The position numbers and the translations under genes are program-made. Below, one piece after another: positions 1-64,000 of a stretch of 64,000 nt of DNA; position 1 is the stretch's first letter; the number at the start of each line of letters is the position of its first letter. The notes under the pieces are model-generated. The model saw nothing but the letters and a program-made list of their open reading frames with translations, was not told the origin of the DNA and did not search any database. Source of the DNA: Pseudomonas saliphila (lineage in GTDB: Bacteria > Pseudomonadota > Gammaproteobacteria > Pseudomonadales > Pseudomonadaceae); contig NZ_VTVA01000014.1 in the NCBI RefSeq assembly GCF_008638345.1, positions 1 through 64,000 of the forward strand. Reading direction: 5' to 3'.

Positions 1-28
1 ATCCAGCCAGTCCTTCGCAGAGCCGCGC

Positions 29-56
29 ATTCTACGCTTTATGCTCACCTTGTCAA
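29..56 (-). promoter_or_regulatory. Strong sigma-70 promoter of stable-RNA type, reading out of the window
   Basis: On the minus strand there is a perfect -35 hexamer TTGACA (complement of 51-56), a 16-bp spacer, and a -10 hexamer TAGAAT (complement of 29-34). A GC-rich discriminator GCGCGGC follows immediately. An A/T-rich stretch lies upstream of the -35 at about 60-95. This combination is typical of stringently controlled rRNA or tRNA promoters, so a stable RNA gene probably starts just left of position 1. The transcribed gene itself is not in the window. Confidence 0.6.
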
Positions 57-433
57 CGCCAGATTACAGATCAAAAATGCCAATTTATTGATGATCTCCG
101 CTCCACCGGTCAGCATATTGGCGCTGCCGGGCAATTCTGTGACACCTGCAGACACTACCTCCGTAACGTCCATCGATGAATATACAGTGAGTGACCGCAG
201 CATCGACGACACCATGGGCGATGCGCGGCGGATGAGAAGTCTTATTCGGACTCCTTCTATATAGAGATATAGGCGGAAGCGCGAGATCTGGTCATCGGAA
301 AGGTTATCTACTGCTTACACCCCTACGTTGGATTTACCAGTAGAGCGAACAGGAAAATCCGCTTTCAAGTGAGCAGATAACCCTCGAACGCCTTGAGCGC
401 TGTCTCGGGCATCGACTATCACTGGATTAAAAA
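57..433. other. Intergenic region upstream of phaC
   Basis: No coding frame is convincing here. The stretch separates the leftward stable-RNA-type promoter from phaC and must carry the phaC promoter, but no clear -35/-10 pair or operator was recognised. Confidence 0.5.
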
Positions 434-2134
434 ATGATTCCTCAACAACCATTCAGCCAGTACTGGACCAGCAATACGCCTTTCAACGCGAACGCGACCC
501 TGCAACAACTCCGGCTTTGGCTCAGTGCCCACCCCTGGTTCAAAGGGCATGACGTTGATGCGTGGTTCAACGTACCAAGCGAAACCTTGTCGGAGCTTCA
601 GTCAGAATACAATCAACAGTGGGTCAGCCTGGGCCAGCAATTGATAACCCGCCAACCCTTCGCTTTCAGTGACCGGCGCTTCGCCAATGACAAATGGAGT
701 GAGCCGTTATTTGGCTCGATCGCCGCCTACTATCTGCTGAATTCAGATTTTCTGCTCCGCCTGGTGAACGCTATGCCCATCGACGCGGACAAGCCACGTC
801 GGCGCTTGCTCTATCTGATGGAGCAAACCATTGCCGCCTGCGCACCCAGCAATTTTCTGGCAAGCAACCCCGAAGCACTACACAAGATGTTCGAGACCCA
901 GGGGGCCAGCCTCTATACGGGGATGTTGCACCTGGCGAGTGACATGCGCGAAGGCAAATTGCGGCAATGCGATAAAGGTGATTTCACCGTGGGCGTGGAT
1001 CTGGCGACCACTCCAGGTGAAGTCATATACGAGAACGAGCAATTCCAGCTTCTACAGTACTATCCGATGGCCGATACCCAGTATCAGAGACCGGTTTTGA
1101 TCGTCCCGCCGTCGATCAATAAGTACTACATCCTTGATATGCGTCCGGAGACGTCACTGGTGCGGCATCTGCTCGAACAGGGACATCCGGTATTCATCAT
1201 GTCCTGGCGCAACTTTAGTCAGGAGCAGTCCCACATCACCTGGGACGACCAGATTCAGGATGGAATAATAAACGCGCTGGAGATCACGCGGGAAATCAGC
1301 GGCGAGCGCCACGTTAACTGCGTCGGTTATTGTGTCGGTGGCACCTTGCTCAGCACAGCCCTTGCCGTTCTGGCAGCTCGGGGTGATCGCGATATATCCA
1401 GTCTGACGCTTCTGGCCACGTTCCTGGACTTCAAGAACACCGGGCAGATAGACGTATTCGTTGATGAAGAGCTCGTCGCCTATCGCGAGCGCACCATCGG
1501 CGGCCAAGGAGGCCCGACCGGTGTGTTTCGCGGTGAAGATATGGGTAATACCTTTTCCATGCTGCGACCCAATGAGCTCTGGTGGAACTACACGTCAGAG
1601 AAGTACCTTAAAGGAGAGAAACCCGCTCCGCTCGACCTGTTGTTCTGGAACAACGACAGTACCAACCTCCCCGGCCCCATGTATTGCTGGTACCTGCGCC
1701 ACACCTATCTGCAGAATGACCTCAAATCGGGCGATCTTGAGTGCTGTGGCGAGCGCCTCGACCTACGCGCTCTGACCATGCCCGCCTATCTGGTCGGGAC
1801 CAAGGAAGATCATATCGTGCCCTGGGATAGCGCTTATGCGAGTACCAAACTCCTCGCCGGCGAGAAACGCTTCGTCCTTGGCGCCTCTGGACACATTGCC
1901 GGGATCATCAATCCGCCTGCGCGCAAAAAACGCGAGTACTGGACCAATACCGAGCTACCGGAAGACCACCATGCCTGGCTTGATACAGCGCAGTCACATC
2001 CTGGCAGCTGGTGGACCGACTGGTTCGAATGGCTGGCTGAACATGGAGGCACGCGTTCTGCCGCACGCAAGACCCTAGGTTCGGAAAACTATCCTCCCAT
2101 CGAGCCGGCGCCGGGCCGCTACGTCAAGGAGTGA
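434..2134 (+). CDS. phaC: Class I polyhydroxyalkanoate synthase PhaC
   Basis: Polymerises (R)-3-hydroxyacyl-CoA into polyhydroxyalkanoate at the surface of storage granules. The 566-residue length fits class I synthases. The protein has the family N-terminal region (about 1-190) followed by an alpha/beta-hydrolase core. The lipase-like box G-Y-C-V-G-G places the catalytic cysteine at Cys300. Asp459 (in KEDHIVPW) and His487 (in GASGHIAG) complete the triad. No phaA or phaB thiolase/reductase gene is adjacent, so monomer supply must be encoded elsewhere. The neighbours (phaR and two phasin genes within 3 kb) support the call. Confidence 0.95.
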   Translation: MIPQQPFSQYWTSNTPFNANATLQQLRLWLSAHPWFKGHDVDAWFNVPSETLSELQSEYNQQWVSLGQQLITRQPFAFSDRRFANDKWSEPLFGSIAAYYLLNSDFLLRLVNAMPIDADKPRRRLLYLMEQTIAACAPSNFLASNPEALHKMFETQGASLYTGMLHLASDMREGKLRQCDKGDFTVGVDLATTPGEVIYENEQFQLLQYYPMADTQYQRPVLIVPPSINKYYILDMRPETSLVRHLLEQGHPVFIMSWRNFSQEQSHITWDDQIQDGIINALEITREISGERHVNCVGYCVGGTLLSTALAVLAARGDRDISSLTLLATFLDFKNTGQIDVFVDEELVAYRERTIGGQGGPTGVFRGEDMGNTFSMLRPNELWWNYTSEKYLKGEKPAPLDLLFWNNDSTNLPGPMYCWYLRHTYLQNDLKSGDLECCGERLDLRALTMPAYLVGTKEDHIVPWDSAYASTKLLAGEKRFVLGASGHIAGIINPPARKKREYWTNTELPEDHHAWLDTAQSHPGSWWTDWFEWLAEHGGTRSAARKTLGSENYPPIEPAPGRYVKE

Positions 2135-2150
2135 GGTGATCGCCCCTCTT

Positions 2151-3158
2151 TTAGCCGGCTGCGGCATGTTCTCGGTAACGACCCGGGGGCATGCCAAACC
2201 AGCGGGTGCTGGCTTTATAAAAACTGCTCTGATCGTAAAAACCTAGCCGATCGACGATTTCCGCCAGACTGTACCGAGTCCGGCGGAGATAATAGTCAGC
2301 CATCTGTTGGCGCGCTTCATCGATCACCTCCTTGAACTGGACCCCCTCTTTTTCCAGACCCCGCTGCAGCGTTCGCTTGCTGACGCACAGATCCGCCGCA
2401 ATGGTATGGATATCACAATCACCACGGCTCAGATGCTCCATGATCAACGCGCGTACGCGGTTACGTAAAGGGCTCAGATTGATATCTCTCAGACGGACTT
2501 CGGCAATCTCACTATGCAGCGTGGCGAGCATTTCATCTGCGGTACTAAGCGGCATTTGCAAATCGCGGCGGTCAAACAGCAGCCCCATTGACGGCATTCC
2601 GAACCGCAGCGAACAATCGAAAAAGGAACGATGCGGCGTCAGGTCAGCGGGCGCCGGGTAGGTGAAATCAACCTCCAGCGGACGCAATGTCTGGCCGCCT
2701 GCCAGCCAGCGCAAAAAAGCCAGCGCGGCGGCCACTTTCAGATCCGCATAGGCTCTCGGCATTGGGGCCGCCGCTTCCGGTAGCTCATGAATCTGCAGAT
2801 GCATCCCGCCAACGGTATCGGTGAGCGTAATCGACTCGCCGTTGCTCAATAGCGCACAGTAACGGCACAGGTTATTCAGGGCGTCCTGCAGGGTGGCACT
2901 GGACATCATCACGTAGCCAACCAACAGCATATGTCCCGGAGCCAGGCTAGGATACACCCTTAATCCCACATCTGAGGGCGCCTGTTCCGAAGCCAGCTCA
3001 ACCAGCCGATACACCTTGTTGCGCGGGTAGAACGCGTTGCTGTCTTTCAGATTGCGCAAATCCAGACCGGCGCCTGCGGATAATCCGTCGACATCCAACC
3101 CTTCGGCTCGCAGTGTTTTGATTAAGAGACCTACATAGCCTGAGCTGACTCTGTACAT
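2151..3158 (-). CDS. AraC-family transcriptional regulator (arabinose-binding-like N-terminus)
   Basis: 335 residues. Residues about 10-200 resemble the AraC N-terminal sensing domain found in OruR/ArgR-type pseudomonad regulators. The C-terminal ~100 residues are a double helix-turn-helix with the usual second-HTH pattern (YSLAEIVDRLGFYDQSSFYKASTRWFG, of which only the start is quoted from the family signature). The frame is open 16 codons further upstream, but the start at 3158 has GAGG six bases before it and matches family starts. The gene is convergent with phaC and lies between phaC and phaR. A role in PHA or fatty-acid control is possible but is not shown by the sequence; the ligand is unknown. 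Confidence 0.85.
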   Translation of the reverse strand: MYRVSSGYVGLLIKTLRAEGLDVDGLSAGAGLDLRNLKDSNAFYPRNKVYRLVELASEQAPSDVGLRVYPSLAPGHMLLVGYVMMSSATLQDALNNLCRYCALLSNGESITLTDTVGGMHLQIHELPEAAAPMPRAYADLKVAAALAFLRWLAGGQTLRPLEVDFTYPAPADLTPHRSFFDCSLRFGMPSMGLLFDRRDLQMPLSTADEMLATLHSEIAEVRLRDINLSPLRNRVRALIMEHLSRGDCDIHTIAADLCVSKRTLQRGLEKEGVQFKEVIDEARQQMADYYLRRTRYSLAEIVDRLGFYDQSSFYKASTRWFGMPPGRYREHAAAG

Positions 3159-3418
3159 ATCTGACCTCATCGATCGACACGAGGCAGCCATGCAATGCGG
3201 CTGCACTCAGACAGATTCCAGGTACTTTGCGCCCGGACAGATTGTCGCTGCCCCATGCTGCAAAACGATGTCTGCAAGTTATTCGACAATGCCACGAGAA
3301 TGTATACAAGAAGATTAGTCGGACAAGCCTACCAAAGCACTGATGGCACTCTGACCACAGTGATGCACGACGCCGGTTAAGGTACAGTACGGCACTAACC
3401 GAATTCGATGAGCAGCAG

Positions 3419-3949
3419 ATGTCAGACCAGACTCAAAACCCCACCCGGCTGATCAAGAAGTATCCCAATCGCCGCCTGTACGACACCCATACCAGCCGCC
3501 ATCTCACGCTGGCCGATATCCGTCGTCTGGTGGTTGAGCAGGTGCCCTTTCAGGTGGTCGATGCCAAGAGCGGTGAGGATATTACGCGCTCCATTTTATT
3601 GCAGATCATCCAGGAAGCCGAGAACGAGGGCGAGCCGATCTTCTCGAGCGATATGCTGCAAAGCATCATTCGCTCCTATGGCCCTTATCAAGGCATGCTG
3701 GGCGATTACCTGGATCGCAGCATTCAGGGCATTCTCGAGGCCCAGGCACAAGCAGGGGTTCAGACCTCACAAGTCTGGAGCGAGTTCATGCAGAAGCAGG
3801 TCCCGGTGATGCAGGATCTTATGCGTCAATATCTAGAGCAAACAGGAAAAATGCATCGCAGCCCACAAGACCTCTTTAACGTATTTGGCGGCGTAGACAA
3901 GCCAACAAATCGTGACGAACCAAACAAAAAAAAAGGCGATGAGGAATAA
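3419..3949 (+). CDS. phaR: Polyhydroxyalkanoate synthesis repressor PhaR
   Basis: 176 residues. The N-terminal half carries the highly conserved PHB-accumulation-regulator DNA-binding domain (IKKYPNRRLYDT near residue 13, then a conserved block to about residue 75). A second conserved PHB_acc segment follows (about 80-120: SDMLQSIIRSYG, GMLGDYLD). The tail is charged and low-complexity. PhaR family proteins bind both PHA granules and DNA, and repress phasin genes until granules titrate them away. The two phasin genes immediately downstream are separated by a large palindrome that is a natural candidate operator. Confidence 0.93.
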   Translation: MSDQTQNPTRLIKKYPNRRLYDTHTSRHLTLADIRRLVVEQVPFQVVDAKSGEDITRSILLQIIQEAENEGEPIFSSDMLQSIIRSYGPYQGMLGDYLDRSIQGILEAQAQAGVQTSQVWSEFMQKQVPVMQDLMRQYLEQTGKMHRSPQDLFNVFGGVDKPTNRDEPNKKKGDEE

Positions 3950-3979
3950 CCCCACCGCCACTCGCATCACCTCGGCGCG

Positions 3980-4549
3980 TTACTGAGCAGGTCCGGCGGC
4001 TCCATGGGCGCCATTGCGGTTGGCTTGCCCGGCAGCTGAAGCCGCCGCGGCCACGCCGCTTTGTGCAAACTCGGCAGCTTGCTTGGCGGCCTTCTGCACG
4101 TTCTCGTATACCACCTCAGCGTTTTTCACAGCGGCTTTCAGGGTAGTCACGACGGGCTCCGCGCCAGCGGGCGCACTCTTCGCAATGTCCTCAACTATCT
4201 CCTGCACGTGCTGAGCGCCCGCTTCGATCTGCTTTTCCGTCAACCGAACAATTTCCGATTGCGTTCCCGAGACCACTTCATATACCTGGCGATTAAACTC
4301 CATCAAACGTTCGACCTGGGCGGTCGGGTTTAACAATGACGTCTGAAGCTCGACAAATGACTGCGGATCACGAACAGCCATCAGTTTGCCCAAGGTTTCG
4401 AACTGTTCCTCGGCGGCCGAATTCAGCGCTCTGGATTGTAAATGACTGAGCTGCTCTACGCTGCTGACCATCGTACTGCTGATCTCTTTGAGCAGCTCCA
4501 GATTCGCCTTCTGGGCTTGCTGCAATTTTTCGCTTTGGATAAATGACAT
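3980..4549 (-). CDS. phaP: Phasin family protein (granule-associated)
   Basis: 189 residues, almost entirely amphipathic helix, with the phasin pattern (LQSRALNSAAEEQFETLGKL around 40-60) and an Ala/Gly-rich C-terminus. Phasins coat PHA granules and control their size and number. A methionine three codons upstream (4558) is also in frame, but GAGG sits only one base before it. The same GAGG is about nine bases before the ATG at 4549, so the latter start is preferred. The gene is convergent with phaR and divergent from the second phasin-like gene; the intergenic palindrome probably controls both. Confidence 0.88.
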   Translation of the reverse strand: MSFIQSEKLQQAQKANLELLKEISSTMVSSVEQLSHLQSRALNSAAEEQFETLGKLMAVRDPQSFVELQTSLLNPTAQVERLMEFNRQVYEVVSGTQSEIVRLTEKQIEAGAQHVQEIVEDIAKSAPAGAEPVVTTLKAAVKNAEVVYENVQKAAKQAAEFAQSGVAAAASAAGQANRNGAHGAAGPAQ

Positions 4550-4607
4550 AGGGTTCATTCCTCAAGGGGATTGGACGAAGCAATCGACATAAGTCATTGC
4601 ATGAACC

Positions 4608-4661
4608 GATTGTTGCGCTGCACAAAAGCTCTTGCAAGCTTTTTTTGTGCAGCGCACAATC
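4608..4661. promoter_or_regulatory. Near-perfect 54-bp palindrome between divergent phasin genes (candidate PhaR operator)
   Basis: The left arm begins GATTGTTGCGCTGCACAAAA (4608-4627) and continues into GCT. The right arm (4637-4661) is its reverse complement except for one missing T and three extra A/T pairs. The centre is CTTGCA. Each arm contains TGCGCTGCACAA, a TGC-rich sequence of the kind bound by PhaR in other bacteria. The position between two divergent granule-protein genes suits a shared operator. A transcript hairpin with a T-run is the alternative reading. Confidence 0.6.
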
Positions 4662-4750
4662 TTCAGCTTTAAGCGCATCGACACCCCACGCACTAACAAC
4701 CATAGGGGGTCAACTGCCTCCGCCTAGGGTAATCAAGAGAGGAAGCGAGT

Positions 4751-5455
4751 GTGATTCACCACGAATATTTTGCAGAGCAACAAGAACCCCTTTCCTTGCT
4801 CAGAGCCCATTGGGATCGATCGGCCCGCTTGCATGATCAGTTGCAGTACAGCCTGTTATCCGCAGTGGATCGGTGCCAGCAAGGTTTGTTTCAAACGTTA
4901 ATCGGGAGCCGATTGCAGGCTCCTACCCCGCAGGATTGGCAAGATGTGGTTGCCCAGCAAACGCTCGGTCTCATTAATGCCTGCTGCGAGATCCAGGCTG
5001 CCACCACCCAATATTGGCTGGACAGCTTCTTCGCTCCGACCGTGCCGTCACCACTAAAGCCAGCGTTGGACGATACCAAGCAGCCGGATACAGACAAGCC
5101 TCAGCCCGCTATCGAAGCCGAATCCAATCCTGAGGAGACGGTTACGCAACCTGTGCCTACGCCTAAGGCTGCAGCGTCCAGACGTGCGACCAAACCCAAG
5201 ACGCCGTCAACCAAAGGTGCGTCCAAGACGACCTCCAAGGCGCGCAAACCGGCGAATAACACGTCAGGTAAAAACGCCTCCGCGGAGACGGCGAAACAGG
5301 CAGTCCCCACCCCACCGCTGCCGTTGAAAATGCCCAAAGCTGGTTCGGCGGCAACGCCGCATACGCAGGCGGCTGCCATCGCCCAGCCGACATCTGCTGA
5401 CGACGCCGAGGCGCTAGCCGCCAACTCGGACAAAAATCCCGATCCCCAGTCCTGA
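4751..5455 (+). CDS. Phasin-like protein with a Lys/Ala/Pro-rich histone-like tail
   Basis: 234 residues from a GTG start preceded by GAGAGGAA. Residues 1-95 are helical and resemble phasin-type granule-binding proteins (SLLSAVDRCQQG, ATTQYWLDSFF). Residues about 110-234 are low-complexity and rich in Ala, Lys, Pro, Ser and Thr with clustered basic residues (for example STKGASKTTSKARKP). The arrangement recalls PhaF/AlgP proteins, where a granule-binding domain is joined to a histone-H1-like DNA-binding tail that helps share granules between daughter cells. The tail here lacks the regular KPAA repeats of PhaF, so DNA binding is inferred only. It is divergent from phaP. Confidence 0.6.
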   Translation: MIHHEYFAEQQEPLSLLRAHWDRSARLHDQLQYSLLSAVDRCQQGLFQTLIGSRLQAPTPQDWQDVVAQQTLGLINACCEIQAATTQYWLDSFFAPTVPSPLKPALDDTKQPDTDKPQPAIEAESNPEETVTQPVPTPKAAASRRATKPKTPSTKGASKTTSKARKPANNTSGKNASAETAKQAVPTPPLPLKMPKAGSAATPHTQAAAIAQPTSADDAEALAANSDKNPDPQS

Positions 5456-5471
5456 ACCAAACGCTCAAGCC

Positions 5472-5532
5472 AAGCCCATCACGCTGCGTAAGTTGACGAC
5501 GCCTGCCTGATGGGCTTCGCTTACAGGCAGGC
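5472..5532 (+). terminator. Two overlapping, mutually exclusive hairpins (terminator or attenuator)
   Basis: AAGCCCATCA (5472-5481) pairs perfectly with TGATGGGCTT (5508-5517). GCCTGCCTG (5501-5509) pairs perfectly with CAGGCAGGC (5524-5532). The two stems share bases 5508-5509 and cannot form completely together. They lie between the phasin-like gene and the aldo/keto reductase, both rightward. No strong T-run follows, so intrinsic termination is uncertain. Confidence 0.5.
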
Positions 5533-5583
5533 CTGAGTCACTCTCACATTGCCTCGAGCGTAGTAGACACTGGGAAACACGAT

Positions 5584-6402
5584 ATGAAGATGATCAAACT
5601 GGCCGACACCAACCTGCCCGCAATCGGTCAGGGAACCTGGCATATGGGTGAGCGCGCGGGGCAACGCGGCGCCGAAATAGCCGCATTGCGGCAAGGCCTG
5701 GAACTCGGCATGACGCTGATCGATACCGCTGAAATGTACGCCGATGGTGGCGCGGAGGACGTGGTCGGTGAGGCCATCGCTGGGCAGCGCGAGCAGGTAT
5801 TTCTGACCAGCAAGGTCTTGCCGAGCAATGCCAGCCGGAGCGGCGTTATTCAGGCCTGCGAGCGCAGCTTGCAGCGTTTGAGAACGGATATGATCGATCT
5901 CTATCTGCTGCATTGGCCTGGCCAACATCCCTTGAGCGAAACCATAGCGGGGTTCGAAACACTGCGTGAGCAGGGCAAGATCAAGGCGTGGGGCGTGTCG
6001 AACTTCGATCTGGATGACATGCAGCAACTGCCCCCAGGCTGCGCGACCAATCAAGTGCTCTACAACCCCGAGTCCCGCGGCATCGAATACGATCTGCTCC
6101 CTTGGCAGCAGGAACAGGGCATGCCGGTTATGGCCTACTGTCCATTGAGTCAGGGCGGGAGCCTGTTGCAGCATCCAGCGCTGCGCGATGTCGCCAAACG
6201 GCATGCCGTGACGACGGCTCAGGTTGCACTGGCGTGGGCGTTACGCCAGGACGGCGTGATCGCCATTCCCAAGGCAAGCAACCCGGATCACCTGAAACTC
6301 AATGCGGCCGTCGCCGACTTGCAACTCAGCGACAAGGATTTCGCACTCATTGATAAGGCGTTCCCGCCGCCGCGCCGCAAGCAGCCACTAGATATGGTCT
6401 AA
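5584..6402 (+). CDS. Aldo/keto reductase
   Basis: 272-residue NADPH-dependent oxidoreductase of the (beta/alpha)8 AKR family. The catalytic tetrad is visible as Asp47, Tyr52 (in IDTAEMY), Lys77 (in LTSKVLP) and His110 (in YLLHW). The C-terminal cofactor-binding segment is present (AIPKASNPDHLKLN). The family reduces aldehydes and ketones, and the substrate cannot be read from the sequence. It is a single gene, convergent with opgG. The length is normal and complete. Confidence 0.9.
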   Translation: MKMIKLADTNLPAIGQGTWHMGERAGQRGAEIAALRQGLELGMTLIDTAEMYADGGAEDVVGEAIAGQREQVFLTSKVLPSNASRSGVIQACERSLQRLRTDMIDLYLLHWPGQHPLSETIAGFETLREQGKIKAWGVSNFDLDDMQQLPPGCATNQVLYNPESRGIEYDLLPWQQEQGMPVMAYCPLSQGGSLLQHPALRDVAKRHAVTTAQVALAWALRQDGVIAIPKASNPDHLKLNAAVADLQLSDKDFALIDKAFPPPRRKQPLDMV

Positions 6403-6436
6403 GTGCCAATTTCAGCGGTTGAACCTGCCAGAAAGG

Positions 6437-8005
6437 TCAGGTACTCGGCGGAATCTGGTAGCTCCAGGTCTCGGTCAGACTCTTGCTGCCGCTCACCAGC
6501 GCCGCACGCATCTCGACGGGCTGCTGCGTATCTTTGACCCGCAGCCGCAGCGTCATACGCCAGCCTTCAGTAACGGGGTTGCGCTGCAGTAGCGTCTCGA
6601 GCACCTCGGCGTTCTCGCCGACACTCACCTCGGGCGTGACATTCGCATCACCTGGCAATTGAGCAAGCACTGGACCCTCGAAATCAATCAGCATACCGGT
6701 GCTGCCGTCCAGGTGACGGATCAGGTTGCTCTGCTTGATTTCACCGGGCGTGCGCAGCGTCTGCTTAACCCAGGCAATGTCATCATCAAGCAATGCTGGC
6801 TCGTTGGTCGTCCAGCGCATGCTGTACGCAAAATCCAGCGATTCACCTTTTGCCGGAAGCTCGTCAGGCGTCCAGAAAGCCACGATATTGTCGTTGGTTT
6901 CATCCGCGGTCGGGATTTCCACCAGCTCGACCTTGCCCTTGCCCCAATCGCCGACCGGCTCTATCCAGGTACTGGGCCGCAGATCGTAGCGGTCTTCCAG
7001 ATCCTCAAAATCAGAGAAATCCCGGCCACGCTGCAACAGGCCGAAGCCGCGCGGATTTTCGACTTCAAAGGTGCTCACTGATACCTGCTCAGGGTTGTTC
7101 AGCGGCCGCCATAACCATTCGTCCTTGCCGGTATGAATGGCCAGGCCGTTTGAATCATGAATCGCAGGGCGGAAATTTGCGGTGGGTGAAGGCTGATTGG
7201 GGCCGAACAGGAACATGCTGGTCAGCGGCGCGATGCCAACCTTATTGACGTCCTCACGCATGAATACCTTCGATTCCACGTCAAGCACCGCATCGTCACC
7301 GATCCCCAGCGTGAATTTGTACGCACCCGTCACGCTAGGCGAATCCATCAGCGCGTAGAACACCATATGAGTGTCGTCAGGCTCAGGCCGCTCGATCCAT
7401 AATTCGCGGAACGCCGGAAATTCCTCACCCTCGGGCAGTGCGGTATCGACGGCCAGACCACGTCCGGACAGTCCGTAGATATGGCCCTTGCCGATGACCC
7501 GGAAGTAACTGGCGCCAAGGATGCTCATCACCTCGTCTTCCTTCCCCGGCTGGTTGATCGGATAGAGCACCCGCACCCCGGCATAGCCCAGTTGACTGGT
7601 GCTCTGCTGGTTAAAGCTCATGTCGCCGAAATCGAAGCTCTCGGGATCGTAGTTGATCTCCTCCACCTTGGAGTCGACGATCTCGTTGATCTTTACCGGC
7701 GTGTTGAAATGCATGCCCTGATGGTAGAAAGCCAGCTTGAACGGCGTGTCCTGCTCTCGCCATTCAAATTTTTCAGGCTTGGGCTGCATTTTCTGGTAGT
7801 CAGCAAACTTCATCTCGCTGAACTCAGGCGGCAGGTTACTGGCTGGCTCAACATAGGGCTTGTCCACCAGTGCCCGCGCTTCGGCGGCCACCTCATCCAG
7901 CGAAAAGGCGTGGGCCTGGAAAGTACTGAAAAGTGAAGCCGAAGCCAACGAGATCAAACAGAAAATAGGTTTGCTGCGCACAGCAACCCTGGTGCGCGAG
8001 AGCAT
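6437..8005 (-). CDS. opgG: Periplasmic glucan biosynthesis protein OpgG/MdoG
   Basis: 522 residues with a cleavable Sec signal peptide (about 1-33, ending FQAHA before FSLDEV) and a full-length MdoG domain (FDEV-type start, [40 protein letters not shown], and the C-terminal immunoglobulin-like part). It acts in the periplasm in synthesis of osmoregulated periplasmic beta-glucans. No twin-arginine motif is present, which argues for OpgG rather than OpgD. The glucosyltransferase gene opgH, usually next to opgG, is absent here. AGGGGA lies before the ATG. An acyltransferase gene starts 64 bp upstream on the same strand. Confidence 0.9.
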
Positions 8006-8069
8006 TACGGTAGTCCCCTAACTGGAAAAATAATAAAGCGTACCCGCCAACGGGCCTTGCATACGCTGA

Positions 8070-9356
8070 CTAGGATGCAGACGACCTGGTTTCGTTCACC
8101 GCAACAGCTGCGCCAGGTGTGCGGTATTTCGCAACCAGATATTGCCGCACCGGCACGACGGCCCTTTCCTGCACGCGCAAACACAGCACCACGGTCAGTA
8201 ATAGATACAGTGGGTAATAGGCGATGGAAAGCGCCTGATCCCCCGCCGCCACCGCGCACGCCGACCAATCAACAAAGCACTCCTGAGACACCACGCCAAG
8301 CACCTTCTCCGACCGAGAAAACAGCGTGAACGCTGGCACATGCAGTACAAACATCGGCAAGGAAGCGGTGCCCAGACGCTGCGACCAGGTTCGCAACCAT
8401 TCGCTGTTCACGGGCCTGATCAGTGCGCAGAGGTAGATCAATACCAGCTGCGCCGGCAGCAGAAGGCCGTTATGCAGCAGGAAGTACCAGAATTGCGCAC
8501 CCTGAACCAACCAGGCAGCTCCGAGAAAACAGGCCAGCACAAAAACGCCCATCACCACCCTGCCCGCCAACCGTGGCGCGCGACCGGCATCCTGCATCTG
8601 GCGGAACAAACCATAGAGCAAAATGCCAGCCAGAAACTCTGGCAGGCGCACCAACGGCATTCTGTGCAGTATCCCGGTGAACGGCATGCCCAGTTCCTGG
8701 TGGTATATCACCCAGGCCGGCGGCAGGAGATATACCAGAGTCAGCGCTGCGAGCCATCGATGCTTGTTGTTCAGCGCCATTAATCGCGGCGCGAGGAACG
8801 GGAATGTCATATAGAAGAAAAACAGCGCGGAAATGGACCAAAGCGGCGGATTGAAGGTGAGGTAATAGGGATTCCAGGCCTGCAGCATAAGCAACTGCAG
8901 CGTTGAATTCAGTAGTAGCTCAGCATCGCCCATCCAGTGTTCGAGCCCGCTGCGTGACGCGCCCGCCAGATCCTCATTGGTGTCGTACACCACGAAACGC
9001 ACACTGGCTTTCAGATCGTCTGGCGGTATCGCCAGCTGGCTGATGATGAAGATCACTGCAACGGTCAGTGCCAATGAAAACAGATGCAACGGATAGAGAT
9101 TGGCGAAACGCTTGAACAGAAAGCTTCCCGCAGGCTCCCGTAATTGACCGTTACGACAATACACATGTGTCAGCAGAAAACCTGACAGGACGAAGAATGC
9201 GCTGGTGGCAAAGAATCCGACCCCGCTCAGTTGCTCGATCAAGGGGAGCTTGTGCTCCGGGTAATTGTGCAGCGTGTGAAAGATGACGATGTATAGGCCC
9301 AACAGAAACCGTAACCACTCCAAGCCGATAAAATGTTCGGAACGCGTGCGCATCAT
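8070..9356 (-). CDS. Membrane acyltransferase (acyltransferase-3 family), possible OpgC-like glucan modifier
   Basis: 428 residues with about ten hydrophobic segments. The family signature is at the N-terminus (GLEWLRFLLGLYIVIFH, with the conserved histidine near residue 27, and FFVLSGFLLTHVY). Such inner-membrane enzymes move acyl groups onto extracytoplasmic sugars. It is 64 bp upstream of opgG on the same strand, so the two are probably co-transcribed. E. coli OpgC, which succinylates periplasmic glucans, belongs to the same superfamily and is linked to opgGH. An OpgC-like role is therefore inferred from context, not from specific residues. Confidence 0.8.
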   Translation of the reverse strand: MMRTRSEHFIGLEWLRFLLGLYIVIFHTLHNYPEHKLPLIEQLSGVGFFATSAFFVLSGFLLTHVYCRNGQLREPAGSFLFKRFANLYPLHLFSLALTVAVIFIISQLAIPPDDLKASVRFVVYDTNEDLAGASRSGLEHWMGDAELLLNSTLQLLMLQAWNPYYLTFNPPLWSISALFFFYMTFPFLAPRLMALNNKHRWLAALTLVYLLPPAWVIYHQELGMPFTGILHRMPLVRLPEFLAGILLYGLFRQMQDAGRAPRLAGRVVMGVFVLACFLGAAWLVQGAQFWYFLLHNGLLLPAQLVLIYLCALIRPVNSEWLRTWSQRLGTASLPMFVLHVPAFTLFSRSEKVLGVVSQECFVDWSACAVAAGDQALSIAYYPLYLLLTVVLCLRVQERAVVPVRQYLVAKYRTPGAAVAVNETRSSAS

Positions 9357-9592
9357 CCAACCGGTTGTTTTTGAAGAACAGCTACGGGAAAAGCAATATG
9401 GAAAGTCATCAGGGTGGCGGTCTCAGGCTGTCAGGGCAGGTCGTGAATGGTCAAACGATGCACTTCGGACGCCGGGTCAGCTAAATCCGTTCCATAAACC
9501 CGACCAACGCATCGAACCTCGTGACTCATCTGTGAACCGTTTCATACGAATCGAAGTTGGCGGGGACGAATAGGGAGTAGAAGGAGAAGTGA

Positions 9593-9618
9593 CAATGCAG
9601 CCTGCGCTGGCTGCATTG
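9593..9618 (-). terminator. Hairpin terminator downstream of the copper-storage gene
   Basis: CAATGCAGCC (9593-9602) and GGCTGCATTG (9609-9618) form a perfect 10-bp stem with a 6-base loop. On the minus strand it lies 16 bases after the stop codon of the Cys-rich gene and is followed by a pyrimidine-rich stretch (TCACTTCTCCTTCT). Confidence 0.65.
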
Positions 9619-9634
9619 CCCGTGCCGGTAAATT

Positions 9635-9964
9635 TTACGCAGCCATACGTTCACACTCGTCAGCACACGCCATGCAGGCTTCAGCGCAGCGCTGACAGTG
9701 CTCGGCCTTGTGCTGCTTGCACTCCTCGCCACAGGCGCGACATACCTGCGCGCATACCTTGCAGAACGCTTTGGCGAAATCGCTATCGCGGGCCATTAGC
9801 GCAGCCGCTGTCCGGCAAACGTCCGCGCAATCCATATCCGTCTGGATGCAGCGTGCCATCATCTTCACGTCGTCTTCGCGCAGGCAGGACGCGGCGCAGG
9901 TGTCGCACGCTACTGCACACTTCAGACAGGCCTGAATACAGGCTTCGTACATGCTATTGGTCAT
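9635..9964 (-). CDS. Cytosolic four-helix-bundle copper-storage protein (Csp3/DUF326 type)
   Basis: 109 residues, of which 19 are cysteine, arranged as CxxxC and CxxC along predicted helices (for example CIQACLKCAVACDTC, CKVCAQVCRACGEEC, CQRCAEACMACADEC). Csp proteins fold as four-helix bundles whose core is lined with cysteines that hold many Cu(I) ions. There is no signal peptide, so this is the cytosolic Csp3 type. GAGGAG sits seven bases before the ATG. It stands alone with its own terminator, well away from the cop/cus island, but probably serves the same copper physiology. Confidence 0.88.
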   Translation of the reverse strand: MTNSMYEACIQACLKCAVACDTCAASCLREDDVKMMARCIQTDMDCADVCRTAAALMARDSDFAKAFCKVCAQVCRACGEECKQHKAEHCQRCAEACMACADECERMAA

Positions 9965-10154
9965 TGATCAACTCCTCTCTCGGAATGGGCCAGTAAATGA
10001 CTCATAGCGTGGGACAGGGCATCCGCGAACAGGTTTCATCGTTCGTCGCTGGGATGGAAAGCTCAATCATGGGCAGGGAGAGGTCCCTTAATTAAACATC
10101 GAACGCGCACAGGCCTGAGCAGTCACAAGCAGGAATGACTGTCAGAGGTGCACT

Positions 10155-11135
10155 GTGGAAATAGTATTGGTCTTGATCGCCGCACTCATCGCCGGCTTAA
10201 CGCTGTGGGATCAATTCGTTACCGTGTTCAGTACCGGCGGGGCTGGACCATTGAGCCGTCTGGCTTTTCGCGGCATCTGGAAACTGCTGCTGAGCGTGCA
10301 CCAACATTGGCCGATTCACGCGGCGTTGAAATTTGCTGGCCCGGCGATGATTCTGCTGAGCATCGTATCCTGGTATCTGCTGCTGGGGCTGGCCGCCTTT
10401 CTGTTGTTTATTGCCTATCCTGGTTCTGTGATCGACGGTACGACGTCCGCACCAGCGAATCTCATCCAAACGCTGTATTTCACCAGCACGACCATTTCCA
10501 GCCTTGGCTATGGCGACTGGGTGCCGTCTGGACCACCCTGGACATTCATCAGCACCCTGGCAACCCTGGCTGCCACTATCGTGCTGACCGTTTCACTGTC
10601 CTACGTACTGTCCGTCGTCTCTGCGGCGATTCAGCGGCGCAGTCTGGCGACATCAATCTTCGCGATGGGAAGCAGCGAAGAGGAGATCATCCAGAACGCA
10701 AACCTCACCGATTCGCAGGGCTCCTTGAAAAATTATCTTCTGGATCTTTCCTCAACCATCGACCTTCAAGGGCTGCGTCATCTAGCCTTCCCCGTCCTGA
10801 AATACTTCCACGCCACCCAGCCCGAACTCTCACCCGCCCGAGGGCTACTACTGCTGGGTGACACGGTGTTCCTGCTTGGTCTTGACCGCTCCGGCTCGTT
10901 CAAAGGGATCACTGCAGTGCTGCGCAGCAGCATCGACAACTTTCTCCAGTTCAGCCGTGCCGGTAACACCTATGAGAGTTCTTCCGAGTCTGAGCGACGC
11001 AGGCTCTCGAACGTCGCAGCCAGACTTGACTTCGAGATGAATGAAAGCCAATTCGCGGCAGCGTTCGAGGAGTATCTTCCACTGCGTCGTCGGCTGCTCG
11101 CGCTCTGTGACGAGGACGGCTGGGCAGTGAAATAG
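10155..11135 (+). CDS. Potassium channel family protein (two-TM ion channel)
   Basis: 326 residues from a GTG start with AGAGG upstream. Hydrophobic segments occur near 1-20 and 60-92, followed by a pore loop and another helix (about 128-155). The selectivity filter is clear: Leu-Gly118-Tyr119-Gly120-Asp121, preceded by TSTTISS. Residues 160-326 are cytoplasmic and mostly helical. They show no RCK/TrkA nucleotide-binding motif that I can recognise. The gating signal is unknown. It is a single gene. Confidence 0.82.
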   Translation: MEIVLVLIAALIAGLTLWDQFVTVFSTGGAGPLSRLAFRGIWKLLLSVHQHWPIHAALKFAGPAMILLSIVSWYLLLGLAAFLLFIAYPGSVIDGTTSAPANLIQTLYFTSTTISSLGYGDWVPSGPPWTFISTLATLAATIVLTVSLSYVLSVVSAAIQRRSLATSIFAMGSSEEEIIQNANLTDSQGSLKNYLLDLSSTIDLQGLRHLAFPVLKYFHATQPELSPARGLLLLGDTVFLLGLDRSGSFKGITAVLRSSIDNFLQFSRAGNTYESSSESERRRLSNVAARLDFEMNESQFAAAFEEYLPLRRRLLALCDEDGWAVK

Positions 11136-11189
11136 CTCACGCTAAAACAGTGCCCAGCGCCTGTAGTTATCGAGAGTATCGAGTAAGGC

Positions 11190-13196
11190 TCACTCGACAA
11201 ACACGTCGGCAATCCCGGACTTTGCCTCAGCTATGTCGCTAAGCTCCACGTATTGCTGGGTTTCAGCGTCGTACTGCGGATACTCGATTTCCCCCGCAAC
11301 GCTGGGATCACCTGTCTTGGCGAAATTGGTCCAGATCGTCAGCATTCGATCGATCACCTGCGAATCGGTCGCGTCAAAACCGGCTGATGCGAAGATGTCA
11401 GCAGGGTCTCCTGCCGATCCCGATACGCCATTCCCGTTAAGGTCACCGATGACCAACGACTCACCTGTCGCCGGATCAATCACCAAGCCAAGCAGATAGT
11501 GCGTGATCACGCTTTGCGGCATATTGAACATGTAAGCCAGTTCAGCGCCGTGATACGCCTCCACGCCCCGGGCCTTCCAGCCAGCCGGCTGGTGGCTGAA
11601 CAGCGTCGCATAGGTGGGTTCGCTGTTAAGCGGCGCCAACCATGGGAATACGTTCTTGACCGTATTGATGGGGTCGATAGTGTCATTGGTGTTCACGGTG
11701 AACATGAATGGCACATCATTATCGGCGTCCGTCTCGAAACTGACGCGCTCGGTCGCCGGCAGGTAGTGGTTGTCTACGTTGGTGTACGGCACCACTGTCG
11801 CCGCCGCGGAAACCACCTCCAACCAGGTGCGCGTGCGCATCTCATCAATAGAGGTCGCTTCCAATTGTGCTTGCAGCTCGCTGCCGATCGCTTCTGCCGC
11901 CTCCAGACCGCGGGTATCCGGATACAGCGTGCCGCTCTGGCTGATCGCCCGATGGAACAACCCGGCAGCCTTGGGCGACGCCATCAGTGACAACACCTTG
12001 CGGCCTCCCCCCGACTCTCCAAAGATCGTCACGTTGTCGGGATTGCCGCCAAAAGCAGAGATGTTGTCCTGCACCCACTCCAGCGCCATGATCAGGTCCA
12101 TCTGCCCATAGTTGCCCGAGCCGCCGTAACCACTCTCCGCGCTGAGTTCAGGATGCGCGATGTATCCGAACGGCCCGAGTCGATGATTGACCGATACCTG
12201 GACCACACCCTTACTGGCGACTGCGAGAGGATTATTGAAGGGTTTGGTGTTACTGGTTAATGAGGTGAATCCGCCGCCGTGGAACCAGACCATGACCGGC
12301 AGATCGCTGGCATCCTTCGGAGCGGTAATGTTCAGATAGAGCGAGTCTTCACTCATACCGCCTTCCCCGAAACGCTCCAGCGCGGGATTTTGTGCAGCCT
12401 GATCGCTCCAGCTTACTGCCTCGCGTATGCCTTCCCAGGGACTCACTGGTTGCGGGGCCTTCCAGCGCAAATCGCCCAGCGGTGGCTGCGCATAGGGAAC
12501 GCCGAGAAATTGCCAGGATGATTCATCTGCCTCAAAACCCCGCAATTGCCCGCCGGTTGTTTCGACTACCTGTCGCGGGCTGGTTGAGCGAGCAAAATGC
12601 TCGCGCGCGTCGGCCGCGGACGCCGCTTTGCGTGCCCGCGGGTCAGTATCGGAAAACGCATTAGCTGCTTCGAGTCGCGCAAGCAGCGGAGTCAGCGCAG
12701 CACTGAAATCCTCAGGAGACTGATCCAGTAAAATGCTGCCTGCGTTCAATGAAATCTCTTCTCTGATCGGCTCGCTCAGCTGAATGCCATTGTTGAGGTT
12801 GCCGTCAGCATCCAGCGATTGCAGCAGGACCAGCATATTGGTCACACGCTGATCTTCGACAGCCGTTGCCCCCTCGACAATACTCAGTGGTGTCAAAATA
12901 TCGCTGCCTGGCGCCGAGCCCAGCTCAAGCTCACCGATTGAAAACGTCAGCCTCTCACCGTCCACATAGGAGAACTCCCCGTGCTGGTTGGTCATGCCTT
13001 CGCCTGTCGTTTCGCCGCTGTAATCCAGCCCGGCTACGGCACTGTCAACAAAGACGCCGGTACGGCTGGTTACCTCTTCGTCATCATCAGAGCCTGAAGA
13101 ACCATCCAGACAGCCTGCCAAAGGCAACAGGAATGGCGACAAAGAAACAGCAAGCAGTGCTGATCGAGCAGCTCTGGGTATTCTCAACTGGTGCAT
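11190..13196 (-). CDS. Lipoprotein type-B carboxylesterase with an extra N-terminal domain
   Basis: 668 residues. A lipoprotein signal ends in the lipobox LAGC (Cys29), followed by an acidic linker. Residues about 40-185 form a separate domain (GVFVDSAVAGLDY, NQHGEFSYVDG, ILTPLSIVEGA). Residues about 195-668 are a type-B carboxylesterase (FLGVPYAQPPLGDLRW, WFHGGGF oxyanion loop, nucleophile Ser395 in GESGGG, DxNGxG calcium-like stretch late in the chain). It probably hydrolyses esters at the outer membrane or periplasm. The frame is open to 13388, but the ATG at 13196 has GGAGG six bases upstream and gives the lipoprotein signal. Divergent gene organisation with the AraC gene is not present; both are leftward, 372 bp apart. 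Confidence 0.85.
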   Translation of the reverse strand: MHQLRIPRAARSALLAVSLSPFLLPLAGCLDGSSGSDDDEEVTSRTGVFVDSAVAGLDYSGETTGEGMTNQHGEFSYVDGERLTFSIGELELGSAPGSDILTPLSIVEGATAVEDQRVTNMLVLLQSLDADGNLNNGIQLSEPIREEISLNAGSILLDQSPEDFSAALTPLLARLEAANAFSDTDPRARKAASAADAREHFARSTSPRQVVETTGGQLRGFEADESSWQFLGVPYAQPPLGDLRWKAPQPVSPWEGIREAVSWSDQAAQNPALERFGEGGMSEDSLYLNITAPKDASDLPVMVWFHGGGFTSLTSNTKPFNNPLAVASKGVVQVSVNHRLGPFGYIAHPELSAESGYGGSGNYGQMDLIMALEWVQDNISAFGGNPDNVTIFGESGGGRKVLSLMASPKAAGLFHRAISQSGTLYPDTRGLEAAEAIGSELQAQLEATSIDEMRTRTWLEVVSAAATVVPYTNVDNHYLPATERVSFETDADNDVPFMFTVNTNDTIDPINTVKNVFPWLAPLNSEPTYATLFSHQPAGWKARGVEAYHGAELAYMFNMPQSVITHYLLGLVIDPATGESLVIGDLNGNGVSGSAGDPADIFASAGFDATDSQVIDRMLTIWTNFAKTGDPSVAGEIEYPQYDAETQQYVELSDIAEAKSGIADVFVE

Positions 13197-13568
13197 ACCT
13201 ACCTCCGGTTTATTGTTTTTGTGGAGTTGATGCGAGCTTCGGTGCACTGCACACCGGGGTGCAACTGACCGCCGCCTACGAAGCACCGTCGTCAACTCGA
13301 TGACGAAGATAGGTGCCCTGCTCTGCCCGTGCAACATCGGTCGCCCGTTCAGGCGCTTGGTGCCTTGAGGATGAGGCAAACACTGCACGGAGACGGATTG
13401 TATTTATGACTCGGAGGATTGGCGGCTCAGCGTGGCGTGGGCGGACCCATTATCCCCGTAGGTACTGCCTCGACAGCATAAAAAAGCTGCGATCCATAGC
13501 TATGGTGCGAATACGATTCGAGACAAAAGACACCGCTGGCGATATCACAGCCCCGTTCTTGTGAACGA
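13197..13568. other. Intergenic region upstream of the esterase
   Basis: 372 bp between the esterase start and the stop codon of the AraC-type gene, both leftward. Short open frames here have no ribosome-binding site or family resemblance. The esterase promoter must lie here; no operator was recognised. Confidence 0.4.
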
Positions 13569-14483
13569 TCATTCACATAAGTAATCGGAGGTACGCTGCT
13601 TGCCCGGCAGATGCAAACGGACATCTCCGCTAAAGAGGAAGTGTGACAAGGGCCCGCCACACAGCTCGCTGATGGTATGTGCCATATGCGCCGAATCGGT
13701 AAAGCCCGCGTCGTGGGCGAGCGCGGTCAGAGAGACTGTCGGTGCCCCACCTGCTCCCAGGTAACCGTGTTGGTGAACCTGCTCTACCAACGCGGGGGAC
13801 TCGAGTAAAAGTCGCGTCGCGCGCTGCAGCTTGAGCCAATGACAATAGGTACGCAGCGGCAAGCCCACCGTGTCGGAGAACAGGCGTGACATCCAGTGGT
13901 AGGACAGACCGAGGCGGCTGCTCAGATCCTCCAGGGAAATATCCCCCTCCTCTTCGAGCATCGTCATCACGATGCCGATACGCGGATCCAGATGCCTGGC
14001 GGCGGGCATCAATTGCGCGGCAATCGAAGCCATTTTGTCATGCAATCTGGTTGCCGCCTCGGCAGAGAGTGCGCCCCGGTAGGCTGTATCCATCGCCTCA
14101 TCCAGATGCGCGAACGCGTTGCGCTCTAGCTGCAGCGGCCCACTCGCGTGCAGTCGCGCGAATGCAGGAAAGGCTTCATGCAGCGGGTTCAGGTGCACGC
14201 TCACCAATTTGATGCCCGGCGCATGGACTTTGCGCAGCTCGCCTGGCGCGATCGCCACCGCCTGTACCAGCTCGTCAAAATCTCCACATTGCAGCCGAAA
14301 CGGCGTCGCACAGGCACTCATCAGAATCATCACGTAGAAGCGCTGACTGATTCCCACCGATACGCAAGGACTGGTAAACAGGTGGCCGCGTTCCAGCCAG
14401 TACAACTGATCCTTGAGGATGTGGGCAAGGTGCCCAAAAGGCCGAATGTCTTGGTCGTCCAACCCGGTCATTTCGTGATGCAT
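13569..14483 (-). CDS. AraC-family transcriptional regulator
   Basis: 304 residues. The C-terminal third is an AraC-type double helix-turn-helix (SLEDLSSRLGLSYHWMSRLFSDTVGLPLRTYCHWLKLQRA, quoted in part; second HTH SLTALAHDAGFTDSAHMAHT). The loop between the two HTH motifs is longer than usual, with an insert around VEQVHQHGYLGAGGAP. The N-terminal 180 residues show no known sensor signature. The gene is divergent from lipA across 288 bp, which makes the lipase operon a plausible target. That link is inferred from position only. Confidence 0.8.
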   Translation of the reverse strand: MHHEMTGLDDQDIRPFGHLAHILKDQLYWLERGHLFTSPCVSVGISQRFYVMILMSACATPFRLQCGDFDELVQAVAIAPGELRKVHAPGIKLVSVHLNPLHEAFPAFARLHASGPLQLERNAFAHLDEAMDTAYRGALSAEAATRLHDKMASIAAQLMPAARHLDPRIGIVMTMLEEEGDISLEDLSSRLGLSYHWMSRLFSDTVGLPLRTYCHWLKLQRATRLLLESPALVEQVHQHGYLGAGGAPTVSLTALAHDAGFTDSAHMAHTISELCGGPLSHFLFSGDVRLHLPGKQRTSDYLCE

Positions 14484-14771
14484 GTCTCATTCCTCGCCTT
14501 GCCATGTACGAATCCACGGTTCAGCGCAAGTGCATACAATCCCTGCAAATGCATTGGGTCAACTATCGACTCCGGCGCCTGTTCTGCCAGGAAGATTACA
14601 ACCCGTCAGCACTATGCGCTCGGCCAGAGTCCGCAATCCCGGCTGTCCATCACAACAATAATGCTTCGCCCGGACTCTGAGATGCCTTGTGGATATAAGT
14701 GGATGCAAGTCGGGGCGACCCGGCCTCCAATCCAGACCTGGCCGGGAGAGAGCATCAGCAGGAGACATCCC
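14484..14771. promoter_or_regulatory. Divergent promoter region between AraC-type gene and lipA
   Basis: 288 bp separating the leftward regulator from rightward lipA. It should hold both promoters. I found no convincing sigma-54 (GG-N10-GC) or sigma-70 pair that I would place. Confidence 0.35.
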
Positions 14772-15701
14772 ATGCATGTAAAAAACAAAGCCGGAAAAGC
14801 GCTTGGCCTATGCGCGCTTGCCCTCACCGCTATCACCTCCCTTTCAGCAGCGGCGCAGGCGCAAGCTCAGGGCTACACCGAGACCCGCTATCCCCTGGTA
14901 CTTGTTCACGGGCTCGCTGGCTACGACAACATCGGTCCCTTGATCCATTACTTCAACGGCGTACCCGAAACATTGGAGCGTTATGGCGCGTCGGTGCATG
15001 TTGTCCAGGTCGCCGCCTCCAACGCCACAGAGATCCGTGGAGAACAATTGCTCGCACAGGTGGAAGACATTCTCGCCATAACTGGCGCAGAAAAGGTCCA
15101 CCTGATCGGTCATAGCCACGGTTCAATGACTGCTCGTTATGTAGCTGGCGTGCGGCCGGAACTCGTCGCCTCGGTCACTTCCGCTGGCGGCGTCAATTGG
15201 GGCAGCGCGATGGCCGATGTGCTGGGCTCCAGCCGCGCCACCATGGGTTTGGTCAATGCGTTCTCATCGATCATTGATGCGTTATCCGGCGGTGGATACG
15301 AGCAGGACGCGCAGGCGGCGGCGAGTCAAATGTCGACCGCAGGCGCATTGGCCTTCAACCGTGATTTCCCTGCTGGTATACCCTCCCGCTACTGCGCGAA
15401 TGACGGCGCGCACGAGGTGAATGGCGTGCGCTATTACTCCTGGGGTGGAGACCGGCAGCTGACCAACGTGCTGGATCTCACGGACAGCATGCTACTGATT
15501 ACCGGGCAGTGGTTCGGGGAGCCCAACGATGGCGTGGTCTCGGTATGTAGTCAGAAGCTGGGCAACATCATCAGCGTCAATTACCCGATGAATCACCTGG
15601 ATGTAAACAATCAGGTCGCGGGACTGGTCGGGCTCGGTTTGCCCCACCCTCTCACCGTCTGGCGACAGCATGCGAATCGTCTGCGTAACGCAGGCATGTA
15701 A
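14772..15701 (+). CDS. lipA: Secreted triacylglycerol lipase (family I.1/I.2)
   Basis: 309 residues with a Sec signal peptide (about 1-33, ending AQAQAQ before GYTETRYP). The mature enzyme shows the oxyanion-hole motif YPLVLVHGLAG and the nucleophile Ser115 in GHSHG. The aspartate is in EPNDGVVS and the histidine in MNHLDVNNQ. Two cysteines (RYCAND and VSVCSQ) match the conserved disulphide. This family needs a dedicated foldase, encoded directly downstream, and normally leaves by the type II system. The frame is open far upstream to 14148, but the ATG at 14772 has GGAG eight bases before it and begins the signal peptide. Confidence 0.93.
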   Translation: MHVKNKAGKALGLCALALTAITSLSAAAQAQAQGYTETRYPLVLVHGLAGYDNIGPLIHYFNGVPETLERYGASVHVVQVAASNATEIRGEQLLAQVEDILAITGAEKVHLIGHSHGSMTARYVAGVRPELVASVTSAGGVNWGSAMADVLGSSRATMGLVNAFSSIIDALSGGGYEQDAQAAASQMSTAGALAFNRDFPAGIPSRYCANDGAHEVNGVRYYSWGGDRQLTNVLDLTDSMLLITGQWFGEPNDGVVSVCSQKLGNIISVNYPMNHLDVNNQVAGLVGLGLPHPLTVWRQHANRLRNAGM

Positions 15702-15707
15702 CGCACA

Positions 15708-15727
15708 GGGCACCGGCAACGGTGCCC
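15708..15727 (+). other. Intercistronic hairpin between lipA and lifO
   Basis: GGGCACCG and CGGTGCCC form a perfect 8-bp stem closed by a GCAA tetraloop, six bases after the lipA stop codon and 17 bases before the lifO start. No T-run follows. It could protect the lipA message or reduce read-through, so that foldase is made in smaller amount than lipase. Confidence 0.55.
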
Positions 15728-15744
15728 TCTCCGGAGATTTATCC

Positions 15745-16749
15745 ATGAGCAATAGAATCATTCTGACGCTGACTGCGGCGAGCGCTGTCGCTTTGGTTGT
15801 GGCGGTTGGAAGCTGGAACCAGGCTGAAACGGAGACTGAGAGGACGTTTGCACCGATTGGCGCTCCCTCGACTGATGATCCTCCTTCGGCTGACAAACCG
15901 GCAACACGCGCCTCTGATGCGCTCCCGGGCGCAGCTTTGCTCAAGGGCGTCGACGTTATCGACGGGATTACCTTGCACCCGGACGGCGAGCTGCAGTACA
16001 GCCTGCAACTGCGCCATCTGTTCGACCACTTCCTCGGCATGGCGGGTGCCCCGGAACGCATAGCCGCTGCGCGTGAAGCGCTGAATCAGCACCTGCGCTC
16101 AGCAGCTATCAACCCAGGCTCCCAAGAAGAAGCGCTGCATGCATTTGATCTGTACGTGGAATATCTGCGGGAAGCGGAACAGGTCGAACTGAATAGTTAT
16201 GAAGCAGGTGATCTGCAGCGCACTTTTGACGTGCTCTTCAGTCTGCGCCGCAGCGTGCTGGGAACGCCGCTCGCCGAGGCTTTCTTTAGCGACAAGGAAG
16301 CGCGTGAACAGATCATCGTAGAGCAGCAGCGTATTGCCGCTGATCAACATCTCAGCGAAGCGGAACGCGAGCGGCTCTATGGCGAACTTGAAGACAGGCT
16401 GCCGCCGCATTTGCAGGAAATACGCCGTCAGGCAACGGCAATGACGCGCCTGAGTCAGGACACGGCAGCGCTGCGATCAGCAGGCGCAACCGAGGCTGCC
16501 ATCCAGCAAATGCGCGAACAACAGGTTGGGTACGAAGCGGCGCAAAGGTTGAGTGAGCTTGATAAGGCAAGAGCCGAATGGGCAAGTCGCGTCGAAGCCT
16601 ACCAGCGCGAGCGAGACGCCGTGCTCGCCGCCGGCACGCTGCCCCTTGAGGAGCATGAAGCCGTACTCCGCGAGCTACGTGAGCAATTCTTTACCGAACG
16701 TGAAATGCGGCGGATCGCAGCGCTGGATCGGACCGCGGCCACCGACTGA
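15745..16749 (+). CDS. lifO: Lipase-specific foldase (lipase chaperone)
   Basis: 334 residues. An N-terminal transmembrane anchor (about 5-22) is followed by a Pro/Ala/Thr-rich spacer, then a long helical domain that wraps the lipase in the periplasm (about 70-320, very rich in Arg, Glu and Gln). The family signature RxxFDYFLSA is present in altered form as RHLFDHFLGM, with His in place of the usual Tyr. GGAG lies before the ATG at 15745. The reading frame extends upstream into lipA, but that part has no anchor. It forms an operon with lipA. Confidence 0.9.
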   Translation: MSNRIILTLTAASAVALVVAVGSWNQAETETERTFAPIGAPSTDDPPSADKPATRASDALPGAALLKGVDVIDGITLHPDGELQYSLQLRHLFDHFLGMAGAPERIAAAREALNQHLRSAAINPGSQEEALHAFDLYVEYLREAEQVELNSYEAGDLQRTFDVLFSLRRSVLGTPLAEAFFSDKEAREQIIVEQQRIAADQHLSEAERERLYGELEDRLPPHLQEIRRQATAMTRLSQDTAALRSAGATEAAIQQMREQQVGYEAAQRLSELDKARAEWASRVEAYQRERDAVLAAGTLPLEEHEAVLRELREQFFTEREMRRIAALDRTAATD

Positions 16750-16761
16750 CGATAGCTGGAA

Positions 16762-16784
16762 CAGAGCGGCGTCACGCCGCTCTG
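16762..16784. terminator. Bidirectional hairpin between lifO and ftnA
   Basis: CAGAGCGGCG and CGCCGCTCTG form a perfect 10-bp stem with a TCA loop in the gap between two convergent genes. A T-run is lacking on both sides, but the place and stability suit a terminator. Confidence 0.6.
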
Positions 16785-16821
16785 CTAGCCAGCCATCACC
16801 TGTCGCGAGTGGCACTAATCC

Positions 16822-17286
16822 CTACATCTGCGACTGCAGATAATTCTCCAGGCCGACCAGCTTGATCAGGCGCAGTTGCTGCTCCAACCAATAGGCGTGG
16901 TCTTCTTCGGTGTCCTTGAGTTGTACCTCAAGGATTTCGCGGGTGATGTAGTCGCTATGCTTTTCGCACAGAGCGATGGCACTGACCAGATTGGTGCGCA
17001 CCTCGTATTCCAGCCGTAGATCAGCCGCAAGCATATCGGGAACGGTAAAGCCCGGATGGATGGCTGCAGGAGTCATCTCCGGCTTGCCTTCCAAGAACAG
17101 AATACGCTTCAGGATGGCGTCGGCGTGCTGGGTTTCCTCTTCCATCTCATGGTTGATGCGCTCATAGAGCTTTGGGTAGCCCATATCCTCATAGAGACGC
17201 GAATGCAGGAAATATTGATCCCGCGCACCGAGCTCCCCGCGCAGTAGCTCGACGAGACAGCTGATGACATCCTGGTTGCCCTGCAT
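16822..17286 (-). CDS. ftnA: Bacterioferritin-like ferritin FtnA (haem ligand absent)
   Basis: 154 residues, normal for bacterioferritins; 24-mers store iron as ferric mineral. Ferroxidase ligands are visible at Glu18, Glu51, His54, Glu93 or equivalent, Glu127 and His130 (EEDH). Position 52, the axial haem Met of E. coli Bfr, is Thr (in EEETQHAD). This matches the P. aeruginosa FtnA/BfrA subunit type, which does not bind haem. The C-terminus [10 protein letters not shown] also matches that subunit. An open frame continues upstream to 17409, but the ATG at 17286 aligns with the family. No ferredoxin (bfd) or catalase gene is adjacent. Confidence 0.92.
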
Positions 17287-17383
17287 AATTACGACTCCGG
17301 CTCCGATTCTGTTGCGGCGAATTGTGCTCCGACGCGGCCAGGATTGCCACCACAGAAGCTCGCCCGGCCGGAGCACACCCCAC

Positions 17384-19429
17384 TCAGCGCACGACAGAAA
17401 GGCTATCAACCTCGGGTCTGCCGAGGATGGACTTCAGCTGTTGGGCGGTCTGCCGGCCAACCCAGCGCGCGCCCTCCAGTGACAGGTGATCATCATCGCG
17501 GTACAGCAGTACGCCATCAACTCGTGCATCACATCGTTCGCTGTCACAGAGCATCGGCGTCGGATCAAAGACGTTAACAGTCGGGTACTCAGCGAGCAGT
17601 TCATCGAGCAGGGGTCGGTATTCCCCGGCCCTCTCACGCGTCACCGCGTAATCCACTGCACAGGATTCCCTGGGTACACGGCTGACGAAGCGGTTGGGGC
17701 TCCAGCTGATACATTCCCGCGTATGGAATGGCATTTCCGGAACGGCATGCATGAAGACGATCTGTTTACCGGACTGAACGAGTCGGTCCAGCGTTGACCT
17801 CATGGCTTTGCTGAACACCGCCTGGCGATCAAGCGCGCCGGATTCAGGGTCGTCGGGCAGTTGCAGCGCATCCGACACGTGATCCACTCCATCCTTCAGC
17901 TCCCTGCCGGACACATAGCTCATCCATCGCCCACCAAGAAAGATAGTCTCTACGGAACTAGCAGAGAGTGCGTAATCCAGCGCTTGCCCCATGGGTTCCC
18001 GACACTCATCAAGCTCCCCGTCATCACGAACGGCAACGCCGTAAAAAGGCATGCAGCCGCCCACTGCCAATTGCATAAGATTCAGCCCGAACGGCTTGAG
18101 CTGTTCCGCCAATCCCCAGTAGTAGTGATTGGCATGGCTATCGCCGATGATCATCGCAGAAGGCTGCTGCGCCGGATCTTCAATCAGACAGTCGAGGTTC
18201 ATGCCTGCGGGCAACAGTCCTTCACACGCCTCATCGCCTTTCAGCCTGTCTGGCCACTCCAGTGCACGCGCTTCCAGTTTCGTCTGCGCGTCCTTAAGCC
18301 GGAAATTCAAGCCGTCACGCACGAAGATGTTCGACGATGCGCCCATTAGCACAATGCACAACGAGACCAATGCGGTGACCGGAACCCATCCTTTTTTCGA
18401 CCTGATGGGTGTTTCGATAAGCTTATAGCTGAGCCAGGACAGACAGAATGCGACAGCGACAGCACTCAGCAACATCCAGGTAGACGCATCATCGCCCTTG
18501 ACGATACGAAGCAACGACAGCAGAGGCCAGTGCCATAGATACAAGGCGAAACTGATCAGACCGATGCCGACCATAAAGCGGTTGGATAGCAGGTAACGGT
18601 TGATCGGATTGCTGGCACCCGACGCGATCGAACATACAGCCCCGCCGACCGGTAACAGTGCCCACCAGCCCGGGAACGCGTTGTGCTTGTCGATCAGTAC
18701 CAGGCCTGCGCCAATGAGCGTGATACCCAGTGCCGCCAGTACGGTGGCGACCCGGGATGAAAATAGCAAGCGCGCCGGATGCCGGAATTGAACCCAGGCT
18801 AGCGCTGCGCCAGCAAGCATTTCCCACGCCCGAGCAGGCAGCAGGAAATACGCGGCTGCGGGGCTAGGCCCCACGCTAAGAATATTGACCAGAAACGAGC
18901 CTGCGAGCAGCACAATTAGTAGCCACCCCAGACACTTGAGTCGCCACGCAGCCACCGCCAACACGGGCCAGAACAGGTAAAACTGTTCCTCGACGCCAAG
19001 TGACCACAGATGCAACAGCGGCTTGAACTCCGCCGCGGTATCGAAATAGCCCGTCTCTTGCCACAGCACTATGTTCGCAACAAAGCCAAAGCCGCCGAGC
19101 GAATGCTTGGCCAACTGCGCATACTCAACAGGCAGCAGCACGTGCCACCCCAGCGCAAGCGTGGTGGCGATCATCAGAATCAGCGGTGGAAATATTCGGC
19201 GTATCCGCCGTGCGTAAAAATCGGCGTAGCTGAAACGCTCACCCTGCAGTGATTTGTAGATAATCGTTGAGATCAGATAACCCGAAATAACGAAGAAAAT
19301 ATCGACACCGATAAACCCGCCCGGAAGCGCTGCAGGAAAGGCATGAAAGATCACAACGGCCAGTACCGCGACCGCCCGCAAGCCATCGATATCCGGCCGG
19401 TACAGTAAATCTGAATGTGGTTTGGTCAT
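17384..19429 (-). CDS. OafA/YrhL-type O-acyltransferase with C-terminal SGNH domain
   Basis: 681 residues. The N-terminal half is an acyltransferase-3 membrane domain ([39 protein letters not shown], about ten membrane segments to residue ~370). The C-terminal half is a periplasmic SGNH-hydrolase-like domain ([12 protein letters not shown] near residue 425; [12 protein letters not shown] near the end carries the catalytic Asp and His). Such fused proteins O-acetylate lipopolysaccharide or other surface polysaccharide. No polysaccharide genes surround it, so the acceptor is unknown. Confidence 0.9.
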
Positions 19430-19585
19430 ATGCCAGCTTCAAAATGTAGTAGGAAGCACTAGGGGCGTTGCTGCACGCATCGCCCGGCAGCGTCCATTTC
19501 GGCCGGCATTGTAGCGCATGACGTTTGAAATCCCAGCTTGAGAGCATTCACCGCTCAGAGGGAACACCGCCGCCCGTGGCCCGCA

Positions 19586-19891
19586 TCATGTTCCGAGAGG
19601 CCTTGCTGCCCTCCTGAATTGCACCGGCGACACCCCAGTCCAGCGCTTGAAAGCGTGAGAGAAGCTTGAGGGATCGGCGTAACCCTGTTCGTCTGCCACT
19701 TGTTGCACGCTGATGCGCGGCGAGCGCAAACGCTCCTGCGCGTGGGACACCAGCACCTGCATCAGCACATAACGCCAGTTTAGGCGACGTCCTGCAGCGA
19801 TGGGGGCGGCACCGCATTCGCGGAGCGCGGCCGCAAGCGCAACGAGAAGTGGCAACGCGCCAACGCCTATATGGCAGAACGCGAAGCGCAC
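19586..19891 (-). pseudogene. Remnant of an AraC-family regulator
   Basis: Only the last part of an AraC DNA-binding domain remains: the helix linking the two HTHs (LNWRYVLMQVLVSHAQERL) and the second HTH (ISVQQVADEQGYADPSSFSHAFKRWTGVSPVQFRR). Homology begins near 19792. The first HTH and the whole sensor domain are missing, and the 33 codons upstream in frame look unrelated. It lies directly downstream of the zinc receptor gene on the same strand. It is probably a decayed gene; a short functional protein is less likely. Confidence 0.6.
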
Positions 19892-19930
19892 GCCGCCCTC
19901 TCGGTGGGCGGCGTGCAGGTTGCGCGGATG

Positions 19931-21958
19931 TCAGAGCATGAAGCGCACGCCTAATGTGAAGTTGCGGCCAGGCATCAGTACATCGTCCTTGATGAACGAG
20001 GTGTGCTGTCGAGCCTTTTCATCCAGCAGATTGTTGGCTTTCACATACACCAGATACTCAGCGTTCTGTAGCGCACCGCTATAGCTCAAGCGGGCGCCGA
20101 GCATGTTATAGCCGGCTGTCTCGGTTTCGTATAGCGCAATATGATCCTGCTGCTGCACGCGGTAAAACTCCAGTTGCCCCTGAACGGCAGAGGTAAATCG
20201 CTGATCAACGCGCGCGCCCAAACGGTCAGCCGGAATCCGCGGCAGGTCGTCGCCGCCCTTCAGCTCGCCGCGCACGTGATCGCCGAAGATTGTCAGCGCT
20301 GTAGCCCCGGTGAACTGATGTCGCACCTCACCTTCCGCGCCAACCAATACAGCATCGCGCTGCCGATACTCGATCTCACGCTGCCCACCGCCGATGTCCC
20401 GCCCCGTATCGGCGGCGTGAATGAAGTCGTCCACCTCGTTGCGGAAAACACTCAGGCTGTAGGTTGTTGGCCCAGCGAATTTCCGCAGAGTCAGTTCGGC
20501 GTTACGGGACGTCTCTTCGCGCAACTCCGGGTTGCCGAGTTCGACGGTTCCAGTCGCCGCGTGCGGGCCATTTGCATACAGCTCTTCGGCCGCGGGCAGC
20601 CGCTGTGAACGCGATACAGATAAACCCACTGAGTGATCGTCAGCAAAGTTCCATACCGCTCCGGCTGATGCAGAGGTTCCGCTATGGCGAGTGTCGGGTG
20701 CGCCCGCAGCGTCGATGTTTTGCCATTCGTGGCGCAGGGCCAGTTCGTAGCGCCAGTCACCCGCGTCGAATGCCTCCAACAGGAAGATGCCGTGGTTACG
20801 GGTCAATGTCTGAGGAACATACATCTCCTCGCCCTGCGTCTCGAAATCCCGGCGCAATGTTTGCGCACCCACCACGCCGCGCCAGCCCAACAAAGGCGCA
20901 TGCGTCAGTTCCAGCCGCGCATCGGTGGCATCACTGCTGAAATGCGTACCGACCTCACCTCCCTCTATCTCGTCGTGCCGATATTGACTATGGCCGAGCC
21001 GCAGCCGTGCCAGCTCAAAGCCAGGCAGTGGATTCATCACCTCCCCCCGCACATCCCAACGTTTCTGTTTCATATCAACATAAGGGACGCTCTCGGAACC
21101 GTGATCATCATGGTCGTGGTCGTCGTGGTCCTCCTCCTCGTCGTGCTCGGCGCAATGCCAGTCCCGCAGGCCATGGGTATGGCAGTCAGCATGTTCATGC
21201 GCTAACAACCCATAACGACGTTGCTGCTCACTGTAGGCCAGGCCGAGATATCCGCGCTCACCAATAAAGCTCCCTCCCAGGGTAAAGCTGTCGGTGTCGT
21301 TGTAGGACCCGTGTTGCGTGCCGGGGGAACCTGGAATCTCGTATTCATCCGCCTGTCGCTTCATCCCTTCTACACGGAACGCCAGATTCCCCGCGCCGAA
21401 CGTCACACCTAGCGCACCCATTGTTTCGTCAGCAACGGTGTTACCGCGCAGTTCCAGGTCGGCCTCATAGCCCTCAGCGGGTACGTAGGTAGGCACCTTT
21501 CTGTCGATCACGTTCACCACACCACCGATCGCACCGCCGCCGTACAGCAAGGTCGCCGGCCCCTTAAGCACCTCTATCCGCTCGGCAAGCAAGGGCTCGC
21601 TGGTCACTGCATGATCCGGGCTGACGGTTGAGGCGTCGAGCACATCCACCCCATCGCTCAGCACCTTCACCCGTGCTCCATCCAGTCCGCGAATCACCGG
21701 TCTACCAACCCCTGGGCCGAAATTACTGGAACGCACTCCCGGCACGCTCTCCAGGGTTTCGCCGAGTGTGGCCTCGCGGCTTTGCACCAACCGGTCACCT
21801 TGCAATACATCTACCGGGGTGGTCATTTCATGGCTTTGCCGGTTCAGCACGCTGGCGCTGACCACTGTTCCAGGTAATTGAACGGGCTCGGCCGCCAATG
21901 CAGGTGCGGTCACAGCCACCCACACCGCACAGGCCAGGGGATGAAGCTTTCGGTTCAT
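19931..21958 (-). CDS. znuD: TonB-dependent outer-membrane receptor, ZnuD-like zinc uptake
   Basis: 675 residues. Signal peptide (about 1-23, ending ALA), plug domain (TTPVDVLQGDRLV, VRGL/VIRGLDGARVKVLSDG, LLYGGGAIGGVVNVID), then a beta-barrel ending in the typical aromatic C-terminus (TLGVRFML). An external loop near residues 255-295 is rich in His, Asp and Glu (HEHADCHTHGLRDW, then HDDHDHDDHG), as in ZnuD receptors that bind zinc. The ATG at 21958 has GGAG eight bases before it; a GTG two codons upstream is less likely. A Zur-type box lies about 97 bp upstream, supporting zinc-starvation induction. Confidence 0.88.
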   Translation of the reverse strand: MNRKLHPLACAVWVAVTAPALAAEPVQLPGTVVSASVLNRQSHEMTTPVDVLQGDRLVQSREATLGETLESVPGVRSSNFGPGVGRPVIRGLDGARVKVLSDGVDVLDASTVSPDHAVTSEPLLAERIEVLKGPATLLYGGGAIGGVVNVIDRKVPTYVPAEGYEADLELRGNTVADETMGALGVTFGAGNLAFRVEGMKRQADEYEIPGSPGTQHGSYNDTDSFTLGGSFIGERGYLGLAYSEQQRRYGLLAHEHADCHTHGLRDWHCAEHDEEEDHDDHDHDDHGSESVPYVDMKQKRWDVRGEVMNPLPGFELARLRLGHSQYRHDEIEGGEVGTHFSSDATDARLELTHAPLLGWRGVVGAQTLRRDFETQGEEMYVPQTLTRNHGIFLLEAFDAGDWRYELALRHEWQNIDAAGAPDTRHSGTSASAGAVWNFADDHSVGLSVSRSQRLPAAEELYANGPHAATGTVELGNPELREETSRNAELTLRKFAGPTTYSLSVFRNEVDDFIHAADTGRDIGGGQREIEYRQRDAVLVGAEGEVRHQFTGATALTIFGDHVRGELKGGDDLPRIPADRLGARVDQRFTSAVQGQLEFYRVQQQDHIALYETETAGYNMLGARLSYSGALQNAEYLVYVKANNLLDEKARQHTSFIKDDVLMPGRNFTLGVRFML

Positions 21959-22054
21959 TCGCACATCTCCAAACGTGACAGCTGCCTGTCCTGCAGCTGC
22001 CTGTAATTAACCGCGTTCCGAAAGAACGCCGTGAGGATGCGCACTATACCTAAT

Positions 22055-22067
22055 GTTATATTGTAAC
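22055..22067 (-). promoter_or_regulatory. Zur-type operator upstream of znuD
   Basis: GTTATATTGTAAC is a near-perfect palindrome: 10 of the 12 paired positions match their complements, the central base being unpaired. It fits the gammaproteobacterial Zur box (GTTATA-N-TATAAC). It lies in an A/T-rich stretch, unlike its surroundings, about 97 bp before the receptor start. Confidence 0.65.
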
Positions 22068-22231
22068 TAATAGCAATTTTCTAAATACTTCTTCTCCATA
22101 TAACCAATCGGTGTATTTTGAGGATCTATTTCAGGCGCTTTCAGCGCTCACATAACCATGATAGCCACGCGCTCGCTTGTTGAGGCGGCGAGCAACTAGG
22201 CACCGAGGCTGATTCATGCACAGGCTTGGGC

Positions 22232-24337
22232 CTACGACTCAACCTCGGTAGTGAGCGGCTGGGTTGCCAGCATACTGGCCACTCGGCCAGCCAATACGTC
22301 CAGCGTCAATGGCTTGGTCAGCAGCTGCATATAGGGCCCCAGGAAGTTACCCTGATCCATGGCACTTTCAGCGTAGCCCGTCAAAAACAACACCGGCAAC
22401 CGCGGCTGCAACTGCTGCAGGAGTTCGGCCAGTTGACGTCCGTTCATGCCCGGCAAGCCGACGTCTGTCACCAGCAGATCAACCTGCTCCAGCGCATGGA
22501 AATGTTCCAGCGCCTCATCGCCGTCGCAGGCGACGCACACTCGATAACCGAGCTCCTCCAGCACTTCCTGATTGATCAAGCGTACCGAATCATCATCCTC
22601 CACCAGCAGGATGGACTGTCCACTTCCGGCAGCAGCCACCTCTGGGGTGGGTGAGGAAACCGAATCGATTCTTGACTGCTCGGGCAGCCATATCGAGACA
22701 GTCGTACCCGCATCCGGCACGCTATTGATCGACAGCCGACCGTTACTTTGCTGGGCGAAGCCGTAGACCATCGATAAGCCGAGTCCGGTGCCCTGCCCTA
22801 TGGGTTTGGTCGTAAAGAAAGGCTCCGTGACCTTGCCAAGCACGTGTTCAGGAATGCCACATCCCGTGTCCTGAACCTCGATGCATACCTGGCCGCTTTC
22901 ATTGGCCCCGGCGCTGTTCAACCCGAGGTGTTTTTCAAGCCGGGTACGGATCGACAGGGTCCCGCCGCCGGGCATTGCATCACGGGCATTGATCACAAGG
23001 TTGAGAATGGCGTTCTCAATCTGGTTGGCATCGGCGCAGATCCACGGGTCCTCACTGCACAGCTCAAGGTTTAAGCATATCTGCTCGGAGACGGTTCGCT
23101 GAAGCAGGTCCTTGAGCGCAGCGACGAGTTGGTTGATGGATAACGGCTTGGCATCCAACGGCTGGCGTCTGGAAAACGCCAGCAGCCGCTGAGTCAGGGC
23201 TGCAGCCCGCTGGGCCGAGGTGGTTGCTGCACCCATGAACCGCGCCACATCATCGAGTTTGCCCTTCGCCATACGCATCTTGATCAGTTCCAGCGCACTG
23301 ATCACGCCGGTCAGCATATTGTTGAAGTCGTGGGCGATCCCGCCGGTCAACTGGCCGACTGCTTCCATTTTCATGGAGTGTCTGAGCTGCTCTTCAGCCC
23401 GCGCTCTTTCATCGCTTTCAGTGCGCAACCGTTCGATCGCGGCGTTGAGCTCGTGAGTCCGGGCCTGCACCTGAATTTCGAGTTCTTCATTGAAGCGCCT
23501 CAGCGCCAGCTCGGCCTGTTTCTCTTCGTTGATGTCGAGAATCACCGAAGCCGCCCCGATGATCTTCTGGTTGTCATCGAACAATGGCACGGCACTGACG
23601 CGCATCCAGGATTCACCACCATTGGCCGAGCTATGGCAGAAATCTACTCCCTTGATAGGCTCGCCTCTCAAGGCCCTGGCGCCCGGGAACATCTGCGGTT
23701 CAAGTTTTCTGCCGTCAGCGTCGAGTGCGACCCAGCGCGCGGCTAATTCGGGGCGTCGGGAGGGAATGATCCCCTGCGGAAGGTATTGTCGAAAAAGCGG
23801 ATTGCTGATGACCGAGCGGCCGTTCGAATCCATGAAAGAAATGCCCACCGGCACATTTTCCAACAGGATATTAAGGCGTCCCCGCTCTTCCGCCAGTTCG
23901 GCAAGGCGATCACGCATGTCGAACTGCCTTTCCCGCGAACTCCAGGCCGCATCGACGGCACTCAGAAGCGATGCGGAACTCAGAGGACGTTCAAGCACAA
24001 TAACGTAACCCGCCGAGGCTGGCAGCCGACGTCTCGCTGTCTCGGTATCGCGACCAGAACGGCCATTGTTCGAGGCAAGCAGAATGATCGGAATATCCGA
24101 CCAGCTTTCCTGCTTGCTCAACGCCTCGCCAAGGCTGGCAACATTTCCCAGCAGCGCTTCCTCAGTAAGAATCACCAGCCCCGTGTCGCCACCCAATGTC
24201 GTCGACAATGCGCCCAGGTCCGGATGTACGGATATGGAATACTTCTTGTCGAATAGCCTGCTCAGACTGAGCGCATCCCCCTTGAAGGGAGCGACGATGG
24301 ACAAGGTCCTGGTTTCAGATTGTTGCTCAGTCCTCAC
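22232..24337 (-). CDS. Hybrid sensor histidine kinase with N-terminal pseudo-receiver
   Basis: 701 residues, GTG start. Residues 10-140 look like a receiver that has lost its aspartate (LVILTEEAL where the phospho-Asp should be; ERPL where KP is usual). A PAS domain follows (about 150-275), then a coiled coil and a HisKA of the GGIAHDFNN type (about 325-390). HATPase motifs NLVINARDAM, DTGCGIP and GTGLGLSM occur at about 440-560. A C-terminal receiver (about 580-695) has ILLVEDDD, phospho-Asp in LLVTDVGLPGMNG, and LTKPL. It is the downstream partner of the KaiC-like gene, overlapping it by 11 bp. Confidence 0.9.
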   Translation of the reverse strand: MRTEQQSETRTLSIVAPFKGDALSLSRLFDKKYSISVHPDLGALSTTLGGDTGLVILTEEALLGNVASLGEALSKQESWSDIPIILLASNNGRSGRDTETARRRLPASAGYVIVLERPLSSASLLSAVDAAWSSRERQFDMRDRLAELAEERGRLNILLENVPVGISFMDSNGRSVISNPLFRQYLPQGIIPSRRPELAARWVALDADGRKLEPQMFPGARALRGEPIKGVDFCHSSANGGESWMRVSAVPLFDDNQKIIGAASVILDINEEKQAELALRRFNEELEIQVQARTHELNAAIERLRTESDERARAEEQLRHSMKMEAVGQLTGGIAHDFNNMLTGVISALELIKMRMAKGKLDDVARFMGAATTSAQRAAALTQRLLAFSRRQPLDAKPLSINQLVAALKDLLQRTVSEQICLNLELCSEDPWICADANQIENAILNLVINARDAMPGGGTLSIRTRLEKHLGLNSAGANESGQVCIEVQDTGCGIPEHVLGKVTEPFFTTKPIGQGTGLGLSMVYGFAQQSNGRLSINSVPDAGTTVSIWLPEQSRIDSVSSPTPEVAAAGSGQSILLVEDDDSVRLINQEVLEELGYRVCVACDGDEALEHFHALEQVDLLVTDVGLPGMNGRQLAELLQQLQPRLPVLFLTGYAESAMDQGNFLGPYMQLLTKPLTLDVLAGRVASMLATQPLTTEVES

Positions 24338-25826
24338 GCTGTCGCTCTTCCATCAGAGGGCTACCCGCCCCGTGGTACTCAGGCGTCCCCGACAGGACGC
24401 CGCGAAAATCGATCAAGGCTTCGCCCACACGCACGCCGTGGGAATCGATCCGCAGTTCGCGAATGGCGTCTCCATGGGCACCGCCGCGATGCTTCAATAC
24501 CGACAAGGCTTTACGCAATCGCCCGTGCGCTTCAAAGAAGCGTATCAGCACCACCGAGTCCGCCACGTAGGAGATATTCAGGTTGCTCGACATTGAACCG
24601 ACCAGCCCATGCTGCGGATTGATCAGAAAGGTCACAACGCCCAGTTGACTCAGATAGGACAGCAACTCGTGCATCTGCAAGATGAGTTGTTGTTCCTGAG
24701 GCATGGCCGCCATATATCCGTTGAGGCTGTCGACCACGATCATGGTGCTGCCACGCTCTTCCACTTCACAACGGACCCGCCAGGCGAACTCGCCCGGAGA
24801 AATCGCCGCCGGATTGATTTGCTGGATGACCAACAAACCATCCGCAATATGCTGACTGAAACCCAGGCCCATGCTATCTGCCCGAGCGACCAGCGTGGCG
24901 ATGCGCTCATCAAACTCGTAGATCGTGCATTTCTCACCGCGCCGACAGGCCTCGGCGAGATAGACCAGCGCCAACGTGGTTTTGCCTGCCCCCGCCGGAC
25001 CGGTAATCAAGGTACTGGTGCCCTTCAATGGCCCGCCGGCGAGCAACTCATCCAGCCCCGGGATGCCACTCTTCACCGCATCGCCAGCAAACACAACCTG
25101 GTGATTGGAAGCAATCAGGCGGGGATACACCTCAAGGCCGCCCTTGCGAATTTCAAAATCGTGAAACCCAGCCACAAAGTCCACGCCGCGCAGTTTCTGA
25201 ACCTGCAGGCGCCGGCGCGCCGCGCCAAAATCCAGGGTCAATCTTTCGAGGGTGATCACCCCATGACAGAGGCTATGCAGATGATTGTCACATTCACCGC
25301 CGGAGCCGGTCATGTCATCCAGCAGCAACACGGTTATATCCCGGCCAGCGAAATACTGTTTGAGCGCAAGCACTTGCCGACGGTAGCGCAGCGGATCCTG
25401 CGCCAGCAGCCGCATTTCAGAGAGGCTGTCGAATACCAGTCGCTTGGGTTGCAACGCATCCACCCGCTCCTGAATCAGCTTGATGGTATTACCCAGCTCA
25501 GCTTCCCATGGATGCAGGATGGATTGCTCATAGACCTCGCCGAGCACCTCTGCCGTGGAAGCAAATTCGAACAGGGTGATCCCCTCCAGAGACCATCCAT
25601 GCGAATGCGCTACGCTTTCCAGCTCCTCAGCCGTTTCCGATAACGTGATATAGAGCACCGGTTCACCTGCTGCAACGCCAGTACGCAGGAATTGGAGGCC
25701 CAGTGTGGTCTTGCCAGAGCCAGGCGTGCCCTCGAGTAGATAAAGCCTGTTGCAGGGCAATCCGCCCTTGAGAATTGAATCAAATCCCGTATTGCCAGTG
25801 GAGACGATTGGCCGTGCGTTTACCAT
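24327..25826 (-). CDS. KaiC-like two-domain ATPase
   Basis: 499 residues with two RecA-like domains, as in cyanobacterial KaiC. Domain 1 has Walker A GTPGSGKT (Lys39) and Walker B RLVFDSLSEM. Domain 2 has Walker A GPAGAGKT (Lys282) and Walker B MIVVDSLNGYM. The catalytic Glu pairs after the second strand are altered: Ser-Glu (TLSETAEEL) in domain 1 and Asp-Glu (EFDERIATL) in domain 2. At the KaiC Ser431/Thr432 phosphosites the alignment suggests Ser is kept and Thr is Tyr (LNISYVADS). No kaiA or kaiB is present. AGAGGT lies before the ATG. Translation is coupled to the hybrid kinase that follows, so signalling is the likely role. Confidence 0.88.
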   Translation of the reverse strand: MVNARPIVSTGNTGFDSILKGGLPCNRLYLLEGTPGSGKTTLGLQFLRTGVAAGEPVLYITLSETAEELESVAHSHGWSLEGITLFEFASTAEVLGEVYEQSILHPWEAELGNTIKLIQERVDALQPKRLVFDSLSEMRLLAQDPLRYRRQVLALKQYFAGRDITVLLLDDMTGSGGECDNHLHSLCHGVITLERLTLDFGAARRRLQVQKLRGVDFVAGFHDFEIRKGGLEVYPRLIASNHQVVFAGDAVKSGIPGLDELLAGGPLKGTSTLITGPAGAGKTTLALVYLAEACRRGEKCTIYEFDERIATLVARADSMGLGFSQHIADGLLVIQQINPAAISPGEFAWRVRCEVEERGSTMIVVDSLNGYMAAMPQEQQLILQMHELLSYLSQLGVVTFLINPQHGLVGSMSSNLNISYVADSVVLIRFFEAHGRLRKALSVLKHRGGAHGDAIRELRIDSHGVRVGEALIDFRGVLSGTPEYHGAGSPLMEERQRED

Positions 25827-26151
25827 CTATTTACCTCTTGCAAGGGGACTAGCCCCACCAAGGAATGCCTTGCCTTGGTACAAGTATGCAACGCACCTTC
25901 CGACTCGCCAACTGGATTCCCAGCTGGGTCGGGACCCGATCTGGCTGGTTGCCACTCCAGAACTCGACCTGTAATTGGGCTTCGAAGGACAACCAGACAC
26001 GCTGTGCGCAACAAAGAAACAACCGGTTTGCCGGTTGCCAGATAATTCTTCAGACATCGCAGAGGTCGATCGGTTGCGTTACGTGCTCACCTGCTAATGC
26101 GTCAGCAACCAACGGGCGTCTTCGCAGTACTCCCCTGCGAGACAATGCGCC
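25827..26151. other. Intergenic region upstream of the KaiC-like gene
   Basis: 325 bp between the KaiC start and the end of the copper unit, both leftward. No supported gene is seen here. The KaiC-like operon promoter should be inside it. Confidence 0.4.
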
Positions 26152-26607
26152 TCAGTCAGTGCCCTCCAGGTCGCGTATCAGATCTTCCATTTCGGCTATT
26201 TCGCGGCGTTGCGCCTCGATGATCTCATCCGCCAGCTCACGCACCCGGGGATCAGCAATCTGCGCCCGCTCGCTGGTCAGGATCGCAATCGAGTGGTGCG
26301 GGATCATTGCTTTCATGTAATCCACGTCGTCAACGGTAGCCTGGCTGCGCACAAGCCATAAGGCGACAGAAAACAGCACGACACTGGCACCGACAATAGC
26401 GCTGTTTATCGCCTTGTTCTTATACATGCCGAGCATAAAGCTCAACATCACCACCGCCATGACTGCACCCATCACCAGCGCCATCCAGGCTCGGGTCTGG
26501 CTCCACGTCACGTGCTCCAGCGCGTAGGTGTTCAAATACATCACGCCATACATGATGATCGTTGATGTGGTAATCATCGCGCCAAACCGCCAATAGGACA
26601 TGCTCAT
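26152..26607 (-). CDS. DUF305-family membrane protein of the copper operon
   Basis: 151 residues. Three hydrophobic segments (about 7-27, 38-58, 66-86) are followed by a short DUF305 region (about 95-150) with the family motif MIPHHSIAIL and helical acidic repeats. DUF305 proteins often sit in copper-resistance loci and are thought to bind metal through His and Met; the biochemical role is unproved. AAGGA lies seven bases before the ATG. It is 38 bp downstream of the cytochrome gene and is the last gene of the copA unit. Confidence 0.8.
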   Translation of the reverse strand: MSMSYWRFGAMITTSTIIMYGVMYLNTYALEHVTWSQTRAWMALVMGAVMAVVMLSFMLGMYKNKAINSAIVGASVVLFSVALWLVRSQATVDDVDYMKAMIPHHSIAILTSERAQIADPRVRELADEIIEAQRREIAEMEDLIRDLEGTD

Positions 26608-26645
26608 AAAGAGTTCCTTAATTGTTGGTAAGTTATTCTGTTGAC

Positions 26646-27329
26646 TCAGTTTTGATGCAGATGTTTCTTGCCGTCGGGATGAATATGAGTGGTTGCCTTG
26701 GCCGGCGCGGGCTCGCCCGGTTGCTCCTTATGGTGCTCCGTCTCGGCTGCGCCGCCGTCATGGTGGCCCCCGTGCTGGGGGCTTTCCCCGCCGCCATGCT
26801 GATGCCCGCCGCTCGATTCGACCAGTGATTGATATTGCGATGCGCTCAGGGACGGAAGCTCCTGGACAAATGCCACCAGCTCCCAGATGTACTGGTCATC
26901 CATGCTGGTACCCCAGGCGGGCATGGCCGTGGACTTGATACCGTGTTTGATGATCCAGAATGTGCGCGCGGGGTCTTCGCTTGGGCTGGCTTGCGTAAAA
27001 TCAGAGGGTGTCGGGTACAGGCCCAGGCTCAGCTCGGTGGAAGTTTGCCCGGGGACCAGGTGGCAGCTGGCGCACATTGCATCATAGTTGCCCGCGCCAG
27101 CCTGCAGCATCGCGGCAGAATCGAGATCAACCACATCGATATTGGCCGAACGTACCGCTATAGACCGGTTTCGTGCCGTTTCGAGCAACGCGTAAACAAC
27201 CGCCGAATGCGGCGCATCGGCGGCCACATTGACCAAACCAGAATAAACCACTCCAGCCACCGTGCCAGCCGCCATGACGAAGGTAACCGCCAGGGTGCCA
27301 ATGACTGCCTTTTTAGGGTTCAGAACCAC
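26646..27329 (-). CDS. Membrane-anchored cytochrome c with His-rich tail
   Basis: 227 residues. An N-terminal membrane anchor (about 8-30) is followed by a class I cytochrome c domain with haem motif CASCH (Cys86, Cys89, His90) and the axial Met in KSTAMPAWG. The tail from about residue 180 is rich in His and Gly ([20 protein letters not shown]) and ends in [13 protein letters not shown], so it probably binds metal. The longer frame up to 27419 lacks a signal. The GTG at 27329 overlaps the copB stop codon by 10 bp and has GGGGGT upstream, indicating coupled translation. A role in periplasmic redox of copper is inferred from context. Confidence 0.82.
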
Positions 27330-28444
27330 ATCCGCACCCCCGCTACAAAGCGCGCTTCCTCTGTTTTTTCTCCCTCCCGCCGGGCGATATCGGCCGTTTC
27401 TCCAAAGGACCGCCCCCAACTCACGCCGATATAGGGCGCGAACTCGCGCACTATTTCATAGCGAAGGCGCAAACCGGCTTCCACTTCACTCAGGCCGGAG
27501 CCTACCCCACGCGCGGGATCATCCTTGCCATAGAAATTCAGCTCAGCCACCGGCTGCAGCACCAGACGGTTGGTCAGCAGGATGTCGTACTCACCTTCCA
27601 GACGGGCAGCGGTCTGTCCGCCTTCACCCAGGTAACCGGTCGCCTGTACTTCCAGCCCATACAGTGCCATGCCCTGTACGCCCAGAGCGGCCCAGGTCTG
27701 AGGTGAGCCCGGCTTGAAGTCTTGTCTCACGCCGCCGACCACCTCCCACCAAGGGCCGATAGCGTGCCCCCAAAGCAGCTGCAGCTCCGCATCCTCAGTC
27801 ACGCCGTTGGTCCGCTCACCCTCGGAGCGCACCCAGAGCCGGTCGATGTCCCCGCCCCACCACCCGGAAACCTCCCACGCCAGAGCGCTTCCTTCATCCG
27901 CATCCTGATATTCGAGCTGATCAAACAACAATAGACCGAAAGGCTTTTTGTCGTGCACGGTGTGTCCCTGAATAGCCGGAAACGCAGCGGCGCGACCGGC
28001 ATCCGTCAGAGCCGGAATAAACGCGGGCAGCGCCTTTCCGTTCAGATACGCACCATCAGGGCGGGTCGCGGCCGGAGAGCCGTGCCCCATTTGACTATGA
28101 TCCATCTCGCCGTGCTCGGCCGGCTCCTGTTCCATCTGGCCGTGGTCCATCGCTCCGTGATCCATCGAGTCATGTCCCATCTGGCTGTGGTCCATTTCCT
28201 GTTGCACCGGTTCATGTTCCATCGGCTCGTCATGCATGTCGCCATGTTCATTGCTGGGGGAGCCATGTTCCGTGTGCTCGCCGTGTCCTTCGGACGACGA
28301 CTGAACGTTACGCTCAACTGATTCGGTACTGTGGTGTCCAGCGTGTTCCTCGGCTCCCAGAGCAGTCTGGACGGGAATAATGCTCAGCAGCAGCGCAGCC
28401 TTCAAGGCGCTGCGGGTAAAACGCTTGCGCGTGCAAAGATTCAT
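27320..28444 (-). CDS. copB: Copper resistance outer-membrane protein CopB
   Basis: 374 residues. Signal peptide (about 1-31, ending TALGAEE), then a Met/His-rich copper-binding region (about 32-130) with repeats such as [20 protein letters not shown]. The rest is the CopB beta-barrel ([41 protein letters not shown], ending FVAGVRMWF). The ATG at 28444 has GGAG eight bases before it and falls 13 bp after the copA stop; an earlier in-frame ATG at 28486 overlaps copA. It works with the multicopper oxidase CopA to hold copper outside the cytoplasm. Confidence 0.92.
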
Positions 28445-28457
28445 CGTTGCGGCTCCT

Positions 28458-30266
28458 TCAGGTTCGCTCATCGACACGGACTTCACGAAACATCCCCATT
28501 TCCATGTGAAACAGCAGGTGGCAGTGATAGGCCCATCTCCCCAGGGCGTCGGCTGTCACGCGATAGCTGCGCTTGGATCCTGGGGGCATATCAATGGTGT
28601 GTTTGCGCACCATGAACTGTCCGTTCTCGTCCTCCAGGTCGCTCCACATGCCATGCAGATGGATCGGGTGCGTCATCATCGTGTCGTTAACCAGCGTGAT
28701 GCGGACGCGCTCGCCATAGGTCAGTAGCAGCGGCTCGGCATCTGAGAATTCCACACCATCAAAGGACCAAGAGAATCTCTCCATGTGACCGGTAAGATGC
28801 AGCTCGATGGTTCGACTCGGCTCGCGACCATCCGGATCGGGGAAGCTACTGCGAAGATCAGCGTAGGTCAGCGTACGCCGACCATTGTCGCGCAGGCCCA
28901 ACCCCGGATCGTCCAGCTTGTGGGTCGGCATCATGGTCTGCATATCGACCAGTGGATTGCCGTCTTCGCTGGGTGGATGCTGCTGCATCGCTCCTGTCGC
29001 CTCATTGGCAGCATGATCCGTGGTGCTCGACTGGCTATGGTCCATGTCACCCGTCATAGCGCCATGGTCCATCTGACTGTGGTCCATGTCCGCCGCCGGT
29101 TGGTCGGCGCCGTGATCCATGTCGGCCATACCGGCCATGCTCCCGTGATCCATACCCATGTCCTGCATGCTGAGCTCGGGGCGCGGGTCTGTTTCGGGAA
29201 CCGGTGCGCTCAATCCTTCGCGAACCGCCAGCGTGCCCCGCGCAAAGCCGGTACGGTCCATCGACTGGGCAAAAATGGTGTACGCCTGTTCATCTTCAGG
29301 TTCGACGATTACATCGTAGGTTTCGGCTACCGCTATGCGGAATTCGTCGACGCTGACCGGATCAACATGCAGGCCATCCGCCGCGACCACGGTCATCTTC
29401 AGTCCGGGAATGCGTACGTCGAAGTAGCTCATGGCTGAGCCGTTGATAAAGCGCAGGCGAAGCTTTTCGCCGGGTTTGAACACCCCGGTCCAATTGCCGT
29501 TGGGCGCTTGACCGTTCATCAGGTAGGTGTAGGTGTAGCCACTGATATCCGCCAGGTCCGTTGGGCTCATCTTCATCTGCGCCCACATTTTTCTGTCGGC
29601 AAGCGTCGCGCCCAGCCCGTCGCTCCTTACATCTTCAAGGAAGTCACCCACAGTGCGCTGGTTGAAGTTGTAATAATCGGACTGCTTCTTCAGCTTGGCC
29701 ATGACGGCCTCAGAGCTTTCGTCAGTCCAGTCAGTCAGCATGACGACATAGTCGCGGTCGTAATCGAAGGGCTCCGGGTCCTTGGGGTCGATAACCAGGG
29801 GGCCGTATACACCAGCCTGTTCCTGGAAACCGGAGTGGCTGTGATACCAGTAGGTGCCGCTCTGATTGACCTGGAAGCGGTATTCATACATGCCATCAGG
29901 GGCGATGCCATGAAAGCTCAGGCCCGGCACACCGTCCATATTGGCCGGCAGAATGATGCCGTGCCAATGGATAGAGGTATCTTCCTTGAGCCGATTGGCA
30001 ACGCGGAGCGTGACGGTGTCGCCTTCGCGCCACCGCAGCAACGGGCCAGGCACAGTGCCGTTAATGGTCAGTGCCGTTCGAGGACGACCGGTGATGTTTA
30101 CCGGCGTTTCACCTATGACCAGGTCAAAGTCGGTCCCGGCCAATACCGTGGGTTGTCCAGGACTGGTCAGAGCCCACACGGGGGAGCGCCACAACCCCAA
30201 TCCTCCAAACAGTCCGGTCGCGACCATACCCTTGACGAAGGTCCGTCTCGAAGTCTTGTATTGCAT
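28458..30266 (-). CDS. copA: Copper resistance multicopper oxidase CopA
   Basis: 602 residues with a twin-arginine signal (SRRTFVKG, Arg7-Arg8), so it is exported folded. Three cupredoxin domains carry the copper ligands: IHWHG and WYHSHSG in the first, HPIHLHGMW and [12 protein letters not shown] in the last. A Met/His-rich insert (about 375-465, with [15 protein letters not shown] and [11 protein letters not shown]) is the extra copper-binding region typical of CopA/PcoA. It oxidises Cu(I) in the periplasm. The frame is open to 30515, but the ATG at 30266 is the one that begins the Tat signal. It is the first gene of a four-gene unit. Confidence 0.95.
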
Positions 30267-30360
30267 TAACCGTATGCTCCGTGAGCCTGTTGAAATCTGA
30301 TTGATCCGCTGCAGCGCGGCAGCGTGTGTCCGAATCTGCCACATCCCCAGGCACCGCATG

Positions 30361-30378
30361 ATTACATTTGTGTCAGCT
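30361..30378 (-). promoter_or_regulatory. CopR-type box between copA and copR
   Basis: ATTACATTTGTGTCAGCT on the plus strand (reverse complement AGCTGACACAAATGTAAT). It contains the TGACA-N4-TGTAAT pattern of cop boxes bound by CopR/CusR response regulators. It lies about 95 bp upstream of copA and 149 bp upstream of copR, so it could serve both divergent genes. The same 18 bases recur upstream of the cus unit. Confidence 0.75.
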
Positions 30379-30526
30379 AGGGCTATGGCGAGCCGTGGAC
30401 CGCTAGTATGGCTGTACACTCGAGGCTGCACATTCAATCTCCGTGGATGACATTCCTGTGCGGTAGGCAGGGCAATGACAGCTGCGATGAGAGCTGAACG
30501 ATGCGCTATCGCCAAGGAACCTGATT

Positions 30527-31210
30527 GTGAAAATCCTGGTTGCAGAAGATGAGCCGAAAACCGGCATTTACTTAAAGCAAGGTCTGAGTGAGGCCGGGTT
30601 TGTGGTCGACCTGGTTACCAACGGCATTGATGCGGCCCAGCAAGCTCTTAACGAGCAATATGACCTTCTGATTCTGGATGTGATGATGCCGGGGCTGGAT
30701 GGCTGGCAGGTGCTGGAGCATGTTCGTGCCGGTGGGGATGCTACCCCTACCCTGTTTCTCACAGCCAGAGACCGTGTGGAAGATCGCGTCAAAGGGCTGG
30801 AGCTGGGCGCCGATGACTATCTGATCAAACCCTTCGCGTTCTCGGAGCTGCTCGCTCGGGTCAGATCACTTTTACGTCGCGGCAACGGCACCACCGTCCA
30901 GACCACACTGACCGTAGAAGACCTACAGATAGACCTGCTCAAGCGCAGAGCAGAGCGCGGCGGCAAGCGAATCGATCTGACCGCCAAGGAATTCAAGTTA
31001 CTGGAACTGCTGCTACGCCGGCGTGGCGAAGTGTTATCCAAATCGCTCATTGCCTCGCAGGTCTGGGATATCAATTTCGACAGCGACACGAACATTATCG
31101 AAGTCGCCATTCGAAGGCTGCGGGTAAAAATCGACGACGATTACCCGGTCAAGCTGATCCATACGGTGCGGGGTATGGGCTACTTTATCGACGGCGAGGA
31201 ACCTGATTAA
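30527..31210 (+). CDS. copR: Heavy-metal two-component response regulator CopR
   Basis: 227 residues, OmpR/PhoB type. The receiver has the acidic pocket EDEPK at the N-terminus, phospho-Asp in [10 protein letters not shown] and Lys in LIKPFAF. The winged-helix effector domain (about 130-225) ends in [24 protein letters not shown], of which the core VRGMGY is the family signature. GTG start with AAGGA eight bases before it. It diverges from copA. Its kinase gene, copS, is not adjacent but 1.5 kb away on the other strand. Confidence 0.93.
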
Positions 31211-31285
31211 CCCTGAAGCGAGTTTTGCAAGCCTGTCAGGTGGCTAGCACGCTAAGGGAACAGCAGACACTGAAGGGCTCAAGTC

Positions 31286-32590
31286 CTACTCAATAAATAC
31301 CGGTGCAAACCCGCCGCCGGGCGTACGAAAGTTGGTAGTTTGCCCCTGATATAGCCTTGCCGCAGCCAGAATCAGGTTGCCGCGATAGGTGTACAGACGT
31401 ACGTCGACCTTCAGCATTTTGCGCTCGCCATCAACCAGCACCAGCCGCTCCGAGGGCGGCACGTAGGCCTGAGCAATATATTCACTCTGCACAATCTGGG
31501 CGAACGTGCCCTTGGTGAGCTTGCTGCCCCGGTAGGCGCCCTTGCTGCCATAACCCGCCACAGGTTTGAAAAACCATTCCCGTCGCTGTTGCCATAGTTC
31601 AGCCGCGTTACTGGCGGTAACCAGTACGGTGCGCGGCACACTGCCGCGAAGCAACTCGATGCTTTCAGCGTTCAAGCCCCAGTCCTGAAGCGTCGACGGA
31701 GCGGACCATTCGGCGAGATTACGCTTGTCTGCGAACAGCGCATGTGAAAATGGATTCGGTGTAATGACAGCGCCTCCGTCCAGCCAGGCCGAGCGCAGGG
31801 CAGCGTGTTCGGGTGCCTCCAGGGCAAAGTCGACCAGCCGGTTGTACACCATGTCTATTCGCTTGTCGTGGCTGTACAGGGCGCCCGACTCATATCTGAG
31901 GTCAGAGGGGGACACTATGCGAGCGTCGATTCCATTATCCCGGAACAGCTTCTGCGCCAGGCGGAATTCAGGGTAAAGGTATTGCTCGGTAGGTTGGTCA
32001 TCAATAATCGCAATACTTTCCGGTTGCCCGCTGCCCCGCTGGGAGCGCCATTCACTTTCGAATTGGGCGATGACCGCCGCATCAAAGTCTTCAGCCCAAG
32101 CCATCCGCGTCCTGCCACCGCAACATTGCAGCTGAGCCCGCGCCAGCTCGGCATTGAGAAACGCGCCACCCGCATTGGTGTTGACCTCGATCAGGCTTGG
32201 GCTCTGCTCGCCGAGATGAAAATCATAGCCCATGAAGGCGCCCACGGGCCCGGGGTTGACCTGAGCGCTTTGCGAAGCCCTCGACAGGACTCGACGCTGA
32301 TAATCAGGGAGCGCGGCAGCGGCTTCCAGTGCTCGGACAGTGGCCATCATGCGGTCCAGATCCTCGCTGGGAACAAAGACGGCAGTATTTGAAAAGAATT
32401 GATTCCAGGCCGGACTCGACAGCACGTCTTCGGCACTATCGCCCAGCTGGTTGGCGACATTGCGAAGCACTGCGGGCCGATCTAGGGTCGCACAGGCGCA
32501 ATGCTGATTGAGGCTTTTCGCTATTGTCTGTGCCGGCGAGTCATGGGTGGGGTGCAAAAGAATGTCCTTTGTCAGGTGTGACAGCGTCAT
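31286..32590 (-). CDS. Circularly permuted ATP-grasp protein in the copper operon
   Basis: 434 residues. The magnesium-binding ATP-grasp motif EVNTNAGG (about residue 135) occurs before the ATP-binding lysine and glycine-rich loop (FFKPVAGYGSKGAYRG, about 340-355). That order is the reverse of ordinary ATP-grasp enzymes and indicates a circular permutation, as in glutathione synthetase-like and CP_ATPgrasp families. Such enzymes join a carboxylate to an amine using ATP; substrates are unknown. The ATG at 32590 is preferred over a TTG two codons upstream. It is the last gene of the leftward unit with cusCBA and copS, 89 bp after copS, and convergent with copR. A link to copper or thiol metabolism is inference. 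Confidence 0.7.
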   Translation of the reverse strand: MTLSHLTKDILLHPTHDSPAQTIAKSLNQHCACATLDRPAVLRNVANQLGDSAEDVLSSPAWNQFFSNTAVFVPSEDLDRMMATVRALEAAAALPDYQRRVLSRASQSAQVNPGPVGAFMGYDFHLGEQSPSLIEVNTNAGGAFLNAELARAQLQCCGGRTRMAWAEDFDAAVIAQFESEWRSQRGSGQPESIAIIDDQPTEQYLYPEFRLAQKLFRDNGIDARIVSPSDLRYESGALYSHDKRIDMVYNRLVDFALEAPEHAALRSAWLDGGAVITPNPFSHALFADKRNLAEWSAPSTLQDWGLNAESIELLRGSVPRTVLVTASNAAELWQQRREWFFKPVAGYGSKGAYRGSKLTKGTFAQIVQSEYIAQAYVPPSERLVLVDGERKMLKVDVRLYTYRGNLILAAARLYQGQTTNFRTPGGGFAPVFIE

Positions 32591-32679
32591 CAGCAAAGTC
32601 CAAATTCCGGGGAAAAAGAACTGGACCCAGTGGCAATTTCATCGAGGTTACAGATTTCGCATAGCGTTACGTGCTGGCT

Positions 32680-34056
32680 TCAAACTGCTTCTGCTGGCAG
32701 CTTCATCCCGAAGCTGGTGATTCCTTCAGTCGAGGTACAAACGATGGTCCCTTTATGCGCCTCCACGATAGATTGGGTGATCGCCATGCCCAGGCCGGCG
32801 TTCAGCGTACTGCCCTCCCGCCGAGCGCTGTCGACCCGGTAGAATCGATCGAACAGCTTGTCGATGTGCTCAGACGGGATGGTTGGGCCTTGATTGCTTA
32901 CCTTGAGTTCTACCCACGGACCGGCCTTCGAGATATTGATATCAATGACGGTGCCCGCTTCCCCGTAGCGCACCGCGTTCGACATCACGTTGGAAATCGC
33001 CCGACGCAGCATGAGGTTATCTCCCCGTACATGCGCCGAACCATCGCTGTGCACAACGAGTTTGATGCCTTTTTCGTCGGCAGCGTATTCGTAGTATTCC
33101 AATACGCTCGCGGCGACCTCCGCCAGATCGTGATCCTCGAAATCGGGTGTAATCATGCCGTTATCCGCCTTGGCGAGAAACAGCATGTCATCAACCATGC
33201 GCGCCATTCGGCGGAGCTCTTCAAGCGTCGAAAACAGCGTGTCTTTGTAGTCCGCTGCGTCGCGATCCTTCATCAGCGCGACTTCAGTCTGCGTCAGCAT
33301 GCTGTTCAACGGGCTGCGAAGCTCATGCGCTATATCGGCAGAGAAGTTCGATAACCGTAAAAAGGACTGATCGAGTCGCTCAAGCATGGCGTTGAAATTA
33401 TCAACAAGTTCGTGCAATTCAGTTGGCACTGACTCGGTTGAAATACGGGTATCCAGGCAGTTCGCAGTGATCACGGAAGAGGTTCGGGACAGTTTGGATA
33501 TCGGCTCCAACCCTCTGCGGATAAAGACAAAACCAAGTAAGCCACTGAGGATCGCGCTGACCACCAACGTGTAGATAAACCACTGGCGAATCATTTCGTA
33601 GAAGTGCGTGCGGTGGGTAACATCCAGCGCCAGATGGATTGTGCCCCCCTCCCCGCCAGACCACGCCTGGATGCGCTCGGTGATACCACTGTAACGGTTG
33701 TCCTCCAGATCGATGAACCACCGATCATCTTGGCCTGGGTTAAGCAGCGCCCCCAGCGTCTCGGACAATTTGTGATGGGAATACACCACCCGATCACCCT
33801 GCTTGATCACCGCAGCCAAACCGAACGAGGTGTCGATCAAGCGATCAATATCCGCCACCATTGCCGCGTCCAGCCCGCTTCCGCGCGTGAGAATAGCTTT
33901 TACCTGCGCGACTCTCTGATCAAGCAGCTGGGCATCCTGCCGCTCGAAATGCAGACGACAAAAATAATCAAAGCTGATGGCTGCGAGTGTCAGCACGGCG
34001 GTCACCACCATGATGAAAAGAAACGCCATCCTTCCGCGTAGCGACAACCTACCCAT
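32680..34056 (-). CDS. copS: Heavy-metal sensor histidine kinase CopS/CusS
   Basis: 458 residues. Two membrane helices (about 10-30 and 160-182) flank a periplasmic sensor region (about 31-158) with a few His residues. Then follow HAMP (about 183-235), HisKA (ADIAHELRSPL) and HATPase (SNVMSNAVRYGE, GLGMAI). The start at 34056 has GAGAGG six bases before it; the frame is open to 34170 without a membrane signal. The probable partner is CopR, encoded 1.5 kb away on the opposite strand. The gene lies 141 bp after cusA, within the same leftward unit. Confidence 0.9.
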   Translation of the reverse strand: MGRLSLRGRMAFLFIMVVTAVLTLAAISFDYFCRLHFERQDAQLLDQRVAQVKAILTRGSGLDAAMVADIDRLIDTSFGLAAVIKQGDRVVYSHHKLSETLGALLNPGQDDRWFIDLEDNRYSGITERIQAWSGGEGGTIHLALDVTHRTHFYEMIRQWFIYTLVVSAILSGLLGFVFIRRGLEPISKLSRTSSVITANCLDTRISTESVPTELHELVDNFNAMLERLDQSFLRLSNFSADIAHELRSPLNSMLTQTEVALMKDRDAADYKDTLFSTLEELRRMARMVDDMLFLAKADNGMITPDFEDHDLAEVAASVLEYYEYAADEKGIKLVVHSDGSAHVRGDNLMLRRAISNVMSNAVRYGEAGTVIDINISKAGPWVELKVSNQGPTIPSEHIDKLFDRFYRVDSARREGSTLNAGLGMAITQSIVEAHKGTIVCTSTEGITSFGMKLPAEAV

Positions 34057-34197
34057 TTCTGCCTCTCGTTCAATGATGAGCCCACAGCAGATGGCCCGTG
34101 CGTGGACAGCATCGTATCGTTGCCACGCCGCCACCATAGGCCGCGTTGACGGAATCCGGCAAGCCGCCAACGCTGCCTGGCGTCAGTTCGGCGGGTT

Positions 34198-37100
34198 CTA
34201 CGCAGTCTCCCGGCGTCTCAGCAACAGATACGCGGCCGGAAGCACAAAGAGCGAGAGTAGCGGCGCGGTGATCATGCCGCCGACCATCGGCGCGGCAATC
34301 CGGCTCATGATCTCGCTACCGGTACCGCTGCCCAACAGGATCGGCAGCAACCCGGCGATGATAACCGCTACCGTCATTGCTTTGGGCCGAACGCGCTGCA
34401 CCGCGCCTTCTCGAATGGCGTCCACCAGTGCCAGGGTATCGGAGCGTCCCGCGCGCCGGTGATCCGCCCAGGCATTGGTCAAATACAGCAGCATGATGAC
34501 GCCAAACTCAGCGGATACACCTGCCAGCGCAATGAAGCCAACGCCCGTCGCTATCGACAGGTTGTAGTCGAGCAGATACAAGAACCACACACCGCCCGTC
34601 AACGCGAACGGGAGTGTCGCCATGATCAACAGGGCTTCACTGAAGCGATTGAAAATAAGGTAAAGCAGCACGAAGATGATCAGCAGCGTGGCCGGCACGA
34701 CCAGTTTAAGCTTTGCATTGGCACGTTCCATGAACTCGAACTGTCCGGAATAGCTGATGCTCATACCCGACTCGAGCGTCACCTCTTCCTCGATTTTCGC
34801 ACGCAAATCGCCCACCACCGAGGCCATGTCCCGGTCACGCACGTCAACGTAAACCCAGCCCGTTAACCGGGCGTTTTCGCTTTTCAGCATCGGCGGCCCC
34901 TCGGTCACCTTGATCTGCGCAACGCTGCCCAGCGTGATCTGGCTACCCTGCGGCGTATAGATCGGCAGGTTACGAAGCTCGCTGAGCGAGTCACGCCACT
35001 CGCGCGGATAGCGCAAGCTGATCGGGTAACGCGCCAAGCCCTCTACCGTCTCACCGATGTTCGCGCCACCGACAGCGCCAGCGACAATGGCTTGCACGTC
35101 AGCAATGTTCAGCCCGTACCGTGCCGCCGCCCCTCGATTGATGTCGACATCAATGTAACGTCCGCCCGTGATGCGGTCGGCCACCGCCGAACTGACACCT
35201 GGCACTGTCCTGGCAATGCGCTCAACGGACTGAGCGACCTTGTCAATTTGCGCCAGATCAGCGCCGTACACCTTGACCCCTATCGGGCTCTTGATGCCGG
35301 TGGCCAGCATATCAATGCGGTTGCGAATGGGTGGCACCCAGAGATTGGCCAAGCCTGGCACCTGAACGGCCTGATCCAGTTCCTTGACCAGTTTTTCGGG
35401 CGTCATGCCTGGACGCCACTGGTCTTTAGGCTTGAACTGGATGGTCGTCTCGAACATGGTCAGGGGTGCGGGATCGGTCGCGGTATCAGCACGGCCTGCC
35501 TTGCCGAATACCCGCGCCACCTCGGGGACGGTTTTGATCAGACGATCAGTCTGCTGCAGAAGCTCTGAAGCCTTGCGCGCCGATAGCCCCGGCAGCGCCG
35601 TCGGCATATACAGCAGATCGCCTTCGTCCAGCGGCGGCAGAAATTCTCCACCCAAATGCGTTATCGGCCAGAGGGCCGTCAGAAAGACGAGTCCTGCGAC
35701 CGCTATGGTGACCTTGGGCCAACGGAGCACCGCTTCGAGCGCTGGCTGGTACACCCGGATGAGTCCACGGTTGATGGGGTTGCGGTCTTCCTCAGGGATC
35801 TTGCCGCGAATCCAGTAGCCCATCAGCACCGGAACCAGGGTGACCGACAGCCCTGCGGCCGCTGCCATGGCATAGGTCTTGGTGAAGGCCAGCGGGCCGA
35901 ACATGCGCCCTTCCTGCGCCTCGAGCGTGAATACTGGAATGAATGACAGGGTAATGATCAGCAGGCTGAAGAACAGCGCCGGCCCGACTTCGATCGCCGC
36001 ATCGGTGATGACCTTCCAGTGCTCGGCACCTTCCAGCTTCCTGTCGGCGTTGTTCTTGTGCCAGGCCTCGATATGTTTGTGGGCGTTTTCAATCATCACG
36101 ATCGCCGCATCGACCATCGCACCGACTGCGATCGCAATACCCCCCAAAGACATGATGTTCGCGTTGATACCCTGGCGCTGCATGATGATGAAAGCAATCA
36201 GAATGCCGACCGGCAGCGAGACAATGGCCACCAGCGATGAGCGCACATGCCAGAGAAATAGAACGCACACCAGCGCCACGATGATGAACTCTTCCAGCAG
36301 CTTATGGCTGAGGTTTTCTACGGCGTTGTCTATCAGTGTGCTGCGATCATAGGTGGTGACCACCTCGACGCCCTCGGGCAGGCTTTTTTTCAGCTCCCCC
36401 AGCTTGGCATCAACAGCAGTAATGGTTTCGCGGGCGTTCTTGCCGCTACGCAGAATGACCACACCGCCGACCACTTCACCCTCCCCATCCAGCTCGCCAA
36501 TCCCACGGCGCATTTCCGGGCCCAGCTGAATGTTCGCAACATCACCCAGCGTTACCGGCACGCCGCCGCTATCCAGGCGCAGCGGAATATCGCGAAAGTC
36601 TTGCAAAGACTCAAGATAACCCGAGGCCCGCACCATGAACTCGCTCTCACCAAGCTCCAGAACGCTGCCGCCGGTTTCCTGATTGCTCGCCTTGATCGCC
36701 TGCATGATTTGCTGTTGTGTCACCTCGCGGCTAGCCATGCGCACCGGATCGAGCACCACCTGATACTGCTTGACCATTCCGCCGATCGTCGCCACCTCCG
36801 CCACATTCGGCAGGGTCTTGAGCTCGTAGCGCAGAAACCAGTCCTGCAACGACCGCAGCTGGGCAAGGTCGTGCTGGCCCGTGCGGTCCACCAGTGCGTA
36901 CTGGTAAATCCAGCCGACCCCTGTGGCATCCGGCCCCAGGGTAGGCGCAACACCGTCCGGCAGCCGACTTTGCACCTGGCTGAGATATTCCAGCACGCGC
37001 GAGCGCGCCCAGTAGAGGTCCGTGCCATCCTCGAACAGGACATACACGTAGCTGTCGCCAAAGAACGAATAGCCGCGTACGGTCTTCGCCCCCGGTACCG

Positions 37101-37323
37101 ACAACATTGTAGTGGTCAGCGGATAGGTCACCTGGCTCTCAACAATTTGCGGTGCCTGACCGGCATAGGGTGTGCGGATAATGACCTGCACGTCGGACAG
37201 ATCCGGCAGTGCATCGACGGCTGTGTTTTGTACCGCCCACACGCCCCACACAACTGAAAACAGGGTGGCGAGCAGCACCAGAAAACGGTTGGTTACCGAC
37301 CAGCGAATGATGTTAGTGATCAT
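34198..37323 (-). CDS. cusA: Cu(I)/Ag(I) RND efflux pump CusA
   Basis: 1041 residues of the heavy-metal-efflux RND family, twelve membrane helices and two large periplasmic loops. The fourth-helix motif [19 protein letters not shown] is the monovalent-cation (Cus/Sil) type rather than the Czc type. Conserved family blocks include [18 protein letters not shown] near the start, [17 protein letters not shown] and [12 protein letters not shown]-like [13 protein letters not shown]. The pump takes Cu(I) or Ag(I) from the periplasm across the outer membrane through CusBC. The ATG at 37323 overlaps the cusB stop by 11 bp (translational coupling); the longer frame to 37425 is not supported. Confidence 0.95.
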
Positions 37324-38533
37324 GGCCGCCCCCGAGCTGCTCAACAACCAACCCACGCAGGCTGGCTTCGGAATCCAGCAAAAACTGCCCCGAGACAACC
37401 ACTTGCTGGCCTTCCTGCAACCCACTCAAGACTTCAGTCTTGTTGCCTGACTCCCGGCCGGGTTGGACCTCCACTGGACGGAATTGCCCCTCACCTTCGG
37501 CAAGCATTATGAGCGTGCGCCTACCGGTACGGATCAATGCCTCAGCGGGTACCATCAACGCAGAATCCTGATCCCTGCTCAGGGTCACGTGCGCCGTCAT
37601 GCCGGGATGCAGGCGAAGGTCTGGGTTGGGTAACTCGATCCGGACTCTTACCGTGCGGCTATCCAGGTTCGCCTGGGTTAATACCGCCTCAATAGATCCC
37701 TCCAGGCTTTTGCCCTCAAACGCAGGCAATCTGGCTTCGACTCTCTGCCCAACCGCTAGCTGGGCCACTTGAGCCTCAGGAACAGCCACTTCCAGCCAGA
37801 CGTTTTCCAACCCGTTAATGCGTGCGAGTAACGCACCGGCAGACAGGGTCATCCCTTCCCGGACGTCCAGCGAGCGAAGCACACCTGCGATGGGGCTGGT
37901 GACCGTCCAGGTCGACCGCGCTTTGCCGGTGCGCTCAAGTTCCGCGACCGCCTCAGCCGGCACACCAGCCAGACGCAGACGATGACGTGCCGCAGCAACC
38001 AGCTGCGGCTCGTTCATGCCGCGTAAAGCCAGGTACTCCTCCTGCGCCGCGGCCCAACCCGGCACAAATAGATCTGCCAATGGCGCATCTTTCGCTATCA
38101 CATCGTCCGGCGCCCGGTCGTAGACCTTTTCGACGAAGCCACCGCTACGTGCCTGCACAATCGCCACATCACGCTCATCAAACATCAGGCTGCCGACCGC
38201 TTCGACGGTCTGATTGATGGTTTCCCGTGTGGCCGGCGCTGTGCGCATGCCAAGGTTTTGCATCACTCTCGGGTTGATGGTTACTGATGCGCCATCGTCT
38301 CCTTCATCGGCATAACGCGGTAACAGCTCCATATCCATGAACGGCGATGGACCCGGCGCGTCAAAGCGCTCCTGCGGATACATGGGGTCGTACCAATAGA
38401 GGACTTCTCGTTCCTCCTGCTCAGCCGCTTGAGCCTGGACGTTACCTGCGGCCAATATGAGTCCGGCAACGCCAACATTAAGTAGCATCGGCAGGCTCAT
38501 CAGCAGAGCCAGTCGCTTGATAGAAAAGGTCAT
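37313..38533 (-). CDS. cusB: Cus membrane-fusion protein CusB
   Basis: 406 residues. Signal/anchor segment (about 1-36), then a heavy-metal-binding-type segment ([20 protein letters not shown], followed by [10 protein letters not shown]) typical of Cus adaptors. Then come beta-barrel, lipoyl and helical hairpin regions ([15 protein letters not shown]-like [44 protein letters not shown]). It links CusA to CusC and delivers copper to CusA. Its start overlaps the cusC stop by four bases (ATGA). Confidence 0.93.
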
Positions 38534-39783
38534 GGCTGGACATCTCCAAAGGCAAAATACAGACGGGCACTGACGAGTGAGTGATCGCTAGAAAGGTCGA
38601 CACGCCGCATACGCAACGTCACAAGCTCCTCGCGTGCGTCGATTACCGAGGTGAGTTCACCCTTGCCGGACCGGTAATCGGCCATCGCCAGGCGGATCTT
38701 TTCCTCAGCGAGCGGGAGCAGGGTCTCGTCGAGTCGGGCCACGGCCTGCTTAAGCCGCTGCAGGTCAGCGGCATCCTCTGCCAGCTGTTGGTCATACTGA
38801 CGCAGCATGGCCTGCTGCTCCGCCTGCAGCCCGGCTAGACGGGCGCGCTCGGCGGCGATTCTCGGCTCCTGTCTGGCCCCAGGGAAGACCGGCAGATCGA
38901 AACTGAAACTGACGCTGACCATGTCGCCGAAACCACCGCCCCTGCGCTGATATTCCGCGCCCCATCCCCAGTCAGGTCTTTTATCCGAGACGGCTTCCGC
39001 AATCCTCGCCTCTGCGCGTTCGCCCATAGGACCAAACGCCATCAGCGCCGGATGGCGATTGAGGTTGTGTCGATAGAGGTCTATATCGTCCCCCCAGGTT
39101 GGCCAATTGCCTTCCAGCGGCATGCCCGCGACTTCGCCGATCCAGCGCCGCAGCCCGGCACGCGCTATGGCATGATCCCGCGTTAACAGATCTTCCTGCT
39201 CAGCCAACTGGGCAGCTTCCTGTTTGGGTAACAGACTGTCGGTGGTCAGGCCACGTCCCCCTGCGATCCTGGCCTGGACGGCGCGGGACAACAGGTGATT
39301 TTCGGCATACAGCTGCTGGAAAATCTTCAGCTTCTGTTCCGCGGCCATGGCGGTGATCCAGGCCTGCGCCGTCAGCTGACGAATATTGACGCGTTCAACT
39401 GTCTGCTGAGCGTGCGCCAGCGCTGCGGTCGCTTCGGCGGTTTGCACGCGTGCACGCCGCTTGGCCCGATTGGGCACTTCCTGCATCAGCCCAACCATCT
39501 GCATGGTCATTGGTTCAGCGTCCAGTCGCAGGCTGGCTTCGCCTTCGATAGGCACGCTCTGAAGGCCAAGCGTCACTTTCGGATCAGGCAGCTCGCCTGC
39601 CGGACCAATCGAGCTTTGCGCAGCCAGCAGGTCTGCATTGCGCGCAGCCAATGAAGGTGCTTCGCGCTCGGCCAGTCTGAGGGCTTCTTCAAGCGTCAGC
39701 GCGGCCGAGAGAGCGGGCGCCATCAGCAGGCCAACCAACAGGACAGCGGCGGACGAATGCATCCCGAGGATTCGGTGGTTCAT
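38530..39783 (-). CDS. cusC: Outer-membrane efflux channel CusC (TolC family)
   Basis: 417 residues with a signal peptide (about 1-28, ending ALSA before ALTLEEAL) and two outer-membrane-efflux repeats made of long helices (LTLEEALRLAEREAPSL; MQEVPNRAKRRARVQTAEA; LPLAEEKIRLAMADYRSGKGELTSV in part). It forms the outer-membrane exit duct. In-frame starts at 39864 and 39813 exist, but the ATG at 39783 gives a clean signal peptide; no strong ribosome-binding site distinguishes them. It follows the small exported-protein gene by about 90 bp. Confidence 0.88.
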   Translation of the reverse strand: MNHRILGMHSSAAVLLVGLLMAPALSAALTLEEALRLAEREAPSLAARNADLLAAQSSIGPAGELPDPKVTLGLQSVPIEGEASLRLDAEPMTMQMVGLMQEVPNRAKRRARVQTAEATAALAHAQQTVERVNIRQLTAQAWITAMAAEQKLKIFQQLYAENHLLSRAVQARIAGGRGLTTDSLLPKQEAAQLAEQEDLLTRDHAIARAGLRRWIGEVAGMPLEGNWPTWGDDIDLYRHNLNRHPALMAFGPMGERAEARIAEAVSDKRPDWGWGAEYQRRGGGFGDMVSVSFSFDLPVFPGARQEPRIAAERARLAGLQAEQQAMLRQYDQQLAEDAADLQRLKQAVARLDETLLPLAEEKIRLAMADYRSGKGELTSVIDAREELVTLRMRRVDLSSDHSLVSARLYFAFGDVQP

Positions 39784-39876
39784 ATGTTTGATTCCGATAA
39801 TGTTCTGACGCATGCCAGCGGCACGCTTCAACCACCTGACCGACTGGGTCAGATGAACCTGCAAACATGAGCGAAA

Positions 39877-40224
39877 TCAGCTACGAGGGGGATGCCAGAC
39901 GCTGTCAGGCGCGCGGGTCGGAGCCTGGCTCTGGAGGGAAACCAAAGGGAGGGGGCTTAGCATGGGCAAGGCGAGCTTGCCGCGCGCGAGCTGGAACAGG
40001 CTACTGGTCTGACACTCCAGGCCCGTGTCACACACAACGCTGCCGTCACCCTGAGTGAGGCATTCCTGGGTACGATTTTCCAGCTTGAGTATGGCGCTGT
40101 CGAAGGTAGAACCCGACTGATGGGTCGCGTGCCGTGTGTCTGCACGCTGGACGTCCGCCGTCCCGGTTAGGGGCAGCGCGAACAGCATCAGAATAATAAG
40201 AAACAGGTTTCGACAGTTGATCAT
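39877..40224 (-). CDS. Small exported protein at the head of the cus unit, unrecognised
   Basis: 115 residues. A hydrophobic signal peptide (about 1-24: NLFLIILMLFALPLTGTA) is followed by a His-containing stretch (ADTRHATHQSG), a Cys pair region (ECLTQGDGSVVCDTGLEC, three Cys) and a Pro-rich tail. I do not recognise the family. It is the first gene after the CopR-type box, followed by cusC on the same strand. Small copper-induced periplasmic proteins at this position are known from other Cus/Czc loci, so metal binding is plausible but unproved. The frame is open to 40287. Confidence 0.55.
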   Translation of the reverse strand: MINCRNLFLIILMLFALPLTGTADVQRADTRHATHQSGSTFDSAILKLENRTQECLTQGDGSVVCDTGLECQTSSLFQLARGKLALPMLSPLPLVSLQSQAPTRAPDSVWHPPRS

Positions 40225-40328
40225 GGTCTTGGGTGGCAGATGCGAGGCAATCGCCACAAATCCTTTTCTGAATACGTTCCGGTACACCCAAGGCTATCAG
40301 GCTCGGCTGACAGTACGCTGAGCCGGAC

Positions 40329-40346
40329 ATTACATTTGTGTCAGCT
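40329..40346 (-). promoter_or_regulatory. CopR-type box upstream of the cus unit
   Basis: ATTACATTTGTGTCAGCT, identical over all 18 bases to the box between copA and copR, and in the same orientation relative to the leftward genes. It lies 105 bp before the small exported-protein gene and just after the stop codon of the hybrid kinase. This indicates joint control of copAB and cusCBA by CopR. Confidence 0.78.
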
Positions 40347-40363
40347 TCGCTCAGCTCTTCAGA

Positions 40364-42304
40364 TCATCCAGGATTGGCCATCAGGCGCAACAACTTGCCG
40401 AGCAGTTCATCAATGTTGAATGGCTTCAGCAGAATATCGAAACCGGGTTCGTTGAAGTTTTTCCGGTCCTTGGCACTTTCCGCATAACCGGTCATGAACA
40501 GCACAGGCAGGGTTGGTCTCAGACGCCGCGCCTCTGCCGCCAGTTCGCGCCCATTCATCCGCGGCAGACCAATATCAGTCAACAACAGGTCAATGGGCCC
40601 GTCGCCCTGAAGCAGCGCCAGCGCGGATTCCACATTGTCTGTCTGGGTGCACTGATAACCGGCATCGGCCAGCCGTTCAGTGATGGCAGCACTGACGGCG
40701 ACGATATCTTCGACCACAAGGATATGCCCGCTTGCGGCGGCGTGAGCGGTCGCCTCGTCAGCGGTCGGCGCCTCATCCATTTTTTCACCGACCGGCAATA
40801 GCAGCATTACCTCGGTAAATTCGCCAACCGCACTGCATACGCGTGTCACACCGCCGGACTGACGGGAAAAGCCATACAACATGGACAAGCCCAACCCGGT
40901 GCCCTTGCCGATCGACTTGGTGGTAAAGAACGGGTCGAACACCTTTTCCAGCAGCTCAGGCTCGATGCCGGTGCCGTTGTCCCGGACACTGAGAGCAACA
41001 TATTGGCCATCCGCCAGCTCAGGATCGCGCTCGATGGTGACAAGCTCAGTGCCTATCCATATCTGGCCACCCTCGGGCATCGCATCCCGAGCGTTGACCA
41101 CCAGATTGATCAGTGCGCTCTCAAGCTGACTGCTGTCGGCGTAGGCGATCACCGCGTCCGGAGACAATTGCAGGGTCAGGGTGATGCTCTCGCCAATCGA
41201 ACGGCGGATGAAGTCGTCGAGCGAGCGAATCAACGCATTCAGGTCGACAGACCTGGCCTCCAGCGGCTGCTGCCTGGCGAAGGCGAGCAAACGGTGGGTC
41301 AGGCCCGCACCACTTTTGGCCGATTGCAGTGCGGTGTCTGCGAAGCGCTTAATCTCGTTATAGCGCCCAGCAGCCACCCGCTCGTTGATGAGCTCCAGGC
41401 TCATGATCACACTGGTCAGCAGATTGTTGAAATCGTGCGCAATGCCGCCGGTGAGCTTGCCCAGCGAATCCATCTTGCCAGCTTGCAGCAGCTGCGCCTC
41501 GGTTCGCTCGCGCTCTTTGACTTCGTGTTGGAGCTGGTGGCTGACCGTGGCCAACTGCTGCTCCTGGCTACGTTCCTTTTGCAGCCGCTCGGTTACATCC
41601 TCGATAAAAACCAGTGCCAGATCAGGCGCGCGGTACGGCGCTATCTGCCACTGCGTAATGCGCTCGGAGAACGCCCCGCGCATGGTTGCAGTGCCGGTCC
41701 AGCGCTCGCCCGCCTTGATCCGCGCCCGGATGACCTCCAGCAGCTCATCCTGGGAATCGCCCATACACTTGCTCATGTCCTCGCCAGGACATTTGGTTAT
41801 GAGCCGGGAAAACGCCTGGTTCTTGTTATGCACCTTCAAGGACGAATCGACCACAGCAATGGGCGCAGAGATGTTCTCGAAGATCTCGCGGAAGTGTTCC
41901 TCCCGCTCCTTCAACGCCCGCTCGGTGTCCCGCACACGCAAAAGCGTGCCCAGCGTCGCGATCAGCACATCGGGGTCGATCGGATGCACCAGATAGGCAT
42001 CTGCACCGGACTCCAGCCCATTGATGATATCCCCGGTTTCGATGGAAGCCGCCGACACATGAATAACCGGCAACACCGCCGTGCGGGGATCAGCCCGCAG
42101 CCGGCGGGCAATATCGAAACCGCTCATATCGGGCAGATTGATATCCAGGATCAGCGCATCGATTGGCTGTGAATCAATCACCGCCAGGCCGTCAGTACCA
42201 TTGCCCGCCTCGATCACGCGGTAACCGTGAGCCTCCAGCCGCCTGCGGATGGCATAGCGCGTAGCGGCGTTGTCATCGACGACGAGTAGCTGCCGTTCAC
42301 TCAT
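40364..42304 (-). CDS. Hybrid histidine kinase of the stressosome operon (REC-PAS-HisKA-HATPase-REC)
   Basis: 646 residues. The N-terminal receiver (about 5-120) has VVDDN and phospho-Asp in ALILDINLPDM, but His replaces the usual Lys (LVHPIDP). A PAS domain (about 140-250) is followed by HisKA (GGIAHDFNN) and HATPase (NLVVNARDAM, DNGTGI, GTGLGLSM). A C-terminal receiver (about 525-640) has phospho-Asp in LLLTDIGLPRMNG and normal LLKPF. It overlaps the upstream kinase by 8 bp and is the last gene of the rsb unit. It is related to the hybrid kinase at 22-24 kb. It is probably an output arm of the stressosome. Confidence 0.88.
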   Translation of the reverse strand: MSERQLLVVDDNAATRYAIRRRLEAHGYRVIEAGNGTDGLAVIDSQPIDALILDINLPDMSGFDIARRLRADPRTAVLPVIHVSAASIETGDIINGLESGADAYLVHPIDPDVLIATLGTLLRVRDTERALKEREEHFREIFENISAPIAVVDSSLKVHNKNQAFSRLITKCPGEDMSKCMGDSQDELLEVIRARIKAGERWTGTATMRGAFSERITQWQIAPYRAPDLALVFIEDVTERLQKERSQEQQLATVSHQLQHEVKERERTEAQLLQAGKMDSLGKLTGGIAHDFNNLLTSVIMSLELINERVAAGRYNEIKRFADTALQSAKSGAGLTHRLLAFARQQPLEARSVDLNALIRSLDDFIRRSIGESITLTLQLSPDAVIAYADSSQLESALINLVVNARDAMPEGGQIWIGTELVTIERDPELADGQYVALSVRDNGTGIEPELLEKVFDPFFTTKSIGKGTGLGLSMLYGFSRQSGGVTRVCSAVGEFTEVMLLLPVGEKMDEAPTADEATAHAAASGHILVVEDIVAVSAAITERLADAGYQCTQTDNVESALALLQGDGPIDLLLTDIGLPRMNGRELAAEARRLRPTLPVLFMTGYAESAKDRKNFNEPGFDILLKPFNIDELLGKLLRLMANPG

Positions 42305-43142
42305 CGGGGGTCTCCATAGTCAGTGACACTGGGATTACCACATAAAAGGTTGACCCCACGCCTGGCTGGCTCTCAATGCCCACGCGTCCGCCCAGCAATG
42401 CGGCGTAACGCTTGCAAAGGGATAACCCTAACCCGGTTCCGTGCAGTCGTTTCTGCAAGGGCGAATCGATCTGTACGAAATCTTCGAACAGCTGATCATG
42501 CAATTCAGCGGGAATACCGATCCCGGTATCGCTCACCGAAAACCGCACCCTGTCTTCGTCAACCATCTGCGCCGACACGCGAACCTCCCCGCGCAGGGTG
42601 AATTTCAACGCATTGGAAATGAAGTTCCTGAGTATCTGAGCAAGCTTCTTGTCGTCGGTATACAACCGGTCCACGCCGACCGGCTCCTCGAACACCAGGT
42701 CGACCGCGTCAGTATCCACGATTGGCCGAAACATCCCGCGCAGGGCTGCGAAGAAGTCGAACATATCGAACCAGGCCGGGGAGATGGTGATGCGACCCGC
42801 CTCAATCTTTGCCAGGTCGAGCAGGTCGTTCACCATCTCTGCCAATTCCTGCGCAGCGGTACTGACAAACTTGACCTGCTTCTGCTGCTCATCGTTCAGC
42901 GGCCCATCCAGTTCATCCCTGAGCAAGCCGGTGATGCTCAGTATCGACCCCACCGGGGTGCGAAACTCATGGCTCATGTAGGACAGAAAGCGGCTTTTGA
43001 GCTCGGACGCCTGCTTCAGCGCATCCGCCTGGGCATCCAGCTCGGAATACAGCGCAACAACGCCCTGGTTGGTCTCCTCGAGCTCCAGCCGCAGAGCCTC
43101 GTTCTCGGCGCGCAGGCGGGATGTTTCACTTGATTCAGGCAT
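42297..43142 (-). CDS. Sensor histidine kinase of the stressosome operon
   Basis: 281 residues, soluble. A short coiled coil (about 3-45) leads into HisKA (FLSYMSHEFRTPVGS, phospho-His about residue 57) and HATPase (NFISNALKFT, DTGIGIP, GTGLGLSL). There is no membrane segment or sensor domain, so its input must come from partner proteins. It overlaps the phosphatase gene upstream (8 bp) and the hybrid kinase downstream (8 bp). This arrangement suits phosphotransfer to the receiver of the next gene. Confidence 0.88.
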   Translation of the reverse strand: MPESSETSRLRAENEALRLELEETNQGVVALYSELDAQADALKQASELKSRFLSYMSHEFRTPVGSILSITGLLRDELDGPLNDEQQKQVKFVSTAAQELAEMVNDLLDLAKIEAGRITISPAWFDMFDFFAALRGMFRPIVDTDAVDLVFEEPVGVDRLYTDDKKLAQILRNFISNALKFTLRGEVRVSAQMVDEDRVRFSVSDTGIGIPAELHDQLFEDFVQIDSPLQKRLHGTGLGLSLCKRYAALLGGRVGIESQPGVGSTFYVVIPVSLTMETPDE

Positions 43143-44145
43143 TGAGCAGCTCCAGATCTATAGCCATAACGGTGACATCGTCGCGCCCCCTGCAGAAATC
43201 CCGATACAGCACCGCCGCGACGGTGGCAGGGTGCTGTGTACGCAGCCCAGGATAATCGTTCAGGTCCCAACGAGACTGCAGTCCATCGCTGTACATCACC
43301 AGCAACTGAGCATTGGCTTCAGCGTAGGTAAAAGTATGTGCCTTGCGATACTGCACGCCAACGATGCCTGGATGCGAAGCCATACCGCGCGACCCCTGCG
43401 GTGAAATCAACCGCACACCTATGTTGCCGATACCGGCGAACTGCAACGTCCCGCTCTCATTGTCGTACTGCGCAATCGCCGCTGCCCCGCCCCGCGTGCC
43501 GTTCATGGCCCGGTGCATATCAGCCAACAGGGCGTCCGGATGATCGAACGGCCGTAGCGCAAAGGCGGCACTGCCGCAGCGACCCGCCTCCTCTGCGGCT
43601 TCGCCATGTCCCAGCCCATCAATAAGCAAGGCACTGATGTTGTGAGCATTGATACCCAGATGCCACACATCGCCACAGGCGGTCTCATTGATTATCGGAT
43701 GTTGATTGATCCCGATCCGCAGATCGGCCACGCCGCGCGGGAACACGCGCGTCATGACCACTGCGCCGCGCTCATCGGCAAAGATATCCATCACCTGCGA
43801 CTGTCTCGAAATGGACCCCAGCCCTTCCCCCGGCGTGCCCCCCGTGGAGAACCCATCGCGTAGACAACGATGGGCGTCAAAGCCCGGGCCGCGATCGATA
43901 GCAATAAGCTCGACGCCCTGCCCGCCGCGGCCAGGCACCACACGGCAATGCAGCTCGCCACTTTTCGCGTGCTTGAGGACATTACTGGCCAGTTCGGTCG
44001 CCACCAGCGCCGCCCGACCCGCATCGGCCTCGTCGAAACCGAGGTCTTCGGCCAGATGCTTGGCGCAGCGGCGAGCCTGGCCAATCCGACTCTCGTCATC
44101 GATCGGAATGACCTCAGTGAGCGTGCCTGCGAGATTCAGCTCCAT
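43135..44145 (-). CDS. rsbX: SpoIIE-type phosphatase with N-terminal HATPase domain (RsbX-like)
   Basis: 336 residues. Residues about 15-135 are a Bergerat ATPase domain like RsbT/RsbW (ATELASNVLKHA, DRGPGFD, GEGLGSI). Residues about 145-335 are a PPM/SpoIIE serine phosphatase (ALLIDGLGHGEAAEEA with metal-binding Asp, GIGNIGVRLI, VMYSDGL, GRDDVTVM). In Bacillus, RsbX removes phosphate from RsbS and RsbR to reset the stressosome. It overlaps rsbT by 10 bp and the kinase by 8 bp. The fused ATPase domain is common in proteobacterial versions. Confidence 0.88.
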   Translation of the reverse strand: MELNLAGTLTEVIPIDDESRIGQARRCAKHLAEDLGFDEADAGRAALVATELASNVLKHAKSGELHCRVVPGRGGQGVELIAIDRGPGFDAHRCLRDGFSTGGTPGEGLGSISRQSQVMDIFADERGAVVMTRVFPRGVADLRIGINQHPIINETACGDVWHLGINAHNISALLIDGLGHGEAAEEAGRCGSAAFALRPFDHPDALLADMHRAMNGTRGGAAAIAQYDNESGTLQFAGIGNIGVRLISPQGSRGMASHPGIVGVQYRKAHTFTYAEANAQLLVMYSDGLQSRWDLNDYPGLRTQHPATVAAVLYRDFCRGRDDVTVMAIDLELLNA

Positions 44146-44540
44146 TGAGTGATCGAAATACGAGTGCCCTGGCCTGGCGCGGTCTCGATATCGAACTCAT
44201 TGACCAGGCGCTTGGCGCCCGTCAGACCGAGACCCAGCCCATTCCCGGAGGTCCAGCCGTCAGTCATTGCCAACTGCAAGTCAGCAATACCGGGGCCCTC
44301 ATCATGGAAAATGATCCTGATCCCTTTTCGCAATCCGTCTTCCAAAATTTCCCAATGCAAGTCGCCACCGCCGCCATACACCAGCATGTTGCGCGCCAGC
44401 TCGCTAACAGCCGTGACCAGCTTGGTCTGCGCCACAAGACGCAACCCGCAATCCTGCGCCAACTTGCGGCAGGCCTGACGGGCGAGAACGATATCCTGTT
44501 CGGTGACGATGGGCCGCGTGCCCTGGTCTTTGATGTTCAT
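44136..44540 (-). CDS. rsbT: Stressosome switch kinase RsbT
   Basis: 134 residues, single HATPase domain of the anti-sigma/RsbT type: VSELARNMLVYGGGG (N box), FHDEGPGIAD (G1) and GNGLGLGLTGAKRLV (G2). RsbT phosphorylates RsbS and RsbR and, once released, activates the downstream output module. Its start overlaps the rsbS stop by four bases (ATGA) and its end overlaps rsbX, so expression is tightly coupled. Confidence 0.92.
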   Translation of the reverse strand: MNIKDQGTRPIVTEQDIVLARQACRKLAQDCGLRLVAQTKLVTAVSELARNMLVYGGGGDLHWEILEDGLRKGIRIIFHDEGPGIADLQLAMTDGWTSGNGLGLGLTGAKRLVNEFDIETAPGQGTRISITQWS

Positions 44541-44899
44541 TGACGCTGCGCACTATCAAGTAGCAGCTTCATTCCGCGGTCAACGTTCAGTGCAGTCGCC
44601 ACGCCAGGCAAGTTCAAGCCCAGCTCGACCAGCGTGATAGCCACGGCCGGCTGCATACCGACCAGAACAGTCTGAGCATCCATGATTCTGGAGAGGCTGG
44701 AGATATTGGCGATCATTCGCCCGATGAAGGAGTCGACAATTTCCAGGGCAGAAATGTCGATCAACACGCCCCGCGCCGCCGTCGCGCTAATGCGTTCGGC
44801 CAGATCCTCCTGCAGGGTCAACGCCAACTGGTCATGCATTTCTACCTGGACCGTGACGAGTAGAATCTCACCCATCCGGAGTATCGGAATGCGTTCCAT
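44537..44899 (-). CDS. rsbS: Stressosome scaffold protein RsbS
   Basis: 120 residues, a single STAS domain (ERIPILRMGEILLVTVQVEM at the start; DISALEIVDSFIGRM). Ser57 in VDSF corresponds to the serine that RsbT phosphorylates in B. subtilis RsbS. RsbS and RsbR build the large stressosome core that holds RsbT. The frame is open upstream into rsbR, but the ATG at 44899, two bases after the rsbR stop, aligns with the family. Confidence 0.92.
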   Translation of the reverse strand: MERIPILRMGEILLVTVQVEMHDQLALTLQEDLAERISATAARGVLIDISALEIVDSFIGRMIANISSLSRIMDAQTVLVGMQPAVAITLVELGLNLPGVATALNVDRGMKLLLDSAQRQ

Positions 44900-44901
44900 G
44901 A

Positions 44902-45783
44902 TCAGCTCGCTTTGGTAACGGTCAGGCCTGAACGGCGCAGGGCAAGAGCAAAGGCATCGGCCAGGTTGGCCTTGGTGACGATGCCTTCGAGATCGAGCCC
45001 AAGATGTACTATGGTCTGAGCGATTTGCGGGCGTACGCCACTGATGATGCAATCAGCGCCCATCAGGCGGATGGCCGTCACGGTTTTCAGCAGGTGCTGG
45101 GCAACCAGCGTATCGACCGTCGGCACGCCAGTGATATCGATAATGGCAATGTCAGAACCGGTATCGACGATGCGCTGCAACAGCGACTCCATCACCACCT
45201 GAGTGCGCTGCGAATCCAGCGTGCCGATCATCGGCAGCGCCAGCACACCATCCCACAGTTTCACCACCGGCGTGGACAGCTCCAGCAGCTCTTCCTGCTG
45301 GCGCTTGATAACGGACTCTCGGGCTTTCTGGAAGGTACGAACGGTGTGCAGGCCCATCATATCCAGCAGCTCGGATACCAGCGTGATCTGGGTAACCAAA
45401 CTAGCAGGTGGCACAGATGTTTCGCGTTGTAGCAGGTCGAACAGCGGACGCTTCAGAGAAAATACGAACGTGGCGGTTTGCTGAGCATCAAGACCCTGTA
45501 AAGCCCGGCTATGGGACAAGGCTTCCAGAAACTCGCGCGTCCCGGCCCAGCCATTCGCACCCCAGTAATCGCCGCCCGACTCGACAACACCTTCGCTGAA
45601 CAGCTTCAGGAAGTCTGCGGTTTGCTTCTTGAGCTCATCCGCTCGTACACCCCTGACAGCTCCGCTCTCTTCCAGGGTCGCAAGCCATGCCGCTTGAATA
45701 GAGGATTGTTGCTCAATAAGCGCGTCGGTGATGCTTTGGTCAAATTGTGACATTCGTCCGGTCTCGTCTGGGAAGAAGTTCAT
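44902..45783 (-). CDS. rsbR: Stressosome sensor protein RsbR
   Basis: 293 residues. The N-terminal helical domain (about 15-150, RsbRD type) is the sensory turret. The C-terminal STAS domain (about 165-285) has the phospho-Thr regions ITGVPTVDTLVAQ and SGVRPQIAQTIVHLG. The signal sensed is unknown; no haem or flavin motif is evident. The start is either 45783 or the methionine at 45753, as neither has a strong ribosome-binding site. It is the first gene of a six-gene leftward operon. Confidence 0.9.
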   Translation of the reverse strand: MNFFPDETGRMSQFDQSITDALIEQQSSIQAAWLATLEESGAVRGVRADELKKQTADFLKLFSEGVVESGGDYWGANGWAGTREFLEALSHSRALQGLDAQQTATFVFSLKRPLFDLLQRETSVPPASLVTQITLVSELLDMMGLHTVRTFQKARESVIKRQQEELLELSTPVVKLWDGVLALPMIGTLDSQRTQVVMESLLQRIVDTGSDIAIIDITGVPTVDTLVAQHLLKTVTAIRLMGADCIISGVRPQIAQTIVHLGLDLEGIVTKANLADAFALALRRSGLTVTKAS

Positions 45784-46109
45784 CAGATGGTACCTGTTTC
45801 GAAGAATTTTTTACGATTTTCATGGCATCAGCGAATGAAACGCCCTCACCGCACGCGCGCTGGAACAGGCCGTCCCGGTTTAGGGACAGCGCGAACAGCC
45901 AGCGCCTCCTGCCGGCTGCCCACCAACAAGGTCTCACCGACATGACGATTATATTTCGCTCTCGAATCATTTTATAACGATTTGCGGGATTCGCAGTCTT
46001 GGATTATATATACGACGGGTTATATGAGACCTCTTCTATCTGTATAGTAATTACACATCTAAATTATATATTGAGCGGGACAGGCTCCCGCTCGCAAAGG
46101 GGACCGCAT
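45784..46109. promoter_or_regulatory. AT-rich divergent control region between rsbR and the ATP-grasp gene
   Basis: 326 bp. The part 45945-46072 is far richer in A and T than anything nearby, with runs such as GGATTATATATACGACGGG and CTAAATTATATATTGAG, and several possible -10 elements. Both divergent operons must start here. No small gene with a ribosome-binding site was found. A segment at 45856-45899 resembles 40144-40186. Confidence 0.55.
46073..46093 (+). other. Leader hairpin immediately upstream of the ATP-grasp gene
   Basis: GAGCGGGA and TCCCGCTC form a perfect 8-bp stem with loop CAGGC. It ends 16 bases before the ATG and just before the ribosome-binding site AAGGGG. It interrupts the AT-rich promoter region and would lie near the 5' end of the transcript, where it could affect message stability or translation. 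Confidence 0.55.
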
Positions 46110-47336
46110 ATGAAGAAGGATCCAACCAAGGGTTTTATTGCGCTGCTCGGCTGGGCACCCAACGCCGTTGAAGCCGCAGCCACCTTTGATCGTCGCTATG
46201 TAGTGGTCGCGCCCGAATGGGCTGAGGATTACTGCAAGGAACACGACATCCCCTATGTGGCCTGGAACTTCGAGCGGCTCAATGACCGTTCAATGGAGAT
46301 AGCTGAGACACTTAAAGATATGGGCGTTGACGTATCCATCCCATTGTTCGAAGAAACCGTGGAATGGGCCGGAGCTATCAACTCTGTTCTGTTGGACAAC
46401 CCCCGCCTGTTCGGCCAGTCGATGCTGATGCGTGACAAGTCCCTGATGAAGCGCCGTGCGCAGCTCGGTGGCATTCGCGTTGGCATTTTCGAGGAAGCCC
46501 ACGATCGCAGCGATGTGATCCGCTTTCTCAAGCGCGTCAACCAGACACTGCTCAAGCTCGATGGTGATCCGAACGACCCGATTCACGTCAAGGCTTTCGA
46601 CAAGGCAGGTTGCCTCGGTCACCGGGTCATCCGCACACCGGATGACGTGGATGCAATCCCCGACGAGGAGTTTCCATCCTTGATGGAGTCTCACCTGGAT
46701 GGCTGGGAATTCGCGGTCGAGGCCTGGGTTCACAATGGCAAGATACGCTTCCTGAATATTTCCGAGTATGTACGTCTGGGCTATTCGGTACACGTTCCTG
46801 CGTCACCCAAGCTTGAGGAATATCGTCCGCAGATCGTCAAGCAGATCGAGAAGTTGATCAAGACCTTCGACATCGAGTTCGGGATGATTCACCCCGAGTA
46901 TTTCGTGACCAGCGATGGCGAGATGTATTTTGGTGAAGTGGCCTACCGTCCACCAGGCTTCAAGGTATTCGAGCTCCTTGAGCGCGTTTATAAGGGTTTC
47001 AATGCCTACCACGCCAGCATGCTGGTATTCGATCCGAAATCCACCGAAGAGGAAGTTGAAGCCTACTTTCCCAAGGAAATCGAAGATGCTGATGGTTACG
47101 CGGGTTGCTTCGGTGTGTATCCGCGCCGTCGCGTGGTCAGCAAGCTCGAGATTCCGGCTGAAACCGAGGACCACCCCTATTTCGAGTCCCACGAGCTAAC
47201 CACACCGCTTGAGGAGATGGTAACCAAGCGCACCGCATTTGGGACGCATTGGGGCCTGATTTATTTCAAGGGTGACAACGCCGAAGAGATGCACAAGTTG
47301 CTCGCGCGTCAGGAAGAGCTGGACTTCTACGTATAG
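46110..47336 (+). CDS. ATP-grasp ligase divergent from the stressosome operon
   Basis: 408 residues. An N-terminal Rossmann-like region (FIALLGWAPNAVEAAATFDRRYVVVAPEW) precedes a normal-order ATP-grasp fold: KSLMK (about 112), lysine in HVKAFDKAG, then WEFAVEAWVHNGKIRFLNI and the metal-binding end GEMYFGEVAYRPPGF. The family ligates a carboxylate to an amine or thiol via an acyl-phosphate; the biotin carboxylase and D-Ala ligase relatives are distant. The ATG at 46110 has AAGGGG seven bases before it. The frame is open to 45999 without start signals. It is 59 bp upstream of an uncharacterised protein, with which it probably works. No substrate can be named. Confidence 0.78.
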   Translation: MKKDPTKGFIALLGWAPNAVEAAATFDRRYVVVAPEWAEDYCKEHDIPYVAWNFERLNDRSMEIAETLKDMGVDVSIPLFEETVEWAGAINSVLLDNPRLFGQSMLMRDKSLMKRRAQLGGIRVGIFEEAHDRSDVIRFLKRVNQTLLKLDGDPNDPIHVKAFDKAGCLGHRVIRTPDDVDAIPDEEFPSLMESHLDGWEFAVEAWVHNGKIRFLNISEYVRLGYSVHVPASPKLEEYRPQIVKQIEKLIKTFDIEFGMIHPEYFVTSDGEMYFGEVAYRPPGFKVFELLERVYKGFNAYHASMLVFDPKSTEEEVEAYFPKEIEDADGYAGCFGVYPRRRVVSKLEIPAETEDHPYFESHELTTPLEEMVTKRTAFGTHWGLIYFKGDNAEEMHKLLARQEELDFYV

Positions 47337-47395
47337 CGCTCAGCGCATCCGGTCCCTATCATGGGCGGCAATGAGAATGAGTAGGGAGTGTGTGC

Positions 47396-49417
47396 GTGGT
47401 TGAGCAGAATACGCAAAATCCGCCAGATGACGGCAAGCTTACGTTGTTGTTGTCCCGGTTTGACGAAGCCATTGAGCTGCTGGACCGCGCCCCGGAATTT
47501 GCCAAACCAGGCAAACTGGGCCGGGTGTTCGATACCGCGCGGCGGGTAATGATGGTGCCGGGTGGCTGTGCGCAGCTTGAATCGCGCGCGGCCATGCTGG
47601 AGTCCGCAGGGATTTTTGCCGGGTCTGACTGGGCCAGCCCGGAGACACTGGTGCCGGCCCTCACCCCCCTGACGCTCTCGAGCGCCGACCCCCATACCCT
47701 GGTGATTGAAGCGCTCAGCGAGCTCAGGCTGCTGGCGGTGGCGCGCGGTGACTTCGTTCATCCGGTCGTGTCTGCCGAACATGCACACCACTTCCTGACG
47801 CAGGTACTGGCAAGCAACCTTGCCCTGCTGTTCTCTCCCTTGAGTGAAGCCGAGCGTGAAACCCAGGGTAGTCTCGCCGAGTTGCCACGTAACCTGCTGC
47901 AGCACCTGGCCGAATCTATTGGCTACCAGCACGTTATCGACCAGTTGATTGGTGAGATCTGGCGCATCCTGCAACAACGGCCCATCCAGGTTGATCCGGT
48001 CAAACGGATGATTACCCAGATTGCACTGTGCCAGGCCAATCCCGACATTGATCTGGGGAACAGCGGCCAAGGCGCCGACCGTCTGGTCAGCAGTCTGTTC
48101 GGTCCTACGCATGCATGTCGAGAAGACCCGGGTATTGAAATATACCAGGAGCGTCTCGATTACATGGATCACGCCGCACTGCAAAGCGAAGCGACCGGTT
48201 TTGCCCGGGCCATGCACGACACCGGCCTGGCCTCGGCTTATCACGCCGTTTTGATGCGCCATCTGTACAACCAGGCGGAGCACCTGCTGGCCGAAGCCAT
48301 GGGGTTATCGGCAACCGGTAGAGACTGTTTGCTGTGTTATCGCGAGCTGGTCCTGGCACTGATCGACAAGGGTGTACATCCAGGCACCCCGCAGGCGATC
48401 TACGGCCTGGCCTTGATGCTCGAGCGCGGCATTCTGTTTCAATTGCCGGTGGCCCCCGCCATGTGGCGGCAACTGGGTTTACCGCTATCGGACTGGTCGC
48501 GGGAGCGGCTGGCCATGGCGTTCGGCACCGCCGTACCTGCTGAGGCACTTTTGCTGGAGGGCGTCCTGTGCATGCTGGGCCAGCCACTCGGCGTAGGTCA
48601 GGGCAACAACCCCACCTGCCAGTCTGCACGGGCACTGTCGATGTGGGCCTACAACGACCCCGATTACCTCCTGCAAATGGTGACCTGGGCGGCACGCGAT
48701 GACGAGATCATCATGCACTTCGAAGGCCAGCCAATTTCGTCACAGGAGAGCCTGAGCGGCGTGGCGACCACGTTGCCAATCGACCTGGATGCGGTTTCAC
48801 TGCTGGTAGTGCCGCATCTGGACCGTATTTACGCCGAAATGGGCCGGCGCTGTATTGGCCGGGAGGGCGACCCCCATCGCTGGGTCAATCCCGAGTTCCA
48901 TGGCTGGTGGGCGGGTCGCGGCTTCCGCTTGAATGTTGATGTCCCGACGGGCAATCTCGTTGATCTGGATGACTTTATCCGGCATTTCTATGCGGCTTAT
49001 CACCCTTATCACAATGGCAATCAGCCGCTGATCCATCCTCAACCGGCGGGCATCGCTGTTACCGACAGCGCTGCGCGCTTCATCGGCTGGCACGCAATCA
49101 CTATCTTGCGGGTCAGTCTGGATCAGACCGACGAGATGCGTCTGTATTTCTACAACCCGAACAATGACAGTGGGCAGAACTGGGGCGACGGTGTGGAAGT
49201 CAGTACTGCAGGCCAGGGTGAACGTTTCGGAGAAGCGTCACTGCCCTTCGCACAGTTTCTGTCCAGGCTGTACATTTTTCACTACGACCCGCTCGAGCAC
49301 GGCGAACCCGCATCGGTCACCCGCAAGGAGCTGGATGAAGTCATCGGCTATATCCAGCGCAGCTGGGGCGCCGGACGCATGCCAGATGGCCCCCTGGAGC
49401 CTCCTATCGCTGAATGA
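47396..49417 (+). CDS. Uncharacterised protein with a probable papain/C39-like C-terminal domain
   Basis: 673 residues, not recognised. There is no signal peptide. Residues 1-390 are mostly helical. In the C-terminal part, Cys408 sits in GQGNNPTCQSARAL (a Gln followed by a helix-starting Cys). His566 is in GWHAITILRV and Asn587 in LYFYNPNNDSG, 21 residues later. That order and the strand pattern around His and Asn are those of papain-like and C39-type thiol peptidases or amidases. The role is inferred from motifs only. GTG start at 47396 with GGGAG seven bases upstream; a GTG at 47390 is too near it. It is probably co-transcribed with the ATP-grasp gene. Confidence 0.6.
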   Translation: MVEQNTQNPPDDGKLTLLLSRFDEAIELLDRAPEFAKPGKLGRVFDTARRVMMVPGGCAQLESRAAMLESAGIFAGSDWASPETLVPALTPLTLSSADPHTLVIEALSELRLLAVARGDFVHPVVSAEHAHHFLTQVLASNLALLFSPLSEAERETQGSLAELPRNLLQHLAESIGYQHVIDQLIGEIWRILQQRPIQVDPVKRMITQIALCQANPDIDLGNSGQGADRLVSSLFGPTHACREDPGIEIYQERLDYMDHAALQSEATGFARAMHDTGLASAYHAVLMRHLYNQAEHLLAEAMGLSATGRDCLLCYRELVLALIDKGVHPGTPQAIYGLALMLERGILFQLPVAPAMWRQLGLPLSDWSRERLAMAFGTAVPAEALLLEGVLCMLGQPLGVGQGNNPTCQSARALSMWAYNDPDYLLQMVTWAARDDEIIMHFEGQPISSQESLSGVATTLPIDLDAVSLLVVPHLDRIYAEMGRRCIGREGDPHRWVNPEFHGWWAGRGFRLNVDVPTGNLVDLDDFIRHFYAAYHPYHNGNQPLIHPQPAGIAVTDSAARFIGWHAITILRVSLDQTDEMRLYFYNPNNDSGQNWGDGVEVSTAGQGERFGEASLPFAQFLSRLYIFHYDPLEHGEPASVTRKELDEVIGYIQRSWGAGRMPDGPLEPPIAE

Positions 49418-49454
49418 TTGGTGCCCGGCGCCCCTGACTCTACCGGCACCCAGG

Positions 49455-49476
49455 AAAACGCCGCTCCCTCGCGGCG
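49455..49476 (-). terminator. Terminator of the first EamA gene
   Basis: CGCCGC (49459-49464) and GCGGCG (49471-49476) form a 6-bp stem with a 6-base loop. On the minus strand it is followed by TTTT, 39 bases after the stop codon of the leftward transporter gene. It lies between convergent genes. Confidence 0.5.
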
Positions 49477-49514
49477 AACATGCCCAGGTCAGGGAACGAT
49501 AACCTACACGCTTA

Positions 49515-50408
49515 TCAGCGCGCCCGATCAGGCCTCAATCGGGGGGCCATGAGCGCTATCGCAACGCCACTCAGCACCACCCCGGATGTGATGATGAGCC
49601 GCATGGACATGGGCTCGCTCAGCAGCAAAACGCCGCCGAGCGCGGCAAGAATGGGCACGCTGAGCTGGAGCGTTGCCGCCTGCTGAGCGCTGATCTGCTT
49701 CACTACGCCATACCAGACGGCATAGCCTGCGCCCGAGGCCAGCACGCCCGACCCCAGGGCGTATAACGAACCCTCCAAGCTAGTATATAGCTGCCCAACG
49801 ACACTTAGAATCAGGCCCATGAAAAGTACCAGCGGCCAGCTGCGGATGAAATTACCGGCGGTATCTGCCAGCGGATTGACAGAACCTCTGCCAATCAGTG
49901 AGTAGGCACCCCACGCGACGCCAGAAACAATCATCACCAGGGCACTGACCAATGGCGGGGCTTGCGCACCGGGCAGCAATAAAGCGACCAGGCCGGCGAA
50001 AGCCATCAGCATGCCCAGCAGCACCTGGGCCTGAAAGCGCTCACCCTGTACCCAGGCAAATGCAAACATCGCGATCTGCACAGACCCGAACAGAATCAGC
50101 GCGCCGACACCTGCTCCCAGCTGAATGTAGGCAATGGAAAACAGGTAGGCGTATACGAACAGCGATATGCCGCCTTTCCAGCTCCCCCCGAGCGGTCGCG
50201 CAGGCCTGCGCAGCTTGATCAACAGCAGCAGGAACAGTCCCCCGCTGACCAGTCGGATAGTCGTAAAGGTACCGGGGTCAACGTCCCCGTTCATCAGCGC
50301 CAATCGGCAAAAAATCGAGTTCGCGGCGAACGCCACAACACTGAACATCGCAGGCCAGACCCAGTGCTTCCTATTACATCGAGCCAACAGGCTGGTTCCA
50401 TTTCTCAT
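49515..50408 (-). CDS. EamA/DMT-family transporter
   Basis: 297 residues with ten hydrophobic helices in two EamA halves (SIFCRLALMNGDVDPGTFTTIRL; second half from about 155, GVAWGAYSLIGRG). Such inner-membrane carriers export metabolites or amino acids; the substrate is unknown. Parts of this gene are found again in a shortened, dead copy at 53.1 kb. It is a single gene ending at a likely terminator. Confidence 0.88.
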   Translation of the reverse strand: MRNGTSLLARCNRKHWVWPAMFSVVAFAANSIFCRLALMNGDVDPGTFTTIRLVSGGLFLLLLIKLRRPARPLGGSWKGGISLFVYAYLFSIAYIQLGAGVGALILFGSVQIAMFAFAWVQGERFQAQVLLGMLMAFAGLVALLLPGAQAPPLVSALVMIVSGVAWGAYSLIGRGSVNPLADTAGNFIRSWPLVLFMGLILSVVGQLYTSLEGSLYALGSGVLASGAGYAVWYGVVKQISAQQAATLQLSVPILAALGGVLLLSEPMSMRLIITSGVVLSGVAIALMAPRLRPDRAR

Positions 50409-50528
50409 TGCGATGTAGTGCTCCAGATAGAAATCGGCCTATGCACTAGCGTGCCGAATTGCCATCAATCTTCGAGCAAAGAGAGGCATACCGCAACGCT
50501 CGCGTACGTCTCCAAGCATTCATCCCGC

Positions 50529-50766
50529 TCACCGCCGAACCCATACCTCGACCCGCCCATTGCGCTGCGCTCCGGTTGCCCCGCCCGTTGAGCCGACAGG
50601 CATGTAATGCCCATATCCGGTATGCCCCAGCACTACAGTGCCCCGTTCGCGCAGTGCTTTGCTGACGGACAGCGCACGCAGTTCGGAAATCATCTGTGCG
50701 CGGAGCTCGTCGTTTCTGCTTGGCAATAGCTGTGGCGCCTGAATGCACGCCTCGGCCAGTGGGACC
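50529..50766 (-). pseudogene. Chimeric gene relic: glycerate kinase C-terminal piece joined to OmpA-domain tail
   Basis: Reading leftward from about 50766, the frame encodes LAEACIQAPQLLPSR, close to LAEACSQAPELLRER near the end of the glycerate kinase at 51.9 kb; the DNA is also similar there. It then runs directly into DELRAQMISELRALSVSKAL and GYGHYMPVGSTGGATGAQRN-GRVEVWVRR, the end of an OmpA-type peptidoglycan-binding domain. No start or complete domain is present. It looks like the product of a deletion that joined two genes. Confidence 0.65.
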
Positions 50767-50789
50767 GGGATGTGCGGACGCGCATCACT

Positions 50790-51734
50790 TCACACACGAT
50801 CGCTCGAGTTACACCTTTCGCTCGCTCCCCCTTCGGCAGACCCTGCGTGATAGCGCGTATCAGCCAGCTCGTGATTGGTAGCGCGAAGATGAATACGCCG
50901 CTGTTGCAAACCGATCATCAAAAGCGGCACCACGATCATCGCGCTGCCGGCCAGGAACCACATATCTGGTACTTCAGCGAAGAATACCCAGCCAATGATC
51001 ACCGCCCAGATCAGCCCGGTGTACTCCGCGCTGGTGACCTGATTGGCATCCACATGTTTGTAAGCCATCAGGACGCACACGTTATAGGCAAGGATGAATA
51101 TTGAAGATCCCACCGCGCTGACGAATACCGCATTGCTCCATGCAGCGCCTTCCCACAGCGCCAGGGCCAGGCATAGCGGAATGATCATCAAGTAGTTGAG
51201 AAAGAGCTTGTGCGCCGTGGACTGCTCGCGGGGCAACTTGCGAACCAGCACTGCGTTAATCGCCAGCGCAGCAGCCGATCCCAGAGCGCCTAATGCCGCC
51301 CAACTGAAGTCGACAGGGCGCAATATCACCAGGATGCCGGCGAACCCAAAGATAACGGCAGCAAGGCTGAGCTTGGTCAAACGCTCGCCAAAGAAGAGCA
51401 CCGACAAAACCATCACCAGGATCGGCGCGACATAAAACACCGCATTAGCAGTAGCCAGTGGCAAAGCGATGAGCGCATACACCATGCAAATGATACCGAC
51501 CAGGTGCACATGCGCTCGGATGAAATGCAGCCGCGCTCCTTCAAACGCTTTGCTGGTATCGATGTGGCGCCAGAATGGCAACAGCACCAATAGCGTAATC
51601 ACGCAGCGCAAGAACGCATATTGAAATACGGGTGCGCCCGCCTCGAGAAACTTGATGAACACATCGGAGATCAGTGCCAGGGCATTGCCGATGACCAACA
51701 ACGCAATAGCGCTGTTAACTGTTTTTCCTGCCAT
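50790..51734 (-). CDS. EamA/DMT-family transporter
   Basis: 314 residues, ten hydrophobic helices, two EamA halves (FLRCVITLLVLLPFW; second half VDANQVTSAEYTGLIWAVIIGW). The ATG at 51734 has GAGGG five bases upstream; the frame continues to 51821 without support. The last ~20 residues (AGSAEGGASERCNSSDRV) look unlike the family and may be sequence gained when the original stop was lost. It is distinct from the first EamA protein. It lies downstream of the glycerate kinase on the same strand. Confidence 0.86.
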   Translation of the reverse strand: MAGKTVNSAIALLVIGNALALISDVFIKFLEAGAPVFQYAFLRCVITLLVLLPFWRHIDTSKAFEGARLHFIRAHVHLVGIICMVYALIALPLATANAVFYVAPILVMVLSVLFFGERLTKLSLAAVIFGFAGILVILRPVDFSWAALGALGSAAALAINAVLVRKLPREQSTAHKLFLNYLMIIPLCLALALWEGAAWSNAVFVSAVGSSIFILAYNVCVLMAYKHVDANQVTSAEYTGLIWAVIIGWVFFAEVPDMWFLAGSAMIVVPLLMIGLQQRRIHLRATNHELADTRYHAGSAEGGASERCNSSDRV

Positions 51735-51849
51735 ATCGCCCTCTGGGAACCTCGTAAAACCTGCAAAGAGTCTAAGGTTTGCCGGATAGCGAGAGAACTG
51801 ATATTTAACTGAGCGTCGCAAGCATCAGGTGCTCAGCGTTGAGGACGCC

Positions 51850-52998
51850 CTACTCCGCCTTGAGCCGGCCGGCCAGCCTCAACAGCCGCGCCACATCCCG
51901 CGCCCGCTCGCGCAACAACTCCGGCGCCTGACTGCACGCCTCCGCCAGCGTCATGGGGCCTGGCGTGATCGCAAAGGCCGCATCAATACCCTGTGCGTAC
52001 AGCTCCGCATAGTCGTTTCCTAGTGTTCCGGCCAGCACTATCACCGGCACATTTGCCTGACGGGCCAAGCGCGCTACGCCAAGTGGCGTCTTGCCTCGCA
52101 GGGTTTGCGCGTCGAAACGGCCCTCCCCTGTGATCACCAGATCCGCACTTTTCATATGGGACGCTAACTGGGTTACTTCTGCCACCATCTCGACCCCGGG
52201 ACGAAATGTGGCATGCAGGAATGCGCGAGCCGCGAATCCGAGGCCGCCGGCAGCGCCACTGCCTGCCAGGCCACGATGACATTCACCAAGCGTTGCGTTG
52301 CAACAATCGGCAAACCGACTTAACGCCTCGTCCAGCGCTACCGTCTGCTGCGCCGTGGCGCCCTTCTGCCGGCCAAAGGTAAAGGATGCGCCGTGGGGGC
52401 CACATAAAGGGTTGTCGACATCAGCCGCCAGCTCGAAATGCACTGTACTTAAACGCGGGTCCATGCCATCGAGATTGATCGATGCCAGCGCCGCTAACGC
52501 AAGCCCCCCGGGCGGCAACGGGCGCTGCTGCGAGTCAAGAAACCGCACGCCGAGCGCTTCCAGCATGCCAGCGCCCGCATCGTTGGTCGCACTGCCGCCC
52601 ACAGCCAGCATGATTGAGCGCGCACCGGCATCCAGCGCCGCGAGGATCAGCTCACCTGTACCTCTCGACGTGCTGATGCGCGCATCGCGCAGATCGACAG
52701 GTACCAGCTGCAGCCCACTCGCCTCGGCCATTTCAATGACGGCCGTACGGGACGCCGGCAACCAGGCCCAGCGGGCCTCGACCTTGCCGCCCAGCGGGCC
52801 GGTTACCTGCGCAGTACGCAGCTCCCCGGACACGGCAGACAGAATGGCCTCGATAGTCCCTTCACCGCCGTCAGCCATCGGGCATTTGATTAACTCTGCA
52901 TCAGGGAAAACGTCTCTAAAACCTAGCTCAATAGCTTTGGCGACGTCGGGCGCGCTCAGGCTGTCCTTGAATGAATCAGGGGCGATGATAATTTTCAT
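51850..52998 (-). CDS. Glycerate kinase (GarK/GlxK family)
   Basis: 382 residues, full length for the GckA-unrelated GarK-type fold. Family blocks: IIIAPDSFKDSLSAPDVAKAIE at the start, CPMADGGEGTIEAI, EMAEASGLQLV, STSRGTGELI, GGSATNDAGAGMLEALG, GAAGGLGFAARAF and GEGRFDAQTLRGKTP. It phosphorylates glycerate with ATP, feeding glyoxylate or glucarate breakdown into glycolysis. A fragment of a second copy survives at 50.7 kb. It is the first gene of a possible two-gene unit with the EamA transporter. Confidence 0.93.
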   Translation of the reverse strand: MKIIIAPDSFKDSLSAPDVAKAIELGFRDVFPDAELIKCPMADGGEGTIEAILSAVSGELRTAQVTGPLGGKVEARWAWLPASRTAVIEMAEASGLQLVPVDLRDARISTSRGTGELILAALDAGARSIMLAVGGSATNDAGAGMLEALGVRFLDSQQRPLPPGGLALAALASINLDGMDPRLSTVHFELAADVDNPLCGPHGASFTFGRQKGATAQQTVALDEALSRFADCCNATLGECHRGLAGSGAAGGLGFAARAFLHATFRPGVEMVAEVTQLASHMKSADLVITGEGRFDAQTLRGKTPLGVARLARQANVPVIVLAGTLGNDYAELYAQGIDAAFAITPGPMTLAEACSQAPELLRERARDVARLLRLAGRLKAE

Positions 52999-53073
52999 GA
53001 TGCTTCGATACCTCGGAGAATAGCGAGCACGCTAAAACCGCACTCATCTGGCCAGGACCCAACGCGACCTGAT

Positions 53074-53185
53074 TCCTCAGCGCGCCCGACCAGGCCTCAA
53101 TCTGGGGGGCATGAACGTTATCGCAACGCCACATCAGAAGCAGCAGGAACAGCCCCCGGCTGACCAGTCGAATGGTCGCCTCCAA
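53074..53185 (-). pseudogene. Internally deleted copy of the EamA transporter gene
   Basis: 53077-53132 matches 49515-49570 (the 3' end of the first EamA gene) with few differences. 53133-53178 then matches 50218-50263 (its 5' part). The roughly 650 bp between them in the intact gene are missing. The translated relic reads TIRLVSRGLFLLLL against TIRLVSGGLFLLLL in the intact protein. Strand is the same as the parent gene. Confidence 0.8.
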
Positions 53186-53423
53186 ATAGATGATCTTTTG
53201 TTCCGACCTAGGTACCGCCGTGCCGAATTGCCCGAACCGAACGGCGTACGTCAGTCCTTGAGTAACGAGAAGATTACCGCAACTTAGGTCTGACGCAGCG
53301 GAATGTCTTAACTCAGCGTTCGTTAGACCACCCGATAAACCCAGTTAACACCCAGATCGGACTGACCCTCTTCGCAAGCTGGGGTAGACTCTGGCTTTTG
53401 CTGCAAACATCAGGAGCAGTCGC
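53186..53423. other. Intergenic region upstream of the restriction-modification operon
   Basis: 238 bp between the dead EamA copy and hsdM. It contains GTGCCGAATTGCC, also present just upstream of the intact EamA gene (50451-50463), which shows that the duplication extended beyond the coding part. The hsd promoter must lie here; I could not place it. Confidence 0.4.
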
Positions 53424-55409
53424 TTGAATACGGAAAATCATTCGCAAACCGCCGCCTTCCTCTGGTCCGTTGCGGACCTGCTGCGGGGCGACTTCAAGCA
53501 GTCACAGTACGGCAGAATCATCCTGCCCTTTACCCTGTTGCGGCGCATGGAATGTGTATTGGAGCCAACCAAACAAGCAGTTCTGGCGGAAGCCAAGGCT
53601 CAGGTTGGGCGCCCTGATCTGGTGCGCGAACAGATGCTGCTGCGCGCCGCCGGTGGGTTGCAGTTCTTCAATGCCTCTCCCCTGTCCCTTGGCACCCTGT
53701 CTGACACTCAGACGGCCGATGACCTGATGAGCTATGTGCAATCTTTCAGCAAGGATGCGCGGGAAATCTTCGAGCACTTTCACTTTGAGGACTACGTTCA
53801 GCAGCTGGCTTCGGCTGACCTGCTGTATCAGGTCGTGCAGCGCTTTGCGGCCACTGATCTGAGCCCTTCGCGCATCAGCAACTTCGGCATGGGGATCATC
53901 TTCGAAGAACTGATCCGCAAGTTCGCCGAAAGCTCGAATGAAACCGCCGGAGAACACTTCACCCCCCGCGACATCGTCCACCTCACCACCTCGCTGGTGA
54001 TTACCGGGCAGGACGACAAGCTCAAACCCAACAGCATCTTGACCATCTATGACCCGACTGCTGGCACGGGCGGTTTCCTGTCCGAGGGCGACGAATACAT
54101 TCAGTCCATCAGCGACAAGGTAACGGTCTCGGTCTTCGGCCAGGAGCTGAACCCCGAGTCCTACGCCATCTGCAAGGCAGACATGCTGATCAAGGGCCAG
54201 ACGGTCGGCAACATCAAGCTCGGCAACACCCTGTCGGATGATCAACTGACTGGCCGGGAAAACCACTTCGACTTCATGCTCAGCAATCCGCCCTTTGGCG
54301 TCGAGTGGAAGAAGGTGCAGAAGCAGATCACCGACGAATACAGCCAGAAAGGCTTTAACGGCCGCTTCGGCCCGGGCCTGCCGAGAGTGTCCGATGGCTC
54401 GCTGCTGTTTCTGCTGCACCTGGTTAGCAAGATGCGCGAGCCACGCGACGGAGGCTCACGCATTGGCATCATTCTCAACGGATCGCCGCTGTTCACTGGC
54501 GGTGCCGGATCTGGCGAGTCGGAGATTCGTCGCTACCTGCTGCAGAATGATCTGGTTGAAGCCATCATCGCCCTGCCGACGGACATGTTCTACAACACCG
54601 GCATCGCCACCTATGTGTGGATTCTTTCCAACCACAAGGTCGACGCGCGCAAGGGCAAGGTGCAGTTGATCGACGGCAGCCAACATTCTGCCAAGATGCG
54701 CAAATCCCTTGGCAGCAAGCGCCAGTACATCACGGAAGAGCAGATCGACGAGCTGGTGCGCCTATATGGCCGCTTCGAGCAAACGCCGCAGAGCAAGATC
54801 TTCCCCATCGACACCTTCGGCTACCGCCGTATCACCGTCGAGCGCCCGTTGCGCCTGAACTTCCAGACCAGTGCCGAGCGCATCGAAAAGGTACTGCAGG
54901 AAAAGCCCATTCAGAAGCTCGAACCCGCCGCCCAGGAACGTCTGGTCGGCGCCTTACAGGCCATGGATGCCAGCGTACTGCACCGCAACCGGGAGCAGTT
55001 CAGCAAGCTTCTGAAGAAGACCCTGAACAATCACGACGTATTCTCCTCCGCAGCCGAGCTCAAGGCGCTGCTCAATGCCTTGAGTGAGCGCGATCCCGAG
55101 GCCGACATCTGCATGGCCAAGGGCAAGCCCGAGGCCGACACCGGCCTGCGCGACAATGAGAACGTGCCGCTGGGCGAATCGATATATGACTACTTCGAGC
55201 GTGAAGTAAAACCCCACGTCCCGGATGCCTGGATCGACGAGAGCAAGACCGATGCACAGGATGGTGAGGTCGGCATTGTCGGCTTCGAGATTCCCTTCAA
55301 CCGGCACTTCTATGTCTTCAAGCCACCGCGCCCGCTGGACGAAATTGACCGCGACCTGAAAGCCTGCACCGACCGCATCAAGCAGATGATCGAGGGGTTG
55401 TCGGCATGA
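53424..55409 (+). CDS. hsdM: Type I restriction-modification methyltransferase subunit HsdM
   Basis: 661 residues from a TTG start with AGGAG eight bases before it. The N-terminal HsdM helical domain (about 5-140) is followed by the N6-adenine methyltransferase domain: SAM-binding [10 protein letters not shown] (from Asp210) and catalytic NPPF (Asn288). It continues to about residue 470, with a long C-terminal extension rich in charged helices. It methylates adenine in the site chosen by HsdS, protecting host DNA. The stop overlaps the next gene by four bases. Confidence 0.95.
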
Positions 55410-56428
55410 GCGCGCCAACCCCAACAGGCAAGTCGACCGAGGAGCAATTCGGGGAGGTATTGGCTCTGATCCAGGGTGCCCGTCAGTGTGCTGTGCAGGC
55501 AGTAAATACACAGCTGATCGAGCTTTATTGGCAGGTCGGTGCCTATATCAGCCGCAAACTGGAACAGGCTGAATGGGGTGATGCAGTGGTCAGCGAACTG
55601 GCGGGGTACCTGGCCCGCACCCAGCCAGGGTTGAAAGGCTTTACCCGACGTAATCTGTTCCGCATGCGCCAGTTTTACGAAACCTATCGAAGTGAAGAGA
55701 AAGTGTCAGCACTGCTGACACAATTACCCTGGACCCACAATCTAGCCATTCTCAGTCAGAGCAAACGCCCGGAAGAGCGCGAGTTCTATCTGCGCATGGC
55801 AATTCAGGAAAAGTGGTCAAGCCGCGAGCTGGAACGCCAGTTCAAGGCCGCTCTGTTCGAACGCAGCGTTACCCGGCCGACCAAAGTCTCAGCAGCGCTG
55901 AGACAAACTCACCCTGCCGCGCTGGAGGTATTCCGCGACGCCTATATGGTGGAATTTCTTCACCTGCCGGACAGCCATGCCGAGGCCGATCTCCACCTGG
56001 GCCTGCTGACACGCCTCAGGGATTTCCTGATCGAGCTGGGCCGCGATTTTTGTTTTGTTGGCTCTGAATATCCGCTGCAAGTGGGCGGGCGCGATTTTGC
56101 CTTGGACCTGCTGTTCTTCCACCGCGGCCTCAATTGTCTGGTGGCCATCGAGCTCAAGGTCGGCCGCTTCGAGCCGGAATATCTGGGCAAGCTCGACTTC
56201 TACCTGGAAGCGTTGGATCGCGATAGCCGTAAACCCCACGAAAACCCCGCCATCGGCGTGCTGCTCTGCGCCAGCAAGGACGATGAAGTGGTCGAGTACG
56301 CCCTCAACCGCAGCCTGTCACCCGCATTGATTGCCGAATACCAGACCCAGCTGCCAGACAAGGCACTGCTGCAGGCCAAATTGCATGAATTTTATGCGTT
56401 GAATACTGCAGGGGGAGATGAGCAATGA
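55406..56428 (+). CDS. DUF1016/YhcG PD-(D/E)XK nuclease-fold protein inside the hsd operon
   Basis: 340 residues. Residues about 10-165 are the DUF1016 N-terminal helical region ([46 protein letters not shown]). Residues about 175-335 are the YhcG C-terminal nuclease-like domain with Asp234 (in DLLFFHRGL) and Glu249-x-Lys251 (VAIELKVG), a complete PD-(D/E)XK site. It overlaps hsdM and hsdS by four bases each, so it is an integral member of the operon. The activity in type I systems is unproved; an accessory restriction or anti-phage nuclease is likely. Confidence 0.88.
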
Positions 56429-57828
56429 GCGGGTTCAAGCCGTACCCGGCGTATAAGGATTCGAGGGTGGAGTGGTTGGGAGCAGTGCCGGAGCATTGGT
56501 CGTTGCATAAGCTTAAATATATCGCTCGATTTTCGGGAGGCGGCACACCAAGCAGAGAAAGCCTGGCCTATTGGAACGGCGATATTCCATGGGTATCCCC
56601 AAAAGACATGAAGGTCGAAGTAATCGTCGGCGCCGAAGAAAATATCACTGCAGAGGGTTTGCAAAACAGCACCACCTCTCTCGTACCATCTGGCGGAATC
56701 CTTATTGTTGTGCGGTCTGGCATCTTAAAACACACGATTCCTGTCGCAGTGAACAATATCGAAGTAGCATTGAATCAAGACATGAAAGCACTGAGGTTCA
56801 ATCCTAAGCTGGCACTTTACAGTTTCTTTCTGCGCTGGGTTCAAGGGTTTAACAAACAGCTTCTGCATGTTTGGTTAAAGCAAGGTGCTACGGTCGAAAG
56901 TATCGAGCAAGAATATCTTGCAGACACTACCGTCCCCATGCCAGGCATTGATGAACAGAGAATGATTGTTACTTTTCTCAACCACGAAACCGCCCGCATC
57001 GACGCGCTGATCGCAGAGCAGCAGCGCCTGATCGAACTGCTCAAGGAAAAGCGCCAGGCCATAATCTCCCACGTCGTCACCAAAGGCCTCGACCCGACCG
57101 TACCGATGAAAGACTCAGGGATGGAGTGGGTGGGTGAGGTGCCGGTGCATTGGGCAGTCAAGCGACTCAAACAGCTTGTATTGGATGCAGGAGGTATCCA
57201 GATGGGGCCGTTTGGCGGAATGTTGGTTGAACTTGATGATTCTGATACGGGGTACAAGGTTTACGGCCAGGAAAACACTATTTCAGGTGATTTCTCTTCT
57301 GGAAATAGGTGGATTCCAGAGCATCGGTATATCTCGCTCTCAAATTACCATCTTGAAGTTGGGGATATCGTCCTGACGAGGAAAGGAAGCTTAGGCAACT
57401 GTCGAAGGGTTTCGCTGCTACCACAAGCGGGAATTATTGATTCGGACACAATCCGCGTCAGAGTTCAGGATCAAACGATGGATCCGGACTATCTCGAACT
57501 TCTTCTGCATGAGTCAGACTATATCTCTACTCAGCTGAACCTTGTGAAGCGAGGGGCGATCCTGTCAGGGCTAAACTCCGAGATAATTGCGAATTTGGTG
57601 ATTATTGTCCCTCCCCGCGATGCGCAGGAAGAGTTAGTGCTAGAAATCAAAGCAGATTCATCGAAATTCAATCAAGGAATATCCGATTGCGAGTTTGCGG
57701 TTGGACTACTTCGAGAACGACGCTCCGCCCTGATCTCCGCCGCCGTCACCGGCAAAATCGACGTACGCGACTGGCATCCACCCGCCGGCTCGCAAGCCCC
57801 CGTACAAGAATTGGAAGAGGCCGTATAA
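56425..57828 (+). CDS. hsdS: Type I restriction-modification specificity subunit HsdS
   Basis: 467 residues with the usual two target-recognition domains (about 15-170 and 235-410), each introduced by a similar phrase (EWLGAVPEHW and EWVGEVPVHW). Helical spacers follow each (ETARIDALIAEQQRLIELLKEKRQAI, quoted in part; and the C-terminal LLRERRSALISAAVTGKIDV). The two domains read the two halves of the split DNA site. The recognition domains are visibly richer in A and T than the spacers and flanking genes, as expected for parts exchanged by recombination. Confidence 0.94.
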   Translation: MSGFKPYPAYKDSRVEWLGAVPEHWSLHKLKYIARFSGGGTPSRESLAYWNGDIPWVSPKDMKVEVIVGAEENITAEGLQNSTTSLVPSGGILIVVRSGILKHTIPVAVNNIEVALNQDMKALRFNPKLALYSFFLRWVQGFNKQLLHVWLKQGATVESIEQEYLADTTVPMPGIDEQRMIVTFLNHETARIDALIAEQQRLIELLKEKRQAIISHVVTKGLDPTVPMKDSGMEWVGEVPVHWAVKRLKQLVLDAGGIQMGPFGGMLVELDDSDTGYKVYGQENTISGDFSSGNRWIPEHRYISLSNYHLEVGDIVLTRKGSLGNCRRVSLLPQAGIIDSDTIRVRVQDQTMDPDYLELLLHESDYISTQLNLVKRGAILSGLNSEIIANLVIIVPPRDAQEELVLEIKADSSKFNQGISDCEFAVGLLRERRSALISAAVTGKIDVRDWHPPAGSQAPVQELEEAV

Positions 57829-60800
57829 ATGGCGGACAGCAAGGAAGCTCAGTTTCAGCAGGACATCATCACTGCAATGACCGCCCAGGGCTGGCTTACC
57901 GGCCCGGCCAACGGCTACGACCGGCGCACGGCACTCTACACCGAGGATCTGCTTGGCTACTTCAAACAAGCCTGGCCGGAGCGTTGGGACAAGTTCCGCA
58001 AGTCCAACCCCAAAGACCCAGAGACGGTTCTGATCAAGAAGGTGGTACGCGAGCTGGAGCAAAGCGGCACGCTGGATGTACTGCGCCATGGCTTCAAGGT
58101 GCCGGGGGTCAAGATCGACCTGTGCAGTTTCAAGCCGGATCACGGCATGAACCCCGATACCCTCGCCCGCTATCAGGCCAACCGCCTGCGGGTTGTGCCG
58201 GAAGTGTCCTACTCGCCCCACGCCAGCGAAAAAGGCTCGGCCACAGGCTACAACCCCAGGCTGGATCTGGTGCTGTTCGTCAACGGCATCCCGGTCGCAA
58301 CGCTGGAGCTGAAAAGCGAATTCAAGCAATCGGTGGAAAACGCCAAACGCCAGTACCGCTACGATCGCCCACCGATGGACCCGGTAACACGCAAACCTGA
58401 GCCGCTGCTGACCTTCAAGCGCGGCGCGCTGGTGCACTTTGCCGTGGGCCAGAGCGAGGTGGCCATGACCACCAGGCTGGTCGGCAAGGACACCTTCTTC
58501 CTGCCCTTCAACCAGGGCACCGAGGAAGGCGGCGCCGGCAATCCGATGCCGGTGGACGAGAGCCAGTACGCGACGGGGTATCTGTGGAACAGGCTCTTTC
58601 AGCCAGACGCCTGGCTCAAGGTGCTGGGCCGCTTTCTGCATCTGGAAAAGCAGACCAGCGAGGGCTTCGATGGCAAGCCGGTCACCAAGGAAACGTTGAT
58701 CTTCCCGCGTTTTCAGCAGTGGGACGTGGTCAATAAACTGATCGAGACGACCCACATCGAAGGGCCGGGGCAGCGTTACCTGATCCAGCACAGCGCCGGC
58801 TCGGGCAAGTCGAATTCCATCGCCTGGACGGCCCATCAACTGGCCGCCATGTATGATGCGCAGGGCAACAAACTGTTCAATTCGGTCATTGTAATTACCG
58901 ACCGCACGGTTCTCGATAAGCAGCTGCAGGACACTATCTACCAGTTCGAGCATGCCCAGGGCGTGGTGCAGCCAATTACCCGCGATGCGGGCAACAAGAG
59001 CAAATCCGAGCAACTGGCCGAGGCACTGCTAGAGCAAACCCGCATCATCATTGTCACCATCCAAACCTTTCCGGCACTATTCGCTGCGTTGGACAAACAC
59101 CCCAAGCTCGCCGCCGGGCGTTACGCGGTGATCGCCGACGAGGCGCACTCCTCCCAGACCGGTTCCTCCGCCAGCAAGCTCAAGCAGATACTCGGCAGCG
59201 ATACGCCGGAAACTGACGACGAGGAGGTATCGCTCAGCGCCGAGGAGCTGCTCGATGCGGCCGTTGCGGCACGCGGCCCGAATGAGCGCATCAGCTACTA
59301 CGCTTTTACCGCCACGCCCAAGGCCAAGACGCTGGAGCTGTTCGGCCGGCCACCCGATCCGACATCGCCGCCCAGCGCGGACAACAAGCCAGAACCCTTT
59401 CACCTGTACTCCATGCGCCAGGCCATCGAGGAGAAATTCATTCTCGATGTGCTGCGCAACTACACCACCTACAGCACCGCCTGGAAGATCGCCCACCCCG
59501 ACGCCGATGACGAAGAGGTCGACAGCAAGAAGGCCCGCATGAAACTGGCGCGCTGGGTGCGCCTGCATCCTTACAACATCAGCCAGAAGGTCGAGGTCAT
59601 CGTCGAGCATTTCCGCGCCAACATTGCGCACCTGCTTGGCGGTCAGGCGAAGGCCATGGTTGTAACCAGCAGTCGCCAGGAAGCCGTGCGGTATCAAATG
59701 GCAATGAAGGCCTACGTCACGCAGCAGGGTTATAAGGACGTGCACCCCTTGGTGGCATTCTCCGGCAGCGTGCTCCCCGACGAGGTGATCCCGACGGAAG
59801 TGACGGAGAACAGTAGCCTGCTCAACACTGGTCTGAACAACCGCGACCTGGCTGAAGCCTTCGATACCCAGGACTTCAACGTAATGATCGCCGCCAACAA
59901 GTATCAGACCGGCTTTGATCAACCCAAGCTCTGCGCCATGTACGTGGACAAGAAACTGCAGGGCGTGGATTGCGTGCAGACCCTGTCTCGCCTGAACCGG
60001 ACCTTCGGCGACAGCAAGCAGACGTTCATCCTGGACTTCTTCAACGACGCGAAGGACATCCTCGAAGCCTTTCTGCCCTACTACGCCAAGGCCGAACTCA
60101 ACGACGTGACCGATCCGCAGATTCTCTACGATCTGCAGAAAAAACTGGATGACGAGTGCATCTATTACCGCGCCGAGGTCGAAGCCTTCGCGCTGGCCTT
60201 CTTCAACCCCAAGGCGGCCGCGTCCAAGTTGATTTTTCACTGCTACTTAGCCAAGGACCGCTTCGCCAAGCGCTACAAGTTCAATCAGGAGGCGCGTCAG
60301 GACGCGCTGGCGTACAAGCGCAACGCAGAGGCAAACGGCGACAGTGATGGCCTGAAGAAAGCCGAGCACGACCTGAAGGCAGCGGGTGAACAGCTCGACC
60401 AGTTGACGCTGTTTCGCAAGAACCTGCAGAGCTTCGTGCGGCTGTATGAATTCCTGTCGCAAATCGTCCCCTACGAAGACCGTGATCTGGAAGCGCTATG
60501 CGTATTCGCGCGCGGCCTGTATCCGCTGCTGAGCGTCGATCAGCTTGAGCGTGAAGATGTGGACGTAGGTGAACTCCAGTTAACGCATTACCGCCTGGCA
60601 AAGCAGGCAGAGCATCAACTGCGACTGGATGAAGAACACGGCGAATGGGGCCTGGACCCGGCCACCGCGATAGGCTCGGGCAAGCCACATGACCCGGAGA
60701 AAAAGCGCCTGTCAGAAATTATCGATGCCTTGAACGACCTGTTCGGCGCCGAAGTCAGCGATGACGATCAGCTGCAGTTCCTCACCGGCATCGCCCAGCG

Positions 60801-61032
60801 CATAAGTCGGCAGGACGACGTCATGGCTCAGCTGGACAACCACAGCAATGAGCAAGTCATGCACGGGCTCTTTCCCAAGCGCGTCGTGGACACCGTGCTG
60901 GACGCCATGACCGACCATGAAAAGCTGTCACTGGACGTGCTGGACAACGAGATCAGCGGCCGCAAGTTTGCGTTGCTGGTGTTGAAGATGCTCAAGACCT
61001 TGTCTGCAAGCGCTGGGGGGCAACGGGTGTAG
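57829..61032 (+). CDS. hsdR: Type I restriction enzyme motor/nuclease subunit HsdR
   Basis: 1067 residues. The N-terminal PD-(D/E)XK nuclease domain has Asp146 and Glu160-x-Lys162 (TLELKSEF). The SF2 translocase has Walker A SAGSGKS (Lys327), DEAH box ADEAHSSQTG (Asp437), and later motifs YAFTATPKAKTLELFG, ANKYQTGFDQPKL and LSRLNRTF. A C-terminal helical region (about 760-1067) contacts the methyltransferase. It pumps and cleaves unmethylated foreign DNA. It begins directly after the hsdS stop codon. The gene is intact, so the system should be active. Confidence 0.95.
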   Translation: MADSKEAQFQQDIITAMTAQGWLTGPANGYDRRTALYTEDLLGYFKQAWPERWDKFRKSNPKDPETVLIKKVVRELEQSGTLDVLRHGFKVPGVKIDLCSFKPDHGMNPDTLARYQANRLRVVPEVSYSPHASEKGSATGYNPRLDLVLFVNGIPVATLELKSEFKQSVENAKRQYRYDRPPMDPVTRKPEPLLTFKRGALVHFAVGQSEVAMTTRLVGKDTFFLPFNQGTEEGGAGNPMPVDESQYATGYLWNRLFQPDAWLKVLGRFLHLEKQTSEGFDGKPVTKETLIFPRFQQWDVVNKLIETTHIEGPGQRYLIQHSAGSGKSNSIAWTAHQLAAMYDAQGNKLFNSVIVITDRTVLDKQLQDTIYQFEHAQGVVQPITRDAGNKSKSEQLAEALLEQTRIIIVTIQTFPALFAALDKHPKLAAGRYAVIADEAHSSQTGSSASKLKQILGSDTPETDDEEVSLSAEELLDAAVAARGPNERISYYAFTATPKAKTLELFGRPPDPTSPPSADNKPEPFHLYSMRQAIEEKFILDVLRNYTTYSTAWKIAHPDADDEEVDSKKARMKLARWVRLHPYNISQKVEVIVEHFRANIAHLLGGQAKAMVVTSSRQEAVRYQMAMKAYVTQQGYKDVHPLVAFSGSVLPDEVIPTEVTENSSLLNTGLNNRDLAEAFDTQDFNVMIAANKYQTGFDQPKLCAMYVDKKLQGVDCVQTLSRLNRTFGDSKQTFILDFFNDAKDILEAFLPYYAKAELNDVTDPQILYDLQKKLDDECIYYRAEVEAFALAFFNPKAAASKLIFHCYLAKDRFAKRYKFNQEARQDALAYKRNAEANGDSDGLKKAEHDLKAAGEQLDQLTLFRKNLQSFVRLYEFLSQIVPYEDRDLEALCVFARGLYPLLSVDQLEREDVDVGELQLTHYRLAKQAEHQLRLDEEHGEWGLDPATAIGSGKPHDPEKKRLSEIIDALNDLFGAEVSDDDQLQFLTGIAQRISRQDDVMAQLDNHSNEQVMHGLFPKRVVDTVLDAMTDHEKLSLDVLDNEISGRKFALLVLKMLKTLSASAGGQRV

Positions 61033-61275
61033 TGATGACGGGCGTAAGGCTCTGGATCACCGCCTGCCCCGCTTTCCCGGCTAGGGCGCTTCAATGTTAA
61101 ACTGCGCCGGTTGACCGGTCGCAGGTGACCGCGCCAACCCATGCTGGGTCGTTCAGTTAGGGGGTTCCAGCCAACTTTAATCGACAGCGCATTATGCGGC
61201 GCCGTCCGGGCAATCATTTTTCCTCTGCCCGGGCTTGTCCGGAACATTGCGTTGCCTTGAGTTTGCGTACATCAA
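61033..61275. other. Intergenic region between hsdR and the hybrid kinase
   Basis: 243 bp without a supported gene. It contains partial inverted sequences (GCGCCGGTTGACCGG, GGTGACCGCGCC) but no clear terminator with a T-run. Confidence 0.35.
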
Positions 61276-64000
61276 ATGCATAGAAAAAACGCGGGTGCGA
61301 GTACCAAGGGCACACTTGGCCTCGACCCGAAAGTTGCTGCCAGTCTGGCGGCCGCCTTTGTATTCTTCGTTTTGAGCACAGCAGTTGCGATCTACACCAC
61401 GCACCTTCTCGAATCGAGCAACGAGAAGGTGTTGCAGACACATAAGGTCATTGTCGCCATTGATCGTTTATTGGCGGATGTCCAAGATGCCGAAACGGGC
61501 CAGCGGGGATTCCTGCTCACCGGTGATGCGCGTTACCTCGAGCCCTATAACCGATCCGTTTCTCAGCTAAAAGCCCGGATGCAGGCGGTCGAGGACCTGA
61601 TCGCGCAGAACGACGCGCAGCGCTGGCGTTTTGACGAACTGCAGGGGTACATCACCACCCGGTTCCAGGAGCTGGAACTCATATTGGGCATCTATCGGCG
61701 CGAAGGCCAGGAGGCAGCGATTGCCGGCGCGAATCTGGAGCGCGGCAAGGCAGAAATGGAGGCGATCCGCCAGGCAATTTCCGAGCTGGGCGAAGAGGAA
61801 CGCGCATTGCGAGCACAGCGGGTGGACGCGATGAACAAGGCCTATACGGTCACGTTCATTACCAGCGCGCTGTCCGGCTCGCTCGGCATAATCCTGACGC
61901 TCGTCCTCGCTGTCCTGATACGCAGAGCCACTTTGGCGCGTCGTCGGGAGCAGTGGCTGCAGAACGCCCAGGTGGGTCTTGCGTCGGTGGTGATGGGCGA
62001 GCAGTCAACAAAGGAGTTGGGCCAGAACATCCTTCGTTTTCTTACCAATCATCTCGGTGCCGTGGCGGGTGCCATTTATTCACTGGACAACGGCCGGTAC
62101 TCGCTGCTGGCCCGTTACGGCGTGCCCGAAAACGGCACTCTTCCAGCGCATTTCGAGGGCAATGACAGTCTGTTTGCCCATGTACTGGAAGACCAGCGAC
62201 CCATTACCGTCGGCGAACTCCCTGAAGGTTACATCAGTTTCGGTTCCAGTCTGGGCCAGCAGACCCCGCGCTTCCTCGCGTTGGGTCCCGCGACGGTGGA
62301 TGGCGAAATCAAAGCGCTGTTCGAGCTCGGGTTCCTTAATCCGGTAGGCGATAATGTGCTCTCTCTGCTGGAGGAATCATCCGGGACCATCGCCGCGGCG
62401 ATCAGATCAGCCGAATTCCGCGCCCGACTCCAGTCACTGCTTGCCGAAACGCAGCGCCAGGCTGAAGAGATGCAGGTTCAAAGCGAAGAACTGCGGGTGT
62501 CCAACGAGGAGATGGAAGAGCAAGGCCGGGCTTTGAAGGAGTCCCAGGCGCGGCTGGAGCAACAGCAGGTCGAGCTGGAACAGACCAACGCGCAGCTGGA
62601 AGAACAGACGCAGGAGCTGGAAGGCCAGCGCGATGAGCTGGAAAAAGCCAACGTGGCGATTCAGCTGAAGGCGCAGGAGGTCGAACAGGCAAGCCGCTAC
62701 AAGTCCGATTTTCTGGCCAATATGTCCCATGAACTGCGCACGCCGCTCAACTCTTCGCTGATTCTTGCCAAGTTGCTTGCCGACAATGCAGAAGAAAACC
62801 TCACGCCCGATCAGGTGAAATACGCCCAGACCATTCAATCCTCGGGCAACGACCTGCTAAACATCATCAACGACATTCTGGATCTGTCGAAAATCGAGGC
62901 AGGCCATGTGGATGTTCGGCCCGAGCCGGTATCGATCGAGCGCATGCTCAATTCCCTTCACCATCTTTTCGATCCGCTAGCCAACGACAAGGGGCTCGCA
63001 TTTTCAGTGGAGCTCTCACCCGATGCCCCGCCCGCCATCGAAACCGACCCGCAGCGACTGGAACAGGTGCTCAAGAATCTGATCGCCAATGCGATCAAGT
63101 TCACCAACAAAGGCAGCGTAACCTTGACCCTGCGCGCGCTGAGCGACGATCAGATCGCCATTTCGGTAACCGACACCGGCATCGGCATTGCACCCGATCA
63201 GCAGGCGCGTATCTTCGAGGCCTTTCATCAGGCTGACAGCACCATCAGTCGCAGGTTTGGTGGCACCGGCCTGGGTCTGTCAATTTCCCGCGAAGTCGTC
63301 AGGCTGCTGGGCGGCACCCTTCAACTGAAAAGTCGCCCAGGATCGGGCAGCACCTTCACCGTGGTCATACCGCAGCGGTACCACGGCGCTGCCGTCAGCA
63401 TGCGGGCGCCAGAAGCTCAGACCTCGCAGGTTGAACCCGGCTTTGCGATGCGGCCTGCCACACTGCCGTCGCGGCCGCAGCTGCAGAGCACAGGTGTGGT
63501 CGAAGATGATCGCATGAAGGGTGATGAAGCAGCCCGCAGGCTTTTGATCATCGAGGATGACCGAACCTTCGCACTGATCCTGCGCGACCTGGCGCGCGAG
63601 TCGAACTTCCTGGCACTGGTTGCCGAAACGGCGCACGAAGCGCTGGAGCTTGCGCGCCAGTTTCTGCCAAGCGCTATCGTACTGGACGTGGGATTGCCCG
63701 ATCAGTCTGGTCTGTCCGTCCTCGATCGGCTCAAGCGCGACGTACGTACCCGCCACATTCCGGTGCATATCATCTCGGCCGACGACTATTCGGAACGCGC
63801 TCTGTCCCTGGGCGCTATCGGCTATGCGCTCAAGCCGGTACAACGCGAGCAACTGGTTGGAATGCTGCAAGCGCTCGAAGCGAAGATTTCGCAGAACCTG
63901 CGGCGCGTGCTGATCGTCGAGGATAATCAGGTGCAGCGTGAAGCAGTAAGCGAGCTGATCAGCTCGCACGACGTCGAAACGGTCGGCGCTGGCACCGCTG
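61276..64000 (+). CDS. Large hybrid histidine kinase (CHASE3-GAF-HisKA-HATPase-REC-REC), cut by the window end
   Basis: 908 residues visible; the frame runs off the right edge. A membrane helix (about 20-42), CHASE3 periplasmic sensor (about 45-180, with DAETGQRGFLLTGD), and a second membrane helix (about 192-215) come first. A GAF-like domain (about 230-375) and a long Gln/Glu-rich coiled coil (about 385-475) follow. Then come HisKA (FLANMSHELRTPLNS), HATPase (NLIANAIKF, DTGIGIAP, GTGLGLS), one full receiver (phospho-Asp in AIVLDVGLPDQSG; ALKPV) and the start of a second (LIVEDNQVQRE). Family members often have three receivers. The signal is unknown. The start has no strong ribosome-binding site. 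Confidence 0.88.
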   Translation, partial: MHRKNAGASTKGTLGLDPKVAASLAAAFVFFVLSTAVAIYTTHLLESSNEKVLQTHKVIVAIDRLLADVQDAETGQRGFLLTGDARYLEPYNRSVSQLKARMQAVEDLIAQNDAQRWRFDELQGYITTRFQELELILGIYRREGQEAAIAGANLERGKAEMEAIRQAISELGEEERALRAQRVDAMNKAYTVTFITSALSGSLGIILTLVLAVLIRRATLARRREQWLQNAQVGLASVVMGEQSTKELGQNILRFLTNHLGAVAGAIYSLDNGRYSLLARYGVPENGTLPAHFEGNDSLFAHVLEDQRPITVGELPEGYISFGSSLGQQTPRFLALGPATVDGEIKALFELGFLNPVGDNVLSLLEESSGTIAAAIRSAEFRARLQSLLAETQRQAEEMQVQSEELRVSNEEMEEQGRALKESQARLEQQQVELEQTNAQLEEQTQELEGQRDELEKANVAIQLKAQEVEQASRYKSDFLANMSHELRTPLNSSLILAKLLADNAEENLTPDQVKYAQTIQSSGNDLLNIINDILDLSKIEAGHVDVRPEPVSIERMLNSLHHLFDPLANDKGLAFSVELSPDAPPAIETDPQRLEQVLKNLIANAIKFTNKGSVTLTLRALSDDQIAISVTDTGIGIAPDQQARIFEAFHQADSTISRRFGGTGLGLSISREVVRLLGGTLQLKSRPGSGSTFTVVIPQRYHGAAVSMRAPEAQTSQVEPGFAMRPATLPSRPQLQSTGVVEDDRMKGDEAARRLLIIEDDRTFALILRDLARESNFLALVAETAHEALELARQFLPSAIVLDVGLPDQSGLSVLDRLKRDVRTRHIPVHIISADDYSERALSLGAIGYALKPVQREQLVGMLQALEAKISQNLRRVLIVEDNQVQREAVSELISSHDVETVGAGTA

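What the first reader, a model, noticed from the sequence alone, without database searches (positions are those of the whole stretch)
46110..49417. ATP-grasp ligase paired with a 673-residue Cys-His-Asn protein, divergent from a stressosome operon
The sequence shows an ATP-grasp gene followed by an unrecognised gene. The second product has Cys408 (GQGNNPTC), His566 (GWHAITIL) and Asn587 (LYFYNPNN) in the order and spacing of papain/C39-type enzymes. A ligase next to a possible peptidase or amidase suggests a make-and-cut pair acting on a peptide or amide, perhaps a stress-linked protein or metabolite modification. No transporter or obvious precursor peptide is nearby. The link to the rsb genes is by shared intergenic region only.
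Basis: partly seen in the sequence, partly recalled or inferred. Interest (0 to 1): 0.72.

Follow-up and report, generated by a model that had tools for sequence, protein, structure and literature searches.

The report
Obligate ligase and papain-like enzyme pair
Two neighbouring genes encode an amide-bond-making enzyme and an uncharacterised, probably papain-like enzyme that occur together in salt-adapted bacteria, sometimes right beside the gene for ectoine synthase, so they may belong to an undescribed branch of salt-stress metabolism.

Summary
An ATP-grasp ligase (46110-47336) precedes a 675-residue protein ("CHN", 47390-49417) without Pfam, NCBIfam or PDB relatives. Pairing is strict: the ligase is in 49 of 49 CHN-positive genomes and 0 of 31 ectoine-synthase-positive, CHN-negative controls. 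The stressosome link was seen nowhere else (0 of 80, 0 of 73 and 0 of 10 loci).
New context: every CHN-positive genome searched for it carries ectoine synthase (13 of 13 in a class sample where 53 of 369 have it). ectC lies within about 2 kb of ligase, CHN or HDAC gene in 8 of 49 genomes, five times as the only ectC found. A distinct HDAC-type deacetylase occurs in 35 of 49 positives and 0 of 31 controls; an acetyltransferase gene precedes it in 11 of 40 loci.
Best reading: a ligase plus papain-like amidase (or acyltransferase) acting on an amide-linked metabolite of ectoine-type osmoadaptation. Substrate and direction are unknown; the fold is supported, not proven.

The parts
46110..47336 (+). 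ATP-grasp carboxylate-amine ligase, 408 aa; 191 of 408 columns at least 99% identical in 140 distinct homologues; HPE263 and GE276 conserved (metal-ligand role recalled, not tested); last four residues D[FY]Y[VIL] in 139 of 140
   Evidence: PF13535, 25.7 bits, just under the cut-off of 27; best PDB match 3VOT L-amino acid ligase, E 5e-4
47390..49417 (+). CHN protein, 675 aa: helical N-terminal part (about 14-397) and papain-like C-terminal domain (about 398-665); alternative start GTG 47396
   Evidence: no family match
48599..48601 (+). codon of Gln404, putative oxyanion-hole glutamine (Q-x5-C)
   Evidence: identical in 154 of 154
48617..48619 (+). codon of Cys410, putative nucleophile at the N-terminus of a predicted helix
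   Evidence: 154 of 154; helix 411-422, 34-46 in domain numbering
49091..49093 (+). codon of His568, putative general base close to the start of a predicted strand
   Evidence: 154 of 154
49154..49156 (+). codon of Asn589, directly after the next predicted strand
   Evidence: 154 of 154
45784..46109 (.). intergenic region shared with the divergent rsbR-like gene; presumably holds the promoter of the pair; no sigma-70 consensus found; the rsb neighbourhood itself is not part of the conserved system

Best explanation
A two-enzyme amide-bond module. The ATP-grasp protein activates a carboxylate with ATP and joins it to an amine (inferred from fold and active-site residues). CHN is a papain-like thiol enzyme whose Cys410/His568/Asn589 form and resolve an acyl-enzyme, most likely hydrolysing the ligase product or close relatives of it. 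The substrate is most likely a small amino-acid or diamine-type metabolite tied to ectoine-based osmoadaptation. In most of the genomes tested a class II HDAC-type deacetylase, in some loci with a GNAT acetyltransferase, would work on the same pool, and in some the ectoine synthase gene sits in the cluster. Shown: pairing, active-site conservation, co-occurrence and clustering. Inferred: fold, reaction direction, substrate.
For: ATP-grasp in 49 of 49 CHN+ and 0 of 31 EctC+ CHN- genomes at E<=1e-5, and in 24 of 24 CHN+ and 0 of 18 CHN- genomes of a first chosen set; adjacency in 74 of 80 close loci and 53 of 73 diverse loci. Active-site residues 154 of 154. Papain-like second look. EctC in 13 of 13 CHN+ versus 53 of 369 in the same class sample (hypergeometric 2.8e-12). 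EctC within about 2 kb of ligase, CHN or HDAC in 8 of 49 genomes, of the ligase itself in 6, one of these a remnant; about 0.1 expected for the ligase alone, P 1e-9 for 6, and 1e-9 for 8 if the expectation is tripled for CHN and HDAC. In G435, G699, G845, G1017 and G942 it is the only ectC found, with ectA on another contig or far away. HDAC subfamily 35 of 49 versus 0 of 31; HDAC near CHN or the ligase in 7 of 74 stretches.
Against: No biochemistry. EctC co-occurrence may only mark salt-adapted lineages, and control genomes come from other families. 41 of the 49 genomes show no ectC beside the system. HDAC is absent from the window's own genome and 13 other CHN+ genomes. The window's pair has neither ectC nor HDAC beside it; its genome's ectC lies on another contig, 1.3 kb from its ectA match. 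Catalytic-domain models are weak (pLDDT block means 26-88; Z at most 4.8). CHN copies with no ligase in the fetched stretch (20 of 73 loci) are not simply explained by a one-to-one make-and-cut cycle. A helical N-terminal half would also suit a protein substrate.
Confidence: 0.42

Rival explanations
1. Writer and eraser of a protein modification: the ATP-grasp enzyme adds an amino acid or peptide to a protein end or side chain and CHN removes it, as RimK and RimB do for a ribosomal protein; GNAT and HDAC are a second writer-eraser pair.
For: Helical-repeat-like N-terminal half of CHN (Z below 8, so only a common arrangement); GNAT directly before the HDAC in 11 of 40 HDAC loci; Peptidase_Mx (PF15887, tested on one member) near HDAC or ligase in 8 loci. 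RimK/RimB is a published ATP-grasp plus protease pair (PMC12239564, passages).
Against: ectC adjacency (8 of 49 genomes) points to small molecules. No match to RimK-type Pfam models. RimB is an aspartic protease, CHN a presumed cysteine enzyme.
Confidence: 0.2
2. Sequential biosynthesis: the ligase makes an activated or amide-linked intermediate and CHN is an acyl- or peptidyl-transferase (as BtrH or phytochelatin synthase are), so both make one final product.
For: Papain-like enzymes include the acyltransferase BtrH and phytochelatin synthase (PMC10318531, passages). Strict co-occurrence of both genes. Several CHN copies per ligase in some genomes (G070: five full CHN and two ligases) fit several acceptors for one donor.
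Against: No carrier protein gene was noticed in the ORF lists, which is not a systematic test. Hydrolysis is the commoner reaction of the fold (recalled).
Confidence: 0.2
3. Polyamine conjugation: the ligase couples a polyamine to a carboxylate and CHN cleaves it, an independent version of glutathionylspermidine synthetase/amidase.
For: CHN after genes of the PAD_porph and CN-hydrolase families, read as agmatine deiminase and N-carbamoylputrescine amidase (L158), after an ABC set read by eye as putrescine type (L184), and ligase-CHN after an ABC set read by eye as spermidine/putrescine type (L139); recurrent HDAC-type amidohydrolase, a fold with polyamine deacetylases.
Against: Three of 73 loci, and such transporters are common; no control was run. 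The position of the HDAC10 gatekeeper Glu (recalled) does not look like Glu in the alignment.
Confidence: 0.1
4. The pair is an output arm of the neighbouring stressosome (rsb) operon.
For: Divergent genes share a 326-bp intergenic region in the window.
Against: No rsb match in the 80 loci (67 of the 75 with a ligase hit reach at least 4 kb upstream of it), in the 73 diverse loci, or in 10 loci of the same genus, the nearest relative (92% identical CHN) included.
Confidence: 0.03

Closest known systems
L-amino acid ligases of the ATP-grasp fold (BL00235, PDB 3VOT; 4WD3)
   Same: Nearest solved relatives of the ligase (E 5e-4 and 0.011); similar length.
   Different: Very remote; PF13535 just below the cut-off; I recall no papain-like partner for the known enzymes.
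Papain-like cysteine peptidase superfamily (PepC/bleomycin hydrolase, calpain, cathepsin B, staphopain)
   Same: Q-x5-C, then His, then Asn, all invariant; Cys at a helix start, His close to a strand start, Asn after the next strand; structural second look dominated by them.
   Different: No sequence match; Z at most 4.8; helical N-terminal half.
RimK/RimB and RloC/RloA (ATP-grasp plus protease, Pseudomonas)
   Same: ATP-grasp ligase with a protease gene partner; mutants lacking all three RloA proteases fail under hypoosmotic conditions (PMC12239564, passages).
   Different: Their proteases are retropepsin-type aspartic enzymes; the Rlo system includes a membrane protein; no RimK-type Pfam match here.
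Glutathionylspermidine synthetase/amidase (recalled)
   Same: ATP-grasp-type ligase plus papain-like (CHAP) amidase acting on the same amide.
   Different: One fused protein of other families; no Pfam match to them here.
Stand-alone (orphan) ectC genes
   Same: In G836, G1050 and G930 a second EctC gene, away from ectA, sits in this gene cluster; properties and function of solitary EctC proteins are called unresolved (PMC5924519, passages).
   Different: The passages read mention neither an ATP-grasp nor a papain-like partner; the rest of that paper was not read.

Membership tests
ATP-grasp superfamily | ATP-grasp domain recognisable by profile, with conserved putative active-site residues | tested here: met
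   PF13535 E 9.6e-6, 25.7 bits against a cut-off of 27, so the curated cut-off is narrowly missed; E263, E276, R280 at least 99% identical in 140 sequences; PDB L-amino acid ligase E 5e-4
L-amino acid ligase | ATP-dependent joining of two free amino acids | not testable with these tools
   needs an enzyme assay
Papain-like cysteine peptidase superfamily | Catalytic order Gln, Cys, His, Asn conserved in the family | tested here: met
   154 of 154 for each of Q404, C410, H568, N589; 27 of 27 in A2
Papain-like cysteine peptidase superfamily | Papain fold with the residues in contact | tested here: inconclusive
   mean pLDDT 52 for the domain model; no Foldseek match at E<0.1; VIA-align Z 3.2-4.8 with 45 of 50 rows papain-type by title; distances could not be measured
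C39 bacteriocin-processing peptidases | Peptidase domain of an ABC exporter | tested here: not met
   no transporter domain matched in the protein. ABC ATPase genes do recur in flanks (29 of 80 Halomonas-type loci about 5 kb away; 4 diverse loci) but read by eye as importers; precursor peptides were not searched for
RimK/RimB | RimK-type ligase with a retropepsin-type protease | tested here: not met
   no such Pfam match for either protein at E<=1
Glutathionylspermidine synthetase/amidase | GSP_synth-type ligase fused to a CHAP amidase | tested here: not met
   two separate genes, no such Pfam match at E<=1
Stressosome output gene | Conserved neighbourhood with rsb genes | tested here: not met
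   0 of 80, 0 of 73 and 0 of 10 other loci

The most novel reading that the evidence does not exclude
An undescribed osmoadaptation pathway: the ATP-grasp ligase, one or more papain-like CHN enzymes, a dedicated HDAC/GNAT deacetylation-acetylation pair and an ectoine synthase (including orphan ectC copies) together make, cyclise and recycle a new amide-type compatible solute derived from diaminobutyrate, a diamine or ectoine, which would give orphan ectC genes a function.
Probability: 0.25. Interest if true: 0.82.

Novelty: new variant of a known kind. Interest (0 to 1): 0.6.

Why it matters
Two conserved protein families, one of them without any match in the family libraries searched, are strict partners across mainly salt-adapted Gammaproteobacteria, a group used industrially for ectoine. 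If the ectoine link holds, there is an unrecognised enzyme system next to a well-studied osmolyte pathway, and the open question of what orphan EctC proteins do becomes testable by following their new neighbours.

Tried and rejected
Family look-ups: Pfam, NCBIfam and PDB by single sequence, PDB by profile and Pfam for 27 members gave nothing usable for CHN (best Pfam E 0.011 in one member, best PDB E 0.063; taken as chance). Plasmids (tblastn): one Halomonas megaplasmid. Viral contigs: none.

Structure: the full-length model has a good helical N-terminus but a poor catalytic domain; Foldseek gave nothing below E 0.8. A domain-only model was no better overall (pLDDT 52; Foldseek best E 0.12). 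The second look on the full model listed mostly helical-repeat and other helical proteins, Z at most 6.9, so the N-terminus is called only helical-repeat-like.

Context leads not used as main evidence: MscK-like channel (by eye) and other neighbours in Halomonas look like shared synteny; KAS III, radical SAM, GCS2-like and AstE-like neighbours are confined to a few genomes; sugar-type ABC genes (by eye) in L143 and L147; polyamine genes in 3 loci kept only as a rival.

Literature: searches listed no paper whose title or abstract start concerns this pair. The 2009 amidoligase survey that would be the nearest discussion is not held, so a mention there cannot be excluded.

Limits: the HDAC subfamily threshold (E<=2e-96, at least 49% identity) was chosen after seeing the gap; its Fisher value 1.8e-11 and the ligase value 7e-23 ignore phylogeny. 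The 49 positives and 31 controls are subsets (80-handle limit): controls are 31 of the 40 EctC+ CHN- genomes of the class sample; positives are 12 of 13 of the class sample, 38 of 52 of the order sample (two shared) and G016. The first ligase test used 42 chosen genomes. G424, counted as CHN+, has only a CHN piece at a contig end. One locus (L027) was dropped from the domain alignment because its stretch held a stop.
Full report
What is there. The ATP-grasp gene runs from 46110 to 47336 and the second gene from 47390 to 49417, both on the plus strand, 53-59 bp apart with no plus-strand terminator-like site listed between them. The divergent rsb-type genes start at 45783.

The second protein. 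No usable Pfam, NCBIfam or PDB match was found for it. A genome scan found at least 588 relatives and kept the best 80, from Halomonas and related genera, Halopseudomonas, Ectothiorhodospiraceae, Guyparkeria, a Saccharospirillum-labelled bin and others. Divergent members fall to about 40% identity. In 154 aligned members (the window, 80 loci and 73 diverse loci; one ligase-only locus was skipped; close relatives not thinned) Gln404, Cys410, His568 and Asn589 are identical in all; the other eight cysteines are not constant.

Fold. Two predictions were run, with only window and sequences as the tool requires. Both place Cys410 at the start of a helix, His568 close to the start of a strand and Asn589 right after the next strand. 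Confidence in this domain is low. Foldseek found nothing significant. The structural second look at the domain model listed papain-type cysteine peptidases in 45 of 50 rows by my reading of the titles, with Z 3.2 to 4.8, below the level the tool calls distinctive. With the invariant residues this makes a papain-like enzyme likely (my estimate 85%), not shown. The N-terminal half is helical and resembles helical repeats only in a general way.

The ligase. Its nearest solved relatives are L-amino acid ligases. It is extremely conserved: 191 of 408 columns are at least 99% identical in 140 distinct sequences, and 139 of 140 end in D[FY]Y followed by V, I or L.

Pairing. The ligase lies upstream on the same strand in 74 of 80 close loci; in 73 diverse CHN loci it is within 1.5 kb in 53 (43 same strand, 10 opposite) and not found in the stretch in 20. 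Several of those 20 are extra CHN copies: one genome (G070) has five full CHN copies, a sixth fragment and two ligases. At genome level the ligase was found in 24 of 24 CHN-positive and 0 of 18 CHN-negative genomes of a first chosen set, then in 49 of 49 positives and 0 of 31 ectoine-synthase-positive negatives.

Stressosome. No rsb-type gene was matched in the 80 loci (of the 75 with a ligase hit, 67 hold at least 4 kb upstream of it), in the diverse loci or in 10 further loci of the same genus, including the nearest relative with a 92% identical CHN. The shared intergenic region is a local accident or a recent arrangement.

Ectoine. EctC was found in 60 of 60 genomes of a mixed set; there the window's own genus is uninformative because every member searched carries it, CHN or not. 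In one class sample all 13 CHN-positive genomes carry EctC against 53 of 369 overall (hypergeometric 2.8e-12). This could reflect salt-adapted habitat alone. Physical linkage is harder to explain that way: ectC lies within about 2 kb of the ligase, CHN or HDAC in 8 of the 49 CHN-positive genomes: G435 (ligase-CHN-ectC, L129), G699 (CHN-HDAC-ligase-ectC, L136), G836 (ectC-ligase-CHN, L142), G1050 (ectC divergent from CHN-ligase, L159), G845 (ectC-GNAT-HDAC, ligase converging, L203), G930 (ectC-ligase-GNAT-HDAC, L205), G1017 (ectC divergent from ligase, L230) and G942 (ectC beside a ligase remnant, L231). In 6 of the 8 it is within 2 kb of the ligase or its remnant; about 0.1 would be expected (P 1e-9). 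In G435, G699, G845, G1017 and G942 it is the only ectC found, with ectA elsewhere; G435 is only 75% complete. In G836, G1050 and G930 it is a second copy. Against the link: 41 of the 49 genomes show no such proximity, and the window genome's own ectC lies on another contig, 1.3 kb from its ectA match.

HDAC and GNAT. A subfamily of class II HDAC-type amidohydrolases with zinc-site motifs that look intact (motif reading recalled) is present in 35 of 49 CHN-positive genomes and 0 of 31 controls, with a clear gap to other HDAC homologues; it is absent from the window's genome. It lies near CHN or the ligase in 7 of the 74 stretches L117-L190. In 11 of 40 loci that hold this HDAC a GNAT acetyltransferase gene directly precedes it, and a Peptidase_Mx gene lies near HDAC or ligase in 8 loci.

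Interpretation. Shown here: a strictly paired ATP-grasp ligase and a protein with a papain-like invariant active site, associated with ectoine synthase and, in most genomes tested, a distinct deacetylase. Inferred: that the ligase forms and CHN cleaves or transfers an amide, and that the compound belongs to osmoadaptation. I prefer a small-molecule substrate because of ectC. A RimK/RimB-like protein modification (PMC12239564, passages), a BtrH-like or phytochelatin-synthase-like transferase role (PMC10318531, passages) and polyamine conjugation remain open.

Known or new. Ligase-plus-peptidase pairs are a known kind; this one uses other families and a new partner set. The function of solitary ectC genes is called unresolved (PMC5924519, passages). 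The H. elongata ectoine genome paper has no occurrence of ATP-grasp or papain in its text (PMC3187862, term search). My literature searches listed no paper on this pair, but the 2009 amidoligase survey could not be read.

Noticed in passing
window 47336 (end of the ligase) and homologues: The ligase C-terminus is nearly invariant (D[FY]Y[VIL] as the last four residues in 139 of 140 distinct sequences), unusual for a protein tail; it may dock to CHN or fold over the active site.
   Followed up: partly
L119, L124, L126, L127, L155, L156, L158, L184: Some genomes carry several CHN copies without a neighbouring ligase, in varied settings (PAD_porph and CN-hydrolase genes, putrescine-type ABC genes by eye, GCS2-like ligase, fatty acid desaturase, KAS III), as if CHN specificity had diversified.
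   Followed up: partly
L203, L205, L206, L216, L219, L222, L224, L225, L227, L228, L155: A GNAT acetyltransferase gene directly precedes the HDAC-subfamily gene: a possible acetylation/deacetylation pair of its own.
   Followed up: partly
L194, L195, L206, L212, L215, L219, L224, L226: A Peptidase_Mx (PF15887, confirmed by Pfam for L206) gene recurs beside the HDAC or the second-type ligase.
   Followed up: partly
L231 6482-6885; L073 7658-7846; L147 6776-6925; L160 5854-6146: Short ligase remnants beside ectC or CHN, suggesting repeated local loss of a ligase copy; the genomes of L231, L147 and L160 keep a full copy elsewhere.
   Followed up: no
window 49515-50408 and 50790-51821 (-): Two EamA-family transporter genes converge on the pair; not matched beside it in 80 loci or in 10 of the same genus.
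   Followed up: partly
window 53424-61032 (+): A run of large ORFs that reads like a type I restriction-modification set (first product resembles an N6 DNA methylase by eye; not searched).
   Followed up: no
L205 2213-2923: A sirtuin-like gene (by eye) precedes the ectC-ligase-GNAT-HDAC cluster.
   Followed up: no
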